From Chrysophaeum taylorii (Eukaryota; Sar; Pelagophyceae; Pelagomonadales; Pelagomonadaceae): a stretch of DNA of 64,000 nt. Each line of letters opens with the position of its first letter. The stretch's first letter is position 1. Location: NCBI GenBank assembly GCA_029834535.1, contig JAQMWT010000533.1, positions 288,787 to 352,786 of the forward strand, in the 5' to 3' direction. The notes beneath the pieces were generated by a model. That model was not told the DNA's origin and ran no database searches. It was given only the letters and a program-made list of their open reading frames with translations. A program made the position numbers and the translations under genes. Below are positions 1-64,000 of the stretch, in pieces.

Positions 1-60
1 TGGCATGGCATGGCACAGGACATGACATGGCATGGCTCAGGACATGACATGACATGACAT
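1..60. repeat. Degenerate CATGG/CATGA pentamer repeat
   Basis: The first 60 bases are made of variants of GGCAT and GACAT pentamers. This is a short low-complexity tract upstream of the first gene; nothing else is seen before the ATG at 237. Confidence 0.8.
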
Positions 61-236
61 TGTGGTGGCAGATTTCCTACCGGAAGACAGACCTACGTCA
101 TCCATTCAGGCAGTTTTAACGACAGCAGTAAAAATGTCAGACACTTTATTACAAGCAGTATCCGGTCCTATAGTTATTTTTTCCGGTGAACAACAACACA
201 GGCTTAGCGCTTGAAGGTAACGCCATCAAGGCAACG

Positions 237-914
237 ATGATTGTCCTGCGCGCGTTGTTGTTGGTACCCGCCGTAGTCGCGTACTGCCCCAACGGGTGTT
301 CCGGGCATGGGTCGTGCGGCTCTGATGATCGGTGCACGTGCTATCTTCGGCCGAACGGCGAGTATGCGTGGCAAGGCGCCGATTGTTCGGAACGAACGTG
401 CCCGACGGCCGAGGCCTGGGTGTACTACCCCGTTATGGGCGAGAACAACGTGCATTCTGTCACCGAGTGCTCGCACATGGGTGCCTGTGACCGCCAGACA
501 GGAGAGTGCGATTGTTACGACGGTTACGACGGCATCGCGTGCGAGCGGACCGTGTGTCCTAACGACTGCAACGGCCGTGGCATCTGCTACACCCAGAAGC
601 AACTCGCGGCCGAGGCGGGCACCACCTACACGACCCCTTGGGACGCGATGAAGCACGTTGGCTGCGTCTGCGACCTCGGCTACCGCGGGCCGGACTGCTC
701 GTTGCAAGAATGCCCCTCGGGTGCCGATGTATTGACCGGCAAGGGAAACACCGAAGGGCGTGACTGCTCTGGTCGCGGTCTTTGCGACTACGACACGGGT
801 CTCTGCAAGTGCTTTACTGGTCAGTCGTTTCGCATTATTTTGTCTCGTCTGATTTTGCGGCGTCTCGCAGGATATTTTGGAACAAAGTGCCAATCACAGA
901 CGGTGCTTGGCTAA
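237..914 (+). CDS. Secreted EGF/tenascin-like repeat protein (two exons)
   Basis: The start at 237 is chosen because it gives a signal peptide ([15 protein letters not shown], then YCPNGC). An upstream in-frame GTG at 186 is not a plausible eukaryotic start. The mature protein is a run of EGF/tenascin-like units with the recurring pattern CPN.C.G.G.C, C.C..GY.G..C, interspersed with longer loops (for example [24 protein letters not shown]). Such proteins are common on the surface of stramenopile algae, where a role in adhesion is usually assumed. A 51-nt intron (820-870) interrupts the last EGF unit: splicing joins CKCFTG to YFGTKC and restores the canonical C.C..GY.G..C spacing. The mature chain is short (about 190 residues after splicing) and has no membrane anchor, so it is probably secreted. 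Family assignment is firm; its ligand is unknown. Confidence 0.8.
820..870 (+). other. 51-nt GT-AG intron in the EGF gene
   Basis: Donor GTCAGT at 820 and acceptor CTCGCAG ending at 870. The intron lies in phase 1 and its length is a multiple of three with no in-frame stop. Removing it completes an EGF motif that is otherwise broken by the hydrophobic insert [15 protein letters not shown]. Confidence 0.8.
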
Positions 915-1230
915 TTTTTTGCGTTTTTTTTTCGATGTAAGAGCGGTGACGCGTCGTCGCCGTTGGCGGGTCACGTCACCTGACAAGAAATAGAAGGGGG
1001 GTTTGTTCGAAGAAGAGAGGTCACAAAACCCGCGAGCTGGCAATCGCAACAGCGAGGTGTTGTACGTACGTGGCGCTCGGAGTGAGACTGCCGGTGGTCT
1101 GCCTCGTTTTGAGATGATTCCAGCTTCGGAATGATTTAATAATATAAAAACAGCCTTGGTAAAATAAAAAAGATATTACTGCAAAAAAAAAAAAATCACA
1201 GAGCGAGCGCGTCGACGAGACGCTCTCCTG

Positions 1231-1263
<33 letters not shown>

Positions 1264-1661
1264 TTTAGGTCCAACGCACACCCCTCAGCGGCCTTGTTGC
1301 TGCTTTTTGTCTTTTGTTGTCCGTGACGCGGCTTCCTTTCATGTGCCCCCATCTTCTTCTCCACGCGGTGGTGTCACTCCATCCACCGACCATTCCATCC
1401 AAACGCACAATACTATTCATCCTGCTGGCAGCGTGCTGCTTGCGTCACCCCCCGCCTTCGCATAATAATCCTCTAAGGCGGCGACGACGATGACTTTGAC
1501 TTTGACTTTGACGACAGGGGAGAGGGCGAGAGAAAGAAATCCAACGACGACGACGACGAGGAATACAAAAAAAAAGACAAACGCGTGTAGATAGATAGCC
1601 CCTTACTTACCCTCTCGAGAGTGGTGTGGTGAGCGATTATTATAAGATTTTTTCGGTGAAG
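915..1661. other. Intergenic region with CGT microsatellite
   Basis: No supported gene. It contains an A-rich run near 1183, a (CGT)n microsatellite at about 1232-1263, a GACTTT triplication near 1492-1512 and a purine-rich stretch before the next gene. It presumably holds the 3' UTR of the EGF gene and the promoter of the reductase gene. Confidence 0.6.
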
Positions 1662-2615
1662 ATGCTGGACATTGTGACGTTGCAGACGGTGGTGTTGTTG
1701 GCGGTCTTTTACAAGGTGGGCGTCCCGTTAGTCCTCGGGGCGTACAAGTGCTTTTTGCGGCCCGGCAAGAAGCTGAAGAAGTACGGAGAGTGGGCCGTCG
1801 TGACGGGGGCTACCGATGGAATCGGGAAAGCGTTATGCGTCGAGTTCGCCAAGCAAGGGCTGAACGTGTTTTTGATTTCGCGGACCGAGGCAAAGCTCGT
1901 GGAAGTGGAGGCGGAGCTGAAGACGCGATTCGGGGGGTCGAGGTTCGGTCACCTCGCGGTGGACTTTTCTGGGGGGTTTGACGCGGGCAAGGAGGCGGCG
2001 GTCGTCGCAGCCCTCGATACCCTCGACGTTGGCGTCCTCGCCAATAACGTCGGGATGTCGTATCCTTTTACCAAGTACTACCACGAGCTTACCGATGCGG
2101 AGGCTCGGGATCTGTTGGCGCTCAACGTAGAGTCGACTTTCGTGATGACGAAGCTCGCGCTGGGCGACGAGACTAAGGGAATGATCGCGCGCAAACGCGG
2201 TGCCATTGTCAACACGTCATCGGCCGCCGGGACGCAGATTTCGCCGTTGTTGGCGGGCTACTCGGGCGCCAAGGGCGGGATTGTCATGTTTTCGAAGAGT
2301 TTGGCGGCCGAGCTTAAGCCTAAGGGCATCGACGTCCAGGTCCAGACCCCGCTTTTCGTGACGACCAAGCTCGCTAAAATCAAGCGCGCCTCCCTGACCG
2401 TGCCCTCGCCGTCGACCTACGCCAAGGCCGCCGTCAAGGCGATCGGGTACGATGATGCCATCTCGCCCTTTTGGAGCCACGCGATCCAGCTCTGGCTCAT
2501 GGACTGCCTCCCGACCTCTTTTGCCGTTGCCATCGTCGCCAACATGCACCACGCGATCCGTAAAAAGGGTCTCAAAAAAGAAGCTGCCAAGAAGGAGGAC
2601 AAGAAGGCCCAGTAG
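1662..2615 (+). CDS. Very-long-chain 3-oxoacyl-CoA reductase (SDR family)
   Basis: A 317-residue short-chain dehydrogenase of the HSD17B12/IFA38/LET-767 type. These enzymes reduce 3-ketoacyl-CoA with NADPH in the second step of microsomal fatty acid elongation. Seen directly: a hydrophobic N-terminal anchor (LDIVTLQTVVLLAVFY), the nucleotide-binding TGATDGIGKA motif, NNVGMSYP (the NAG position), the catalytic Ser in NTSSAAG and YSGAKGG (Tyr-x3-Lys). The C-terminus is Lys/Glu-rich and ends KKAQ, which fits a KKxx ER-retrieval signal, so the protein should sit in the ER membrane facing the cytosol. The ATG at 1662 follows in-frame GTG codons and gives the right length for the family. The next gene starts 123 bp downstream on the same strand. 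Confident call; steroid activity, as in some animal homologues, is possible but not needed. Confidence 0.88.
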   Translation: MLDIVTLQTVVLLAVFYKVGVPLVLGAYKCFLRPGKKLKKYGEWAVVTGATDGIGKALCVEFAKQGLNVFLISRTEAKLVEVEAELKTRFGGSRFGHLAVDFSGGFDAGKEAAVVAALDTLDVGVLANNVGMSYPFTKYYHELTDAEARDLLALNVESTFVMTKLALGDETKGMIARKRGAIVNTSSAAGTQISPLLAGYSGAKGGIVMFSKSLAAELKPKGIDVQVQTPLFVTTKLAKIKRASLTVPSPSTYAKAAVKAIGYDDAISPFWSHAIQLWLMDCLPTSFAVAIVANMHHAIRKKGLKKEAAKKEDKKAQ

Positions 2616-2738
2616 TACTCGTGAATGGTGATTTTTTTTGCCGCCCCGGCCCCGGCGCCAAGACCCCGCCCAAAAAAGTTGTTGTAAAAATATCGGCGTG
2701 CGCATCTTGTCTTCCGGAACGGACCGCAGTAGGTGGTG

Positions 2739-3323
2739 ATGCTCTTCTTCATTTTGGTCCCGGGCGCCTTGACGACGGAGCCGACGTTGGCCCCCTCGAC
2801 GTTCTTCGAGTGCGACGGAACGTTTATTCCTTTGAAAGTGACCCGGCGGGGCGCCGGGGCCGGGGACAACTACCTCGAACTGAAGAGCGATGGGAGGACG
2901 TGGAGGCAGAAGCTCAACTCTCCTGTCGGGGGAGAGTTCGCGACGCAGGCGTGCCTCCGGGATGCGTGCTACTCGCTGTCGGTGGGCGGCGGGCACTACG
3001 AAGAGATGCTCGAGTGGGAGATGTGCGGGATCAAGGCGGGATCGCCTTGGGCCGGTCGAGTTTGCGTCGAGGCCGGAACTTGCCGAAGAGAAACGCCCGC
3101 GACGACTTCTCTCACCCGGCGCACGTGGTCATGGTGCGGCGCCCAGCGTGTCCCTGGGCTCGTCGTGGAGTTCGGTGGCGCTTCGCTCAACGTGACGGCG
3201 CGGTGCGAGGGCCTGAGCGGGTACACGAACGAGAGTTGGTACTACGGCGAGGTCTCCGCGGAACCGCGGATCGAAACGAACGGCACGGCCGTGTTCGTGG
3301 GACTCGTCGAGGCGGCAACGACT

Positions 3324-3359
<36 letters not shown>

Positions 3360-6300
3360 GGGGGGGGGGTGTTCTTTCCGCAAATCGGGAACGGGAGTCC
3401 CGATATCGTCGTTACGACAGACCGGAACGCCAAGGGCGGCGAGGGCTGGTACGTCGCGGCCGCGATTGCCAAGAGCGATTCGTTCGGCGACGGCTGGAAC
3501 GAGTACGTGCTGCGGATCACCGGGGATGGGGGAACAACCTGGTACGCGGGGACCCTCGCTTCGGGGAGCTTCGAGGCGGAGTCGGTGCTGCTTGGATCAG
3601 GGTGCTACGCGATAGACGTCGACGCGGGCTACTACGCGTCCGAGGTGTCGTGGTCGGCGTGCGGCGTCGCGACGGGGGGCGCGCCGAGTCGCGGGGTCGA
3701 GCTGTGCGTCGACGAAATCGCCGGCTGCACGCGGCGCGTTTCGAGTGGGGCCACCGCGGGGACCAGTTTGAATGGAAAGCTCAACTATTCGTTCGCGGTG
3801 GTCGAGCCGGCGTCCTTCGATTGCGGCGGTCCGTTTGCCGGGTCGCTCGAGCTCGCGGTCGCCGACCGGAAAGTTCTCGTCGAGGCCGAGGTCCTCGACG
3901 ACGCGGCGGGGACCAGTCGTCTCGTGGGGTCTTCTTTGTCTGTCGACAAAGAAAAAAGCGGCGGCTTTGGCGCGTTTTTTGAATTAGTGTTCGAGTGGAC
4001 GACGACGAGCTTCGACGCGTACGACGTCTTCGAGGGCTGCGACGTCGACGCCGCGTCTTTGCTTTTCGTCAAAGCCACCATCGACGACGACGATGATGTT
4101 TTGAGGCTGGAGATCCGCCACAACGCTTCTCTTCGCGCTTCTTATTCTGGTTCGGGAGCACCGCAGGCGGTAGGGTATCGGCTTTGGACCCGAGGCCTCG
4201 AGCGGCGCGTCGTCGACGGCGACGGCGACGCGTCGGCAGCATCCTGGGCGCTCTCGACAGTTTCTCACCGTCCGGCGTTCCAACAGGCAACCATTCTGGT
4301 CGATGGCAACAACGCGACGGGGCTGGTGAGCGGGGGTGAGATCGCCGACTGCGACGGCCCGAACGTCCTCGAGGTTCGTATGGCTCCCGGCGTGGAAACG
4401 AGGGCGGCGTTCGAGCTCTGCGGCTCGACGGTCGCGACGAACGGCGCCTGGAGCTGCGGCTACCTCCCCGACGACGACGACGACGACGACGAAGACGGCA
4501 ATAATGATGACGACTACTACTCGGCGGCGTGGCGGGAGAACGACGACGACGCCACCGGCGGCGGCGGCGGCGCCTGGGAGGGCGCGGTCTCCGAACCGGA
4601 AGTCGTCGCGCCGGTCGACGAGATGATGATAGTCGCGGCGGCGGCAGACGACGCGCTCGCGCGGCTCGGGGCTGGATTGGCGATCGGCGCCAAGGCCGCC
4701 GTCGACGCCCGAGAGGTGCGGTGCACGACGACGTTCGACGCTTCGCGATTCGAAACGGGCACGTTGGGGGGCGACGGGCTTCTCGCGGGGTGGGTCGACG
4801 GCGCGTTGGTGCTCCTCGAGGGCAACCCTTTCGGCGCTTTCGTCGTCGACTGCGCCTCCAAAACCCTCGAACTCGCCATCCGGTGGATGAACGGACCGGT
4901 TTTCGTCGACGTCTGCGGCGGCGCGAGCGTCGTCGAGTGGCGCTGCGCGCAGGAGGAGGAGGAGGAGGACGACCTCTCCTGGACGACCGGGCCGTTCGAT
5001 TCGTGGCCGGAGAAGAAGATGACCGAGACGACGGAGGGTCCGGCGCGGTGTCGCGCGACGGCGATCGTCGACGCGCCGCGGGCGTGCAAAAACGAGCTGG
5101 AGGCGTGCGTTGAATTGGTCGAATTCGCGACGGCCACGAACATCAACGAGGCGCGCGCGGGAGAAACGGCGTGCGGCACTTTGGACCAACCGAGTCTCTG
5201 CGAGGCGACGTGCGGCTACTGCGAACCCCCCGACGACCCGAGCGAAGCGACGTCGCTCGAGACGGCAACGTTACCCTGCGCCAACCTCTCGCTCGAGCTG
5301 AGGGACCAGTTCGGGGACGGCTGGAACGGAGGGACTTGGGCGATCCGCGAGCTGGATCCGCCCGACGACCGGGACAGCGTGAGGGTCGTCGGCACGATGG
5401 CCGACGGCGGCGTCGAGAGCATCGACGTATGCTTGCCGGCGGGCTGCTACTCGTACGAAACGACGGCGGGCTCCTTCGAGTACGAGTCCGCGTGGTCGTT
5501 GTGCGCGGAAGAGGGCGGCCTCCGCGACCGCGTCGATTTTTGCGTCGACATCTCCGGGACCTGCGAGCTCCTCTTGGACCGCGCGACCAAAACGACGGCT
5601 CGGCTTTCTTTGTCGTCGAAAGAAGAAATGGGGTGCGCGACCCTCGAGGTCCCGAGCGTCGCGTGGACGTGGCGAGGCTACGTCGCGGTCGGGAAGCCCG
5701 GCTTCTGGGGTGCCGAGGGGGTCGTCGTCAAAGCGGCGGCGGGAGCGTCGTCGATCCAGACGCACGAGCGACTCGAAGTCGACTTTACCTGGTCGAAAAA
5801 CTGCGAGGACCGAGAGACGACCGTCGCGAAGATGGTCGTCGCGTTGTCCGCCGCGGCGACCGAGTCGATCCTGCGCGTCGACGCGGCGCTCTCGCTGCCC
5901 GCCGAGGCCCCGCCCGGTTTCGGGTTGGAGCTTTCCGGCTACGAGCAGCCGCTTTACTCCTCTTCGGAAAAAAAGTCGTTCTACTATCGCCGCCTCGACC
6001 TGCCCGAGGGCTGGACGATCGACGGAGCGCGAAACGCGACGGTCCTTCCCGACGGCAATTACACCTTCCGAGGACCACCCACCTCCGCGGACCTCTGCGA
6101 CGGAGTTTTCGCGGACGACCGAGCGGTCGTCGTCCGGGTCGAAGTGAAACGCGGTCGGTGCGAGATTGCGCGCGAGAAAAAAAAAAATGTCGTCGTCCCG
6201 TCGCTCGCGGCGAGGTCTCACGTCGTCTCTAGAATACGGGAGGACGCGTCTCGAGCCTGCGACGGCGCGACGCTCAGGTCCGTCGTCGTTTCCGTCGAGA

Positions 6301-7571
6301 CGCCGGATCCGCCGCCGCCGCCCTCGAGCGGCGATGACTGGTGCGTCGCGCGGCTCGAACCGGGCTACGACGATCGAGGCAAAAAAACAACACCAACAAA
6401 AGCCCTCGCGAGGACCTCCTCCTTTGCAGATTCTTCGATCAACGTCGAGTGGTCGAACGCGACCTGCGATACAACTCTCGCGCGCGCCGCGTTCAGCTGG
6501 ACGGCCGAGTACCAATACCCCTCGCTCGCGCTCTCGGTCGACGCCGCCGCGACCTCGCCTTGGGCTGGCTACCTCGCGTCTCCCGGCGACTACGGCCTCC
6601 AACTCGAGCTCCCCCGCGAACAGTTCTTCTTCGATTGCGCCGACCCCCGCGCGGTCGCGACGACGACGACGACGATGACCACTCCCTCGAAAATCCGCGC
6701 CGCCGACGGCTTCGAGCTCTGGGTCAACGGCGTCTTTTCGCGCGCGGGATTCGGCTGGGCGACCCTCTTCGAACAAGCCTCGCTTCCGTTTCGCTGCGAC
6801 GGCCTCGACGTCGTCGCCGCGCGCCTCGTCGCCGACGTTCGCGCCGGTTTCCGCGCCTCGTTTGCCCTACCGTGCTACGACGACGACCGCCGCCCTCTCG
6901 TTCTCGACACGACGCCCGCCTGGGCCTGCCGCGCGGCGACCAACGCGTCCGACGACCTCGCCTGGACGCGCCGCTCCTACGACGCGAGTCGTTGGCCGCG
7001 AGCGGCGCGCGTCTCCGACACGACCACCCTCGACGCCTTCGAGGCGCCCTCGCGCACCAGCGACTGGATCTGGGCCGACGACCCCGACGCCCGCGTCGTC
7101 TGGTGCCGTATCGTTGTCGCCGCCGCCGCCGCGACGACCACCTTGGCCCCGACGACGATACGCGCGCCCCGCGAACGACGGTATACCTCGAGCGGCATGC
7201 CCCTCCGCGCCGCCTACAAAATTGTTGCCGTCGTCGTCGGCTTCGCCCTCGCCGGCTTCGTCGCGTTCCTCGCGTATAAGCCTCTCCGCCGACGCTGCGC
7301 CGCCAACCGAAACCTCTCCCGCTTCGCCGCAGCTCTCTCGACGGCGGGAGACTACTACGCCCGACGCTCTTCGCGCCGCGACGCCCAACTCAACGAGCTC
7401 ATGCTCCCCGCCGTCGATCCGCCTAGACGCCCGAGCCTCGCCGCCCGCGTCGCAGCGCTCCACCACCCCGAAGCTGCGTCGGGAGACACCTACTTCCACC
7501 CCCTCGCCGACGGCCCCGACGACGATAATTACCCCGCTTCTTTCGCCCAGCAGAGCCACCAAGACTTTTGA
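2739..7571 (+). CDS. Giant type I membrane surface protein with GDGWN, ShK-like and Gal-binding-like modules
   Basis: A single open frame of 1610 residues. The start at 2739 gives a signal peptide (MLFFILVPGALT). Two modules carry the motif FGDGWN (residues about 248 and 858), each followed by a Cys-bounded segment ending SWSACG or AWSLCA; this repeat is frequent in stramenopile surface proteins. A Cys-rich patch near 811-828 (CGTLDQPSLCEATCGYC) resembles an ShK domain. Segments with FELWVNG and a Trp-rich WIWADD motif near the C-terminus look like lectin/Gal-binding jelly rolls. A single membrane helix (about 1495-1515, AVVVGFALAGFVAFLAY) is followed by a basic cytoplasmic tail of about 95 residues. 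Poly-Ser (TCG repeats at 3328-3357) and poly-Asp (about 4468-4493) tracts are microsatellite-derived. Function is unknown; a cell-surface binding or adhesion role is inferred. No introns are evident. Confidence 0.75.
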
Positions 7572-8000
7572 CTCTGACTTCTGTTGTTGCGAGAAAGAAG
7601 AGCAAGATCACGACCCACCACCCTCTTCCTGCCGCTAGATATAGATGGATAGAGTTTCTGACGCCTTTTGTTTCTTTTTGTTGACAATATATAATCTACT
7701 GTAATCGGGGCTTCTTTCTTTTTGGCACACTCCTTTTTTTTTTCTCCATACAACATATATCTCGTCAAAGGTGGACTGACTGACTGACTGACTGACACTC
7801 GGCGGGCGAAGATGACTCGGATACTCGTCGGTGCGTGAGGATGATTTATTTGGTCCTGGCTGAAGAATTCTTTCGACGGACGCAGCCATCGCCCGCGCAG
7901 GCGAACCTTGAAGCTTCTTCTTCTGACTCGCCACTAATTCAAATCGATGAGAAGGAAGCGCTGCGAGGTCAAGGGTTCGTTGGTTAATAGTGGTAGTATT

Positions 8001-8033
<33 letters not shown>
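7572..8033. other. Intergenic region with GACT and ACG microsatellites
   Basis: No supported gene. A (GACT)n tract lies at about 7774-7796, and an (ACG)n tract at about 8001-8033 runs directly into the AAR2 start codon. The latter would be in the 5' UTR, or would encode poly-Thr if translation began at the upstream ATG at 7947. Confidence 0.6.
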
Positions 8034-8034
<1 letters not shown>

Positions 8035-9315
8035 TGGCCTCCTGTGTCGTGATCTCGGGGTGCAGCGCGGGTATGGAGGTTGGGATCGACGCGTACAGCT
8101 GGGTGGTAGGTCCTCGATTCGGTGGCGTCCGCGACGTGGAGCCGGGGCTGCACCTCGTCGTCATGTCGCGGGGCGACGGCGTCGGCCGCCAGGGCGTTTG
8201 GATTGAATTGGGCGCTGGGGAAGTCGTCGCCAAGGAGTGGGACGCGACGGCGGAGGGCATCGCGCACGAGGGTGCGAATCCATCTCTGGGGGAGGGATCG
8301 GTCTTGGCGATGCAACGCGAAGCGGCGACGCCCGGCGCTCTCAAGTTGGGCGGGTACCCTCCGGACCACGCTGGAGTCTGGCGCGCGCTGAGCCGCCACG
8401 TCACTCGCGCGAGCCTGCGTCGGTGCGGCCTGGAGCTCGACGCGAGCTTCTCGTGCGACGAGACACCCGTCGACGACGAGGAGGAGGAGTTCGACGGCAC
8501 TTGTTCGCGACCGAGCCCGACGTGGACCGAGTTTGGCTCGGCGTCGTCGACGGGCGAAGCGGCGGCCGTCACGCGATCGCATCTCGACGGATCGGAGCGC
8601 GTGCGGCGTCTTGTGAGGACGACCTTCGGGGCGCCGACCGAGCTCCTGGCCGAGATCGAGCTCGCGTTCGTATGCTTTCTGGCGCTCGGCTCGCTCGCGG
8701 CTCTAAAGCAGTGGCAAAAAGGCCTCGCGCTCGTCGCGTCGTGCGACGATCTCATGGCCGCCGAGTCCGCCTTCTTTCAAGATCTCGTGGATGTTTTGCG
8801 CGCGCAGCTCAGCCTCGCGCCTCCGAACTTCTTCCGGGATCCCATCGGACGCTCGGAGGACTTTCTCAGACCGGCCCTCGCTAACCTCTTAGAGGGTCTC
8901 GCCGACGATCGAGGCCTCTTCGACTTCGTCCGGGACCGCTTCGGCCTCTTCGCCGACGCTGCAGACCGCGATGACGCCCGCCGCAGGCGTCTCTTCGACG
9001 CCGCGCGTAAGCGCTTTTTTCTGCCTCGTCGCATTCGCCGTTGTCGTCGTAGGCTCGGCCGAAGACGCCCCCGTCGTCGTCGTCGACGGCTCACCCGGCG
9101 CGATGCAGGAAGACGACGATCCGCGCGCCGTCCTCCGTCGCCTTGGCTTCGTCGACCTCGCGACTGAGATGGACCCCGAACGCGAGGATCCTGCCATGGC
9201 TGCTATGCGCGTCCTCGACGAGGGACCGCCCAGCGCTCGCGCGGACGCCTTCCGCTACCTCGAGTCTCTGGCCGGGGAGGGAGCTTCGCCAGCGTCCAAC
9301 ATAATACCGCAATGA
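8034..9315 (+). CDS. AAR2: AAR2-like U5 snRNP assembly factor (two exons)
   Basis: AAR2 binds PRP8 during cytoplasmic maturation of the U5 snRNP, so this is a splicing-machinery gene. The N-terminus (MASCVVISGCSAGMEVGIDA, then YSWVVGPRFGGVRDVEPGLH) matches the AAR2 start, where a glycine-rich strand is followed by the F.G...IPPGLHF signature. A helical region follows (LLAEIELAFVCFLALGS, LEGLADDRGLFDFV) as in the family's C-terminal domain. The frame is continued by a 46-nt intron (9007-9052) that joins LFDAAR to SAEDAPVVV; the second exon ends in a helical stretch (LRRLGF, YLESLAG) and TGA at 9313. Spliced length is 411 residues, close to the usual 350-400. The start at 8034 has a good context and aligns with the family start; an ATG at 7947 would add an unlikely poly-Thr leader. 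Confidence 0.82.
9007..9052 (+). other. 46-nt GT-AG intron in AAR2
   Basis: Donor GTAAGC at 9007, acceptor TCGTAG ending at 9052, phase 1. Without removal the frame turns into an arginine-rich antisense-like sequence; with removal it enters an acidic, protein-like frame that continues to a stop at 9315. Confidence 0.75.
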
Positions 9316-9687
9316 CGGGGGGTGGCATTGCATCTGACCCCCCGCTCCTCTCGCTGCTCGCGTAGGATGATGGTTTTTTTTTTGAAAATACTGTAGGATC
9401 CCTAATGGCGAGCGCCCTCCTTCCAAGAGGTGGTGTTGTTGCCAGGGCTTGCTTCAACGAGCGTGCCCTTGTCTTGCGTGCCCTTGTCTACATAATACCT
9501 GTAGTATCGACGCAGGACTGCTCGCGCTGAGCTGATTGATGGGGGGGGGGTGTAGTTTCGAGCTTTTTTTTGCCAAAATGATGCCGCTCGCTCCAGTAAT
9601 AATAAGGTCGACGGCCGAACGGCGAAGCGGGCGAAGACGCAGCAAGACAGTAGTATCGAAAGAAGTGTATTGCTGCTCCTCGTCGAC

Positions 9688-10345
9688 ATGAATGCGCTCG
9701 CAATGTTCAACGGCGTCGATGACGACTACTACATCGAAAAAAAGCGCTCCGCGTTGTCCGAGATGATCGACGCCCAAGAGGATTGGTTGTTCGGCTTGCT
9801 GGACGGCGTCTCGGAGGCCGCGCTTGAGTCGCTTGCTCACCGGAGTCGCGTCACAAACCAATCACACCTCGTCGAAATCTCCAAGATTTTTGACAAGATC
9901 GGCCTCGATAACCACAAACGAGCGTTGCTCGAGAGCTGATGGTTCCCGGCATCGATAACCACAAACGAGCGTTGCTCGAGAGCTGATGGTTCCCGGCAAC
10001 AACTACGACCCGAAAATCGACGACAACGTCAAGGCAGCTGCTCATCGCGGACATCTCGAGGTCTTAAAAATGGCGATCCTGGAGTGAATACACAGCCTTC
10101 CAGACGGCCCTCGGGGGCCAGCTCGAGGTGCTCAAGTGGTTGCGAACCGAGGAGTGTCCGTGGGACGAAAACGAACGTGCGCTGCAGCGGCGCAGGCGGG
10201 CCATTTCGAGCTCCTCAAATGGGCTCGCGCGAACAAATGCCCCCACGTGGAGTCACAGTACGTGCTTCGCGGCGGCTTCCAGCGGCCAGCTCAGGCCGCG
10301 TGTGCCTCTTCCGACCACGCCGCGACGTCCGTGCCTGGGTGGAAG
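9688..10345 (+). pseudogene. Broken ankyrin-repeat gene
   Basis: An 83-codon frame from ATG 9688 (MNALAMFNGVDDDYY...) ends at TGA 9937-9939. Ankyrin-repeat pieces then follow in different frames: AAAHRGHLEVLKM (about 10037-10075), then ALGGQLEVLKWLRTEECPWDE (about 10105-10170), then AAAQAGHFELLKWARANKCPH (about 10180-10250). This GHLEVLKW...CPWDE type of ankyrin unit is widespread in stramenopile and giant-virus genomes. The pieces are separated by frameshifts and stops and by a 47-bp tandem duplication, so this is a pseudogene. Alternatively, the first 83 codons could be a short expressed protein on their own. I see no splice sites that would reconnect the frames convincingly. Confidence 0.7.
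9905..9998. repeat. 47-bp perfect tandem duplication
   Basis: Two adjacent copies (9905-9951 and 9952-9998) of a 47-bp unit that includes the stop codon of the upstream frame. The length is not a multiple of three, so it contributes to the frame disruption of the ankyrin pseudogene. Confidence 0.9.
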
Positions 10346-10755
10346 CGCAATCGGCCTAGCACCAGGAATCTGTGTATCTTCCTTGCCGTATCTAGAAAAA
10401 TGACAGGCCTGCCACTTTCTTTTCCCTCATCAAGCGTCGAGATCATCGTCGTCGCTGACCCCTCCCACAGGCCTCTCGAGAACAACACAACAGAACTTTA
10501 GTCAGGCGGTCGGAGAGCGCAGTCGTCGTCACTCACTCACTCACTCACTCACTCACTCACTCAAAGAAAAGGAGGGTCAGAAAGGAACAAGAAGCTCGGT
10601 CACGAAGAAGAAGAAGAAGAAGAAGAAGAAGAAGAGGGAGGAGCAGCAGCGGAAGCTTCAAAAACTCGAGGAAGGCGCCGGGAAGAAAACCCCGCGGGGC
10701 GGGGCACGCGAGGCGCGAGGGTGACCAACGGCGCCGAATGAATGAATGAATGAGC
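10346..10755. other. Intergenic region with ACTC and GAA microsatellites
   Basis: No gene is seen. (ACTC)n at about 10530-10563 and (GAA)n at about 10604-10634 lie downstream of the next, minus-strand gene. Four copies of GAAT end just before that gene's stop codon. Confidence 0.6.
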
Positions 10756-11334
10756 TCACTTGTACTTCGCCTTGAGGACTTGGTCCTGGGCAAACTTTTC
10801 GATGGTGGGCATCGCGAACTCGTTCCAGCCGCTCTTGTCGCGGAGCTCGAGATGTCCCGTCTTCTTGTCCATGCGAAAGAGCGCTCGTTGTTGCGGGTTG
10901 AATCGATTGAGCTTCTTCCGCGCGTCGTCCTCGAAATTCGACGTGACGAAAAGGCCGACGTTGCCCGCACCCCACTCGTACCAGACTTGCCACTCTTTGT
11001 AGTCCTCAAATTTCCGCGGCCTCTCCGAGTACTTGTCCCATTGCGCGTCGCTCGCGAGAATAGTATGTTTCACCGCCTGGCTCGCGTCGCGCACGGCGTG
11101 GCCCGCCCGGTTCGTCAACACCTGGACCAACCGGTGGATCAACTCGTCGACGTCCATGCGCTGTAGCCGTTGCCACAAGATGAACACGAAGAACCCCACG
11201 ACGATGTGGTCTACGACAATCAGCATTGATGCCAAGGCGACGAGATTGGGCCAGGAGGCCGACTCCTCCGCGTCGTAGACGCACCGCTTGCGGTCGTCCA
11301 TCATGTTGCGAACGCGCCCGAACACACTCGTCAT
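10756..11334 (-). CDS. Hypothetical small one-pass membrane protein
   Basis: A 192-residue frame from an ATG at 11334 to TGA at 10756. One strongly hydrophobic helix lies near residues 33-54 (LASMLIVVDHIVVGFFVFIL), preceded by a short N-terminal region and followed by an amphipathic, coiled-coil-like stretch (RMDVDELIHRLVQVLTNR). The soluble C-terminal half has protein-like composition (WQVWYEWGAGNVGLF, RDKSGWNEFAMPTIEKF) and many aromatics. I do not recognise the family. The absence of repeats and the contrast with the arginine-rich shadow frames argue that it is a real gene. Membrane location is inferred from the helix; there is no evident signal peptide. Confidence 0.6.
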   Translation of the reverse strand: MTSVFGRVRNMMDDRKRCVYDAEESASWPNLVALASMLIVVDHIVVGFFVFILWQRLQRMDVDELIHRLVQVLTNRAGHAVRDASQAVKHTILASDAQWDKYSERPRKFEDYKEWQVWYEWGAGNVGLFVTSNFEDDARKKLNRFNPQQRALFRMDKKTGHLELRDKSGWNEFAMPTIEKFAQDQVLKAKYK

Positions 11335-11620
11335 GCTGATGCTTCAAGCGCAACTAGCCGAACAACGACTCTCGAGCCGACTACGGATGTCAGGCGTGCG
11401 TCAGACGTACACTTTGCAGTTGGGTGTTGGGGCGAAAGCTTTGTGCACTTTTTCAGGACGTGATGTCACGACTTCTGACTTTCTTACGACCAACTGATGT
11501 TCTCCTAAGAAAGGGGAGGGGGCGGGGGTTCGCGTGCGTCCCCATAGAAAAAATGCTTCTTCGTAAGTGTATGGTGTATCCGCGTCGAGCAATAAAAATG
11601 TAGAGGAGACCGACCACGCC

Positions 11621-11898
<278 letters not shown>

Positions 11899-12064
11899 GC
11901 GGGAGGATCGCCGCGCCAGGGGAGGGTGTTGGTGATTTAGCGCGGGGTGGTCTGGAGACGGTGGCGTCTCGTCTCGTCTCCCTGCCCCAGCACCATTCTT
12001 GCACAGTAAAACACACTATCGCGCCATAAGACCCAAGAACGCGAAACTCGTCCTCTGTCTATCC

Positions 12065-12934
12065 CTAGGCGAGCTTGGAACCGTGCGCGTGGATGACGAG
12101 AAAGTTGTCGGTGAGCTCGTTGAGGGAGTCGGCGCTCTTGGAGACAGCGGCCAGGACGGAGACGGCGAGGGAGTCGTTGTAGTCCTTTATGAATTCCTCC
12201 TTGAGGTCGGCGGGTTCGGCAGCAGGAAGCTGGTCGCAGAGGTTGGAGACGTGGCGGAGGAGGCCGTAGTCTACCTGAGCTTTCCCCGAGGAGACGAGGT
12301 CAAGGTATTTGACAATTTCGAGGACGCGGTGCCTGAGCGTCTTGAGGGATGAGTCGACGTTTTCGATGTGGACGTCGAGGGCGGACTCGGTGTCGGCGGG
12401 GGTCGTCTTCGCTACCTGTTCCATAGCGATTTGCTCGGCCTGGAGCGTCTGAAGTTGGTAGGGGATCGAGACGAACAGCATCGTCGGGGTCTCGTTGACC
12501 ATGTGGAGCTCGTACTCGAAGATGGTGATGGGGAGTTCTTTGGAATCAGCAGAGGGCGAGGGATCCATAATCAAAAAGAGAGGACTTTCGTTGTATTTGA
12601 GGAAGTCCTTGTGCAGCGCGAGATGGTCCGAAGTCGCCTCTTTGGCTACGGTGTACCAACCCAAAAGCTCTCGGTCCTTGTAGACGGCCGTGAAGAGCTC
12701 GGTTTGTTTGAGCAAATACGTTTCGTCGAGGGCCGCTGGCGGATCGGAGACTAACTCGATCGCATCGTAGATCGACACCTCGAGACCCGATTGCTTTCCA
12801 AACAGGAGGCCAATGATCGGCGCCGATGATGCCTGCTTCCCCCCGCCCACTTTCACGCGCGTAAAGTGGTCCGACACGCCGACGATGGCTAAAGGGTGCA
12901 GAGCGACGCGACGTCCGCCTTCAGACCCACTCAT
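12065..12934 (-). CDS. CSN6: COP9 signalosome subunit 6 (MPN-minus protein)
   Basis: A 289-residue protein that matches CSN6 through its length. CSN6 pairs with CSN5 in the COP9 signalosome, which removes NEDD8 from cullins. Visible signatures: VALHPLAIVGVSDHFTRVK at the N-terminus, IIGLLFGKQSGLEV (MPN strand), ELLGWYTVAKE, ESPLFLIMDPS, PITIFEYELHMVNE, and in the C-terminal helices LKTLRHRVLEIVKYLD. The JAMM zinc motif (H-x-H...D) of CSN5 is absent, as expected for the non-catalytic MPN subunit. The start at 12934 leaves only nine residues before the MPN domain. eIF3f and PSMD7 are relatives, but the length and the ALHPL/GWYT pattern favour CSN6. A uniform single exon. Confidence 0.9.
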   Translation of the reverse strand: MSGSEGGRRVALHPLAIVGVSDHFTRVKVGGGKQASSAPIIGLLFGKQSGLEVSIYDAIELVSDPPAALDETYLLKQTELFTAVYKDRELLGWYTVAKEATSDHLALHKDFLKYNESPLFLIMDPSPSADSKELPITIFEYELHMVNETPTMLFVSIPYQLQTLQAEQIAMEQVAKTTPADTESALDVHIENVDSSLKTLRHRVLEIVKYLDLVSSGKAQVDYGLLRHVSNLCDQLPAAEPADLKEEFIKDYNDSLAVSVLAAVSKSADSLNELTDNFLVIHAHGSKLA

Positions 12935-15460
12935 ACTCTTCTTTACCCTCCTCTACGACGGGTAAGCGATGGGGAGAAGTGCCAATAATTAATTGTAGTA
13001 GGGGGCGGCAAGACGTCGTCGTGAGGTCGTCAAGAAGACGTCACCGAGGGCACACCATCAAACTGGTGGGCAGCGCCAGTGCGACCAATTTTTCTGAAAA
13101 TCCACCAAGTATGACACAGCCAGACCGTCACGCCGCGCATGTGTTTTTGTTGTTGTTGTTGTCAAAGAGATGCGCAGACGTGAAGCCGGCGGAATTTTTT
13201 CGTTCGCAAGAAAGGACGTACCGAACTGGCACCCCGCCAACTGTAAGAGGAGGCAACTCAATCTGCGGCGATTGTGGCAGAGTGGCGAAAGGCGTTCATT
13301 GAGTAACCGAATGCTAAGAGGGAAATGGGGAATTACGAAATGGGTATTTATTTTTTGAGCGCTGCTCCTAATACGACCGATCTGGCGCGTGTTTCCGTGC
13401 GTGGGCTTGTTGTTGTTTACGTGTATTGCGAGGGTAGATTTCGATTTTTCCGTTAAGGGTCCACCTGGCGCGCGATGGCTGACTAGAATAGGCCGCCTAT
13501 GGTAAGTGAGTGCTTAAACATATTCCCGCGGGTCGTACTTCGAGCTCTCCGCCATATGAGCGTCCGCCGCCGCCGACTGGTCGCGTTCCGGTTTATTCTA
13601 TAAGAAGCCTCGTTTTGTTTCATCCTGGGAGCACGCCTCTCTTTTGACGCGGTGTGCTCGCGGCCTCGCAGAGCTCTCGTGCCTTTCTCCTCATCCAAGC
13701 TACTTAATTACTGAATGTGGCGGATGATCTGCGTGGGACATTATAAATTTCGCCATAACGCCAGCTTCCTCCACACAACTAACTACCTTCAAAGGCACTC
13801 AGTGCATGCTGCGACTGGCATTTTTTTTTCATATCAGGTTTTAGCCTTAGTGGGGTTGCTTGCCATATCAAAAAGTTGTTTTGTTTTCTTTCGGAGAGAA
13901 GGAACGCGATAGTATGATCATTGGAAAACATCGTGATTATCAGAAAGGTTTTGGGACCTGGGATATTGACGTACGCGGCAATTGGTTTCGCTACAGGAGG
14001 AGGGAAAGCGGCAAGTTAAGGGGTAAAGGAAGTCTCAACAGTCAGATGATAGGCCTTTAGACATAGTTTTGCGATCCTGGCTACTTTGTGCTAAACTTTA
14101 AGGCAATTATTAACACATTATGACTATGGCGAGAACAATCCCCTGGCTAATCAAAAAAAGAGCCAGAATAGAGGATCGCAGAGTAGAGAATGAAGGATGA
14201 CAAGAGACGCAACGAACGGCGAAAATGGGTGAAGAGCAAGTGGAACGGCATAAGACGAAGTTAGCGAATGCGGGAGGAAAATGGAGGAAGAGGGCTTACC
14301 CATGAAGAGCATAGAGGGCAATTAAAAAAGAGCACGCACGAGGGAAGCCGGGGAGAAATTAAAATTCCGCGTAATGGTGAAGAGAACAAAAAATATGGAG
14401 TAATAGGTCTGAACAAGCCGGCCTCGATGCCATAGAATCGCGTGGGAACGACGAGTCGCGATGACGGGAATCTATCTCTTGACCGTTAGGCAATGGCAGC
14501 CATTTCGAAGCACTGTTGGTACGTCGGTATCGGCGAAGAACATTTGCTTTGCACGTCAAGCAGCTTCCGGCCCGGTTGGGCGATAAAACCAAGGTGATGA
14601 TGCGGCGTCACATCGATGCGCTTCCATGGACGTGTAGATCCTCTTGCAGGCGTCGCCTCCTGTTCGCGGCGGCGGCGGCGGCGGCGCCTCCGCCATGTGC
14701 CCCAAGTCGCGGCAGTTGCTCCGAGACGATCGCTTGGTCACGGCGACTGTCAAGGTTTGCGAACCCGAGTCGAGCTTGTACCAGTTGTGTGATCAGAGAC
14801 AACACGAAGTCAGCGGCTAGCCCGCCCGCAACCGCTCCACTCGAGTGCTCAGACATGGTGCGACGAAGAGGGGCGATATTTACTTACTCTCCCTCCCACT
14901 TTCTCACGGGTCGCGGCCGCCGTTTTTTTTTTGCATCACTACTCTCCGCGATTATTTTTTTTGCACATGGTGGTTGTCCGACGAAGCTGCTCGGATGAAT
15001 CAGACCGCGCAAAACTCTAGCGATGCTCTTCCTAAACGCTGTGGGTTTGGTGGTGTCTCCCTCGGCGAGTTTACCCCTTGTGCCGATCGCGAGACGATTG
15101 AGGCTCCCTGGCCAGAAGGAGCCCCACCTTGGATGCCCAAGGCATACATCTTCCCTCCCACGAGAACCTTCTGAGATTCTCCTGAAGTCCTCCTCCAGGA
15201 GATATATCCCCGCGCCGTTTTTTTCGCACGCCATTTCGCTGTCCTCTCCGGACGACGCTCATCTCCCCGGGATCTCCCCACCATGTTTGCAGCAACGTGA
15301 CGACAACACCTCTGCGGGGTACCCTTGTAGAGTAAAGAGCATTGTCCGCTACTACGCAGGAGTACGAGGAGGAGACGGATGGAGGGGAATATAACTATTA
15401 GGACCGTGGGGGTTGTTCGGTATCTACACGCCCAAACCCTCGAACCCCCGCACCCTTATT
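12935..15460. other. Long intergenic region without a recognised gene
   Basis: About 2.5 kb, visibly more AT-rich than the genes between roughly 13.3 and 14.5 kb. It has short frames in all phases but none with recognisable motifs. It ends where the first mobile-element remnant starts. One short minus-strand frame inside it (14608-14856) is listed separately at low confidence. Confidence 0.5.
14608..14856 (-). CDS. Possible small hypothetical protein
   Basis: An 82-codon frame from an ATG at 14856 begins MSEHSSGAVAGGLAADFVLS, has a moderately hydrophobic N-terminal helix and an alanine run from a GCC microsatellite, and ends in a basic stretch. Codon composition is more protein-like than in the surrounding frames, but there is no homology I recognise. 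It may be chance. Confidence 0.2.
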   Translation of the reverse strand: MSEHSSGAVAGGLAADFVLSLITQLVQARLGFANLDSRRDQAIVSEQLPRLGAHGGGAAAAAAANRRRRLQEDLHVHGSASM

Positions 15461-15590
15461 ACTAGGCCCGTCCTCTCTTCGCCTGCCCCACGACTCGGCG
15501 ATGACCCCGACTAGGTCCCGCGTACTTATCTCCGCCCGTCAGGCACATCCCTCCTACCCCACAAACCCACCCACATCCTTGTAAAGACAA
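15461..15590 (+). mobile_element. 3' end fragment of the endonuclease-like retroelement (copy A)
   Basis: Bases 15461-15514 encode RPVLSSPAPRLGDDPD and a TAG stop, the same C-terminal end as the long element frame at 37221 on the other strand. The following tail (CCGCGTACTTATCTCCGCCC onward) is nearly identical to the reverse complement of 37150-37220. Everything upstream of the C-terminus is missing. Confidence 0.75.
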
Positions 15591-15597
15591 ACAAGTG

Positions 15598-15945
15598 CAG
15601 GCCAGTAAGTTCACCTAGTCCCAATCTCTAACCCTAGTAAGTTCAGGTCTGGTCCCACTAAGTTCACCTGGTCAGTTAGTTCACTTAGTCCCAATCTCTA
15701 TCCCGGCGTAAACCCACTCGTGCTCACGCCCACTCACCCCACTCTCCTTTGAGCTCGTCGCTCTCACCTCCGCTAATCTAAGCTGCTTTGATCCGCACGC
15801 GCCGCCAGCCTTTGAGTTTGAGTTGTCAAAAAACTCCAGTAAGCTCACCTGGTCTAAGTAAGTTCACCTGGTCACTCACTTCACCTAGTCCCAATGTCAA
15901 GACCCAGTAAGCTCACCTGGTCCCAGTAAGTTCACCTACAGTGCG
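15598..15945. repeat. Array of AGTAAGTTCACCTGGTC-like motifs (copy A)
   Basis: At least eight irregularly spaced copies of a motif close to CAGTAAGTTCACCTGGTCCC, several followed by CAATCTCTAAC. Many units have CCAG and CTGG at the two ends, an imperfect palindrome. The same array appears inverted at about 39190-39515, next to the same helicase remnant, so it belongs to the element. It may be a subterminal binding-site array; that is inference. Confidence 0.8.
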
Positions 15946-15949
15946 CGTG

Positions 15950-16560
15950 TAGACGCCGGGAGGGGGCTTATCGGTATTGCGCAGCACGCGTGGGGTAGGG
16001 TGGAGTCGTCGACTCAGAAGAGCATACCCTCGGGGTTGCCGATCGACAGAGAGCCACGTAGAGCTGGACGTGACAGAAGACAGGCTTGGGCGAGAGGACG
16101 CCGACCTCGCGGGGCGTCTAGCCCTGGCTCTTGTTGATCGTGTGGCGTCGGCGGGCCTCAAGGGATACAGGTTGGAGGAGCCTCGGTGACAACGACACGA
16201 TCGATCGTGTATCTGGTACCGTTGCAGTGGCCGTGCGACGGGTCGAGGTTGCGAAGACTTTGAGCTCGCGATCAAAGTCAGCATGCCGTTGGTTGTCAGG
16301 GAGTTCAAAACTCGACTCTTGAGAGCGAGGCGTCGGCTTCCGACCCAACCTAGTCGGCCGAAAAGAACTCCGACGCCTCGTCTCCGGGAAAAAAAGGCCG
16401 AGGTCATGCGCACGTTGTCAGCATCGACAGCATCGTTTCGACGGGGCGTGAGAATGGCGCGCTGAAAGAGCCGCCGCGGGTCGTGGAAATAGTCTGCGAG
16501 GTCGCCGTAGACGGCTTGGAGGCTCACTGTCTGGCTCTCGCGCCTACCTGATCCTTACTC
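15950..16560 (-). pseudogene. Decayed PIF1/Helitron-type helicase (copy A)
   Basis: Read on the minus strand, scattered over frames, are the late motifs of PIF1-family helicases: RAILTPRRNDAVDADN, an NLDPSHG-type region, HTINKSQG followed by a stop, and REVGVLSPKPVFCHVQLY with VALCRS. The order and spacing are those of the C-terminal half of Helitron-encoded and cellular PIF1 helicases. Frameshifts and stops separate the motifs, so it is dead. It is an inverted, closely similar copy of 38617-39130. The N-terminal Walker motifs are not present here. Confidence 0.8.
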
Positions 16561-16579
16561 TCGCGCCTACCTGATCCTT

Positions 16580-16650
16580 ACCCTAAATCGAGGGACGGAC
16601 AAACAGACAAACAAACAGACAAACATCTGTCGATTAGTAGTTAGGACACC
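16580..16650. repeat. ACAAACAG repeat and conserved tail of element A
   Basis: A (ACAAACAG)-type run followed by CATCTGTCGATTAGTAGTTA. The reverse complement occurs twice at about 37013-37100. It marks the right-hand boundary of the element, about 200 bp before the next start codon. Confidence 0.8.
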
Positions 16651-16846
16651 CACATCCTTGGACATTAAAACACACCCTGATTTAATGACAGTGATTACTA
16701 TTCGAAACCTTAGAAAAAAAAACGCTTTAGTCCGTCCAATCATGAATACTCCCCGTCACGGTAACTACAATTACAGTCGTATCTCTGAGTATTCCGCAAC
16801 GGACCGGAGACCACCACGAACACGTCCTGCTGGGTACACGTGGACG

Positions 16847-17908
16847 ATGGTGCCGCCGACGTGGGTATTGCTGGTGGTGCCGGCGGTGGCATGCCGGTTC
16901 GTGGTGTATGTTGGGGACGAGGAGATGAGCGCTGAGGAGCTGTTGGTGGTGCCCGATCATAATATCATTGGTTTAGGGACCGCCGATGCCGAGGAGCACA
17001 CGCCGGGGGCGCGGAGCAGTGGCCGGTTCAACGCGTCGCAGTTCGCGTGCCGGAATGTCGACAAGAATCTCGACGGGTGGGGGGTCTCGTGGTACGTCGA
17101 GGGGTCTGACTTCCCCCGACGGATTCGTTCCCCCGAGGCCGTCGCGATCGACGGTCGCCCGCACGGCGAACTACTGAAACTGATCAAGGGCGACCCCATA
17201 ATTCCGTTTATGGCGACGAACAACTCGTGCGTGAGCGACGTGGTGCCCGAGCGACGGTTCCCGCTGCGGAGCAAGGCGATCTTGGCGCACGTGAGGGCGG
17301 CCTCGGCGGGCGGGCTGGACAAAACGAACAGCCATCCTTTCGTCTACAACACGTTGACGTGGGTCCACAACGGGGCCATCGCGGCATTCGACGAGGTAAA
17401 ACGGCGGTTGCGGGCGACGCTGGACCCCTCGATACTCGGGCTGGTCGCGGGAGACACCGACTCGGAGTATGCCGGGGCGGTCTTCGTCGACCAGCTCAAG
17501 GGTTTTCCGCAGGGCCCGTCGTACTCGGTCGACCAGCTCAAGGCGGCGATGCGCACCACCTTGAAGCACATCACCGAACTGAACGAGGAGTTCGACGACG
17601 GAAACTCCCTCAACTTTGGCGTCTCCGACGGAAAAAATCTCGTCGTCGCGCGGTACCGGTCCTGCCCGAACGAGGACCCGCCGACCCTCTACTACAAGCT
17701 CGCGCGCAACGGGGTCGTCGTCGCCTCGGAGCCCCTCGACACCGATCCCCACCACCTCCTCGACTGGACCCTCCTCGGGAAGGACCGCTTTCTCTCCTAC
17801 GGCCCGTCGGTCGGCGTGGTCGTCGAGTGCATCGACCCGCTCACGTGCGACCCCTGTGACACCCCGGCTGCCGCATTCCACCAAGGCCGCCTCGTCGTCT
17901 CCAAGTGA
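16847..17908 (+). CDS. Class II glutamine amidotransferase (DUG3/EgtC-like) with signal peptide
   Basis: A 353-residue Ntn-type amidohydrolase. Family motifs are all present: Cys-Arg-Phe (C16), DGWGVSWY, AHVRAASAG, NSHPF, WVHNGAI and GDTDSEYA. Relatives include yeast Dug3 (gamma-glutamyl hydrolysis in glutathione turnover) and bacterial EgtC. In the family the nucleophile is Cys2, exposed by Met removal. Here the ATG at 16847 puts a hydrophobic segment (VLLVVPAVA) in front of the Cys, and A-V-A before C16 is a good signal-peptidase site, so cleavage would free the catalytic Cys in the ER lumen. An in-frame ATG at 16742 would lengthen the leader. A secreted or vacuolar gamma-glutamyl hydrolase is inferred; the substrate is unknown. 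The gene stands just downstream of a mobile-element remnant. Confidence 0.85.
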   Translation: MVPPTWVLLVVPAVACRFVVYVGDEEMSAEELLVVPDHNIIGLGTADAEEHTPGARSSGRFNASQFACRNVDKNLDGWGVSWYVEGSDFPRRIRSPEAVAIDGRPHGELLKLIKGDPIIPFMATNNSCVSDVVPERRFPLRSKAILAHVRAASAGGLDKTNSHPFVYNTLTWVHNGAIAAFDEVKRRLRATLDPSILGLVAGDTDSEYAGAVFVDQLKGFPQGPSYSVDQLKAAMRTTLKHITELNEEFDDGNSLNFGVSDGKNLVVARYRSCPNEDPPTLYYKLARNGVVVASEPLDTDPHHLLDWTLLGKDRFLSYGPSVGVVVECIDPLTCDPCDTPAAAFHQGRLVVSK

Positions 17909-18096
17909 ATAAAAGTAAATAATGATCCGTTGAAAGTGTGCCACACTGTTGAACCGCCCGCCGCGGCGCCGCCGTATGTTTTTTTTGATTTGATTTGATT
18001 TGTTTAGAATAAAGTAGTGCCGGGTGCCGTAGCCGGCACAGGTTGTTGTTGTTGTTGTTGTTTCAAACGCCCAGGTCCTCCCTCCCTCCCGCCCGT

Positions 18097-19062
18097 ATGT
18101 CGAAGCGCGAGAGGAGGAACACGACCCGGCTGACGTACGACGAACCCAAGGAGGAGAAGGGGGCTGTCGTAGGGTCGGGGACTCCTTTGGGTGAGATCGA
18201 TGAGATCAAGCTCGGTGTGACCAAGAAGAACGAGGAGGCGATCAAGGCCCTCCACCAGCTGGTGTTCAAATCAAAGGGGAAGCACGGCCAGCAAGGCCGG
18301 AACCTGAAAGCCTTCGCGGGCTTCGTCTACGGCAACGAGCCGGAAATCGAGCGGCAACGATTTTTGGATCGAGCGCTCAAGCTGAACGCGACCGTCGTCA
18401 AGGACATCATGGACGTTCTCGGGATCGAGAGAGCCCCAAAAAGTTTCGAGGAAAGCGGCGCGACCAAGGAGGCGATGTGCGAGCGACTCATCGAGTTCCT
18501 CGAGTGCCCGAAAAAGCCTGGCAAGAAGAAGACCGTGGAAAAGAAAAAAGCGACGCCCGCGACGCCCAAGAAGTCGGACGACGTGACGACGCTCCTCATG
18601 CGAGCCGTCGCCAAGCGCCAGCTCGAAAACGACAGTTCGGACGACCCCGCCGTCAAGGATCTGGTCAAGGCGGCCGAGGAGTATGTCGGCTGCAAGCTCC
18701 CAAAGGCCTTCTCTACGATCATGAAGGACATCATATCCAACGGCGAGGGCCCCCGAGACGAAGAGGACGAGGAAGAACCGGAAGAACCCCCCGCCAAGAA
18801 GCCCAAGAAGTCGCGCAAGAAGAAGGAGGAGGAGGTGCAACAGGAAGACGACGACGACGACGACGACGACGAACAAGCAGCAGCAGCAGCAGACGGGGAT
18901 GAGGACAAGATGGACGAAGACGCGAAAGACGACGACCAAGAAGAAGAAGAAGAAGATCATCAAGAAGAACAAGCAGCAGATGAAGAAGAAGAAGAAGAAG
19001 AAGAAGAAGCCGCTCCCGCCGCCAAGGACGAAGACGACGATGCTGCCAAGGAAGACGATTAA
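18097..19062 (+). CDS. DEK-like chromatin protein
   Basis: A 321-residue nuclear protein of the DEK type, which binds DNA and histones and affects chromatin topology. The N-terminal half carries the DEK signature GSGTPLGEI, KALHQLVFKSKGK, LKAFAGFVY and the SAP-like helix pair (ATKEAMCERLIEFLECP). A second helical region (DVTTLLMRAVAKRQLE...KDIISNGEG, about residues 165-210) fits a divergent DEK C-terminal domain. The tail is a very acidic low-complexity stretch with Lys-rich nuclear-localisation patches (KKPKKSRKKK). Acidic runs are encoded by GAC/GAA repeats. The ATG at 18097 follows a TTG microsatellite in the 5' UTR. A single exon. Confidence 0.85.
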   Translation: MSKRERRNTTRLTYDEPKEEKGAVVGSGTPLGEIDEIKLGVTKKNEEAIKALHQLVFKSKGKHGQQGRNLKAFAGFVYGNEPEIERQRFLDRALKLNATVVKDIMDVLGIERAPKSFEESGATKEAMCERLIEFLECPKKPGKKKTVEKKKATPATPKKSDDVTTLLMRAVAKRQLENDSSDDPAVKDLVKAAEEYVGCKLPKAFSTIMKDIISNGEGPRDEEDEEEPEEPPAKKPKKSRKKKEEEVQQEDDDDDDDDEQAAAAADGDEDKMDEDAKDDDQEEEEEDHQEEQAADEEEEEEEEEAAPAAKDEDDDAAKEDD

Positions 19063-19800
19063 TTTTTCTCCCCCCCGTTCTTTTTCTTCCCCGCAATAAT
19101 AGCCTCGCTCTCGATCTTTCGGTTTCTCGGCCGCCGCCGCGCCGACGAGATATATTATATATCTGCGCCGGCGTGAGCTTTCTAGGCTGACCTCCCTCCC
19201 CTTGATAACCACGTCTGAGACAGACACACAAGCCTCTCGAGATGATAAGAATAATCGCTTTTTTGGGAAAAAAAATCCGGGATCGTCGACGCTTCTTATA
19301 GCCGTCTTCTAAAAAAAAGGCTCCGGACGGGTAGAGATGGCGCGATTCTGGAGGTCGATCGTGACAGTAGTAAGGAATTTTGTCGACGCCCGTTATCTCC
19401 GCGAGGCGCAGACAGGTATTATCCCGCGGCGCGGACTATTGTTGCGTCCTACGCAAGCCCCAAGGAACCACGCTCGCGCGCGAGTCGACCTCGCCTCGAT
19501 TTTCAATCTGCGTCCCCATTGCATCTCCTCGCGTGCACGCCCCGGTACACACACCAAAGCGCTCGTGTTTCGGGCATTTACAGTCTATAGCCCTAGAATA
19601 TGCTGAGTGATCTCGAGGAGAGGACCTGCAGCAGAGAAGTGAAATCACCAGCAGAAGTAAAATCACCACAGTGGGGTCGTTCGACGCGAGCCTCGGGAGT
19701 TTATTTGACATTGTCCAATCACAGGAGTCACAACATTTTAATGTGTCGTCAGGGGCTTTTTACCGAAACAAAAAAAAAATAGGGCGCTGAAAACCGGACT
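19063..19800. other. Intergenic region between DEK and the WH2 protein
   Basis: No supported gene. It contains short T-rich and A-rich runs and a palindromic ATATATTATATAT near 19150, probably the DEK 3' UTR, and the converging 3' end of the minus-strand gene. Confidence 0.5.
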
Positions 19801-21537
19801 CTACCAGTCGTCCACGTCGTCGTCGTCGTCATCTTCCTCGAGGTCTCGAACGTCGGTGCGAATGGCCGAAATTCTCGCAGCGAGAACGTCGAAGAGCGTG
19901 TTATTATGCGAGAGAGGTGACGGCATTTCGCGAGTCGAGGCGTCGCGAAGACCGGAGGCACCTTTCTTGAGCTGCGATGCGAGATCGATCGACAGCGACG
20001 GGCGTGGTTCGGGAGCTGGGGCCTTGTGCAGGCCAGAGGCGCCCGTCTTGAGCTGCGATGCGAGATCGATCGACAGCGACGGGCGTGGCTCTGGGGCCTT
20101 GTGCAGGCCAGAGGCGCCCGTCTTGAGCTGCGAGGCAAGTTCCATCGACAGCGACGGGCGTGGCTCCGGGGCCTCGTGCAGGCCAGAGGCGCCCGTCTTG
20201 AGCTGCGAGGCAAGATCCATCGGCAGCGACGGGCGGGGGTTGTCGTCGCGAGGTGGCGGTGACGGTTTACTCTCGCGTCGCGGCGGCGGCGGTGGTGGCT
20301 TCCTGTCGCGAGGAGGCGGCGGCGGTGGCTTCGGCCGCGCCGGTAATTCGTCCTTGGACGCGGGTTCAACGGCTTCTTCCTCGACCCGAGACTCGGCATT
20401 TGTGGGCTGCACCGAAGGTTCCTCCTCAGAAGGCTCGGCAGGAGGCTCGACCGAAGGCTTGGTAGCAGGAGGTTCAAAGGACGGCTTGCAAGCAGGCTCG
20501 ACCGAAGGCTTGGTAGCAGGAGGTTCAACCGACGGCTTGCCAGCAGGCTCGAGGGGTGCGGTGAGTCCCCGAAGGTTTGCCGGATCGAAGGAGGGGGCGT
20601 CCGGGTCGAGGTAGTAGAATCTGACCTGAAGCTCGCCGCGGCCCTGGGTTAGCGGGAGCCAGCCAACGTCGTAGGTTTGGTTTTTGTCGATGATGTCGTC
20701 GACGACGATGTCGAGGCCCCCAACGTTTGAGGTCATCCCCGTGAGGCTGCGCTGCTTGAGCTCGATCTTGAGGCGCGTCCCGCGCACGCGCGTCGCGAAA
20801 ACCATGCGCCGCGGCGTCATCTCGGTAACAAAGGTGCGCGCCTTGTTTCCCCGAGCCGCGAGCTTCACCTTGTCCTTGGGCGACGCCTTGTCGGGATTGT
20901 CGATTTTTTTGTCGAGAATCATCGTCCGCACCCACTCGACCCCCGCGGCCACCGTCATGCCACCGCGGGAAAACTCCGGGCTGCGCGCCGCCGCGCGCGC
21001 CCAGTCGCGCGGAGCCGACTCCGTCTTGAGCCGGAATTCGGCCCGGTGCTGGAAGATCGCCGGGGCCAGCTCCTTCGCGTAGGCCTTGGCGTCGAACGAG
21101 AGGGTGCGCGCGATGAGCTGTAACTCCGCCGCGGGGTCCTCGTCGAGGTTCCGCGCTCCGAACACCGTCACCTCGAGTTGCGGCCCACCCCCGCACCGGC
21201 TTCCCCACGATGCCCGCTCGCATTCCGCCTCCAACTGTTCTTGCCTCGCGACGAACGCGGGAACACCACGGATCTCGCGAAACGGCCGCGCCTCCGCGAC
21301 GCCCACGTTTGGCGCGCAAAGCAGCTGCGTCAGCACCCTTCGCATCCCCTCGACGATGAGTTCGTGCTTGACCGCGCCGCGGTCGAACAAATACCCACCC
21401 CCGCCAACCCACGACGCAACGTACGCCTCGAACGCACTGCTCCCGTCTTCCTCGAACGTCATCTGCCCCTCGACCTCGATGAACCGCCCCACCACGTCGC
21501 CGGCCTTGAGGTGCGACGCGAACAGCTTCGTCGCCAT
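19801..21537 (-). CDS. C2-domain, proline-rich, 4xWH2, acidic-Trp protein: candidate Arp2/3 nucleation-promoting factor
   Basis: A 578-residue protein. The start at 21537 (MATKLFASHL) is preferred over frames running further upstream that lack similarity. Residues about 119-310 open and close like a C2 domain (LEVTVFGARNL ... GELQVRFYYLD), with a long insert. A P/E-rich linker with KPSVEPPAT repeats leads to two polyproline runs (about 398-426). Four tandem units of 25-27 residues follow (about 431-532), each with LASQLKTGASGLHKAP, close to the WH2 consensus L..I..G..L. The end has an amphipathic helix (LFDVLAARISAIR) and an acidic tail finishing DDDDVDDW. Polyproline, WH2, connector and acidic-Trp in that order are the VCA layout of WASP/SCAR/WASH proteins that bind actin and Arp2/3. 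The C2-like N-terminus replaces WH1/SHD domains and suggests membrane recruitment. No known family matches the whole. Confidence 0.7.
   Translation of the reverse strand: MATKLFASHLKAGDVVGRFIEVEGQMTFEEDGSSAFEAYVASWVGGGGYLFDRGAVKHELIVEGMRRVLTQLLCAPNVGVAEARPFREIRGVPAFVARQEQLEAECERASWGSRCGGGPQLEVTVFGARNLDEDPAAELQLIARTLSFDAKAYAKELAPAIFQHRAEFRLKTESAPRDWARAAARSPEFSRGGMTVAAGVEWVRTMILDKKIDNPDKASPKDKVKLAARGNKARTFVTEMTPRRMVFATRVRGTRLKIELKQRSLTGMTSNVGGLDIVVDDIIDKNQTYDVGWLPLTQGRGELQVRFYYLDPDAPSFDPANLRGLTAPLEPAGKPSVEPPATKPSVEPACKPSFEPPATKPSVEPPAEPSEEEPSVQPTNAESRVEEEAVEPASKDELPARPKPPPPPPRDRKPPPPPPRRESKPSPPPRDDNPRPSLPMDLASQLKTGASGLHEAPEPRPSLSMELASQLKTGASGLHKAPEPRPSLSIDLASQLKTGASGLHKAPAPEPRPSLSIDLASQLKKGASGLRDASTREMPSPLSHNNTLFDVLAARISAIRTDVRDLEEDDDDDDVDDW
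19967..20230. repeat. Tandem repeats encoding the four WH2-like units
   Basis: Four in-frame units with start-to-start spacings of 81, 75 and 75 bp, sharing cores such as CTTGAGCTGCGAGGCAAG. The near identity at the nucleotide level shows recent duplication of an actin-binding motif. Confidence 0.85.
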
Positions 21538-21776
21538 GCCTCTTCCGTTTCGTGACCGTTTGGTCAACGGACCTTCACCGCGCGCCTTTGGAGAGTGAAT
21601 TATTTTTAGCAGGCAGCTAGCTGACTGTCTAAACGAACGAGTGTGAGTGTGATACGTTTTTCGGAGTCCTTCGGACATGATCGTTATTCTCGCCGAAGAA
21701 GAAACCGATACGACACACAGAGCAGGATGATAAGCGCGACAACCAACACCCTCGAAATCAAACGACGACAAAGGAG

Positions 21777-22148
21777 ATGGCGAAGCCGTACAAACTTGCT
21801 ACCGCTGCGCAGCCCGGCGTTAAGGCCAACGGAAACAGTGCACAAGTCGCACATTTCGGAAAAGGTGCCGATTCGTCCACCACCCTGGTTTTTTCGGATG
21901 TGCCCTTTTGGATGCATCAACTGGATGTGTCGTGGCACACGCGCGCCAATAGTTGTTTTGTGGGGGCGAGCGAAGAAAAACAAGAAAAGCATCGACCGAG
22001 GCCAAACCTCAAGTCAAAATGGGCTTCGCACGAAAGCCATTTCATTTCAGACTCCCACCAAGTGAGCTCAAGACTGTCCCTAGCATTTATCCAATCCAAT
22101 GATCCTATATTATTGGAGCATCAAAACAATCCAACTCACCAATACTAA
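21777..22148 (+). CDS. Possible small hypothetical protein
   Basis: A 123-codon frame from an ATG in good context (AAGGAGATGG) begins MAKPYKLATAAQPGVKANG and includes FSDVPFWMHQLDVSWHT. It is divergent to the WH2 protein and abuts the mobile-element area. There is no recognisable domain and the second half looks less protein-like, so it may be a truncated gene or chance. Confidence 0.25.
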   Translation: MAKPYKLATAAQPGVKANGNSAQVAHFGKGADSSTTLVFSDVPFWMHQLDVSWHTRANSCFVGASEEKQEKHRPRPNLKSKWASHESHFISDSHQVSSRLSLAFIQSNDPILLEHQNNPTHQY

Positions 22149-23035
22149 CCAATCGTCTCCTGTCCCAACTTCGTCACTGTATTCTTAGTGTACGTCTGCT
22201 GTCATCCACACTGGCCGTTTCAGGACCATCGCTACCTACACCGCAAGCAAAACACATCCGGACGTCATCGCCGACGATGTCGTTGTGACCGCCACCAGGA
22301 CCAATGTCAACGAAATACCGAGCTCGAGCCGCCATAAGACACCGCCAACAGCATATCTCGTGCGATGCAGCCGGTCGCCGCCGGTGCCACGCCATCTGTA
22401 CGGACTGCGTGACTATCTTCAGCTCGCTCCACACGAACCTTCCGCGAAAAAGGAACATACAATCTCCACTCCACGCTTGAGCATTTCGAATCCACCGAAA
22501 CGACTGGATCGAGGACATATTATATGCGTAGTCACGTCCGACCCGTTCTCGCGCCCAAGTACACCTCGAATTTGCGATTCTGTGCGACCAATGCCGTATT
22601 AAAAAAGACAACTACGCCAAGTTTGCTGCGACTCGTAGCATGGATTTCCGCACCTATAGATGCCTCACCATTCGCCCTCGCGTGCAACACCAAACATTGA
22701 GTCGAACTTTAAACCGATTCTTGACCACCGGCTAATACGTGCTGGACCACTAGACGCCGTACGCCGAAGTAAACGCGCTGGATGACTCCGCTCCTGAGCC
22801 CACCACACTGACCGCCATCGCGAATCCTCTGGGGTATGAAAGTCGTGCCTGGCATTGCGTCGTCGTCTAGAATCACGCAAACCGCACTACACCGGTACTA
22901 CTCGTGAGAATCGTCACAGATCCAATCCAACTCTCTCTGCCACATTGAAAATCACCGAAATCCCACCATCATGTCACCGTCTGCTCATTATAACTCGCTG
23001 TGCCTGCTGTCTTACCCAGGAGCCTGTTGGTCGTA
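22149..23035. other. Region with stop-broken coding-like patches
   Basis: No intact gene. On the plus strand a patch near 22560-22670 reads like protein (FAILCDQCRIKKDNYAKF) but is bracketed by stops. Composition and position next to element copy C suggest decayed mobile DNA; no family could be named. Confidence 0.4.
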
Positions 23036-23865
23036 CCGTACTCCCTGATTTCCAGCGATTAACCATTATCTACCGCGACGTACTCCACCATATCGTCAAC
23101 CCTCCGCGAGGGCACCTGACCTTTGTCTTCAGCATCTGCACCGACGCTGTCGCTCCTGCCGTCCGCTCGCAACGCTACGGCAGGTACCGTGGTAACCTCG
23201 CGTACCGCCGCGTCGTACCCAACGTCTTCGTCACGCTCGGTCGTGAGAACATCTACGACGTCAAGATGCTCGCCAATTGCACGAGGTATACGGCCGGAGC
23301 CCTCCACGCCACCAATCCCTCCTCTGTCGATAAGCGTGCTGCGGATGTCCGTGGTGACTACGTTAGCCGCGCTCGCGAAAAAATCGGACGATCCGAGGCG
23401 GAGCTGGCCCACCGCTGTGCCTTAACTGACGCTGTCGCAGCTGCGGTGGGCCCGCGCCCGCTCGGCGACCCGGGTTGCGCAGATGCGTGCGAGCTCGTGG
23501 CATGCCTTTCTGGCTTCGCCAAAGGCCCCGACGCGCCGTTGACGCCGAAGACGAGCCATCGTCGGCGCCGTAGCCGCCTGAAGTGTGCTCGATGGTGCGC
23601 AAGAGAAGACCAAGTGTCGCGGGGGTGTGAGACGTCGTCAATGTCGCATCCTAGTGGGACATAGCAGCAGCATTAGGCCGGTCTCCTTGCGCTCTCACCG
23701 TCCTTGGCCACGTCGCCGCATCAGAAAGCACAACAACCCAGGCTGCCCGCGCCCAGCAGGACGTCACAATCGAACGCACGTGCGCCTGGCGGCAGGACAC
23801 GCGGCCTGGCCTTCCCCTCTCGTTGCCTACCATCCCGCTAGGCGGTGACTCTGCCAAGTCCCATC
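23036..23865 (+). mobile_element. Endonuclease-like retroelement module, copy C, with internal inversion
   Basis: Plus-strand frame 23036-23400 aligns with the element frame at 37221-38393: YGRYRGNLAYRRVVPN, then 12 residues, then YDVKML, then KRAADVRGDYVSRARE. The next module (GAFGEARKACHEL, partner of GAFGEASAACHAL) is on the minus strand at about 23422-23613. The remaining C-terminus returns to the plus strand from about 23650 (WDIAAALGRSPCALT, then QAARAQQDVT). About 200 bp inside the copy are therefore inverted. The PD of the nuclease-like motif is PN here, while the DVK is intact. Confidence 0.75.
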
Positions 23866-24268
23866 GGGCTGCCAGCCTCTGATGTCCTCATAGTGCCAAC
23901 ATGTGATGTTCTCTCCCCTCGTCATCGCGCCCCCCCCTCCACATTTGGCATTCGATTTTAAAAAACGCCTTCTCTTCCACTATGGCTGCGGATCTTGGCT
24001 GCGTATATATCGAAGTTTTTTCGGTCGCTTAGTTTTAGACTCTGACTAGACGGCACGCGCCCCCAGCGTCACGGTGGCCCAGTACTTATCAATCTCAGCG
24101 TATCACTTGAAATACAAAATGGAGTTGCAAGAGGCACTGAAGCGAAGTTATTACAGTCGCAAAGCGCACCGCTTGCGCATGTATTCCCCGCGCGAATTGG
24201 GGAGTGCTCGGCTGGATATACCGATAGTGGCTGGCGATGTAAGATGGTGAGCCTCGGAAAGAAAGAGA

Positions 24269-24300
<32 letters not shown>

Positions 24301-25334
24301 TGGAGTCTGACAAATTCGTTTCTTCACAATCCTGAACAGGCTAGGTTTTCATGCCTTGCGGGCGCAAAATGCGTCTAGCGCCCCTTCGGGGGGGGGGAGC
24401 AGGATCCCGAAGTAGTCCCCTTAGATTCCGCACCGTTCTTTTTCGCAAGTCCACTGCGTTCGAGACGAAAAGCTTGCCCTATGGCCTTACCAAGCTCTCT
24501 CCGTTTTAGGAAGGAGTCGCCTGTAGTGTCTTATCAGTCGCCCGTTCTAAAGGCCCTTTGTCTTCCGTGACTGCGGTTGCGATGGAGGACGGTGCCTCAT
24601 GAATCCTGAGCCTTGCGAGGGCATCCGCCCTCCCGGTGGAGGTTGGGACATGTTCGCCTCCCGGGCGGGCCGGTTGGCAGCCGGAACGTTAGCGGTGGGA
24701 CGGGGTATGGCCGGGGGGCGAAGACGGAACGTTTTCGACGAGCTGGTTGTCAGTCACATCGCGGCGTCGCATGGCGACACAAGCCTGATGATCACTCTCC
24801 GACGACTCACCTTTCGCCCCCCCCTCGTCCGGAGAACCCGGTGATTCTGGACCGGCTCCTGTCGGTCCAGCCTGGCTCCCACGCTCGGGAGAGGTCTGAA
24901 GCTAGTATAACTAATTAGTTCTTCCGTTCCACAGTCCGCATATCGCACTCTCCCCCGACGGGGTCATTGCCACTACCAGAGCACGGGGGACACGGAGATA
25001 GGCATGACACGCGCCATGATGGGACACTGTTTCCTCAGTTACCTCACCAAGGTCAAGGCAAACCTCGCGGTCTGGGACACGCTCGTGCGTGCGGGGGGGA
25101 AAAACGTGAGACGCTCGTGCGCGCGGGGAGAAAAACGCGGGATGATGGATCAAACATCGCGCAGAGCCGGCAGGTTTCAAAAGTCAGTCGTCATGCGCAG
25201 GTAGACGCGGCGGTGGATATGCCGCGGTCGATGCACAAGCGCAGCGGCTCGTCCTTCTCTGGGCGAGGCGGGTTGTATTCCGGGATCATGGCTAGTATTG
25301 GCAAGAAGGTGGTGGTCGCGTCCGATACGAGTGA
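23866..25334. other. Intergenic region with GA microsatellite
   Basis: No supported gene. A (GA)n tract lies at about 24259-24300, followed by a GC-rich stretch (24360-24960) with G runs. It may be element 5' sequence or a structured non-coding region; nothing identifies it. The sequence 25080-25140 carries two copies of an ACGCTCGTGCG...GGGGAGAAAAACG-like unit. Confidence 0.45.
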
Positions 25335-28151
25335 TTAGCCTGTGACAGCGAGTTCGATATCGGAGGTGCCGCGCGGCTCCGAGGCCGAGCGCGTCTGGCG
25401 CGTTGCGTACATATGAAGGAGGCGTTCAACATCATCGTTTTGGTCGTGGGCAGTGTAGGAGCCGGCGCTGCGGAAGGAGGCGGTGACAGGGTGGAGCGGA
25501 TCGTCGTCATCCTCGCGGTCGATCGCGTCGAGGATGGCGGATTTCCAGGTCGCGGGCGCGCGGGCATCGTCGAAAGTAAACGCAACGACGTGCGAGGGGG
25601 TAAAGCACTCGAGGTCCGAGTCGCGCGCATCGATGCGGAGGATGGTGGAGAGGTGAACGCGACCGAGCGGCGAGAAGGCGTTCTCGACGTCGAGCGCGAT
25701 TGCCACCGGCTTCTCCAGAGACCTGGCGGCCTTGGCGACGACTTCGCCCGTGGCGACGTTCACCTCTGACAAATTTCCATCGAGGTCGTACCACACGAGC
25801 TGGTCGCGCGTCAGGAGCAGCTTGACTTTGTGCGGGACGAAACTCGCCGGTTGTTCGTCTTCTTGGTCGGGGTACTTGGTGAAGCCTATCATGGTGGCAG
25901 CCTTGGCAAACAGCCCGGCGCGGCGGCGGCTGTTGGACGGGAGAGCCACGGCGGCCAGGAGGACGTAATTGAAGTAAAGCGTGTCTTCGAGCTCCTCGGC
26001 CCTGGTCGAGGTGACGTGCCCTTCGAGTCTCTGGGCCCGCGTCGCAATTGCCGTCGCCGCCCCGCCCGCTCTCTCGTCCTCCGCGTCGGTCGCCTCCTTG
26101 ACTTCGGCGTTTGGGTCCTTGACGAGGAGGTTTTCGAGCGCCCGGCGCAGCGCGACCTCGGCGAGGCGGTCGGGGTCCTCGGCGGTGGTGGTGGTGGCTC
26201 CACCGTCGCCTACATCGCGGAGCGACGCGCGGACGAGCTGCTGAACGCGGTGTTCGACCGCCGCGACTTGCGGCTCTTCTTCTTCTTCTTCGAGTCCGCC
26301 GCCGAGCTCGTGTTCGATGGGCGCGAGATAGAATTGAAGCCACGATGGCTGCTGCTGCTTCTCGCCGGTGACGAAGGACGGCACGCGGGCGAGCTTTGGT
26401 CCGCCGCCCGTCGGAAGCGAGAACGAGATCGCCGCCTGCTGGTCGCTCGCGTGGTTGATAAGAGACATCGACGACGTCGAGCGCGAGAAATGCTTGGTGT
26501 CGTGGCGGAGCAGCTCGTCGGCCGAGAAACGAAGATGGTGAAAGCGGGGCGAGACGAGCTCGTTGTACCACGCCGTGTTCAAGATGCGCAGCACTATCAG
26601 AGCCGAGAGCGCGTGGAGGAGGCGGTGGGGCGAGGTCGGCCGGAGAACAAAGCTGGCTACGTTGCAGCCGACGGTCCCCAGAACCAGAGCGAGGTCGAGG
26701 CGGCGCGTCGTGCTGTCGAAGCGCTTCCAGAGTCGAACGGAAGCCTCGACGACGAACGCCGCGCCCAAAGCGATCTCTGCGTCGCGGATCGAGGAGACGT
26801 TAATCTTTAGGACGCTGCGCCCCCCCGGCTCGTCCAAGGTGATCGCCACCAAAAACACGTAGAGTACGACGGCCAACGCGGATATCGTGGAAATGCCCGC
26901 ATCCTCGACAGTCTCGCGAAACGATTGGTGGACCTTGTCGAGCCGCGACGGCTGGTGTTGTAACGAAGGCCTCTTCTTCGTCGTCTTCTTGTCGTTGGGC
27001 CGGTCGCGCGCAGAAGCCTCGAATTCGCCGCGTTGTTGTTGTTTCCGAACCACGGCGGCTACGCGCCGCGGGTCGCTCATTTCTCCAACGTGCGTGATGA
27101 GGGTGAAGCGGGGCAAGATCTTGGGAAGAAGATAAAGCAACGCGACGACGCCGACGACGAGCAGGGTAAGGGGCGTCGCGAGGTCGTCCAACTTTTTCAC
27201 CTTGTAGATCAGCAGGGCGATCCCAGACGACAACGAGAACAAGCACACTTCCAACAGCGTCACGACGAGACCGGGATTTCCAAACCAAAAGAGCGTCCTC
27301 TGAGATTCTTTCTTGTTGTGCAGAATTTCAGAGTGGAGCAAATACCAGTATATCCACTTGACTTTCAAAAATATCAGGAGAGCCAGGCCAACCACGACCG
27401 ACCCGAGGACCGTCAAGGAGGTCGACAGCTTCGGGGGGCTGAACAACGTGGAAATGTAGAGCTGGATGAGCAATCCGAGAATGCCCACGAACCATACCGT
27501 GTCGCGAATTTCAGAAAATTCCAAACAAACGTGTTGCATGCACGACTCCAAGTAGGTCGCAAAGCTGAAGTTGTGCGGGAGGTGGTGCGAACGGAGAAAG
27601 TCTCGGCGTACTTCGTGGAACGTCATGTGCTCGAGACAGTGCTGGTATTCCAGCCACGCCCACGGGTGACGCACGAGGCCTCTCATCCAAAAACTCCCGA
27701 AAAGCAAGTGGTGGCTCAACGCGGGGATTTGCAGCTTGTCCCGGAGCCGGTGGAGACGCGCAGTCATACCCCAGTGGTCCTGCATGTCAGCAGCTTCGTA
27801 CTCGCGCCACAAGCGCCCGACGTGCCGCGCGAGCGCGTACAGAGCCACGTTGACGACGACGTAAAACAGCGCCACCGTGAACAGTGCGAAGTGGACTTCG
27901 TGAAACACTTGATACCACTCGCCTTTGGCCTGCACTGTCTCCAGGATAAACAAGCCAAACGCGATGAGTCCGAGGACTGATAACTCTCGCTCAGAAGCTT
28001 CTAAGATGTCATTTGCGTGCTTTTGGGCCTCGGACCACCGCTTTAGCTTCCGCGCCAACATCTGCAAGATCATCACGCCCGTGATCACCAGCACCGCCGT
28101 CACCGTGAGCGCGAGGTCGTGGTGCGGCCCGTTCTTGCTCTTCTTCGCCAT
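25335..28151 (-). CDS. MLO-family membrane protein with voltage-sensor-like bundle and PH-like domain
   Basis: A 938-residue protein from the ATG at 28151. Residues 1-360 match MLO proteins, plant and algal seven-helix membrane proteins linked to calcium signalling: helix 1 at 12-32, a conserved loop with FGSFWMRGLVRHPWAW, LRSHHLPHNFSFATYLE, FSEIRDTVWFVGILGLLIQL, TLFWFGNPGLVV and LITHVGEMSD. Residues about 417-530 contain a second set of four hydrophobic helices with charged positions (LVLGTVGC..., LIVLRILNTAW), which resembles an S1-S4 bundle. Residues about 772-880 (HKVKLLLTRDQLVWYDLDGN ... APATWKSAILDAI) look like a PH domain. The MLO part is confident; the other two domains are inferred from pattern. 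Plant MLOs end soon after a calmodulin-binding site, so this C-terminal extension of almost 580 residues is unusual. No introns are seen. Confidence 0.8.
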   Translation of the reverse strand: MAKKSKNGPHHDLALTVTAVLVITGVMILQMLARKLKRWSEAQKHANDILEASERELSVLGLIAFGLFILETVQAKGEWYQVFHEVHFALFTVALFYVVVNVALYALARHVGRLWREYEAADMQDHWGMTARLHRLRDKLQIPALSHHLLFGSFWMRGLVRHPWAWLEYQHCLEHMTFHEVRRDFLRSHHLPHNFSFATYLESCMQHVCLEFSEIRDTVWFVGILGLLIQLYISTLFSPPKLSTSLTVLGSVVVGLALLIFLKVKWIYWYLLHSEILHNKKESQRTLFWFGNPGLVVTLLEVCLFSLSSGIALLIYKVKKLDDLATPLTLLVVGVVALLYLLPKILPRFTLITHVGEMSDPRRVAAVVRKQQQRGEFEASARDRPNDKKTTKKRPSLQHQPSRLDKVHQSFRETVEDAGISTISALAVVLYVFLVAITLDEPGGRSVLKINVSSIRDAEIALGAAFVVEASVRLWKRFDSTTRRLDLALVLGTVGCNVASFVLRPTSPHRLLHALSALIVLRILNTAWYNELVSPRFHHLRFSADELLRHDTKHFSRSTSSMSLINHASDQQAAISFSLPTGGGPKLARVPSFVTGEKQQQPSWLQFYLAPIEHELGGGLEEEEEEPQVAAVEHRVQQLVRASLRDVGDGGATTTTAEDPDRLAEVALRRALENLLVKDPNAEVKEATDAEDERAGGAATAIATRAQRLEGHVTSTRAEELEDTLYFNYVLLAAVALPSNSRRRAGLFAKAATMIGFTKYPDQEDEQPASFVPHKVKLLLTRDQLVWYDLDGNLSEVNVATGEVVAKAARSLEKPVAIALDVENAFSPLGRVHLSTILRIDARDSDLECFTPSHVVAFTFDDARAPATWKSAILDAIDREDDDDPLHPVTASFRSAGSYTAHDQNDDVERLLHMYATRQTRSASEPRGTSDIELAVTG

Positions 28152-29706
28152 ATGGACCACTACTGACGACGACGACTGGTGCTGTTGTTGCTGCTGACGC
28201 ACGCTTCGACGCCAAAATTACTTTTTCCGGTATGTATGTTAAAAATTGCGTCAGTCTCACGGTTTTCACCCTTATAGTGTCAACCTTCGCGCGGTGTTCT
28301 GAATAATTCATATTATAGTATGTGGTCCCACACGATTCAAATCATGTCGTCGGCATGAATGGGCCTCACGGAATTCCGATAAATTTGGTTTTCTTCTGGA
28401 CAAAACGCTTATCAATTCAAGAGAGAGCCCAACGCCGCCGCCGCCGCCGCCGCCGACATGATTCTCATCCGTTCTTCGAGAGCCGACGCAGGCGCCAGCC
28501 GCCTCGAGCGAGATTGTGGATTGATGATTGTTGCCTACGCGTGTGGCAGGCAACGACTTTTGTCGATCGATACATCCCCACTTGTTGGTTGGGTGGCGTT
28601 TGCCAGCGCCGTCCTTCCAACTTTCCTTCGACAAGTTTTTTTTTGTCGGGTGGCAGGGCGCTCCGATTTTCATTATCAAGAACACGATCTGCTTTTGCCC
28701 TCACGCGCGACGCGACGCTTAGAGGGGGTGACGGGTAACGAGCGTCGCCGCGCGTCGACGCGAGCGAGCCTCGTCCGGAGCCGGGTCTCGTTGACCCGCG
28801 ATTTAATGGTGGGTGGGTGCTTTTTCGAGCGCCACATGCAGGCGTCGCCGCCAATCTATTTGTGATAATGGGAGGCACTGCCGATCTCAAAAAAGATGCG
28901 CGCGTTGAAAACGCATCCCGCGTACTACCGCGATTTCACCAGAAGAGAATAGCGCGGTGCGTTTGCGGCGCCGCGGCTATCTCGATGTTCTTGATGTGGC
29001 AAGAGAATTGTTGATTTCGCGTCGTCGGCGCGGCGATCATTCGGCACCTCGCTCCTATTATTATTGCTGAAGCACACTCTCGACCGACGTCGGTTGGTTG
29101 ATCGAGAAGGGTTAGTTTGCTTGTGCTATTTGGTATGCTGGAAGAAGTAGAGACGATGTTATGACTGGTTGACGACGAACGATCTCGCGCTGCGCGAGTA
29201 AGACCTGCGATCGCGAGTGCTACCGAAGCGAAAACGCAAAAAACGAGCCTTGCTGGCGATAGAAGTTCTAGACCGGGAACCGCATTTTAAGATCCGCAGA
29301 CGGAAGAAACTATTGCGTTCCGCGAGCCGACCATTAATAATAATGAGTAAGAAGAAAATTTAACGACCCTGCGGCCCCTGTACAATCAACAACTGTTTTT
29401 AACACCCAGTAGTAAAACGCAGCATCGTATAGGCATAATAACCATTCTTTTTCCAACGCGGACGAGGACCACACACTGCTTCCAAATGTAAAAATGCGAC
29501 GAGGACCATATTCGGTCGGCCCCCTTTAAAAAAATAAAAATCAGGTGACCCCCTCCCACTGGATTGTGGATCGATCGACAAATAGTAGTAGTAGTAGTAG
29601 GTACATATATTAGAGTATGGCGGCGGCGCAATCGCCACGGAGGAGGCGCGCGTGACAATCTCTATTAAAAAAAAAATTCGAAGCAAGCGGAGTAGCAAAA
29701 TAAAAA
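28152..29706. other. Intergenic region without a recognised gene
   Basis: About 1.55 kb between two minus-strand genes. A (CCG)n tract at about 28434-28455 and a (TAG)n tract near 29584-29600 are present. An ATG frame at 28458-28865 (135 codons) lacks protein-like composition or motifs and is not called. Confidence 0.5.
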
Positions 29707-31134
29707 TTACATTGAGCGGAGTTTGGCGACGATGTTGTCGAGGCGAGTCGATACTGCGGGCTGGGCGAGCCAGTGGCGCGTGTGGTGCTCCATCGAGGCA
29801 AGGACGGGCTCGCGGTGCTCGCTCGGGGAGATGAAGGTTAGAAGAGGGGGCTGGAAGCGCTCGTAGACTGCGCCGGGGAGAGCCTCGACGTGGGCCTTGG
29901 CGTACTCGTGCGTGATGGCCTCCTCTCTTTGGGTTTGGCGCTTGATAAGGCGGCCAGTCTTGGTCGGCGGTTGTCTGCCGCAGCCGAGAGAAACGAGAGT
30001 CCCGACCCGACGGTTGGGAAAGACGGAGTGGAGTTCGTGGAGGCAGACGAGGGTAGGGTTATTGAAGACGCAGCCGCCGTCGAAGAATGGGTCGTCGTCG
30101 ACGAGGTCGGCCGGGGCAAAGTAGGTGGGCGCGGCCGACGTGGCGACTATCGCGTCTACGACCGAGCCGGTCGAGGTGCCGGCGAGGGGCGTCGTCGCGG
30201 CCTTCTTGCCGGGTATATCGTAGGTGCGGAAGAGGAAGGGTTCGGGGTCGCCCGTCGGGCCGCGGCGCGCCGCAACGACAAAAGCGAGGGGTCGGCCCGC
30301 GCCTTTCGCGTTGCTGAGGTCTTTTTCCGACCCGAGGAGTTCGCTCACGAGGTCTGCTCGTCGGTCGGCGCAGTACTGGCCTTCGGAGAAAAGGCGGCGT
30401 CGACTCGACGTAGCGAAACAGCGCTCCTGCAGACCCTTGAAGGCCATCTCGGCCCGCGCCGTCGCGGCGGCGCCGAACTTGGCGACGAAGAGCGCGCCGC
30501 ATCCACCGATAGACGTTCCGCAGACGACGTCGAACAGCTCCGACACCGGCTTTCCCGCGCGCCGCTCGAGCTCGCGGATCATCACGAGCAAGTTTCGTCC
30601 CTTCATGCCACCCCCGTCCAAGCACAAGACGCGGAGCGGCCTCTGGCGCCGCGCGATCGCCTCCACCGCGCGGCTCGCGAGCCCGGACGCGAGCGACAGC
30701 GCGCCCAGCAGACGGACGACGGGAAGCGACGACGCGAGCGCGAGGAGCGCTGCGAACGAGCGGAGACCCCGATCTTCGTCGGCCCAGAACTCGATCAGCG
30801 TTGCGTTCTCCTGCGGCGTTATGATCTCCGCGAGCGCCGCCGCGCGCCGTCTCGCCGTCGTCGTCCCGCGAATGTACAGCAGGGCGCCGCTCAAAGACTT
30901 GGCGTGGGGCATCGCCGCCGCCGCACCGCCGAGCCGCTGCACGACCGAGAGGCGCGTGGTCATTTTCCGCCACGCCCCGCGCAGCGTGCCGTCCCCCCGC
31001 GGGGTGGCGCCCGAAGCCGCGCTCGAAGCCGTGCTCGAAGTCGTCGCCACCGACATGTAAGGCATCATATTGGTGTCGCTCGCCAACCAGCTCCGCACCG
31101 CGTGCGCCAACACCAGCAACGAGACCACGCCCAT
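29707..31134 (-). CDS. Patatin-like phospholipase
   Basis: A 475-residue acyl hydrolase of the patatin/iPLA2 fold, expected to release fatty acids from membrane or storage lipids. The catalytic elements are all visible: the glycine-rich oxyanion loop DGGGMKG (about residue 173), the nucleophile elbow GTSIGG (Ser about 207) and the dyad Asp in FDGGCVFNNPT (about 352). The segment ATSAAPTYF between them is also typical. An N-terminal hydrophobic stretch (MGVVSLLVLAHAVRSWL) and helices near 130-160 suggest membrane association. The N-terminal 150 residues are rich in Ala/Ser and are not recognised; PNPLA8-type proteins have comparable extensions. The ATG at 31134 immediately follows a run of T on the plus strand. 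A single exon. Confidence 0.88.
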   Translation of the reverse strand: MGVVSLLVLAHAVRSWLASDTNMMPYMSVATTSSTASSAASGATPRGDGTLRGAWRKMTTRLSVVQRLGGAAAAMPHAKSLSGALLYIRGTTTARRRAAALAEIITPQENATLIEFWADEDRGLRSFAALLALASSLPVVRLLGALSLASGLASRAVEAIARRQRPLRVLCLDGGGMKGRNLLVMIRELERRAGKPVSELFDVVCGTSIGGCGALFVAKFGAAATARAEMAFKGLQERCFATSSRRRLFSEGQYCADRRADLVSELLGSEKDLSNAKGAGRPLAFVVAARRGPTGDPEPFLFRTYDIPGKKAATTPLAGTSTGSVVDAIVATSAAPTYFAPADLVDDDPFFDGGCVFNNPTLVCLHELHSVFPNRRVGTLVSLGCGRQPPTKTGRLIKRQTQREEAITHEYAKAHVEALPGAVYERFQPPLLTFISPSEHREPVLASMEHHTRHWLAQPAVSTRLDNIVAKLRSM

Positions 31135-31245
31135 TTTTTTTTTTTGCTGCTGAGCGCTGACGATGAGCTGGCAGCAGGGGAACTGCTGGCAGCAGGGGAA
31201 AACTATCCTTAATAACTATCCTTATTAGAAAAGTAGGGCTTCAAT

Positions 31246-31704
31246 CTAACGGTCAGAAACACTAACGTCGATCGCATCTTCCCGCAACTCGCGGCGCTCG
31301 GCGACTTCCTTCTCCGCGTCTCCGGCAGCGGAGTACTCGAGGAACCAGGCGATCGTGGCGGTGGGAATGACGTCGAACCCGGGGAGGAGCTCCTCGAAGA
31401 AAGCGACGGTGGTTATGAGTCCGTTCCCGAAGAGGTAGTTCACCAACAACGCCGAAATCGGAGCCCACCCCAGGTCGGCGGCCTCGCCGGCGATGGGCGC
31501 AGCGTAGGACGCGATCCCGATGATGTCAATTAAGACGCACACTGCCAGCTTCAGAGATGGGTCCATTGCTGCCGGCCCGCCACCAGGTGTCGCCAGCAAG
31601 CGCGCTCTTCTGGCTGGAGCCACCAACCCTCTTCTGGCTGGAACCACCAACGCCCGAGGCGACTGAAACCCGAGCGCCGGTAGGACCAAGACCATCATCA
31701 TCAT
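31246..31704 (-). CDS. Plastid-targeted small membrane protein
   Basis: A 152-residue protein. The N-terminus (MMMMVLVLPALG, then FQSPRALVVPARR) is a signal peptide followed by Phe and a basic Ser/Arg/Pro/Ala-rich stretch, the bipartite pre-sequence that takes proteins into complex red-lineage plastids. The mature part (from about residue 45) has two to three hydrophobic segments (KLAVCVLIDIIGIASYAAPI, ALLVNYLFGNGLITTVAFFEE, TIAWFLEY) and a charged C-terminus. Its sequence resembles a conserved, uncharacterised chloroplast-membrane protein also seen in plants; I cannot name it. This is the best local evidence that the organism is photosynthetic. The start is the first of four consecutive Met codons. 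A 25-bp near-tandem repeat in the transit peptide region (about 31608-31650) encodes the repeated VVPARR/VAPARR. Confidence 0.7.
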   Translation of the reverse strand: MMMMVLVLPALGFQSPRALVVPARRGLVAPARRARLLATPGGGPAAMDPSLKLAVCVLIDIIGIASYAAPIAGEAADLGWAPISALLVNYLFGNGLITTVAFFEELLPGFDVIPTATIAWFLEYSAAGDAEKEVAERRELREDAIDVSVSDR

Positions 31705-31911
31705 CCTGGCGCAGTCTCAGTCAGTCAGCCGCCTATAAACATAACCCTTTGAGAGCCGAAATATAACTTACCCTTGCTTTGTCAGGAACATTCTTCGCGG
31801 CCCGAATCGTTGTAACAGCAACAATCGATACAACAATAGGATTCCTACTGGAATGAACGAACGAACGAACTTTTATCGTTGGATGAATAGTCTTTTTCGC
31901 GCCGTCCGGTG

Positions 31912-34900
31912 ATGAGGCTCCTCCTTGTTGTTGTCGCGGCCGTTGCGGCCGAAGAATGCGAGACCGTCTGCTGGAATAACACGAGCATCGCGCCGTGGGA
32001 CTGCGACGCGTCGGCGCCGCTGCAGATATTTCAGAAGACGGTCCACGCCTTGGAGGTTGCAACGGGCGACTACGCGGTCGTCTTCGAGGTGGGCGGAGCG
32101 AACACGACTGACGTCGAGGCCGCCGGGCTGCTAGAGACTGTGGACGGGGCGTATTACGCGATGGCGGCCTTCAGAGATCGGTTGTGTCGGTTTGATAGCG
32201 ACGCGGCAGTCTGTTTCGACGACCCCCTCGTCGTCGAGCCCAAGGCTGGCACGATGCTCGGGACCACGTACTACTACGCGGAGGATGCGGGCAAGGTTAT
32301 CTATGCTGCGCAGCGTGTCAACGCCGAAAGTCTGACGGTGACGAACCCGGAGTGGATGCTGGAGATTGAAGAATCGCTCGTCGCGGGCAACGTATTGGAT
32401 ATCGTAGCGGTGGTGGAGCCGGCGAACGTATCGTACGTCGACGACGGAGAGGATGTGACGAGCTACCTGCTGGGCTTGAGCAGCCGCTTCGAGCTCGTCG
32501 TCGTCCGGCTCGGCGTCAATAGGAGCAGTTACGCGGTCATCAGAAGCCCCTCGGTGAAATGGCTGGATCACGAGGAGCGAGACGAGACTCCTTTTGGCGC
32601 GGCCTTCGCGTATCCCAGGACGATGCAGGGCCTTCGAATTCTCTTCGCCTCCGACGAGGGTTTCGGCTTGTTCGAGCTCGAGATGCCCCTCGTCGTGCCC
32701 GAGGAGTGCTGGAACTCCGCGGGGAAAATCAACAACGACAACGTTACCACCACCAACATCAACGAGACTCACGTCGTTTGCGACAACGCCGTCGCCGAGC
32801 TCGTCTGGCTGGCCCCTTCGAAAAACGTCACGGGACCCACGGACGGCTTCAACTGCCCGTCGACCAGCGTCTTGGACGGCCTCCCCGATGACGACGAGCT
32901 GGTCGATAACGATGATCTAGAAGTCGTCAACGCGCCCACCGAAGTGTTCGAGACGGAGGGGGAAACGAACTCTACGTTTAACGAGTCATTATTCACTACC
33001 GCACCTTCTCCGATGATCGAACTCGAGCCGGCGACGGTGGCGACCGAGAACACCACCACGATGACAAACACTACGACGACGAACGCCGCGACGATGAACA
33101 ACAACTCGACGGCCGTGCCTACCACAATCGAGGTCCTTTCCGCCGTGCCCTCGCTTCGTCCCGTTATCGTGGCCACCGCCAACGAGCCCACGGCCGTGAC
33201 GACAGCCAACCAGACGACGCTGATTCCCGCGTGCACGGCAGCCATTTGCTGGACGGACGTCTATCTCGACTCGACGTCTTGTCATGTTTACGAAGGTCCG
33301 TTGCAAATTTTACCTTTGGTCGACGAGGTCTATAGCATGAGTATGTTGAACTTGGAGAGCGGCACGTACGATCTTCTCGGCAGCCTAGAGTTCTCGCCCA
33401 ACTCGGTCGACGCAGTCGGGCTTTTCTCTTCCATCTCGGATGAATTCTACATTCAGATCGGAGCGTTTGGCGACAAGCTGTGCCGATTTGACAATAAACA
33501 CGCCGCGTGCTTCGACAGCGGCACGCTAAAGGTGCCGGCGGCTAACGCGGGAGCCGTCCTGCGCACGTCGTACTTCTACGCCGAGGGCGTTGGTGGCGAC
33601 TTGGACGCCTCGGTCTACTCGGTGCTGAACGTGCACACCGATTCGCCGCACTTCGTCGAGGACGAGCTCTTCGCTGTTAGATCGGCATTGGTGAGCGGCC
33701 AGGTGCCAGACATCGCGGCCTTTGCCGAGCTTGTTGAGGACGACGGCTACGTGATGGACAATCGCACGAGCGGAACCTACGTAGTCGGGCTTGCTCCCGC
33801 GTTCGAACTGCTCGTCGTCCGCGTTGCTATCGAAACCGGTATCCCCGAAAGCTATGCTGTGCTTGCGCCCGCTGTCATTTGGAGTAACGGCCAAGAGCTA
33901 ACCGACGTTAGCACCGGGTTCGGCGCTGCGTACGCATACGGCAAACAACAATCTGTCGGAATGTCCGACCTGCGACTCTTCTTTGCCGCTGACGATGGGC
34001 TCGGTTTGTTTGAACTTGAGACGCCCATCGTCGTGCCGGAGGAGTGCTGGAACACGGGCCTCGTCACCGAATCGCACGTGTTTTGCAATGACGGCGAGGC
34101 TACGCTGGTCTGGCGTGCACCGGCGGCTGCGATCGAGTTACCCGGCAACGATGGCTACAATTGCCCCGTGGCAACCTTCTACGATGCTTATCCAGGCGTA
34201 GGGCAGCCGACGTCCGTACCGACAAACACTACCTTCGCGCCGACTTATGCGCCGACCAACGCGACGTTTGCGCCGACTTATACGCCCACCGAAGGCACGT
34301 TGTCTCCAACCGTCTCGCCAACGTACAACCCTACGACCATCGAAAGCATTGCCGGCAACGTCACCTGTGTTGCCGGGAAGCACTCGTTTCACATCTTCAC
34401 TGACGAGGACGTGTCCATCGTCGAGTATTTTTTGGACGGTGCTAGGACCAACGACACGCGGGTGGTCGTTAGCGCGGGCGGCGACGTATGCCTGTTTGAA
34501 GGCTGTTTTGCAATCGAAGGCCTCGAAGGAAGCGTCGTCGTGCTCACGGATGAGGCCGGCTTGCAGACAAACATCTCCTGCGGGTCCACAACGCGAGGAC
34601 CCTGCACTTCGGTGGTGTTTTGCGTGAGGGACAATTCCGCCGTTGAGTTGCCAACATCTCCGCCGTCATTCAACTCGTCAGCAAACGAGCAGCTATCAAT
34701 GACACTTGTCCCTACTTTGCTCACGACCGAAGAGACGTCGGTTCCCTCACCTCGTCCGTTTGCGTTTCCGACTGGTGCGTCCGTCCCCGCGACGTCGCTG
34801 GCTCCTTCGGCAGCGATGATCAGTGCGATCGTGACGACTGCCTTGGTCCTAGACTTTGGGTCAACCGCGAACGCTAGTAGTGATTGGGAACTCAGCATCG

Positions 34901-35901
34901 CGAACGCCGTCTCGGCGGCGGTACCGTCGCTCGTTGCGGGCACTGTGACTGTGTCCCTGACGGCCGTCGACAACAACATCGAAAGTGGCCGCCGCTTCTT
35001 ACAGGGCGACACTTCAATGATCGCCGACGTGACTGGCCGGGGGCTGTTCAGCGACCTCGACGAGGAACGCACCCGAGACTTCCTGATTAGCGAGCTCGAA
35101 GCCGCAATCGAAGATGGCAGTCTGGGAGTAGCCATCATTTCCAATGCCGAGGGTAAGTTGGCCGAGTTTTCCGAAGCCACTCTCGCAGACTCAGTTATGA
35201 CCAACGCCTCCATCGCGCTGGTCCGCAACGTGACGACAGTCGTATTCACCGTACCATCAGCGGCGCCCGTTGCGTCGGCCACGTCCCCAATTAGTGTTGT
35301 GAAGGCGCCGTCGAGTATGCCCACGCCAACGTTTGCGCGCGTCGCGAGTCACGTCAACGACGACAACCGCAGCGGTGGCGAACGCGACAAAGGCCGTAAG
35401 AATTCGAGGACAGCGCTCATCGTCATTGTGATAGTTGCCTTCTTTTGCATTCTAGCGGCCACTGTCTATAATTACCATTCGCGTCGCAATCAGCACGCCA
35501 CGGATCGAGCCAAGCGGTGGCGCCAGCTCGAGGAGAACTTCGGCCAGGAGCTGGTGGACATGGATAACGAGCATCCGCCCCCCTCGTCGGGACCGCATCC
35601 TGACTTTAAAACCCAGCTCAATGCCCTCGCGGGCAAGCGCGAGACGCGCAACGTCAAGTGGCCGAGCGAGGAGGAGGAAGACGCGGCCTACGAAGATGAG
35701 GCCAAGCACGGGCACGACGACGGCGAGACCGCCTTGCTCGCTGGGCGTCGCGAGGGTCACAACGATTCCGCCGTGTTACGCCACCTTATCGACGAGCGAG
35801 GCGAAGTACCCGTGGATCAAATCGCAATGGACGAAACCCCTGACGACGACGACGTCTATGTGGAAGACAGTACACGGTATCAAGGTAGCACGCTGGTTTG
35901 A
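31912..35901 (+). CDS. Large type I surface protein with a duplicated ectodomain
   Basis: A 1329-residue protein. The start at 31912 gives a signal peptide (MRLLLVVVAAVAA). The ectodomain contains two homologous units of about 270 residues (about 15-285 and 445-740). Shared landmarks are a CW...C N-terminus, DRLCRFDSDAAVCFD versus DKLCRFDNKHAACFD, TYYYAEDAG versus SYFYAEGVG, and GLGLFELE..IVVPEECWN. The units are separated by Thr/Asn-rich linkers with many N-glycosylation sequons. A PT repeat stalk (FAPTYAPTNATFAPTY) follows, then a region near 960-1080 that may be SEA-like (inferred), one membrane helix (about 1168-1186, ALIVIVIVAFFCILAATV) and an acidic cytoplasmic tail of about 140 residues. 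The type is frequent in stramenopile algae; the function is not known. A single exon. Confidence 0.75.
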   Translation: MRLLLVVVAAVAAEECETVCWNNTSIAPWDCDASAPLQIFQKTVHALEVATGDYAVVFEVGGANTTDVEAAGLLETVDGAYYAMAAFRDRLCRFDSDAAVCFDDPLVVEPKAGTMLGTTYYYAEDAGKVIYAAQRVNAESLTVTNPEWMLEIEESLVAGNVLDIVAVVEPANVSYVDDGEDVTSYLLGLSSRFELVVVRLGVNRSSYAVIRSPSVKWLDHEERDETPFGAAFAYPRTMQGLRILFASDEGFGLFELEMPLVVPEECWNSAGKINNDNVTTTNINETHVVCDNAVAELVWLAPSKNVTGPTDGFNCPSTSVLDGLPDDDELVDNDDLEVVNAPTEVFETEGETNSTFNESLFTTAPSPMIELEPATVATENTTTMTNTTTTNAATMNNNSTAVPTTIEVLSAVPSLRPVIVATANEPTAVTTANQTTLIPACTAAICWTDVYLDSTSCHVYEGPLQILPLVDEVYSMSMLNLESGTYDLLGSLEFSPNSVDAVGLFSSISDEFYIQIGAFGDKLCRFDNKHAACFDSGTLKVPAANAGAVLRTSYFYAEGVGGDLDASVYSVLNVHTDSPHFVEDELFAVRSALVSGQVPDIAAFAELVEDDGYVMDNRTSGTYVVGLAPAFELLVVRVAIETGIPESYAVLAPAVIWSNGQELTDVSTGFGAAYAYGKQQSVGMSDLRLFFAADDGLGLFELETPIVVPEECWNTGLVTESHVFCNDGEATLVWRAPAAAIELPGNDGYNCPVATFYDAYPGVGQPTSVPTNTTFAPTYAPTNATFAPTYTPTEGTLSPTVSPTYNPTTIESIAGNVTCVAGKHSFHIFTDEDVSIVEYFLDGARTNDTRVVVSAGGDVCLFEGCFAIEGLEGSVVVLTDEAGLQTNISCGSTTRGPCTSVVFCVRDNSAVELPTSPPSFNSSANEQLSMTLVPTLLTTEETSVPSPRPFAFPTGASVPATSLAPSAAMISAIVTTALVLDFGSTANASSDWELSIANAVSAAVPSLVAGTVTVSLTAVDNNIESGRRFLQGDTSMIADVTGRGLFSDLDEERTRDFLISELEAAIEDGSLGVAIISNAEGKLAEFSEATLADSVMTNASIALVRNVTTVVFTVPSAAPVASATSPISVVKAPSSMPTPTFARVASHVNDDNRSGGERDKGRKNSRTALIVIVIVAFFCILAATVYNYHSRRNQHATDRAKRWRQLEENFGQELVDMDNEHPPPSSGPHPDFKTQLNALAGKRETRNVKWPSEEEEDAAYEDEAKHGHDDGETALLAGRREGHNDSAVLRHLIDERGEVPVDQIAMDETPDDDDVYVEDSTRYQGSTLV

Positions 35902-36589
35902 GCTGCATTGATCTTTGCTTTTCACGTCCCCTCGACTCCAAGAACATTGCCATACTACCACACGACAAGTACCATTGCGACCGGGTACGACCTGCAAACT
36001 CTCGAAGACCTGACCGGAGGTGCTGCTAGCTAGGGAGCTGCTTGCCATAAAAATGAGCTCCATTCTGGCTCGTCGTCGATCCCATGGGCTCACTTGCCAT
36101 AATAACAAACTCCATTCTGGCTCTTTGAGCATGGGGGTTTGTCGCCACAATAAAATTATACATGTGTGTGTTTTTTTTTTTTTTTTTTTCCGCGCGACAA
36201 TCCACCCCCCCCCAGAAGAGAACATGGCTGCCTGTTTGCGGTGTCTGGCGGCATCGCGAATACAATTTTTTTCCGCGACAAAGCTTCATTCATCGTTTTT
36301 TTTGGCCATCCTTTCGGACCATACCACTAGGGTGCTTTGGAGCAAACTAGAGAGGCTTTTTTTCCCCAAGATATGCTTCTAGAAATGAGACGAAGGGCGG
36401 CGCAGGGGAGAAGTGGAGGACCTAAGGTCGTCCGTCAAAGGATAACTTACAATTTTAAAGGCCGTTCGTTTTAAGAAAGGGGCTGTTGTAGTAGTATGAC
36501 GAGGCAACGAGGAGAGATTAGAAGGACGACGCGACTTAAGAAAGACGAGCCGGGTATGGGGTGCGTAAATAAGGAAGGGATTCTCAGGT
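35902..36589. other. Intergenic region with poly-T run
   Basis: No supported gene. A T run at about 36170-36189 and a nearby second-order repeat (CCATAA..AACTCCATTCTGGCTC at about 36057 and 36096) are seen. Confidence 0.5.
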
Positions 36590-37012
36590 GTTGAACAGCC
36601 GACTGCGAGATGCTGGGGAGGAGGGTCCCGAGGGCATCAGAGATGGGCAGCCCCAAAGGCGGCGGACACTTCGAGAGGGCTTAGGCGGATTTCCCGCGCC
36701 GAGCCGGGGGGAAGGCGTGTCGCCTTGCTGCGCGAGGGTAGGGCAGCGCAGGTTGGGCTGCCCGAGTCAGCACCGTAGCTAAGGCGGTGGTGACGGCGCA
36801 GCGAGCCCGGCCCAAAGCAGCTGCGAGGCCCCACTCTCGGTAGATGCGAAGGAGCGCTGAGGTCTCGGTGACGTTAGCGCAGCCATTGTCGATTCGCTCG
36901 GGGGTCGCTCAGATGTGTGCGGGGTTGTGGCACGCCTCTATGGCCTCGCCAAAGAAGCCGCCGCCGAAGACGAGGCCATCGGCGGCGGTATCGTGTAATG
37001 TTGGGGGTAATC
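36590..37012 (-). mobile_element. Fragment of the endonuclease-like retroelement (copy D)
   Basis: On the minus strand from about 37000, the frame reads ADGLVFGGGFFGEAIEACH, an in-frame stop, then GCANVTETSALLRIYREWGL and AAALGRARCAV. These align with GLVFGAFGEASAACH, GCANFTEAKAAQTRRIYREW and GIANALGRARCAL of the longer copy just to its right, so it is a truncated, stop-containing tandem neighbour. Confidence 0.75.
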
Positions 37013-37102
37013 TTAACTACTAATCGACAGATGTTTGTTTGTTTGTCTGTTTGTCTGTTTCTTAACTACTAATCGACAGATGTTTGTCTGTCTGTTTGTC
37101 TG
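37013..37102. repeat. Tandem TTAACTACTAATCGACAGATG + TTTG/TCTG tail repeats
   Basis: Two adjacent copies of a unit beginning TTAACTACTAATCGACAGA and followed by TTTG/TCTG runs. The reverse complement of one copy is at 16580-16650 in element A, so these are element termini. Confidence 0.85.
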
Positions 37103-37170
37103 TCTGTCTTTAAATGTCGACTGCTAAGAGGAGGGGGTGTGTGTGGGGAGCATGAAGGATGTGGGTGGGT
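37103..37170. repeat. Direct repeat flanking element copy B (left)
   Basis: About 66 bp containing TTTAAATGTCGACTGCTAAG and GGGGAGCATGAAGGATGTGG. It is nearly identical, in the same orientation, to 38476-38541; together they bracket the element frame. Confidence 0.85.
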
Positions 37171-37220
37171 TTGTGGGGTATGAGGGATGTGCCTGACGGG
37201 CGGAGATAAGTACGCGGGAC

Positions 37221-38475
37221 CTAGTCGGGGTCATCGCCGAGGCGTGGGGCAGGCGAAGAGAGGACGGGCCCCGCCCGTAGGTCGTACGCATGCTGCCGCC
37301 GGACGTATGTGCGACGAAGGGTGACGTCCTGCTGGGATCGGGCGGCCTGGGCGGGGTTCCCCGAGGCGGCGACATGGGTGAGGGCGGTGAGGGCACAGCG
37401 AGCCCGGCCTAATGCGTTGGCGATCCCCCACTCACGGTAGATGCGGCGAGTTTGGGCCGCCTTTGCCTCTGTGAAGTTGGCGCAGCCGCTTGTCACCCAG
37501 GTTCGCGCAGCGATGCGCTCTGCGCATGTTTGGGCGAGAGCGTGGCACGCCGCGCTGGCCTCACCGAAGGCACCAAAGACGAGGCCGGCGACGGTGCCGT
37601 AGCTACGTAGCCGCTGTTCGACAGGGCCCAAGAAGCCAGGCGGTGGTGCTGTACCCGGCTGGGGGATGATGGCGTCGATGCCGCGGGCGTGAGCGAGGTA
37701 TTCGGAGTGGACTTGCGCTGCGCGCCGATTGACAGGCGACGGGTGGGAGGGATGGAGGGCGTGGACGGTGTACCACGAACCCCAAGCGAGGGTTTGGATG
37801 TCGTAGAGTTGCTCCTTGTTGTCGAGCGTGGTGAGGATGTCTGGAACGACTTGACGTCGGGCGAGATTGCCTCGGTACCGGCCGTAGAGGCGCGTGCGAA
37901 TGGTAGGGGCGACGACGTCAGCAAAGATGCCGAAAACCTCGGACAGGGCTGGGATGCCGGCCTCTTTGACGCTGCCGTGGACGCAGTCGAGCTGGCCGTC
38001 ATGCCAGGTGGTCCGCGCTCCTCCGCGGTTGACAAGGTTGGCCTGCGTGAGAAGCACCTTGCCGTGAGCGTCGAGAACGACGTCAGTGCCCAGAATGCGA
38101 GTGCCCACGAGGCCCAAACAAGCTGGAGAGGGGTAGCCAAAGTACTGGGCACACATCTCAGCCCAGCAGCGGTTAGGGATTTGAAGGCCAGAGCTGGGCC
38201 ACGAGCTGATGAACGTGGTCGAGAAGCGATCCCGTGAGGACGCCGCTACTCGAAGTGCTTCGGTGATGGGAAGGGTGGCCGCAAGGCGCTGGAGTGCAGT
38301 GGCCCGAGCTGTCTCGCGCTGGGAGGTTAGAGCACGCTGGAGTTGGGGTATGAGCACGGGTGTCGAGATGGTGGGGTCGACGAGGACGCCCATGGAGACG
38401 AATTCGTGGGAGAGAGGACCGTCGACGAGATGAACGTTGGCGGGGTCGCCGGAACCAGCGCCGCCGTGGGACTGT
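37221..38475 (-). mobile_element. Endonuclease-like retroelement frame, longest copy (copy B)
   Basis: An open frame of 390 codons from an ATG at 38393, extending upstream without a stop to about 38470. Landmarks: a helical N-terminal region, WPSSGLQIPNRCW, a His-containing TTWHDGQLDCVHGSVKEAG, RYRGNLARRQVVPDIL, then YDIQTL, and C-terminal VFGAFGEASAACHAL and YREWGIANALGRARCAL. Such a His-rich segment followed by RRPD...D.K and a GAFGE helix occurs at the C-terminal end of non-LTR-type reverse transcriptases in algal and oomycete genomes. I infer a PD-(D/E)xK-like endonuclease module. The polymerase domain is missing, and the position expected to be Lys is Gln, so this copy is probably inactive. 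Two flanking direct repeats enclose it. Confidence 0.65.
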
Positions 38476-38541
38476 TTGTCTTTAAATGTCGACTGCTAAG
38501 AGGGGGGGGTGTGTGTGGGGAGCATGAAGGATGTGGGTGGG
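38476..38541. repeat. Direct repeat flanking element copy B (right)
   Basis: Partner of 37103-37170. At its right end the sequence switches abruptly (GGGTTGTTTGTCCCTCGATT) into the helicase-bearing unit. Confidence 0.85.
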
Positions 38542-38616
38542 TTGTTTGTCCCTCGATTTAGGGTAAGGATCAGGTAGGCGCGAGAGTAAGGATCAGGTAG
38601 GCACGAGAGGCAGACA

Positions 38617-39130
38617 GTGATCCTCCAAGCCGTCTACGGCGACCTCGCAGACTATTTCCACGACCCGCGGCGGCTCTTTCAGCGCGCCATTCTCACGCCC
38701 CGTCGAAACGATGTTGTCGATGCTGACAACGCGCGCATGACCGCGGCCTTTTTTTCCCGGAGACGAGGCGTCGGAGTTCTTTTAGGCAGACTAGGTTGGG
38801 TCGGAAGACGACGCCTCGCTCTTTACAGTCGAGTTTTCGACTTCCTGACAACCAACGGCATGCTGACTTTGAGCGCGAGCTTAAGGTCTTCGCAACCTCG
38901 ACCCGTCGCACGGCCACTGCAACGGTACCAGATACGTGATCGATCGTGTCGTGTCACCGAGGCTCCTCCAACCTGTATCCCTTAAGGCCCGCCGACGCCA
39001 AACGATCACCAAGAGCCCAGACGCCCCGCGAGGTCGGCGTCCTCTCGCCCAAGCCCGTCTTCTGTCACGTCCAGCTCTACGTGGCTCTCTGTCGATCGGC
39101 AACCCCGGGGATATGCTCTTCTGAGTCGAC
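38617..39130 (+). pseudogene. Decayed PIF1/Helitron-type helicase (copy B)
   Basis: The clearer of two inverted copies. Motifs occur in order but in different frames: RAILTPRRNDVVDADN (from about 38680), LTTNGM, NLDPSHGHCNGTRYVIDRV (38893-38949), then TPREVGVLSPKPVFCHVQLY and VALCRS (39026-39100). They correspond to the C-terminal half of the helicase core, including the TxNKSQG and YVALSR motifs of family PIF1. The surrounding unit is shared with copy A from TCCCTCGATTTAGGG (about 38557) to GGCCTGCACTTGTTT (about 39523). Assignment to Helitron transposons rather than to a cellular PIF1 gene is inferred from its repetition in the window. Confidence 0.82.
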
Positions 39131-39189
39131 GACTCCACCCTACCCCACACGTGCTGCGCAATACCTATAAGCCCCCTCCCGGCGTCTAC

Positions 39190-39515
39190 ACGCGCACTGT
39201 AAGTGAACTTACTGGGACCAGGTGAACTTACTGGAAGGAACCAGGTGAACTTACGGGGGTTAGAGATTGGGATTAGGTGAACTTAGTGACCAGGGGAACT
39301 TACTGAGACCAAGTGCAAACTTACTGGGGTTTTTAAAGTAAACTCAAAGGTTAGCGGCGTGTGCGGATCAAAGCAGCTTAGATTGGCGGGGGTGACGGCG
39401 ACGATTTCAAAGGAGAGTGGATGTGAGCACGAGTGGGTTTACGCCGAATTTACTGGGGTTAGAGATTGGGACTAGGTGAACTTCTTAACGGGGACTAGGT
39501 GAACTTACTGGCCTG
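39190..39515. repeat. Array of AGTAAGTTCACCTGGTC-like motifs (copy B, inverted)
   Basis: Seen here as GGTGAACTTACTGG-like units, at least eight, irregularly spaced. This is the mirror image of the array at 15598-15945, in the same position relative to the helicase. Confidence 0.8.
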
Positions 39516-39708
39516 CACTTGTTTAATTATAAACGCGACGACAACTGGGAGGGTATAAGCATTTAACACGGGACAGAAACAGTCGGCTCGAATGGGCGCG
39601 TGGGATACGTAATGAAGTGATGATGATTCGACGGAATTTGATACTGAGTGATGTGTTGCTCCTGTTTGCAACCTACTAGCTGACGTTGGCGTCACGGGCT
39701 TTTTTTCG

Positions 39709-41769
39709 ATGCGGGCGAAAATGCTTTCGTCAGTTCGTATGTCGACGTTGCGCATGAAAACAAAACTTCAGAGCAGTCACCTCGGGAGTCGTGTCGAGGA
39801 GATGCTGCGCGAGCTGTCGGACGACTCAGCGGGGTCTGGGAAAGACGACGATGGGACCGAGGAGGCTGCCGCAGATTGGTTCGCGGCAATTCTCGAGTGT
39901 TGGGAAGCGCGCGAGGTCAAGGGTGTCGTACAACAGATGGTGGCGGAGAGTTTCCGGCGAGACGTCGAGACACGTTTGGTGCGGGACGTCCTGAAACTCG
40001 CGTTCACGTGCTTCGTTGGAAGACGACGGAACGGTGCCTTGGGCGTGGTGCGCATGATCCAGGTCTACGACGCCGTCGCCGACGTGCTCTCGAGAGACTC
40101 GCGAGCGGAGCCCGACGCGATCGACCACGTGCTGTGGCTCGCGGCTGACCGGAACATGAACGCGCTGCTGCGACTGAAAGGTTCCAAAGACATCTCGAGG
40201 CACGAGATGATCGTGGAGAAACTCGCAAGTACGAGAATATTCAGGACGATGATCGAGGCGAGGTGGGTAGAGGGGCCTCGAGCCATATTCTTTTTCGAGG
40301 CTATCTTGTACGTATTCCTCGGCCTCAGCTACTCGATGCTCGTGCTAGCGCGACGCGAAGGCAGCGAACCGGCCTACAGCGCCGCTGGCAACGCCTTGAG
40401 GACCATCTTTGGCCTCCCGAGCCTGCATTATTTTTCGGTCAAGCTCGACATAACGCTGCGATTTCACGCTAAGTTCGAGCTCGGGATGCGAGCCAAAGAA
40501 AACCACGAGGCGAGGCGATGCGCGCCACTCGGCCGCGTTCTATCCCCCGCGGCGAGCGCCCTCTCGTTGTGCTGGGGCTGCGTGACCTGGGTCTGGCACC
40601 GCACGGCGGGGCTCGTCGGTCTCGTTTTGTACGGCTTGCCGCTCTACGTCGTCTTGTTGTGCGGTCCCGCGTCGTGGCGCGACCTGAGCCGTCGATCGTG
40701 CCAGGTCTTTGTCGAGAATTTCGGGCCCTGGTTCCTGACGCCCCCGCAAATGTCACACTATTCCTTGATTCCCCCGTGGGCGTGGGCTAAAGATCCGTTG
40801 AACGCGATCGAGCTCGCGTATCTGTTTACCTGTTGGGTCGCTATGCTGGGGGTGTCGTTTCCCGGGCTCGTCCAAGAAGGACCACTCTGGGGTCAAACAA
40901 CCTACGACCACATTCTCAATTTGGGGATTCTTCTCATGTGGTTGCGCTCGTTGAACTACCTGAGGGCCCACGTCGAATTCGCCGCGTTCGTTACGCTCTT
41001 CACCTCAAAGATATTCTCGGACATGAAGTCATTCCTGGTCGTCTTCTTCATCATCTTCTTTGCATTTTGCCACACAATATACATGACGGTAGGCTACGAA
41101 GACCCGGAGTACTTTGGCCAGGACGAACAATCAAACGACGGTCATATGTTTTCGAACCTCTTTAGTACGTCTTGGATTTTGTACCTCTTCGCGCTGACGG
41201 GCGAAGTCGACGACACGTCTGAGTCTAGCGTAGTTGACAAGCTCCTCTTGGGCACCGCTCTCTTTGTCTTTGTGGTCGTCTTGCTCAATTTGCTTATCGC
41301 GATCGTCGCCGAAGCCCACCAGGACGCCATGGCTAGATCCTCCGATCTGTTTTGGCGATCTAGATTCGACATCGTATCGGAAACAATCGCGCTCTGGGGG
41401 AACGCCTCCAAATTCCACACTATCGACCGCGATTCTATTGGTGCTATTCTCCAGAATCAGCTCAAAGAGGCACTCGAGTACACGCTCACCGGTGGTGCCT
41501 CGCATCGCCAACAGCTTCAGCGCATCCTCCAGGCCATACAGGCCGAAAAGTCGCCCATCATCGCGATGCAAGACAAGCTCGACGCTCTTCAGGCCCAACT
41601 CGCCCAACTTCTTGCCTACCACCACCACCACCAGCGCGACTCTCCAGGCCACTACCACCACCACCACCACGACCACCACCAAGAGAGTGGTGGTTATGGT
41701 GTTGATCATGCCGGTGGCGAAGAAGAAGGTGGAGGTGGAGGAGAGGACCCTCCCCCGCCGTATGAGTAG
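39709..41769 (+). CDS. TRP/polycystin-like cation channel
   Basis: A 686-residue membrane protein. A soluble helical N-terminus (1-190) is followed by six hydrophobic segments (about 192-213, 290-320, 364-384, 400-420, 444-465 and 512-535). The region between the last two has the look of a pore loop (FSTSWILYLFALTGEVDD), and the last helix ends LLNLLIAIVAEAH, the hallmark end of S6 in TRP-type channels (LLNLLIAMM.. in animals). The C-terminal tail has a coiled-coil-like stretch, a His cluster (about 18 His in 30 residues) from CAC repeats, Gly-rich acidic sequence and a terminal PPPPYE, a PPxY motif that could bind WW-domain ubiquitin ligases. TRPV-like ankyrin repeats are not evident. Ion selectivity and gating cannot be read from the sequence. 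ATG codons at 39709 and 39721 are both possible starts. Confidence 0.8.
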   Translation: MRAKMLSSVRMSTLRMKTKLQSSHLGSRVEEMLRELSDDSAGSGKDDDGTEEAAADWFAAILECWEAREVKGVVQQMVAESFRRDVETRLVRDVLKLAFTCFVGRRRNGALGVVRMIQVYDAVADVLSRDSRAEPDAIDHVLWLAADRNMNALLRLKGSKDISRHEMIVEKLASTRIFRTMIEARWVEGPRAIFFFEAILYVFLGLSYSMLVLARREGSEPAYSAAGNALRTIFGLPSLHYFSVKLDITLRFHAKFELGMRAKENHEARRCAPLGRVLSPAASALSLCWGCVTWVWHRTAGLVGLVLYGLPLYVVLLCGPASWRDLSRRSCQVFVENFGPWFLTPPQMSHYSLIPPWAWAKDPLNAIELAYLFTCWVAMLGVSFPGLVQEGPLWGQTTYDHILNLGILLMWLRSLNYLRAHVEFAAFVTLFTSKIFSDMKSFLVVFFIIFFAFCHTIYMTVGYEDPEYFGQDEQSNDGHMFSNLFSTSWILYLFALTGEVDDTSESSVVDKLLLGTALFVFVVVLLNLLIAIVAEAHQDAMARSSDLFWRSRFDIVSETIALWGNASKFHTIDRDSIGAILQNQLKEALEYTLTGGASHRQQLQRILQAIQAEKSPIIAMQDKLDALQAQLAQLLAYHHHHQRDSPGHYHHHHHDHHQESGGYGVDHAGGEEEGGGGGEDPPPPYE

Positions 41770-41971
41770 TACCATATATATACGTTCACGTCGTCGTCGT
41801 CGTCGTCGTCTTGCGCATCGCGCCGCCCGGAAGTTGCCGAGATGGAGGGGGGAAGAGACCACCACCACCACCACAATAGGAACAGGAAAAAGAAAGAATC
41901 TTCTGGTGGTTGATGATGATCCAACGGACCCTCGATATCCGAAGGATACGTCGTCTATTCAGCGCCATATC

Positions 41972-43594
41972 ATGAGGAGTCGGAGTCGCCGCCTCCTGGC
42001 GATCATCGTCTGCCTTGTGGCTCGAGGTGACGAAACGCCCACCAACAGTCCAAGGCCAACCTCGACGCTGCAGCCGAGTGAACCAACTCCAACGCGTGCG
42101 CCATCGTTCGCACCGACGTTTTTGTCGCCGGCACCTTCGCAGCAGCAGCAGCAGCAGCAGCAGCAGCCCATTGCACCGTCGTCGAGTCCCTCGCTGATTT
42201 CGACTAATGCGCCCTCATCCGTTCCGACCACGTCACCTTTGGGTCCTTCTTCACTGATTCCGGCACCCTCATCTGTTTCTACCAGTACCGCGTCGCCTTC
42301 GTCGTCGGGTCCCTCGCTGATTCCGGCACCCTCATCTTTTTCTTCCAGTACCGCGTCGCCTTCGTCGTCGGGTCCCTCGCTGATTCCGGCACCTTCACCT
42401 ATTCCTACCATTGCGTCACCTTCGCTTGCGACAAAGGGCGGCGCGCCGTCGATTGCTCCCTCCTCGGCTCCTCCGACGACATTCGAGGATACGTACAGCC
42501 CCACGGGCGTGCCCTCGTACGCTCCGACGGTTGGTCGTCCGTCGACGAGGCCGACGACGCAGCCGAGCTACGCGCCTACGCCGCCCTCTCGCTTCCCGTC
42601 ACAGGTGCCGACGACGACGAGAATGCGACCGACGACTGGCCAGCCGTCGTCTTCCTCGACGACTCGAGCCTTAACTGAACCCCCGTCCTTGGCTTTATTC
42701 TACGCCATCTCGGTGACGAGCAGCGTCTACTTGAGCGGGATAGCAGAAGCGAGCTTTGGCGCCGACGAATCCTCCGCGTTCCAGAAGGCACTTGCCGGTA
42801 GCGTCGACCTCGTCCTCGAAGAGAGCGACGTCGCGATCGCGTCTGGAGGAGACGGAAAAAGGCGGCGCTCTCTTCGCGACGACGCGAATCCCGTCGGCGT
42901 GCGCTTCACGGCCGACGTCGCCGCACAAAGCACGTCTCCCAGCGATCTCTTCGAATCATACCTCGCGCAGCTCAGCGCCGCCGTGAGCGATGGCGCCTTG
43001 GGCGCGAGTCTCGAGAGCTCGACGACGAACCTAGCCGAAGCGACCGTCGCCGTCCAGAGGTCGGTCTCGGCCATCGCCCACAACTCCTCCTGGGAGATGC
43101 GAGAAGCCACCGGCGCGCCGAATTCGGCTTCCGAGGAGAGGAAGAAGGAGCGGCAGCCGGGGTTGACGCACGCGGACGTGCTAGCGATAAGCCTCGTGAC
43201 TGGCGTTGTTGTCTTCGTTATCGCTACGGCGGCGTGGACGCACTATGTCAGCTCGTTGTCGTCGGATGGAGAACAACGGCGCACCTTCACCGATGATAAC
43301 TTTGAGTCTGCGATGATGTACTCGAGAACCGCCGTCAGGAGTCCCAAGCGCGAAGACGACCCTGCTGGGATCGACAAACACTTTTCTGCTGCGAGGCAGG
43401 GCCGTCGTCTTCGTCGCTCCGAAAACGACGCACCGAGAAGCACCGCTATCATGAAGCCGATCTTGCCAAAAACCGACGACAAAGCCAGCAGGGAAGTGGA
43501 CGGTTTGGTCATGGAGTTTCTCAAGGAGGAGTTCAGTAGGGCCGACGAGAGGAACAAAAACAGGGGAAAACACCACCACCACGCCACCCTTTGA
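41972..43594 (+). CDS. Mucin-like type I surface protein
   Basis: A 540-residue protein. The ATG at 41972 opens a signal peptide (MRSRSRRLLAIIVCLVARG); the frame is open further upstream but that part overlaps the channel gene and is not protein-like. The first 230 residues are a Pro/Ser/Thr-rich stalk with tandem units of the form SPSSSGPSLIPAPSS, a Gln run from CAG repeats, and PT repeats (SYAPTPPSRFPSQVPTT) likely to be O-glycosylated. A folded region (about 245-385) resembles the membrane-proximal region of the 31912 protein, including LAALSDGALG-like helices and a conserved RRSLRDD loop. One membrane helix follows (about 399-421, VVVFVIATAAWTHYV), then a basic cytoplasmic tail with a His run at its end. 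The role is unknown; cell covering or adhesion is inferred. Confidence 0.7.
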   Translation: MRSRSRRLLAIIVCLVARGDETPTNSPRPTSTLQPSEPTPTRAPSFAPTFLSPAPSQQQQQQQQQPIAPSSSPSLISTNAPSSVPTTSPLGPSSLIPAPSSVSTSTASPSSSGPSLIPAPSSFSSSTASPSSSGPSLIPAPSPIPTIASPSLATKGGAPSIAPSSAPPTTFEDTYSPTGVPSYAPTVGRPSTRPTTQPSYAPTPPSRFPSQVPTTTRMRPTTGQPSSSSTTRALTEPPSLALFYAISVTSSVYLSGIAEASFGADESSAFQKALAGSVDLVLEESDVAIASGGDGKRRRSLRDDANPVGVRFTADVAAQSTSPSDLFESYLAQLSAAVSDGALGASLESSTTNLAEATVAVQRSVSAIAHNSSWEMREATGAPNSASEERKKERQPGLTHADVLAISLVTGVVVFVIATAAWTHYVSSLSSDGEQRRTFTDDNFESAMMYSRTAVRSPKREDDPAGIDKHFSAARQGRRLRRSENDAPRSTAIMKPILPKTDDKASREVDGLVMEFLKEEFSRADERNKNRGKHHHHATL

Positions 43595-43629
43595 TCGACC
43601 GATCGGCAGATTTTTAAAATATAAACAGA

Positions 43630-44436
43630 TCAGACCTTGGTCGCGCGCTGCGGGCTCGGCTGGGCCTCGGCGCGCGGGAGGGGGTCGTCATCGCCGGACA
43701 TCGGAGCCTCGTCGACGCTCGACGTGTTTGCGAAGACCTCGACGACTGGAATGGGGTGGGAGCGAGCGAGCGGAGGACCAGTTTCGACGGCTTCGACGGC
43801 CACGAGCGGAATAAAAAGCACTGCGAGTATCGTGAGAAATCTGACGAGCAAGGTTGCGGTCAAGGCGACGACGAGAATATTTCGCGCCGCCGTCCTGAGG
43901 TCTCTCACGTCGTTCGCCTTCTCGCAGTCGTCGCGAGTCTCGTAGCCCAAGAAGACCGCGTCGTCGGCGCTACCCCCCTTGGAACAGTCGACGTCCCAGG
44001 TCGAGCACCACCGCGCACGGGGGCACTCCTCGTACAACCAGTAGAGGTGCGTGCACATGTAGCTGCGGCCGTTGCAGTCCCTCGACGAACACTTTCGGCA
44101 CGCGTCGTAGTAGCAGTCTCGGCGGACGCAAGGAGTCTCGTTTTTGTTCCGGGCGGCTAATACCATCGCTCCGACGGCCAGGCCCGATCCACACACCAGC
44201 AACACCACGAGCGCTCGTCGGCGTGCTCGAACGCAGCAGCACGCGTACCCGGAGCTCGCGGAGACCCCGATCACGGCCGAGGCGAAGGCTAGCCCAGACG
44301 CAGCCCGCAGCATCGGAAACCCGAGCGCGATCACGCCAGCCGCCAACGTCAGCACGAGGGCCATCGCCTCGCAGGCCACGCCGCCGGCGACCGCGTAGTA
44401 CGCCAACTTGTGGGGGGCGCGGCACGACCGTCTCAT
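43630..44436 (-). CDS. Tetraspanin-like four-helix membrane protein
   Basis: A 268-residue protein from the ATG at 44436. Four hydrophobic helices are spaced as in tetraspanins: three close together (KLAYYAVAGG..., LAFASAVIGVSA, ALVVLLVCGSGLAVGAMVL), then a Cys-rich loop of about 85 residues with ten or more Cys (CVRRDCYYDACRKCSSRDC, MCTHLYWLYEECPRARWCS), then the fourth helix (NILVVALTATLLVRFLTI). The canonical CCG motif of tetraspanins is not seen, so this is a topological, not a sequence-based, call. The cytoplasmic tail is Pro/acidic. It converges with the mucin-like gene, with only 35 bp between the two stop codons. Confidence 0.6.
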   Translation of the reverse strand: MRRSCRAPHKLAYYAVAGGVACEAMALVLTLAAGVIALGFPMLRAASGLAFASAVIGVSASSGYACCCVRARRRALVVLLVCGSGLAVGAMVLAARNKNETPCVRRDCYYDACRKCSSRDCNGRSYMCTHLYWLYEECPRARWCSTWDVDCSKGGSADDAVFLGYETRDDCEKANDVRDLRTAARNILVVALTATLLVRFLTILAVLFIPLVAVEAVETGPPLARSHPIPVVEVFANTSSVDEAPMSGDDDPLPRAEAQPSPQRATKV

Positions 44437-44721
44437 CTTATTATTATTCCTTGCCTCCTCTCCACTTATTGGCGCCTCCAACAGAGGAGAAGAATTTACC
44501 AGGGTCGCTGCTGTTCTCTATTAAAAACAACGCCACGTCATGGGCACGTGCGCACGGGTTATTTATATATTTATTTAGTTATTTACTTACTTTTTTTTGG
44601 CGCTCTTACTATTTATTCGTCGTCGTCAAATAATAAGTCTGTCTTCTCTGGCGGCGGCGGTGGCGGCGGCGGCTCTGCGTGCGCCGCTGAGGACAGGAGA
44701 AAGAGCGTTGGTTGTTATTAT

Positions 44722-45888
44722 TTAGGCGCGGGTCTTGGAGGCGAGGGGGCCGAGGAACTTGTTCTTTTCGTCTTTGGTCTGGAAACGGCCGTGGCCGAAT
44801 TTGGAGGAGGTGTCGATAAACTTGAGGTTGATTTCTTCGAGGTGGGCGCGCTTGGAGTGGGCGACCAGGGACTGGCGGAGAGTGAGGCAGCGCTTCTTGG
44901 CCCCCATGACACACCCCTTAAGCATGAGCCAGTCCTCGTTCACCTCGCCATAGTGGGGAAAGCCGCCGAGAGGGGTGATGGACTTTTCTGTCAGGTCGGC
45001 TTCCGTGGAGGCCGAGTTCGGGACGCCGGCCTTGCCGATGCGGTAGATCTTCTTGTTCATTTCGGTGCGGTGATGATAGCCGTACTGTCCCGAGCGGGCG
45101 ACCGTGAAAGAGACGCGAGCGGGATGCCAAGCGCCGATGCAGGCAACCTTGCGGAGGCCGCGGTGGGTCTTGCGGGGGAGGCGAGTGACGCCCCAACGCT
45201 TGACGACGCCCTCGGTCCCGTGGCCGCGAGTCGCTCCGCACACGTCGATCATTTCGTTTTGGTTGAAGACCGAATCGACCGGAACCGGCTGTTCGAACAA
45301 ACCCTTGGCATAATCGACCTTCTCGGCGACTGTCCCACCGTTGACTTGAATCTCCATGAGGTGGGCTTTCTTCTGGCGGAGCTTGAGGAGCTTGACTTGA
45401 GTGTGGGCTATTACTCGGACGACCGAGCAGTCGCGCTTGATCACCTCCAGCGACTTCTCGATGTCGTTCTCGCCCTCGTACTTCTTGGCATACTTGGTCA
45501 TCGCCTTGCGCTTGGACTTGTACCAGTTCTTGTAGAAGCGGCGCTTGACCTCGGTGCTCAAGAACTGTGCCCAGACGGTCGTCCGAGTCCGGAGCCCCCG
45601 CGGCGTCTCGACGTATCCAACAACTCCCACAACGATCATCGGCGGCGCCTCGAGGATCGTGACGGCCTCGACCACTTCCTTTTTGTGCAGTTTCGACCCG
45701 GGCCGCTCCATGTCGCGCACGACGTGGGTCATCCCTGCCTTGTAGGCCATGAACGCCGTCAAGTGCGGCGGCTTGGAGGGGTCGTCGCGCGGGAACGATC
45801 GGATGCGTCCGTGGTGGTGCTTGGTCCGCTTCTTAGGCAAGAAACCGAGGTTCCCGTGCCGCGGGGCCTCGAACTTGCGATGGGACAT
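44722..45888 (-). CDS. RPL3: Cytosolic ribosomal protein uL3 (L3)
   Basis: A 388-residue large-subunit protein, full length for eukaryotic L3. The start at 45888 ([20 protein letters not shown]) is the standard one. Landmarks: [80 protein letters not shown], the basic loop around [20 protein letters not shown] and the C-terminal FGHGRFQT. L3 sits near the peptidyl-transferase centre and starts subunit assembly. It is divergently arranged with IFT57, with 109 bp between the two start codons. A single exon, unlike many uL3 genes in plants and animals. Confidence 0.97.
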
Positions 45889-45997
45889 TGTGATCGATCG
45901 ATTCAATCGCTGCTGGTGCTCCTATGTGTTGGCGACGACAGGAAGGGTTTGCGTTGTGGTGAAGAAAAGGGTAATTATTACGCGAATAACGCCCATC
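45889..45997. promoter_or_regulatory. Shared divergent promoter of uL3 and IFT57
   Basis: Only 109 bp separate the two start codons, so the core promoters and both 5' UTRs must share this space. No TATA element is obvious; the palindromic GATCGATCGAT near 45891 is the only notable motif. Confidence 0.5.
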
Positions 45998-47314
45998 ATG
46001 GCCGACGACAACAACAACAACAACGACGAAGACCCCCAGCCCGAAGAAGAAAAACAACCACAGCGGCGGTCCTCTCGCAGCGATTCGCAGCAGCAGCAGG
46101 ACGTGATGAACCCGCACGTGTTGAACGAGTTTGTGTCGGACAAGCTGAACTTGATCAACTACTACGAAGAGTTCTGCAAGCCGAGGGACATGGTGAGGCT
46201 GTCGAAATGGTACTTTGCGATGGCTACGACCAACCCGAGCCTCCAGTTTCAGACCTTTGTGGAGCTGTGCGGGTGGTTGATGGAGAAGATCACGGGCGAC
46301 AAGACCTTTTTCCGATTGGACAAATTCGACGACCCGAACACGAGCGTCAACAAACTGTTGCTCGCGCTCCGCAAGCTCGACATGGGCGTCGATTTCGCCT
46401 CCTCGAAACTCAAGCAAGCCTACGGCGAAGCAGCGTGCACCGTCCTCGACTCGCTGACCGAACGCGCCGTGAAAAAGTGTTTCGTTTGGAAGCCGCCCGA
46501 ATATCCGGTCGAAGAGGAGGAGGAGGCCGAGGTCGACGAGGACGCCGACGCCGGCGACGTCGAGGACGAGGTCGAGCCCGCGGTGGATGACGAGGAGATC
46601 TTGTTCCGCGAACCGGGGATCGAGGAGGAGGAGGATCCAGAATACAAGGAGTCAAGAGACGTGTTGAAATCGGGCGTCGACCCCGTCGCCTGGCAACTCG
46701 AAGTCGAGCGCGTTGGATCAAAGCTCCGCATTGCCAACCAGCGCTCGACGGCCGCCAACGAGTGGCGCGCCCACATCGACCAAACAAAGGACCACGAAGC
46801 GAAGATACGCGAGATTCTACCGACGACGGAGAAGAAACTCGCGTTCCTCGGCGACAAGATGACCGAGGCCCGCGAAAAGATAACTTTGAAGGAAAACTAC
46901 ATAAACAACCAGTTCGACCAGAAAAAAGAAACCTACAAGACGCTGCGCGACGAATTCGTCCAGACCGAAACGAAATTCAAGGAAGCCACCGACAACGTCG
47001 CGAAACGAACGAACGACCTCGCCGCGATTGCGACCCAGCTCGACGACATCAAGGCCACCATGAACGACAGAGGCAACTCGATGACCGACACCTCGCCCCT
47101 CGTTCAGATCAAGCAGGCCCTCAAAAGTCTCAAGAAAGAGGTTGTCGATTTTGACCTCCAGATCGGCGTCGTCGGCCACACCCTCATGCAGCAAAAGCTG
47201 CGCCACGGCAACCCCGCCGGCACCTCAAAGGGATACAAGATGCGAGGAAAAAACCCAGCTCCCAACAACCCCCGCGAACATGACGACGACTCCACCGACG
47301 GGGACACCCTCTAA
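45998..47314 (+). CDS. IFT57: Intraflagellar transport protein 57
   Basis: A 438-residue IFT-B subunit needed for building cilia and flagella. The N-terminal calponin-homology-like domain has DKLNLINYYEEFCKPRDMV, RHYFA-like SKWYFAMATTNPSLQF, GWLMEKITG, KFDDPNTSVNKLLLALRKL, VDFASSKLKQAYGEAACTVL and the basic KCFVWKPPEYP segment, all typical of IFT57/Hippi. A very acidic linker (about 170-215) leads to a long coiled coil (about 235-395, with KLAFLGDKMTEAREKI and LRDEFVQTETKFKEA), ending in a basic tail. The ATG at 45998 matches a usual start, after which an Asn/Asp run occurs. Its presence implies that the organism makes a flagellum at some stage. Confidence 0.92.
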   Translation: MADDNNNNNDEDPQPEEEKQPQRRSSRSDSQQQQDVMNPHVLNEFVSDKLNLINYYEEFCKPRDMVRLSKWYFAMATTNPSLQFQTFVELCGWLMEKITGDKTFFRLDKFDDPNTSVNKLLLALRKLDMGVDFASSKLKQAYGEAACTVLDSLTERAVKKCFVWKPPEYPVEEEEEAEVDEDADAGDVEDEVEPAVDDEEILFREPGIEEEEDPEYKESRDVLKSGVDPVAWQLEVERVGSKLRIANQRSTAANEWRAHIDQTKDHEAKIREILPTTEKKLAFLGDKMTEAREKITLKENYINNQFDQKKETYKTLRDEFVQTETKFKEATDNVAKRTNDLAAIATQLDDIKATMNDRGNSMTDTSPLVQIKQALKSLKKEVVDFDLQIGVVGHTLMQQKLRHGNPAGTSKGYKMRGKNPAPNNPREHDDDSTDGDTL

Positions 47315-47356
47315 TAATTTTAGCCTCTCTCGTACTGCACAGTCGTCGTCGTCGAA

Positions 47357-48212
47357 TCACTTTGTTTGGGTGGTGGTGGTGGTGGTGTTGTTGTTATGCC
47401 ACGACGACGTGCAGCAGGCGGCGACTTGGCACAACACCGCAGGCACGGATATGCGGCAGTCTTGTCGAGGAGCGAGGGAGAATGTGGTGGTGGTGGTGGT
47501 GGTGGACTTGGAGGACTGGGCAGCGGCGATTTCGCATCGCTTGAGAATGGACGAACGAAGGCTTTTTTTCGAGACGCGCCACATGTTGAGGAGCACGGGC
47601 CCTTTGTGATCGAGGCTCATGATAAGATCAGAAAGCGTGAGGACCTCCGGTACTGGCTCGTGATTGATGCCGACGAGAATCAAACCGGGTTCAAAGGCCG
47701 AGGTACGTCTCGTACGGTCCTTCCTCTTCGACGGGCCGCGCGCCATCGCGTAAAGCTGGCGGCCTTCCGAGGCGCGGATCGGCGCCCACACAATGTCCTT
47801 GGCGCGCTCGTTCTTGGTAAGAGAAACCACGACCTCCTCTCCGGGCTCGGTGTTGTGGAATCGAGATTCGTTGCGCCAGACGAGGACGTCGACGGGCAGG
47901 ATCGCGCCGACGCTCTCGTGGCGACTCACGAGGTCTTCGAGTTCAAGGGCCGAGGCGACCTTGGGTAAGACGTGGCCACCAAACACGACCAGGACGTCGC
48001 CGACGGCGATCCCGAGTTTTGCCACGACCCCTCGGACGGCCGCCACCTCGATCCTGTGCACGATGATGATTGTCTCTCCAAGTAGGAAGGAAGGAGAACC
48101 AACACCTGGCGGGCTCCGTGGACTCGTTGCGGAACTTGACGTCGACCCCGACCGTCCCGGGGGGGAGTCGCGCGCTGTAGACCGTCGCGAACCTGTTCTG
48201 CGCGACGATCAT
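47357..48212 (-). CDS. PDZ-like protein (two exons)
   Basis: The first exon (48212-48106, starting MIVAQNRFATVYSARLPPGT) and the second (from 48053) join at ...STEPAR / IEVAAVRGVVAKLG after removing a 52-nt intron. The joined sequence reads as a PDZ domain: GTVGVDVKF strand, IEVAAV strand, VAKLGIAVGDVLVVFGGHVL (the usual GD.L...G). A second, less clear PDZ-like unit lies after residue 100 (RQLYAMARG ... FEPGLILVGINHEPVP). The C-terminus is a Ser/Thr-rich run from ACC-type repeats ending shortly before the converging IFT57 stop (42 bp away). Partners are unknown. Upstream, only 34 bp separate its start from the lipase gene. Confidence 0.65.
48054..48105 (-). other. 52-nt GT-AG intron in the PDZ-like gene
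   Basis: Minus-strand donor GTGTTGG beginning at 48105, acceptor TGCACAG ending at 48054, phase 2. Removing it joins two frames into one PDZ-like domain; without removal the first exon runs into an arginine-rich frame. Confidence 0.7.
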
Positions 48213-48246
48213 CCGTTACAACCCCCGAAATCCGAAAATACTAAAA
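48213..48246. promoter_or_regulatory. 34-bp divergent intergenic space of the PDZ-like and lipase genes
   Basis: The two start codons are only 34 bp apart, too little for two separate promoters, so transcription must start inside or overlap the neighbouring coding sequences, or the annotated starts must be too far upstream. No promoter motif is obvious. Confidence 0.35.
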
Positions 48247-49410
48247 ATGAAGTACGTGGTGGCGGCCTTGGCTGCGGTGATCTTGGCGGCTCTCATTCTC
48301 CGGCGGCGCAGCGACGAGGCGACGGGGCTCTTCGGGAACGAAAAGGCGGAACTGATCGACGGCGTGAAGCGTGCGATCGACGCCCTAGCGCGCGAGCTCG
48401 AGGGCAAAACAAGTCAATTCCTGAGGCCGGACCAGATGCGGCATCCCCTTCTCATCAACCTCTCGCTGCTGGCGCTCTTGGACGACGTGGAGGCGGTGGG
48501 AACTCCAACAACGAGGCTCGACGTCGCGGAGGCCCTCGCATACATGCGGCTGTCGTCGGCGGCGTACGGTTCGATAATGCTGGCCGCGCTCGGCGACTCG
48601 TCGTCGGCCGGGGTGGTCCCGGCGAGCGAAAACGAGGACGTCGCGATCGCGGTGGCGTGCAAGGCCCCGACCGCTGAGCTGCTGATGGTCGCGACCTCGA
48701 GACCGGGCGTGCCGGCGCACTTTGTCGCGCGGCTCGGCTCGAAGATCGTCGTGTGCGTGCGAGGAACGCGCGGCATCGACGACGCCGTGACCGACATGAT
48801 TGCCACTAGCGCGGACGCGCCCGAGCTCGGCGGCCGCGCGCACGCGGGGATCCGAGACGCGGCGCGACGCGTTGCGACGGGTAAAGCGGCCGACTTGGCC
48901 GGACGAGCAAGCGAGATCGTCGTCGCCGGTCACTCCCTCGGTGCGGGCGTCGCTGCCCTCCTCGCTTTGGAGTTTGCGCGAAACTGGCCCGACAAGAAAG
49001 TCGACTGCTACTGCTTCGCCCCACCGCCCGTCGCCACGCGCGCGCCAAAACTCCCCAACTGCGACGTCCGCGTCGTCGTCAACGACAACGACTGCGTCCC
49101 GTCGCTCTCCTTGGCCTCGGTCGCGGAACTCCTTGTCAGGGCCGCCAACGTCGACGCTCTCTCGCTTACGCTAAGAGAGCGCGTCGCGCTCATCGCCAAC
49201 CAGGACGCCCGCGCGCTCAAAGGAGTCGTGACTGATGGCCCCTCCACCATCGCGCCCCTCGCGCTCGTCGGCGACGTCTTCCATATCCGAGGCCGCGAAC
49301 TCCTGACGCCCCCCGCGTCTCTCTTCGACCGCATCACCGTACACCGCCGCATGATCCTCGACCACTTCCCCCACAACTACGAATACGCCTTAGCCCGGCT
49401 ACTCGTGTAA
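48247..49410 (+). CDS. Class 3 lipase (sn-1 diacylglycerol lipase-like)
   Basis: A 387-residue lipase with an N-terminal membrane anchor (MKYVVAALAAVILAALIL, then RRR). The lipase_3 core has the substrate strand IVVCVRGTRGIDDAVTDMI, the nucleophile elbow GHSLGAG (Ser about 230), CYCFAPPPVA, the Asp in VNDNDCVPSLS (about 278) and a catalytic His in MILDHFPHNY (about 373), near the C-terminus as expected. The anchored type resembles the DAG lipases that release arachidonate-like fatty acids or monoacylglycerol from membranes. The substrate preference is not predictable. The ATG at 48247 is followed by the anchor, supporting it. No introns. Confidence 0.85.
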   Translation: MKYVVAALAAVILAALILRRRSDEATGLFGNEKAELIDGVKRAIDALARELEGKTSQFLRPDQMRHPLLINLSLLALLDDVEAVGTPTTRLDVAEALAYMRLSSAAYGSIMLAALGDSSSAGVVPASENEDVAIAVACKAPTAELLMVATSRPGVPAHFVARLGSKIVVCVRGTRGIDDAVTDMIATSADAPELGGRAHAGIRDAARRVATGKAADLAGRASEIVVAGHSLGAGVAALLALEFARNWPDKKVDCYCFAPPPVATRAPKLPNCDVRVVVNDNDCVPSLSLASVAELLVRAANVDALSLTLRERVALIANQDARALKGVVTDGPSTIAPLALVGDVFHIRGRELLTPPASLFDRITVHRRMILDHFPHNYEYALARLLV

Positions 49411-49652
49411 TAAACGGCTCCCTTGAGAATAATAAAGAGAAGCGCGAGGAGTATGTCCCCGAGATAAAGAATCAGCGGGATACATCCGCCTGTGGGTGCC
49501 TCAAACCTTCCCGAACTACGAACAAACGCCACGGATTCGACGCAGGGCGCCCCCTAGTTTGTTTCTTTCTTTCTTTCTTTCTTTGTTTGTTGTAGCCGGG
49601 ACAAAAACAAAACGTCTTGGAATGAACTCACTCACAAACCCTAAAGAGAAAT

Positions 49653-50810
49653 ATGTTTGCGAGTGCCCGACGGTGGATATCGAATCAGGTCGAGCGCAAG
49701 CTGCGAAAGATGGGGCGGCTGCATCCGGCTGCCAAGGCGAAACGAATCCTGAGCTACTGCGACTTTTGGTTCTCGCGCGCCAACCTGGTCGACGACTTTT
49801 TTTTGCTCCGCGAGCTCGCGCAGCACGACGGCTGGTGCCGGGTCGCGACGCTCGCAACCTTTCCGCGGCTCAAGCACTGGGGCACGGTCGAGGTCATCGA
49901 GGCGGCCTTTCGGTCGCCGGGGGCCGAGCGGTACGAATTTCGCGACGGAAAGGTGCGCCACCGAAAATTCTCGCGCGTCCACGCGCCGGGGCCGTTGTCG
50001 CGAGAGCCCGATTGGGCCGAGCTCGCGACGCTCGACGACCTGCGCGCCGCGAACGACGCCGTCGGCCGTTCCCGAAATGTTTCCGACCGCGCCGCGCTCG
50101 TCGAATCCATTCGCGCCGGCTACGCTGCTAACCCTTTCGCCTTTTTGGGCGTCCTCGAGGCCGCGCGCGCGCTCGCCTCGGACAAACAACCCGAGAACAA
50201 CAAGAAGAAGGACTATTCGCACCTCCCCTTGTTCGAGCACGCTGCGGAGATCAGAGTCGCCAGGAAACCTGGCCAAGTCCAACGCCTCGCGAATGACCTC
50301 TCGACGCACTCGGTTTTTGGCTTCGACGTCGAGCTCGCGTCCCTCGACGTCGACCTTCGTATGCTTCCCGCGATGGTGCAGCTCGCGACGCCCTCGCTCG
50401 TCGGCATATTCTGGCTCGACAAACTCGAGCACCACGGCGCCGCCGCACTCGCGCCCGACCAGCCCCTCGGGGCCCTCCTCGCCGACCCCGCTCGCCTCAA
50501 GGTCGGCGTCAGCGCTTCTGCCGACGTCGAATCTCTCCGAAAACTCGCACCTCGTGTCCAAGTCAACAACGTCGTCGACCTCCCGGGGCCTCTCGCGGAC
50601 CGCTGCGCCCTCCTCCTCGAGCGCCACCTCCCCAAGCGCAAGTTTCGGGGACCCAAAAATAGCAAGAGAGCCAAGCTCTCTCACTGGCGAGCGCCCTCCC
50701 TCACCCCCGAGATGCGCGCCTACGCCGCCGACGACGCTGCCGCCTCTCTCGCCCTCTGGACCCACACGCAAAACCTCTCTTCCCGTGCTGCTGGGACTCT
50801 TTGTAGATGA
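49653..50810 (+). CDS. La-motif / 3'-5' exonuclease fusion protein
   Basis: A 385-residue protein. Residues about 27-75 read as a La-type winged helix (KRILSYCDFWFSRANLVDDF, FLLRELAQHDGWCRVATLA), which binds RNA 3' ends in La and LARP proteins. Residues about 200-375 form a DEDDy exonuclease of the WRN/RNase D type: Exo I FGFDVELAS (D225, E227), then MVQLATPSLVGIFWL, Exo II KVGVSASADVESLRKL and Exo III YAADDAAASLALW (Y357, D361). The LSHWRAPSLT region before Exo III matches WRN-like proteins. All catalytic residues are present, so activity is likely. A La module joined to such an exonuclease suggests an RNA 3'-end trimming enzyme; that is inference. The ATG at 49653 lies after a TTTC repeat in the 5' region. 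Confidence 0.75.
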   Translation: MFASARRWISNQVERKLRKMGRLHPAAKAKRILSYCDFWFSRANLVDDFFLLRELAQHDGWCRVATLATFPRLKHWGTVEVIEAAFRSPGAERYEFRDGKVRHRKFSRVHAPGPLSREPDWAELATLDDLRAANDAVGRSRNVSDRAALVESIRAGYAANPFAFLGVLEAARALASDKQPENNKKKDYSHLPLFEHAAEIRVARKPGQVQRLANDLSTHSVFGFDVELASLDVDLRMLPAMVQLATPSLVGIFWLDKLEHHGAAALAPDQPLGALLADPARLKVGVSASADVESLRKLAPRVQVNNVVDLPGPLADRCALLLERHLPKRKFRGPKNSKRAKLSHWRAPSLTPEMRAYAADDAAASLALWTHTQNLSSRAAGTLCR

Positions 50811-52044
50811 CGGAGAAGAAAAACAAAGGGACCCTCCACTTTGTTAAGTGCGGTGAGGACTCTCTCCTCCCCCAAACGCGAAGACTAGTCGGGCGTGTGG
50901 TGCTCTCAAGGCGACTCCGCGACAGGGCTGGAGGGGCCCCGGCGGACGCAGTGCTGGTGGGTTATTTAAATTTCGAACTTCACTCCGCAATCACTCATGC
51001 ACGTGATGTCGCGGTGGTCTCTATGGCGCTGCTGTTGTTGTTGCCATCTACGTTTCTCTCACCCCAATCTTTCACTTTGCCGCCGCCGCCGCCGCAGCTT
51101 TCAAAGAGCCATTTCCGCCTAGCAGGTCGGTCATATGATGGGCCTCGCCTCCTCCTACGTAAAAGTACTAGTGCCACACAACCTACGAATGGATGGTCAA
51201 CACCACCTCGCGACCTTCTTTCTTCCTCGGTTCCCAGTGGAGGGAGGCTATTCTTGACAATATCAATAATAAAAGGGCGCTGTGCTCTCACATTTCGAAT
51301 GTTGGGATCATGTCGCGCACTTTAAATCCGGGTAATGTGGCGAGCCGCATCATATTGGCATATATCATCTCGCACGCGTGCGTGGTCACCCCAAACGCCG
51401 GCGCAAACCCTCTGCTCAGCTTTGTCGACACCCTCCAGCGTCTTGCCGATGGCAGTAGGTCACTTTATCTTCTTCTTCTTCTTCTTCTTTCCCTGCCTCT
51501 CATTAAAACTGCTTCTGCTTTCTCATTTTTTCTGCTGCTGCTGCTGCTTTCTCCGCCATTCCTGTCATCTTTACTTTTTTTTTTCTCTCTCTCTTTTCCT
51601 CTTTGAGCCCGGAGCTTAGGGCATGTGCACGGGCAGTGTGCCGTGTTGTCGCCGCTCTCGCGAACACACGTGGCGGGCGGCGGCCTAGCGATTTTCGTGC
51701 AAAACGCCCGTCGCCGTGCCGCTATCGGTGGGGCACGGCACCACCGTGCCGTGCGGGCGGGCGGCGGCCTAGCGATTTTCGTGCAAAACGCCCGTCGCCG
51801 TGCCGCTATCGGTGGGGCACGGCACCACCGTGCCGTGCGGATGTGCTGTGATTTCCGAGTTCCACGGCACGGAAAGTGCCGTGCAGGTTTTTGTAGCGCC
51901 GAATACAACAACAACAACAACAACAAAAGTATACACAATAAAAAGGCTTGTGGAATTTCAAACGGATTATCGGAGTTCTCTGGATCATTCCAGAACCTGT
52001 TTCGTGGTTGAGAAGAGCCTGCACAGAGACGCGCGCGCGCCCAG
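50811..52044. other. Intergenic region with pyrimidine tracts and a structured tandem repeat
   Basis: No supported gene. Pyrimidine-rich microsatellites (CTT and CTG types) lie at about 51465-51600, the tandem repeat at 51673-51840 is listed separately, and an ACA repeat (about 51905-51925) precedes the next gene. Confidence 0.5.
51673..51840. repeat. 84-bp tandem duplication with GTGCCGTG hairpins
   Basis: Two perfect 84-bp copies (start-to-start 84 bp), each containing GGCACGGCACCACCGTGCCG, which can fold as a hairpin with a 7-bp stem. A third, separate hairpin of the same family (CACGGCAC, loop, GTGCCGTG) lies at about 51862-51882. Confidence 0.85.
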
Positions 52045-53889
52045 ATGGCGCCGGCGGTCGTCAGAGGTTGTGCTAGTTGCCTGATGCTATCGACGGCGAT
52101 TATGGGGATGACGACGCTCGTCGAGGGCGTGTCGTTGAAGGACTGCAACGACTTCTTCGACCTCGACTTCTCGATCGCCGAAGTCGATCGATACGAAGAG
52201 TTCTTCACCAACGAGACTGAACTCGTACTGGCGCAAGCCGGAATATTCAGAGGACCCGAGGATATTCGCGAGTACGTCAAGTTTGCGCGGGCGGACTCTC
52301 CGTTTGTTGACCTCGACATCGAGCGCGTTGCCTCGCCAACGCTCGCTGGATGGACCGCGGAGGGTTGGTGCGCCTTTCGAATCATGCGCCTGGTGGACTA
52401 CCGGCTCGCCGACAAATATACGGAAGACGGGGTTTCTTTTCAAGTTGCGAACATGATAGCGATCGATTACGACCCGCCGAGCAACAAGATCACGCGATTT
52501 CACATATACTTCGACGCTCGGTTTTTAAAATGGATTTTTTCTGAGCAGCTCGACAATCGCGAGGTCTGGAACTGGATCTGCGGAGTCATGGAAAACGATT
52601 GTGAGGACGTCTGGGCCAACGATCCCGAACTCACGTCCCGCGACGCCTGTGTCGCAAAATTGGAGGCGCTTCCCGTGATCGACGGCGACGACGCCGAACA
52701 TCGCTTCGACGGCAACACCGGCGCGTGCAGAATCCTCCATGGCATCTTCGCCGCCTCGGACTCAAAACATTGCGCTCACATCTCTTTTTTGCCCATGGAA
52801 GACCCCGGCGGTCACATCAAGTGCCAGGAGTCAGCGAATCTGTCCGTATCCGAGTACTTTTCCGAACTAGACGTCGAGAATTTCGAACAGTTCAAGGATC
52901 TCTTGGACATCCCTGAGACCAGCTACGAACGCATCGATGATCTCCGTCGTGATGACCTCAACTTATTTGGCGTTGGCCGCGATCTCGACATGGACGCGTC
53001 GCCAATGAGCAGGCTCTCGGACAAGAGCTTTCGCTACGCCGCTGCCATCGTCGCGTGGTTCACCGTCTGCTACACGGGCTTCGGCAGCGAAATAGTTATC
53101 GGCCTATGGCTCTATCAACGCCTCGGCGCCAGTCAACGCGACGCGCTCGATAGATACTGGAAGGTCTCGCAGTTCATATTTCCGCTATTTCTGTTGATCT
53201 CCCTCGTCTCAGCGTCGACGTACGGATACTTTTTCCTCGCCGTTGGATTGTGGAAGGCCGGCTCGCCTGAGGTCCTCTTCTATTTGTCGCGTTTTGTTTC
53301 TCCTGGGCGATGTGTTCGTGATCGCATCCACGGTTTCTTTGGCGGATTTGGGCTCATCATACACCACTGCACGGCGTCTTGGTGCATCGTTTGCATCATC
53401 CAACACATCTTCCCTCTGGATCGCATCACCTTGAGTATGTGTATGCCCCTCGTCATACAGCACACGACCGCCCTCGTCAAATACGTTAGCTATCCCGCAT
53501 ACATCGTCCTCTGCTTGCTCGTCGAAGTTTGGTTCGAATGGGAGATCCTGTACTACCGCAACAAACGCGACAACAACCAGAGGATATGCTGCTGGCTCAT
53601 GCTCATCTGCCACTGGATGTTCCTGTTTGACTACACCGTCGAGATATTCTGGTCCTGCGTCTCTCGTCGAATGCGATCATCGACGATGCGCCAGCGAGTT
53701 GACTACAAAGACGTAGAGGCTAAGGTCGAACACGATAAGATCCAAATTGGTATTGAACACGTTTCCGTGTTGTCGGACGAAGTCAAGGGCCAATCACGGC
53801 GTCCCACCGTCGCTCGCTTTCTCGTCGAACTGGAGCCTTTCATGAAGACTAAGAAAACCGGCGATCAAGTGAACACTCCGAGCACCTGA
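52045..53889 (+). CDS. NTF2-like N-terminal domain plus multi-pass membrane protein
   Basis: A 614-residue protein. A signal peptide (MAPAVVRGCASCLMLSTAIM...) precedes a soluble domain of about 130 residues with the layout of SnoaL/NTF2-like folds (YEEFFTNETELVLAQAGIF, EDIREYVKF, WTAEGWCAFRIMRLVDYRL, HIYFDARFLKWIF). A Cys-rich segment with paired Cys follows (about 180-270). The second half (about 330-540) has at least six hydrophobic helices with conserved-looking aromatic and His residues (FGLIIHHCTASWCIV, PLVIQHTTALVKYVSY). It ends in a basic and acidic cytoplasmic tail. I do not know a named family; the layout occurs in stramenopile genomes as an expanded family (recollection, not checked). 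The function is unknown. A single exon. Confidence 0.65.
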   Translation: MAPAVVRGCASCLMLSTAIMGMTTLVEGVSLKDCNDFFDLDFSIAEVDRYEEFFTNETELVLAQAGIFRGPEDIREYVKFARADSPFVDLDIERVASPTLAGWTAEGWCAFRIMRLVDYRLADKYTEDGVSFQVANMIAIDYDPPSNKITRFHIYFDARFLKWIFSEQLDNREVWNWICGVMENDCEDVWANDPELTSRDACVAKLEALPVIDGDDAEHRFDGNTGACRILHGIFAASDSKHCAHISFLPMEDPGGHIKCQESANLSVSEYFSELDVENFEQFKDLLDIPETSYERIDDLRRDDLNLFGVGRDLDMDASPMSRLSDKSFRYAAAIVAWFTVCYTGFGSEIVIGLWLYQRLGASQRDALDRYWKVSQFIFPLFLLISLVSASTYGYFFLAVGLWKAGSPEVLFYLSRFVSPGRCVRDRIHGFFGGFGLIIHHCTASWCIVCIIQHIFPLDRITLSMCMPLVIQHTTALVKYVSYPAYIVLCLLVEVWFEWEILYYRNKRDNNQRICCWLMLICHWMFLFDYTVEIFWSCVSRRMRSSTMRQRVDYKDVEAKVEHDKIQIGIEHVSVLSDEVKGQSRRPTVARFLVELEPFMKTKKTGDQVNTPST

Positions 53890-56204
53890 GAACAAGCAGC
53901 TGTCTCGTCCTTGCTTGCGGAGAATGAGACGTCAAACAGTCAGTCCACTGCGCAGATCTCGGCGATTGGCAGCGCGAGTTGTTGGTTACATGTTGCGCAA
54001 CACGCTGCCTGCGACTTTACTACTTTCCGGTTGCTGCAAGTCAGGGATGCATCAACCATCGAGCATAACCGCCCTCACACGCGCACGTTCAAATTCTCGC
54101 TCGCGCTCACGCTCAATAGCAACGTCATTTACCCCTGGGGTACATGACAGCCCCGGTTCCAACAATGCGATCTCGTCGCTCACCATAGACACTCTATCGT
54201 CGTGCTGTTTTTTATCGTCCCGCTTGAACCGCGGCACGGCGAGCAGCCACTGGTTACTATATTTGAACAAATGTAGGACACCTATCACAAACGCACTCGG
54301 CCAGAAAGTAGTGCACTTCGGCTTAGTGCGACATCCAACTAACGGAGGATTTTGCTGCTTACGACTGTCGCCGATGCGCGACCCAAGAACCGAACCATTT
54401 ACTTATGAGACGCGCGTCAATTTCTCGACATCACGTGGGGAGCTGGGGGCGACGAGTGTCAATCATAGAACTGACGGTTGGATGGGTAGAAAAAGTCGAA
54501 GTCGATGAACTTCACGTTTGACTCGAAGATTGAGGCGGCGTTGGGACACGCGACGTACTCGCTCGACCCACATCGAACGCCGGTATAAGTTCAGACCAAG
54601 TCCGTAGTTTTGCGGCAATCGACATGCGTTGCCCCCTCGGCGCGTGTAAAATCTTAGTCCCTCTCGAGCCCAACTCTGACCCTGTGTCGAAGACAACACC
54701 GCTCGCGACCAACACTTGGTGGCCATGGACAATTTCTTGACATTGTGCATCGGTCGATGAGGGAGGTTCAGTTCCTTAAAAGGTTTCAGCCGGCGGTGCG
54801 TTAGATAAGTGGCTGCAGCACGAATAATCGCTTCCAATAATTATGTTTTGCCAACTCGCGCACAAGACTGGCTCGAGGCGCACGTGTTACCCACGTTCTA
54901 CGCATAGGACGCACAGTGTCGCGTTGCATCCAGCCCTATCAACATTGTCGCTCGCAAAGACCATATCGAGGTTGCGGAAGTTGGAACATGTCGAGCCTGG
55001 ATGGTACATCCATCACCACATCCTCGGCGTGCATGCGGCAGAAAAATGAGCAAGTGTCTCATAGCCCGGCAAACTTGGGTTCAATTGTGATGCCATTGCA
55101 CTTGGATGGATCAGCGTCGCGCATAACGTTGGTGAAGCTCCGTGAGGCATACGCGGTAGAACGCGGTGCTGCACGCGAGCTCATAGAATGAAGTGAAGCA
55201 GGGCTGCAGGTTTTGAACTCGCAATCTTCCTGGGCTTTTGCGTGCGAAGCTTTGGTTGGCGTCGCGTGTTGAATGACGCGACGTTGCCGCAGCGACGCGC
55301 CTCACCGGTGTTGTTCGACGTACTTACGCCTGGCGCAGTACGCGCGCCTGGCGCAGCAAAAACAAAAGCAACGTCGTCTTTGTCTCCCACGTCGCAGGGT
55401 TGACCTTAGTGTGGCCAAACGATGATGATCTCAAGTCTCGAGGGTGCGAGTCTCGTCGCAATGCGATTGACTTCCGCGCGAGGTCTCTGCATCTTCGCTT
55501 ACGTCGCGATAGACAATTGCTATGCGCTCGACGTATTGCCATTTCAGAGTTGTGAACGATCTCTTCCGCCAAGACGACGAAGGAAAGGAGTGTAGTGGTC
55601 GCGACCGCCACATCGTCACGCCTGACGATGCTCTCGAGCTTCTCGCGCTGCACCACAAGTGCGTATTAAAGTCGCTTACAATGCTTCCTCGTCCCCAACT
55701 CTAGACCAACGCCCGCAGCTCCTCGCGGTGCCGATGCGCTAGTTAATCGCGGAAATCTCCCGCCGAGAGATGAAGCATGATCGAGCCATCAACATCGTGG
55801 CGCGAAGAGCTTCGCCTCGATTAAGACTTCGGGCAGTTCCCCTCGCCGCGTATTCCTGCAGACCACGCTCGCAGCGTCGTCGCCATTATTCTGACCTCAA
55901 TGTGTCCATGCTCCGCGGATGATATGATGACTTCGGGCGAAAGGACTCCACGACGTGCAACCTTCGGAGACCATCCACTATTAGCTCAGGGTTGAATCTT
56001 GTATGTCGAACAAGGGGCACGTGTTGAGCTCCTTGCCTCAGGATTTTGTTTTTGGCAGACGCAGTTTCGGTCACCATCTCGTGGAGCACATCACCGAGCG
56101 TTGCTTCGCCACAATGAGGCAGTCGGAAGCTGCACAACTGCGAGCATGGGCTCAGTGCTGGAGTTGATGATGAACCTCGTATTATACGAGTAAGAAATTA
56201 ATAT
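53890..56204. other. Long intergenic region without a recognised gene
   Basis: About 2.3 kb with visibly lower GC than the genes on both sides. Short frames occur on both strands, none longer than about 200 codons and none with motifs; several look like fragments separated by stops, as in decayed mobile DNA. I could not identify a family. Confidence 0.5.
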
Positions 56205-59200
56205 TCATCCTTTCAAACTTGTCCACTGCGCGTAGACGCTGGGACCTCCGGGCACCCAGATTCCCGAGGCGTTGCTGATGGAGGCGTTGATACTAAATTC
56301 GAGGGCAGCTGCCGCAACCTCAGCAGCTAATGCAGCCCCCGATGCGTTATGTATTGTTACTCGCAGTGTCGAGGGCGAGATCCAGCGCGCGGAGTTCGAA
56401 ATGCCAAGATTAGAAGCTCCGCGTACAACGTTACCCACTTCCCTCGCGTTTGCATAAGCTAGGGGCGAGGAAACATGGCTGTTGCCCTGGTCGACGTCAC
56501 GCTCGACCTCGATCGTCGCGTTCCCCTCGGTCGAATACACAAGCCGCGTGTCAAGGACGATGAGAGGTGGCGTTCGCGGAGTGTCGCTCGCGATAGGTGT
56601 TTCATGGAAGGTCACGGACCAGACCCAACCCGTCGCATTGTCGTTGAGATTTCGATCGACGCTAAGTGACGACATCGAGAGTGTGTCAAGCGACGTGAGT
56701 GCAGCGTGCACTTCTCCTGCAGTGGCTTGCGTCGTGAGTGTTGGACTCCATGCACTCGATCGATACCGAAGGCGCCAGCTACCTCGGATGATTGCGGCAT
56801 GCTCGTCGGCGGCATCAACAGATCCGTTTCCGAAGCCGACAGCTCGGAGAACTTGCACGGGCGCGCGTCGAGGAATCAGTACATCGATGTCGGCATAGTC
56901 GCCGGGCCTCAGGGTGCCATCTTGGGCAGCCGTATGAATCGTTGCGTTGCGAACCAACGACTGATTGAGCCATGCAATCGTTCCCAAGTACAGTGGCTCC
57001 AGAGCGAGCGACGAGTTCCACGCGGGCGCACCTGGCCTTGCGCGAACGACACCATGCCAGAGACCGGTAGAGCAGTTTGCCGAAACCGCGATACGGCCGC
57101 CGCCTCCACCGCCGCCTCCCCCGCGATCGGCGCGCGACACCCAGCCAAATTGCGCCTGCCAGTGATCCGTATCGCGATCAAACGCGTTGCCGCCGCCACT
57201 TCCTCCGTCGGCGCTCACGATGCCGCCCCCCAGCAGCCGCTCACACGCCTCGAGCCAGACGCTACCACCGGCACCGCCCCCTCCACCGCCGGCGCCGCCC
57301 GCTTCGCCGTCGGCCGAGACGACGCCTGTCACTATGATGTCTCGCGCTTGCAGCCGCACAACCCCGCCACCACGCCCACCGTGGCCTGTGACTGCGTGTC
57401 GCGCACCGCCGCCGCTGCCTCGCGTCGTGGGCCGATACGCGTTCCCGTGTGACCGCCCGCCCGAGGATGCGAACACGCGACTATTCACAAGGTATTGCTG
57501 GAGCACGCTACCGCCCCGCAGGACCTCGGCGTAGATTGCGTCACCGCTCGCCACGCCATCGTCGCCCGAAGCCACGGCTGCTGCGAAGTCTTGGAGTGCA
57601 CGCCACTTAGCATTGGCTAGGAGCTCATCTGTTGCGCGCGTGGTGTTCGGCGTCCCAGATGGAAAACCTGCTACGAGAAATTGAGCCGCGGCGGTGGAGA
57701 GCATGTCGGCCGAGATGTTTACGTCATTCAGCGCAGTGTCGGCAAGGGCCTCCGCGTACAGCGCCCCGAGCCCGGCTACTCCTGCGCCTCCGTGGCCACC
57801 GCCGCTCCCACCTAGAGCACTGGACCCACCGTTCCCAACGCCCTGTGCGTTGTCGTGGCCAGCATCTGCGCCCACATCTCCAAACCCATCAGCAATGACC
57901 TGGCCAGTGATCACTATGTTGCCAGACACGTTCAAGTGCACCAAACTCCCTTGTACTGTCCCATGGACTATCAGCCTCGAAAGATGGTGCTTGGAGGCCA
58001 CATCGACCGTCGCGCCGGGAGCGACAACAAGTGCCGGCATCCCGCGAAACTGCGCGCCATCGCGTAACTGCATCGTCGCGTTCCTTGAAATCTCGAGCGC
58101 GTCACTTTGTTGCACAACGGCATTCGTGTCGAGAACCATCGTCCCGCGCCCTGTTACGTTGTCGACCGTCAACACAGTGTAGGATGGTACGTATAGCGCC
58201 GCGCCTGAACTGAGCTCGACAGTTCGAAACGCAACGCTCACGTTTTCCGAGCCGCACAAAGTTGTCGCCGTCGACACGACGCTGTTGTTGTCTCTCCCCT
58301 GAACTCGCAACCAATCCCACGCGGTGGGACTTAAGGTCCGTAACGCGATAGTTCCCGGAGCGGCCTCGGCAACCTTGCCCAGCTCGCTTTCGGCCCGCGC
58401 CTTGCGATGCGCGATAGACGCAGGTGCAAAAATCCCCTCTTGTCGGTCATCATCATTCAGGGCACGTTTTTGTTTTGTGCCGCCAGTTCTCGCGAGGGTC
58501 TGCGCAAGAGCGAAGCGTGGCGTCACCGCGTGTTGCGCCCCACCAACCGCAGAGTAAATGCCGTGGAACGAATAAGCACCGGAGCATTCCACCGCGATAC
58601 GACCGCCAGAGCCTGCACCACCACCTTCCAAAAAAATTGAATATGAGGCTGAGCCGCCATCGGCGCTAAAGCGTCCTGCCCCGCTCAGTGTAGTAGCTGT
58701 GAACCACACACTTCCGCCTGCACCACCTCCACTGTCTCCAACGACGTCGGCGCCATTCGCGCTCACATTACCATCCACAAGGGCGTCGCCGTGAACAATA
58801 ATTCTCAAGCCAGCTCCACCCTCTCCACCCTTGTTTCCGCGGAGTCCTGAGGCGCCACCTCCGCCGCCACCAAGCGGGGCAAACGCGGCTCCGCGAGCAG
58901 TGCCGCCACTCGCTCCGCGCACGCTGAATCCGCCTTTGCCACCGTGCCCTCCGCCGCCGCCGCCTAGCGCCACTCCGCCTGCCTTGCCACCCTCGGCTGC
59001 CGCCAACGTGCCCCTACCTCCGCGCGGTCCTCCACTGTTGCCATTGATGCTGCCCAACACCACAAGCCTCGTACGCACGTCGATATTCACAGACTCAAGT
59101 GGAAATCGCGAAAACGAGGCCGCGTAATCATCGTCATACCGCACGTGCGTATCATCGTCGTCGTTAAGTGCATTATCGTCGTGTATGCCACTAGTCGAGC

Positions 59201-62200
59201 TGATATTACGGGACAAGACACGGACTACGCCACCAGTCGTTACGTTCAAGGTGCCAAACGTGTAGCGGCCTGTTTTCGGTGTAGAACCCGCCGCCCCTCC
59301 AGCAGACAGCTCGAGCACGCCGTTGACGACCATCGTGCTTGTTTCTGAAAACAGCCCTCCATCAAGGAGAGACAACACCCCGTCAACAGAAACGTTTTTT
59401 GCGTTTGCTGCCACAATACGCCCACCCTCGGATGCTTCGATCCGAAGGCCTCTAGAGATCACTAGTTGCGGCTCAATAGTCAAAATGAGCGACGCCGCGT
59501 CGGTCACACGCACGATGCCATTGCCCGAAACACCGCCGGTGACGTTTACCACTGTGCGAAGGAAGGCAAGCCGTGCGCCGTCGTCGACATAAACTGAAGT
59601 CAGTGTCGCGTCGTCAATTACGACAATGTCCGCTCCGCCTCCGTCCGCAATGAGCGTCATGTTATCACCAGATGCGAGCAAAATTGTGCCACCAGCTGGG
59701 CTGTCGAGCTCACGATCCGTCTGCGACCCAGGTGCCGCAATGACTCGGCCGTTCCAGGTCCTGGAACTCTTCGTGTAGACTGCTGCGCGGCCGCCTGCGC
59801 CGGCGCCACCGTATTCCCCGAGCGCGTCGCCGCCGCTCACATCGATCGTGCCGTTGCCCCTCAAGGCGCCGAAAACATCGAGCCACACACTGCCGCCGGC
59901 ACCGCCTCCACCACCGTTACGTCCGTCTTGACCCTTCGACGACAAGAGGCCTAAGAGGTGGCAATCGTCAAAAACGCGAATGGCTAGCACGCCCCCGCCC
60001 GACCCCCCACCACCACGATCGCTGGCGCCTCCGCCGGAGCCGGCAGCCACGGGAAAAAGTGCCGAGCCATACCCGCGTCGCCCGATTTCAATGCCACCAC
60101 CAGCGCCCGCGTGTGCGCCGCCGGCACCGCGCGGGGTACCACTACGAACACGCGCAAAGGACACGAGACTTGCTCCGGGCTCGAGCCCACCTCCACTGCT
60201 TGCGGCATCACGCGCCCCGCGTCCCCCTTCGCCATCAGCATGGATATGAGCGCCGGCATCAATGATTAAACTCGTCGCATCGATCGAGGCATTGCCATTG
60301 ATACGAACTTGTCCCTCGATTCGCAGAGTTTCGAATGAGTAGTTACCTTGCGGCGCCCCCCGCGTCCTTCCACTTGAGGTGAGCGCGAGTGTCGCGTTCT
60401 GGCGCACGACCAAATCCGTGGCGAGGAGTCGAGCGTCACCAACTACTAGCTCAAGTGCGGAAGGGATATTTTCCACGTCGATGGACGCACCATCGTCGAG
60501 GCTGATCTGCTTGGAGCCTCCTCTTCCCAACTCCCATGACCGCACCTTGATCGCCGTGCCGACGAGGCGGACGTTAGTCGGCGAAGTGAGTGCCAGCTCG
60601 GCCAAATCGTACGACACGTTCGATTGAATCAGAGTTGTTGCGGTCGATTGGTTCCACTCCTCCGCATTCTCAGTGCCATCAATGCCTAGGTAGTGCAGCG
60701 CGGGACGTGACGCGTTTGCGAGAAGCGTAAACATCAGGGTCCCACCAGAACCCGCCGACATGTCTCGCACGTCGTCCGCGAGTGCGCCGGAGCTTGACGG
60801 GAAAGCGCCGCGCTCGCCCTCTGTCGCACCAATACCAAAAGACCTGCCGCCGAAGGCGACCATGCGGAAGTGCGTCCGGAAGTTGTCGGGTGCCACGTGT
60901 CTACATGAAAGCGCGACCCGACCGCCACCACCGCCGCCACCTTGAGTAACCGTAGAACGCGAGCCACGACCGCCTGATGCCAACAGCGCCCCAGTTCCCC
61001 GGCACGTTCCATTGACCGACACCCAGATAGAGCCGCCCGCACCACCGCCGCCCCCGCTGCCTGTTGCATCCGCGCCACGCGAAGTCACCCAGCCATCTAG
61101 TCTCGCGTCTCCGGAAACGTCAATGCGCACGCGTCCACCGCCTGCCCCACCGAAACCCTCGTGCGCGGCGCCGCCGCCACCTCCGAGCGCTTCCGGTGCC
61201 TCGATGAGGGACTCACGCGGGACGCCACCGTTCCCACCGAGGCCATTGCCGCCGCCACCGGCATGTGCTCCGCCACCACCGCCAGAGGGACCGTACCTCC
61301 CGGCAAACCAAGCCGGGGCGATGTTCGTGTTTTTCCCACCCGGATGCCCGATCCCGTCTGCTGCTATCAAGCCGCCGTTCGATATCGTCAGGTTGTTGAG
61401 CGAGAGAGCGGGGGAGAGCTTGGCCCACGCTTCCGCCAACGTATCGTTCTCCAATCCACGAAGGAGTTGCAATGTCCCTCCAGACTCGACCTCCAGTGCC
61501 TCAAGGACGCACCAACCGATCTTGCCGCCACCACACGTTGACCCAGGGCCGAGAGAAACGGTGCCGTTGGCGCCGATGCGCAACCGACTGTGGTTGGATC
61601 GACCTATTGCAGCGTGTCGCGCGACCTCGACAGTCACGTTGGAGACCACGAAAAGCTCCGAGCTTGTGAGGTTATCGAGGACGGTGCCGTTTCCAACGTG
61701 CACGCTCCCCGTTCCCAACAAGCGGCCCAGCGCGAACGGCATTCCACGATCGAGAGTAACTGCCGCCGCTCCGGTCACCGAGAGTGCACCAACCGACGGC
61801 ACTGCACCCACGCTCGTTTGGAGACCGTTCCGAGGCAATACGCCGCCGTTGTCCACTAAAATCGCCGTTGAAGAAGAGGTCTGCGCAGCTGCGACCACAG
61901 CCAGAGCGAGGGCATCCGAGCGGTCATCGATGGCGGCTGCTGCACGTGTCGCATTAGCGAGCGAGACGTATAATGTCCCACTCGCCGCCCTCACTCGCAA
62001 GTCAGAGGTGCTTCCATTACAGCTTTCGAGAGCACATGGCAGCTCTCCATCAAACCAGCCCCATCCAGAGGCTTGGTCGAATCCGTCGCCACCCACAGAG
62101 GAGATGCTCCCCTTGAAGAGAATGACTCCGGCAACGAAACCAAAAATACGGCCGCCACCGCCGCCGCCGCCTGCAATCCAGTTTCGCGCTGCGCGGTCGC

Positions 62201-64000
62201 CGTTCCCCCCGTCAACGCTAACTCGGCCTCTCCCTGTCCAATCGCCGTTAAGAGCTCGAAGTACCACAGACCCACCAGCACCGCCGCCACCACCATGAAT
62301 ACCGGACGCTCCGCGTGCGCTCACCATCCCGTCGATCGTCAAGGTCCCGGTTGTCGTAACCAGGCTTACAACACCGCCGCCACGACCGCCTGTCCCGACA
62401 GGTGCTCCAGCACCCCCTCCATCATTGAGTTTTGGACCGTCTGCGCGGCCAAATGCAGAGCCGCCGCTTGAACCCGAGGCCCCAGGACCACCCGTCCCGC
62501 CGTGACCGCCACCGCCACCACCGCCGCCGTGTGCCGTGCCTGGTGTCCGCGGCTCCGGCGCGGTGCCATGTTCTCGACTACCGAGACCATCGGCGTGGAC
62601 AGTCCCGCCGGAAGCGATCGTCGCATTCGCGCACTCGAGGAAAACACGCGCCGCGGACACCTCGCCCGATCCGACCCGCAACGAGTCACAGAGGCTCACG
62701 TTGATTGTGTCGGACGCTGCAAGCCGTCCGTCGTCAATAACCGTCACGCTACCCATCAGGAGAAGCGTACCAGTTGACGAAGACGACAACGTTCCGCCTA
62801 ATCTCACGAGAACACTCTGTGCAGCGATAGCTCCACCTACGGAGAACTTGAACTCGGCATTTGTGGTGACATCGACGCTCCTGACAACGACGAGCCGCGT
62901 TGCCGCGACTACCGTCAGCACGCTCGAATTGCTCACATTGAGCGATCTCAGAATGACTTTGGCGTTCGTGGGAGGAAGCTCGACCAAGGCTCCGCCATCC
63001 ACAGTCACGCACAGATTTTCTGCACGAAGTGCTTTTGCGAGTGTGTGTGGACCGCCACCAGAAAATGCGAGCCTCGAATCTCTCGCACCCCGGAAAACAG
63101 AAGTCAGAGCATCGAATGCTGAACCTTCGCGCACGCCACCCTCGGGAAGCGCGACCTCCAACACGGCGGACGTCCCGATGTCGAAGGTCCCGTTGCCACA
63201 GCCGCCACCACGGAGCCTGAGACGCGAGTCTGAACCAACTCGAACAACGCTGCTGTTGCTCGAGGATTCGAGTCGCGTATCAAGTGTGACCGTGCCGCGC
63301 ATTGTCAACGTCGCGTTGGATGAAATAATGAGTTTTGGTGGGCCCTGCCACCACCTCAAGCGGTAGTGGTCCCACCGCAATGTTTCTTCGAGGAGGTCGC
63401 CGTGTTGCACATGGAGAACACATCGCGCCTCGTACCTCTCATAGTCAAATCCGCGGCATCCCAGGGATCCCATGGCCACAACGAGTCTTGCGGCGACGCG
63501 ATGACCCATGGCAAGTGCGATGTCGCCGCTTCCATCGACGCAGGCTGCGGCGCAGGCGCTCCTGGTCACGTTGGTCAGCTCTAGAGCCGGCGGCCACGTG
63601 TCGAATGAAGAGTGCGTCGCGCGCGTTCGCGTGAAATTGTAGAGAACGCCCCCTGTTATCAATCGCGCATCGCCGCTGATATTCATCACCGCACCGTCAT
63701 CGAGAATTAACTTGGAGGCTTGGCTGATTACGACATTTCCCCCGTTCGTCCAAGCTACAACACCAAGGACAGTCGCCGTGGCACCCTCGAGGAGCCTCGG
63801 ACACGATGACAAATCGTCGACCGACTGACCTGGATCGACACCACCGTAGAGATTGAGACGTCGAGAAACGCGCATCGCGCCCGGCCCGTAGACGTCGCCG
63901 ACCGACCATGCGGCGACGCGCGCCGTCATCTCGCCATCAATGCGGATTTCGCCGCCGGTAAAATTGAGCGACATGATTGTAACACTGTCTCGCACGCGCA
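56205..64000 (-). CDS. Giant glycine-rich modular secreted protein (3' part; runs off the window)
   Basis: About 2596 codons are open on the minus strand from the window's end to TGA at 56205; the N-terminus lies beyond 64000. At least five modules share the order V.(S/A)DG, GGGGGAGGS(V/I)W(L/V), a short strand region, I..DGG, GGGGGGGRIA, and many N-x-S/T sites. Between them lie repeats of short strand-turn units (LRVHDGGSL, VTVDNVTG), the pattern of a right-handed beta-helix. One Cys-rich segment (SLGCRGFDYERYEARCVLH) resembles a PAN/apple fold. The C-terminal 250 residues include a WRLRYRSSAWSPTLTT... module of the kind repeated in stramenopile surface proteins. No membrane helix is seen at the C-terminus. 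The protein is probably part of the cell covering; that is inference. No introns in 7.8 kb. Confidence 0.75.
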   Translation of the reverse strand, partial: RVRDSVTIMSLNFTGGEIRIDGEMTARVAAWSVGDVYGPGAMRVSRRLNLYGGVDPGQSVDDLSSCPRLLEGATATVLGVVAWTNGGNVVISQASKLILDDGAVMNISGDARLITGGVLYNFTRTRATHSSFDTWPPALELTNVTRSACAAACVDGSGDIALAMGHRVAARLVVAMGSLGCRGFDYERYEARCVLHVQHGDLLEETLRWDHYRLRWWQGPPKLIISSNATLTMRGTVTLDTRLESSSNSSVVRVGSDSRLRLRGGGCGNGTFDIGTSAVLEVALPEGGVREGSAFDALTSVFRGARDSRLAFSGGGPHTLAKALRAENLCVTVDGGALVELPPTNAKVILRSLNVSNSSVLTVVAATRLVVVRSVDVTTNAEFKFSVGGAIAAQSVLVRLGGTLSSSSTGTLLLMGSVTVIDDGRLAASDTINVSLCDSLRVGSGEVSAARVFLECANATIASGGTVHADGLGSREHGTAPEPRTPGTAHGGGGGGGGHGGTGGPGASGSSGGSAFGRADGPKLNDGGGAGAPVGTGGRGGGVVSLVTTTGTLTIDGMVSARGASGIHGGGGGAGGSVVLRALNGDWTGRGRVSVDGGNGDRAARNWIAGGGGGGGRIFGFVAGVILFKGSISSVGGDGFDQASGWGWFDGELPCALESCNGSTSDLRVRAASGTLYVSLANATRAAAAIDDRSDALALAVVAAAQTSSSTAILVDNGGVLPRNGLQTSVGAVPSVGALSVTGAAAVTLDRGMPFALGRLLGTGSVHVGNGTVLDNLTSSELFVVSNVTVEVARHAAIGRSNHSRLRIGANGTVSLGPGSTCGGGKIGWCVLEALEVESGGTLQLLRGLENDTLAEAWAKLSPALSLNNLTISNGGLIAADGIGHPGGKNTNIAPAWFAGRYGPSGGGGGAHAGGGGNGLGGNGGVPRESLIEAPEALGGGGGAAHEGFGGAGGGRVRIDVSGDARLDGWVTSRGADATGSGGGGGAGGSIWVSVNGTCRGTGALLASGGRGSRSTVTQGGGGGGGRVALSCRHVAPDNFRTHFRMVAFGGRSFGIGATEGERGAFPSSSGALADDVRDMSAGSGGTLMFTLLANASRPALHYLGIDGTENAEEWNQSTATTLIQSNVSYDLAELALTSPTNVRLVGTAIKVRSWELGRGGSKQISLDDGASIDVENIPSALELVVGDARLLATDLVVRQNATLALTSSGRTRGAPQGNYSFETLRIEGQVRINGNASIDATSLIIDAGAHIHADGEGGRGARDAASSGGGLEPGASLVSFARVRSGTPRGAGGAHAGAGGGIEIGRRGYGSALFPVAAGSGGGASDRGGGGSGGGVLAIRVFDDCHLLGLLSSKGQDGRNGGGGGAGGSVWLDVFGALRGNGTIDVSGGDALGEYGGAGAGGRAAVYTKSSRTWNGRVIAAPGSQTDRELDSPAGGTILLASGDNMTLIADGGGADIVVIDDATLTSVYVDDGARLAFLRTVVNVTGGVSGNGIVRVTDAASLILTIEPQLVISRGLRIEASEGGRIVAANAKNVSVDGVLSLLDGGLFSETSTMVVNGVLELSAGGAAGSTPKTGRYTFGTLNVTTGGVVRVLSRNISSTSGIHDDNALNDDDDTHVRYDDDYAASFSRFPLESVNIDVRTRLVVLGSINGNSGGPRGGRGTLAAAEGGKAGGVALGGGGGGHGGKGGFSVRGASGGTARGAAFAPLGGGGGGASGLRGNKGGEGGAGLRIIVHGDALVDGNVSANGADVVGDSGGGAGGSVWFTATTLSGAGRFSADGGSASYSIFLEGGGAGSGGRIAVECSGAYSFHGIYSAVGGAQHAVTPRFALAQTLARTGGTKQKRALNDDDRQEGIFAPASIAHRKARAESELGKVAEAAPGTIALRTLSPTAWDWLRVQGRDNNSVVSTATTLCGSENVSVAFRTVELSSGAALYVPSYTVLTVDNVTGRGTMVLDTNAVVQQSDALEISRNATMQLRDGAQFRGMPALVVAPGATVDVASKHHLSRLIVHGTVQGSLVHLNVSGNIVITGQVIADGFGDVGADAGHDNAQGVGNGGSSALGGSGGGHGGAGVAGLGALYAEALADTALNDVNISADMLSTAAAQFLVAGFPSGTPNTTRATDELLANAKWRALQDFAAAVASGDDGVASGDAIYAEVLRGGSVLQQYLVNSRVFASSGGRSHGNAYRPTTRGSGGGARHAVTGHGGRGGGVVRLQARDIIVTGVVSADGEAGGAGGGGGGAGGSVWLEACERLLGGGIVSADGGSGGGNAFDRDTDHWQAQFGWVSRADRGGGGGGGGGRIAVSANCSTGLWHGVVRARPGAPAWNSSLALEPLYLGTIAWLNQSLVRNATIHTAAQDGTLRPGDYADIDVLIPRRAPVQVLRAVGFGNGSVDAADEHAAIIRGSWRLRYRSSAWSPTLTTQATAGEVHAALTSLDTLSMSSLSVDRNLNDNATGWVWSVTFHETPIASDTPRTPPLIVLDTRLVYSTEGNATIEVERDVDQGNSHVSSPLAYANAREVGNVVRGASNLGISNSARWISPSTLRVTIHNASGAALAAEVAAAALEFSINASISNASGIWVPGGPSVYAQWTSLKG

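Follow-up and report, generated by a model that had tools for sequence, protein, structure and literature searches.

Proteins of the WASP family (WASP, WAVE, WASH, WHAMM, WAWH, and WAML) share a C-terminal order of parts in which a polyproline region is followed by WH2 units, a connector, and an acidic segment with a tryptophan. In the sections of the 2012 survey of the family that are used here (PMC3298513), its members carry one or two WH2 units, with a disputed third in some WHAMM proteins, and WAML of Entamoeba is described as a fusion of an IMD domain with a VCA tail. According to the same sections, algae and stramenopiles lost WASP and retained a single WASH or WAVE, whereas WASP was the sole member present in the haptophyte Emiliania.

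A gene in the 64,000-nucleotide stretch of Chrysophaeum taylorii DNA analyzed here (the window) encodes a protein with the same C-terminal order, which differs from the family in having four WH2-like units with LHKA-type ends rather than one or two and in having a C2-like front, with no WH1, WHD, WAHD, IMD, or GBD recognized. The pairing of a C2-like front with a VCA-like tail was not found in the searches made, and the nearest published idea, within the cited sections of the survey, is WAML. Both proteins join a membrane (or membrane-like) domain directly to a VCA (or VCA-like) tail; the membrane module is an IMD in WAML and C2-like here, and the host lineages differ. In searches of open-access papers on C2 domains together with WH2, the titles pointed to no protein of this build; they concern SPIRE, Rab27a, intersectin, PCARE, Diaph3, and a Wolbachia protein, each paper mentioning the C2 domain once or twice, and a search worded for phosphoinositides and protists returned only a paper on an I-BAR protein.

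The gene, its host, and the order of its parts

The open reading frame at 19801-21537 on the minus strand has 578 codons (578 amino acids) and, alone among the six possible frames of this interval, is free of internal stops. Its codon usage is also the best fit among the six, judged against 12 other open reading frames of the window that were chosen by us. The start codon may be either the ATG at 21537 or one at 21678, since a second in-frame ATG lies upstream at the latter position and would give a protein of 625 residues (47 more). The parts of the gene are as follows.

19801-21537, minus strand: whole open reading frame, 578 amino acids (stop counts and codon usage of the six frames)
21190-21537, minus strand: amino acids 1-116, N-terminal region with no recognized fold (no Pfam match up to an E value of 10)
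21139-21189, minus strand: amino acids 117-133, proposed C2 strand 1, PQLEVTVFGARNL (register with 21 C2 domains of the same genome; C2 HMM)
20875-21138, minus strand: amino acids 134-221, insert separating the first two proposed C2 strands (gap in the 21 C2 domains; borders set by us, length about 80-88 residues)
20533-20874, minus strand: amino acids 222-335, remainder of the C2-like beta-sandwich (profile-profile score 24.4; low-confidence seven-strand model)
20353-20532, minus strand: amino acids 336-395, linker rich in Pro, Glu, and Ser that includes short tandem repeats (KPSVEPP; repeat periods 27 and 51)
20236-20352, minus strand: amino acids 396-434, polyproline region, PPPPPP twice and PPP once (from the sequence)
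20161-20235, minus strand: WH2-like unit 1, LHEA variant (0 of 200 shuffles as high)
20086-20160, minus strand: WH2-like unit 2, LHKA (1 of 200 shuffles as high)
20005-20085, minus strand: WH2-like unit 3, LHKA (0 of 200 shuffles as high)
19924-20004, minus strand: WH2-like unit 4, LRDA variant (4 of 200 shuffles as high; end placed from the preceding spacing)
19849-19899, minus strand: amino acids 547-563, proposed C-region helix, TLFDVLAARISAIRTDV (ungapped N-WASP match equaled by 36 of 3000 shuffles; HMM test negative)
19804-19842, minus strand: amino acids 566-578, acidic tail, LEEDDDDDDVDDW (sequence and genome pattern search)

A plus-strand open reading frame (18097-19062; no Pfam match at E values up to 0.001) adjoins the gene tail to tail, and another plus-strand frame, at 22855-23664, lies upstream of it. 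The latter shares by eye a similar stretch, R.YGRYRGNLA.R.VVP, with the minus-strand frame at 37221-38393, which had no Pfam match at E values up to 0.001; the two are perhaps remnants of one mobile element. Elsewhere in the window are genes for an Mlo-family membrane protein (25335-28151, minus strand) and an ion-channel or polycystin-like protein (39709-41769, plus strand).

The host is photosynthetic, with 84 matches to light-harvesting proteins in its genome, in agreement with the algal origin supposed by the first-pass annotation. The genome encodes all of the Arp2/3 subunits that were searched for, ARPC2, ARPC3, and ARPC4, with ARPC2 matched strongly on contig C157 and again, at a second locus, on C105. 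The two ARPC2-like loci (L007 and L008/L009) are separate, the second being matched in two pieces.

Other candidate members of the WASP family are present in the same genome. Two paralogues lying about 4.5 kb apart (L001 and L015, G000:C670) each combine a pair of WH2-like units with an acidic Trp tail, and we take them to be WAVE-like from these WH2-acidic tails and from what we presume to be the conserved start of that family. Residues 268-348 of L001 match Pfam CCDC53, a family of WASH-complex subunits, above its cut-off (E = 3e-14). A third protein (L018, G000:C443) is WASH, matching Pfam WASH_WAHD with an E value of 2e-33. Its WH2-C-acidic segment is followed downstream by a second acidic Trp segment, a layout reminiscent of the tandem VCA reported for stramenopile WASH in the cited part of PMC3298513. 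These three proteins, like that of the window, combine polyproline with a VCA-type tail, but their WH2 units are nearer to canonical and their front regions are their own; none of the three was retrieved when the genome was searched with the window protein. A further frame (L061, G000:C47, from about 112947; 1,897 amino acids) holds 14 tandem WH2-pattern motifs, an unusually large number, mostly LMAQIARGRKLKK, within Ala/Pro linkers; its start is PDZ-like by eye and is followed by a long charged region, and its final residues look frame-shifted. No second copy or homologue of the window protein was found in its own genome, in viral contigs, or in prokaryote genomes, and the five PDB matches to the whole protein included no actin regulator.

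The C2-like front

The first-pass annotation had seen a C2-like fold with an insert at the front of the protein and none of the modules that occupy this place in known nucleation-promoting factors. On the second of these claims, Pfam scans of the protein and of its parts found no WH1, WHD, WAHD, IMD, or GBD. These scans do not establish the absence of a WHD, because the WAVE-like L001 is also without a Pfam WHD match. A genome-wide search for WH1, made without a positive control, found nothing.

Residues 1-334 had no Pfam match, C2 included, at E values up to 10 and a single PDB match at chance level (E = 1.5). Comparison was made with a profile of 111 positions built from the 30 best-scoring of the 141 C2 places in the same genome, with an alignment of 21 of those 30 (L023, L032, L034, L038, L039, L040, L044, L045, and L048 were omitted before counting). 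With the insert removed, residues 117-335 ranked first among about 2,600 sequences in a search with the C2 HMM, at an E value of only 0.27, and aligned to profile positions 2-106 of 111; without joining, residues 117-335 ranked 3rd, residues 222-335 ranked 5th, and the whole protein ranked 11th.

In profile-profile comparison, residues 222-335 scored 24.4, a value that does not depend on the borders that we set for the insert; none of 200 own shuffles reached it (best, 19.1), and it also exceeds the best of the decoys described below (17.3). Residues 117-335 scored 24.5 (0 of 200; best, 22.5). Removal of the insert raised the score to 32.7, which does depend on those borders; this was reached by none of 300 shuffles (best, 18.8) and none of 136 real decoys (best, 17.3), the latter being pieces of 12 open reading frames of the window chosen by us. 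The corresponding probabilities were 29% for residues 222-335, 16% for residues 117-335, and 78% with the insert removed, the values without joining thus being low. MAFFT, given no information on the insert, began the row with strand 1 (residue 117 on) and placed the remainder beyond the insert. AlphaFold models were weak (mean pLDDT of 35.2 and 57.3); one low-confidence model of the region shows seven strands, a C2 sandwich having eight, and C2 domains matched the better model no better than other beta-sandwiches did. A C2-like domain with an insert is the best reading of residues 117-335: the claim survives in the similarity to the C2 domains of the same genome, above shuffles and decoys, although Pfam is silent and the models are nonspecific. 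The region would share with C2 domains (PF00168) a common strand pattern and register, as seen in the joined sequence, and would differ from them in the insert, some 80-88 residues long, that follows strand 1 and in the replacement of the ligand Asp residues.

Calcium-binding C2 domains carry Asp at five canonical ligand columns. At these columns the window protein has P, S, Q, S, and S, compared with Asp in 21, 21, 21, 21, and 20 of the 21 aligned C2 rows. Acidic residues at 132-134 sit beside the first ligand column, and a shifted alignment could recover a single ligand there, though not the full set. The coupling to calcium signals that had first been envisaged is unlikely, because Asp is replaced at all five columns. 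Calcium-independent lipid binding is the better guess, because a basic stretch (residues 205-270; 17 K/R versus 6 D/E) overlaps the C2-like region, and we would predict it for this front.

The tail: acidic end, connector, and repeats

The tail runs in the order of polyproline, four WH2-like units, a proposed helix with an Arg, and an acidic Trp end. The polyproline region (residues 396-434) precedes the WH2-like units, as in the WASP family, and the protein ends in LEEDDDDDDVDDW followed directly by the stop codon, with Trp as the last residue; the polyproline and the acidic Trp tail had both been read correctly at the outset, with two PPPPPP runs in the former. A pattern for such an end, [DE][DE]x[DE][DE]W+TRR, had 11 matches in the 70.8-Mb genome, compared with 2 for a reversed control pattern. 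A true stop was present in 5 of the 11, and among these the window gene was the only long frame, the other four having 13, 17, 32, and 105 amino acids; the pattern misses spliced genes and other tail layouts, such as the Trp tails of the WAVE-like proteins.

The connector is less distinctive. The segment LFDVLAARISAI aligns without gaps to LMEVMQKRSKAI of N-WASP, with identical L, V, R, A, and I residues (L..V...R..AI), a match equaled by 36 of 3,000 shuffles, or by 412 of 3,000 when the best of four references is taken. Against the C-regions of the WAVE-like and WASH proteins of the same genome, the match was no better than chance (2,250, 2,095, and 867 of 3,000 shuffles as good). For two human segments, 243 (WAVE1) and 358 (WASP) of 3,000 shuffles were as good. 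An HMM of C-regions applied to the connector was equaled or exceeded by 3,846 of 5,000 shuffles, and by 1,995 of 5,000 after addition of those human segments, while a C-plus-acidic HMM placed the tail at rank 14 among about 2,600 sequences; residues 537-578 had no PDB match. The connector had been described as amphipathic, a claim that gained no support here: the hydrophobic moment is unremarkable for a segment of this composition, being reached by a fraction of 0.51 of shuffles (0.37 for the N-WASP segment itself), and the C-region HMM was negative. The likeness of the connector to the C-region of N-WASP is suggestive only, and the acidic Trp end is the more telling feature.

The protein may also be read as a membrane-tethered multi-WH2 protein of a Spire- or VASP-like kind, which would bind, sequester, nucleate, or elongate actin and whose tail would act independently of Arp2/3. 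Four tandem WH2-like units adjoining polyproline are what such a protein would have, the C-region is not significant, and the 14-motif frame in the same genome is without an acidic Trp end. We nevertheless regard this as rather unlikely, given the rarity of the terminal acidic Trp tail in the genome, for the pattern used, and its placement, which is that seen in the WASP-family proteins of PMC3298513 (section 11).

The four repeats begin at residues 435, 460, 485, and 512, with the cores DLASQLKTGASGLHEA, ELASQLKTGASGLHKA, DLASQLKTGASGLHKA, and DLASQLKKGASGLRDA in that order. They were proposed to be duplications at the nucleotide level, and this is right, because they form a tandem array in the DNA (19965-20235; period 75, 92% matches, 3% indels) in which pairs of repeats are identical at 54 to 68 of 72 nucleotides.

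Their identity as WH2 units is a matter of degree. Pfam reported no WH2 in the window protein at E values up to 10; over the repeat region it listed non-WH2 families only, all below their cut-offs, the best being Tas3_C-hel over the helix of unit 4 (E = 0.0006; 20 bits versus a cut-off of 27). A genome-wide WH2 search (E up to 10) gave four candidate places, none of them in the window. Profile-profile comparison of the repeats with a WH2 alignment gave a score of 16.9 (probability, 55.9), reached by none of 500 column shuffles, the highest of which was 15.3. The alignment comprised 12 units, from the WAVE-like L001 and L015, WASH (L018), a multi-WH2 protein (L017), and N-WASP, most of them chosen by eye in frames found with the Pfam WH2 or WASH models. 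Single units 1 to 4 scored 14.8, 15.0, 15.2, and 13.9, values that 0, 1, 0, and 4 of 200 own shuffles reached, respectively. When reference units were left out one at a time, 10 of the 12 scored 23.9-38.1, all above the window repeats, and the two near the window level, the first unit of L001 (14.8) and that of WASH (18.3), were both named WH2 by eye. A WH2 HMM placed the tail at rank 2 among about 2,600 sequences, at an E value of only 1.9 and with one own shuffle ranking higher.

Compared with the WASP-family WH2 pattern of PMC3298513 (section 11), the helix of the units fits save for Ala in place of Leu/Met at the second position, and the linker of five residues falls inside the range given there. 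The LKKV motif is altered in all four units (LHEA, LHKA, LHKA, and LRDA), units 1 and 4 having gained an acidic residue there. The positions invariant across the four units include WH2 helix residues and the Leu that follows the linker. The repeats thus appear to be WH2-like and clearly divergent, units 2 and 3 being closest to the pattern, and actin binding is predicted for them. Of the original proposal of four WH2 units, the likeness holds up by the profile-profile searches that had been suggested for both regions, in which WH2 and C2 similarity exceeded shuffles, but the repeats fall below most of the reference units.

Such divergence leaves room for a C2-like scaffold in which the repeats are a tandem expansion with no binding of actin and the acidic Trp end serves some other partner. 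Acidic peptides with a Trp can serve TPR or adaptor protein partners, and the linker of the same gene also holds tandem expansions; the altered LKKV, the silence of Pfam on WH2, and the unrelated helical family that heads the Pfam matches to the repeats (below its cut-off) would fit as well. This reading is distinctly unlikely in our view, set against the invariance of the WH2 helix residues and of the Leu after the linker and against a WH2 score that none of the 500 column shuffles attained. Very improbable is an inhibitor or decoy, in the manner of Arpin, which binds Arp2/3 by an acidic Trp tail, with a degenerate C-region that cannot activate the complex: the acidic Trp end and the weak C-region would suit it, but WH2-like units and polyproline are typical of activators, and Arpin is not known to contain a WH2.

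Proposed activity and its meaning

On balance, we think it probable that the protein is a type I (WASP-kind) nucleation-promoting factor of an alga, with a C2-like front and a predicted activity in branched actin assembly. Under this reading, the C2-like front would bind acidic membrane lipids through its basic face and without calcium, and the polyproline stretch would recruit profilin-actin or SH3 partners. The four WH2-like repeats would deliver actin monomers, and the connector, together with the acidic Trp tail, would bind Arp2/3 and activate it, such that branched actin would be assembled at the membrane. We infer each binding step, and the activation of Arp2/3, from the parts described above.

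A narrower proposal, which we make tentatively and hold to be possible rather than probable, is that the protein represents a new subclass of the WASP family in which a tail that binds actin through four units and activates Arp2/3 is predicted to be fused directly to a calcium-independent lipid-binding C2 domain. If so, lipid in the membrane could suffice to recruit the assembly of branched actin, and this would be achieved by a protein with no recognized Rho-GTPase-binding module. The window protein is a compact and directly testable case for the tying of actin branching to membranes, and, if the reading is true, algae made membrane-linked Arp2/3 activators of their own, in parallel to WAML in Entamoeba.
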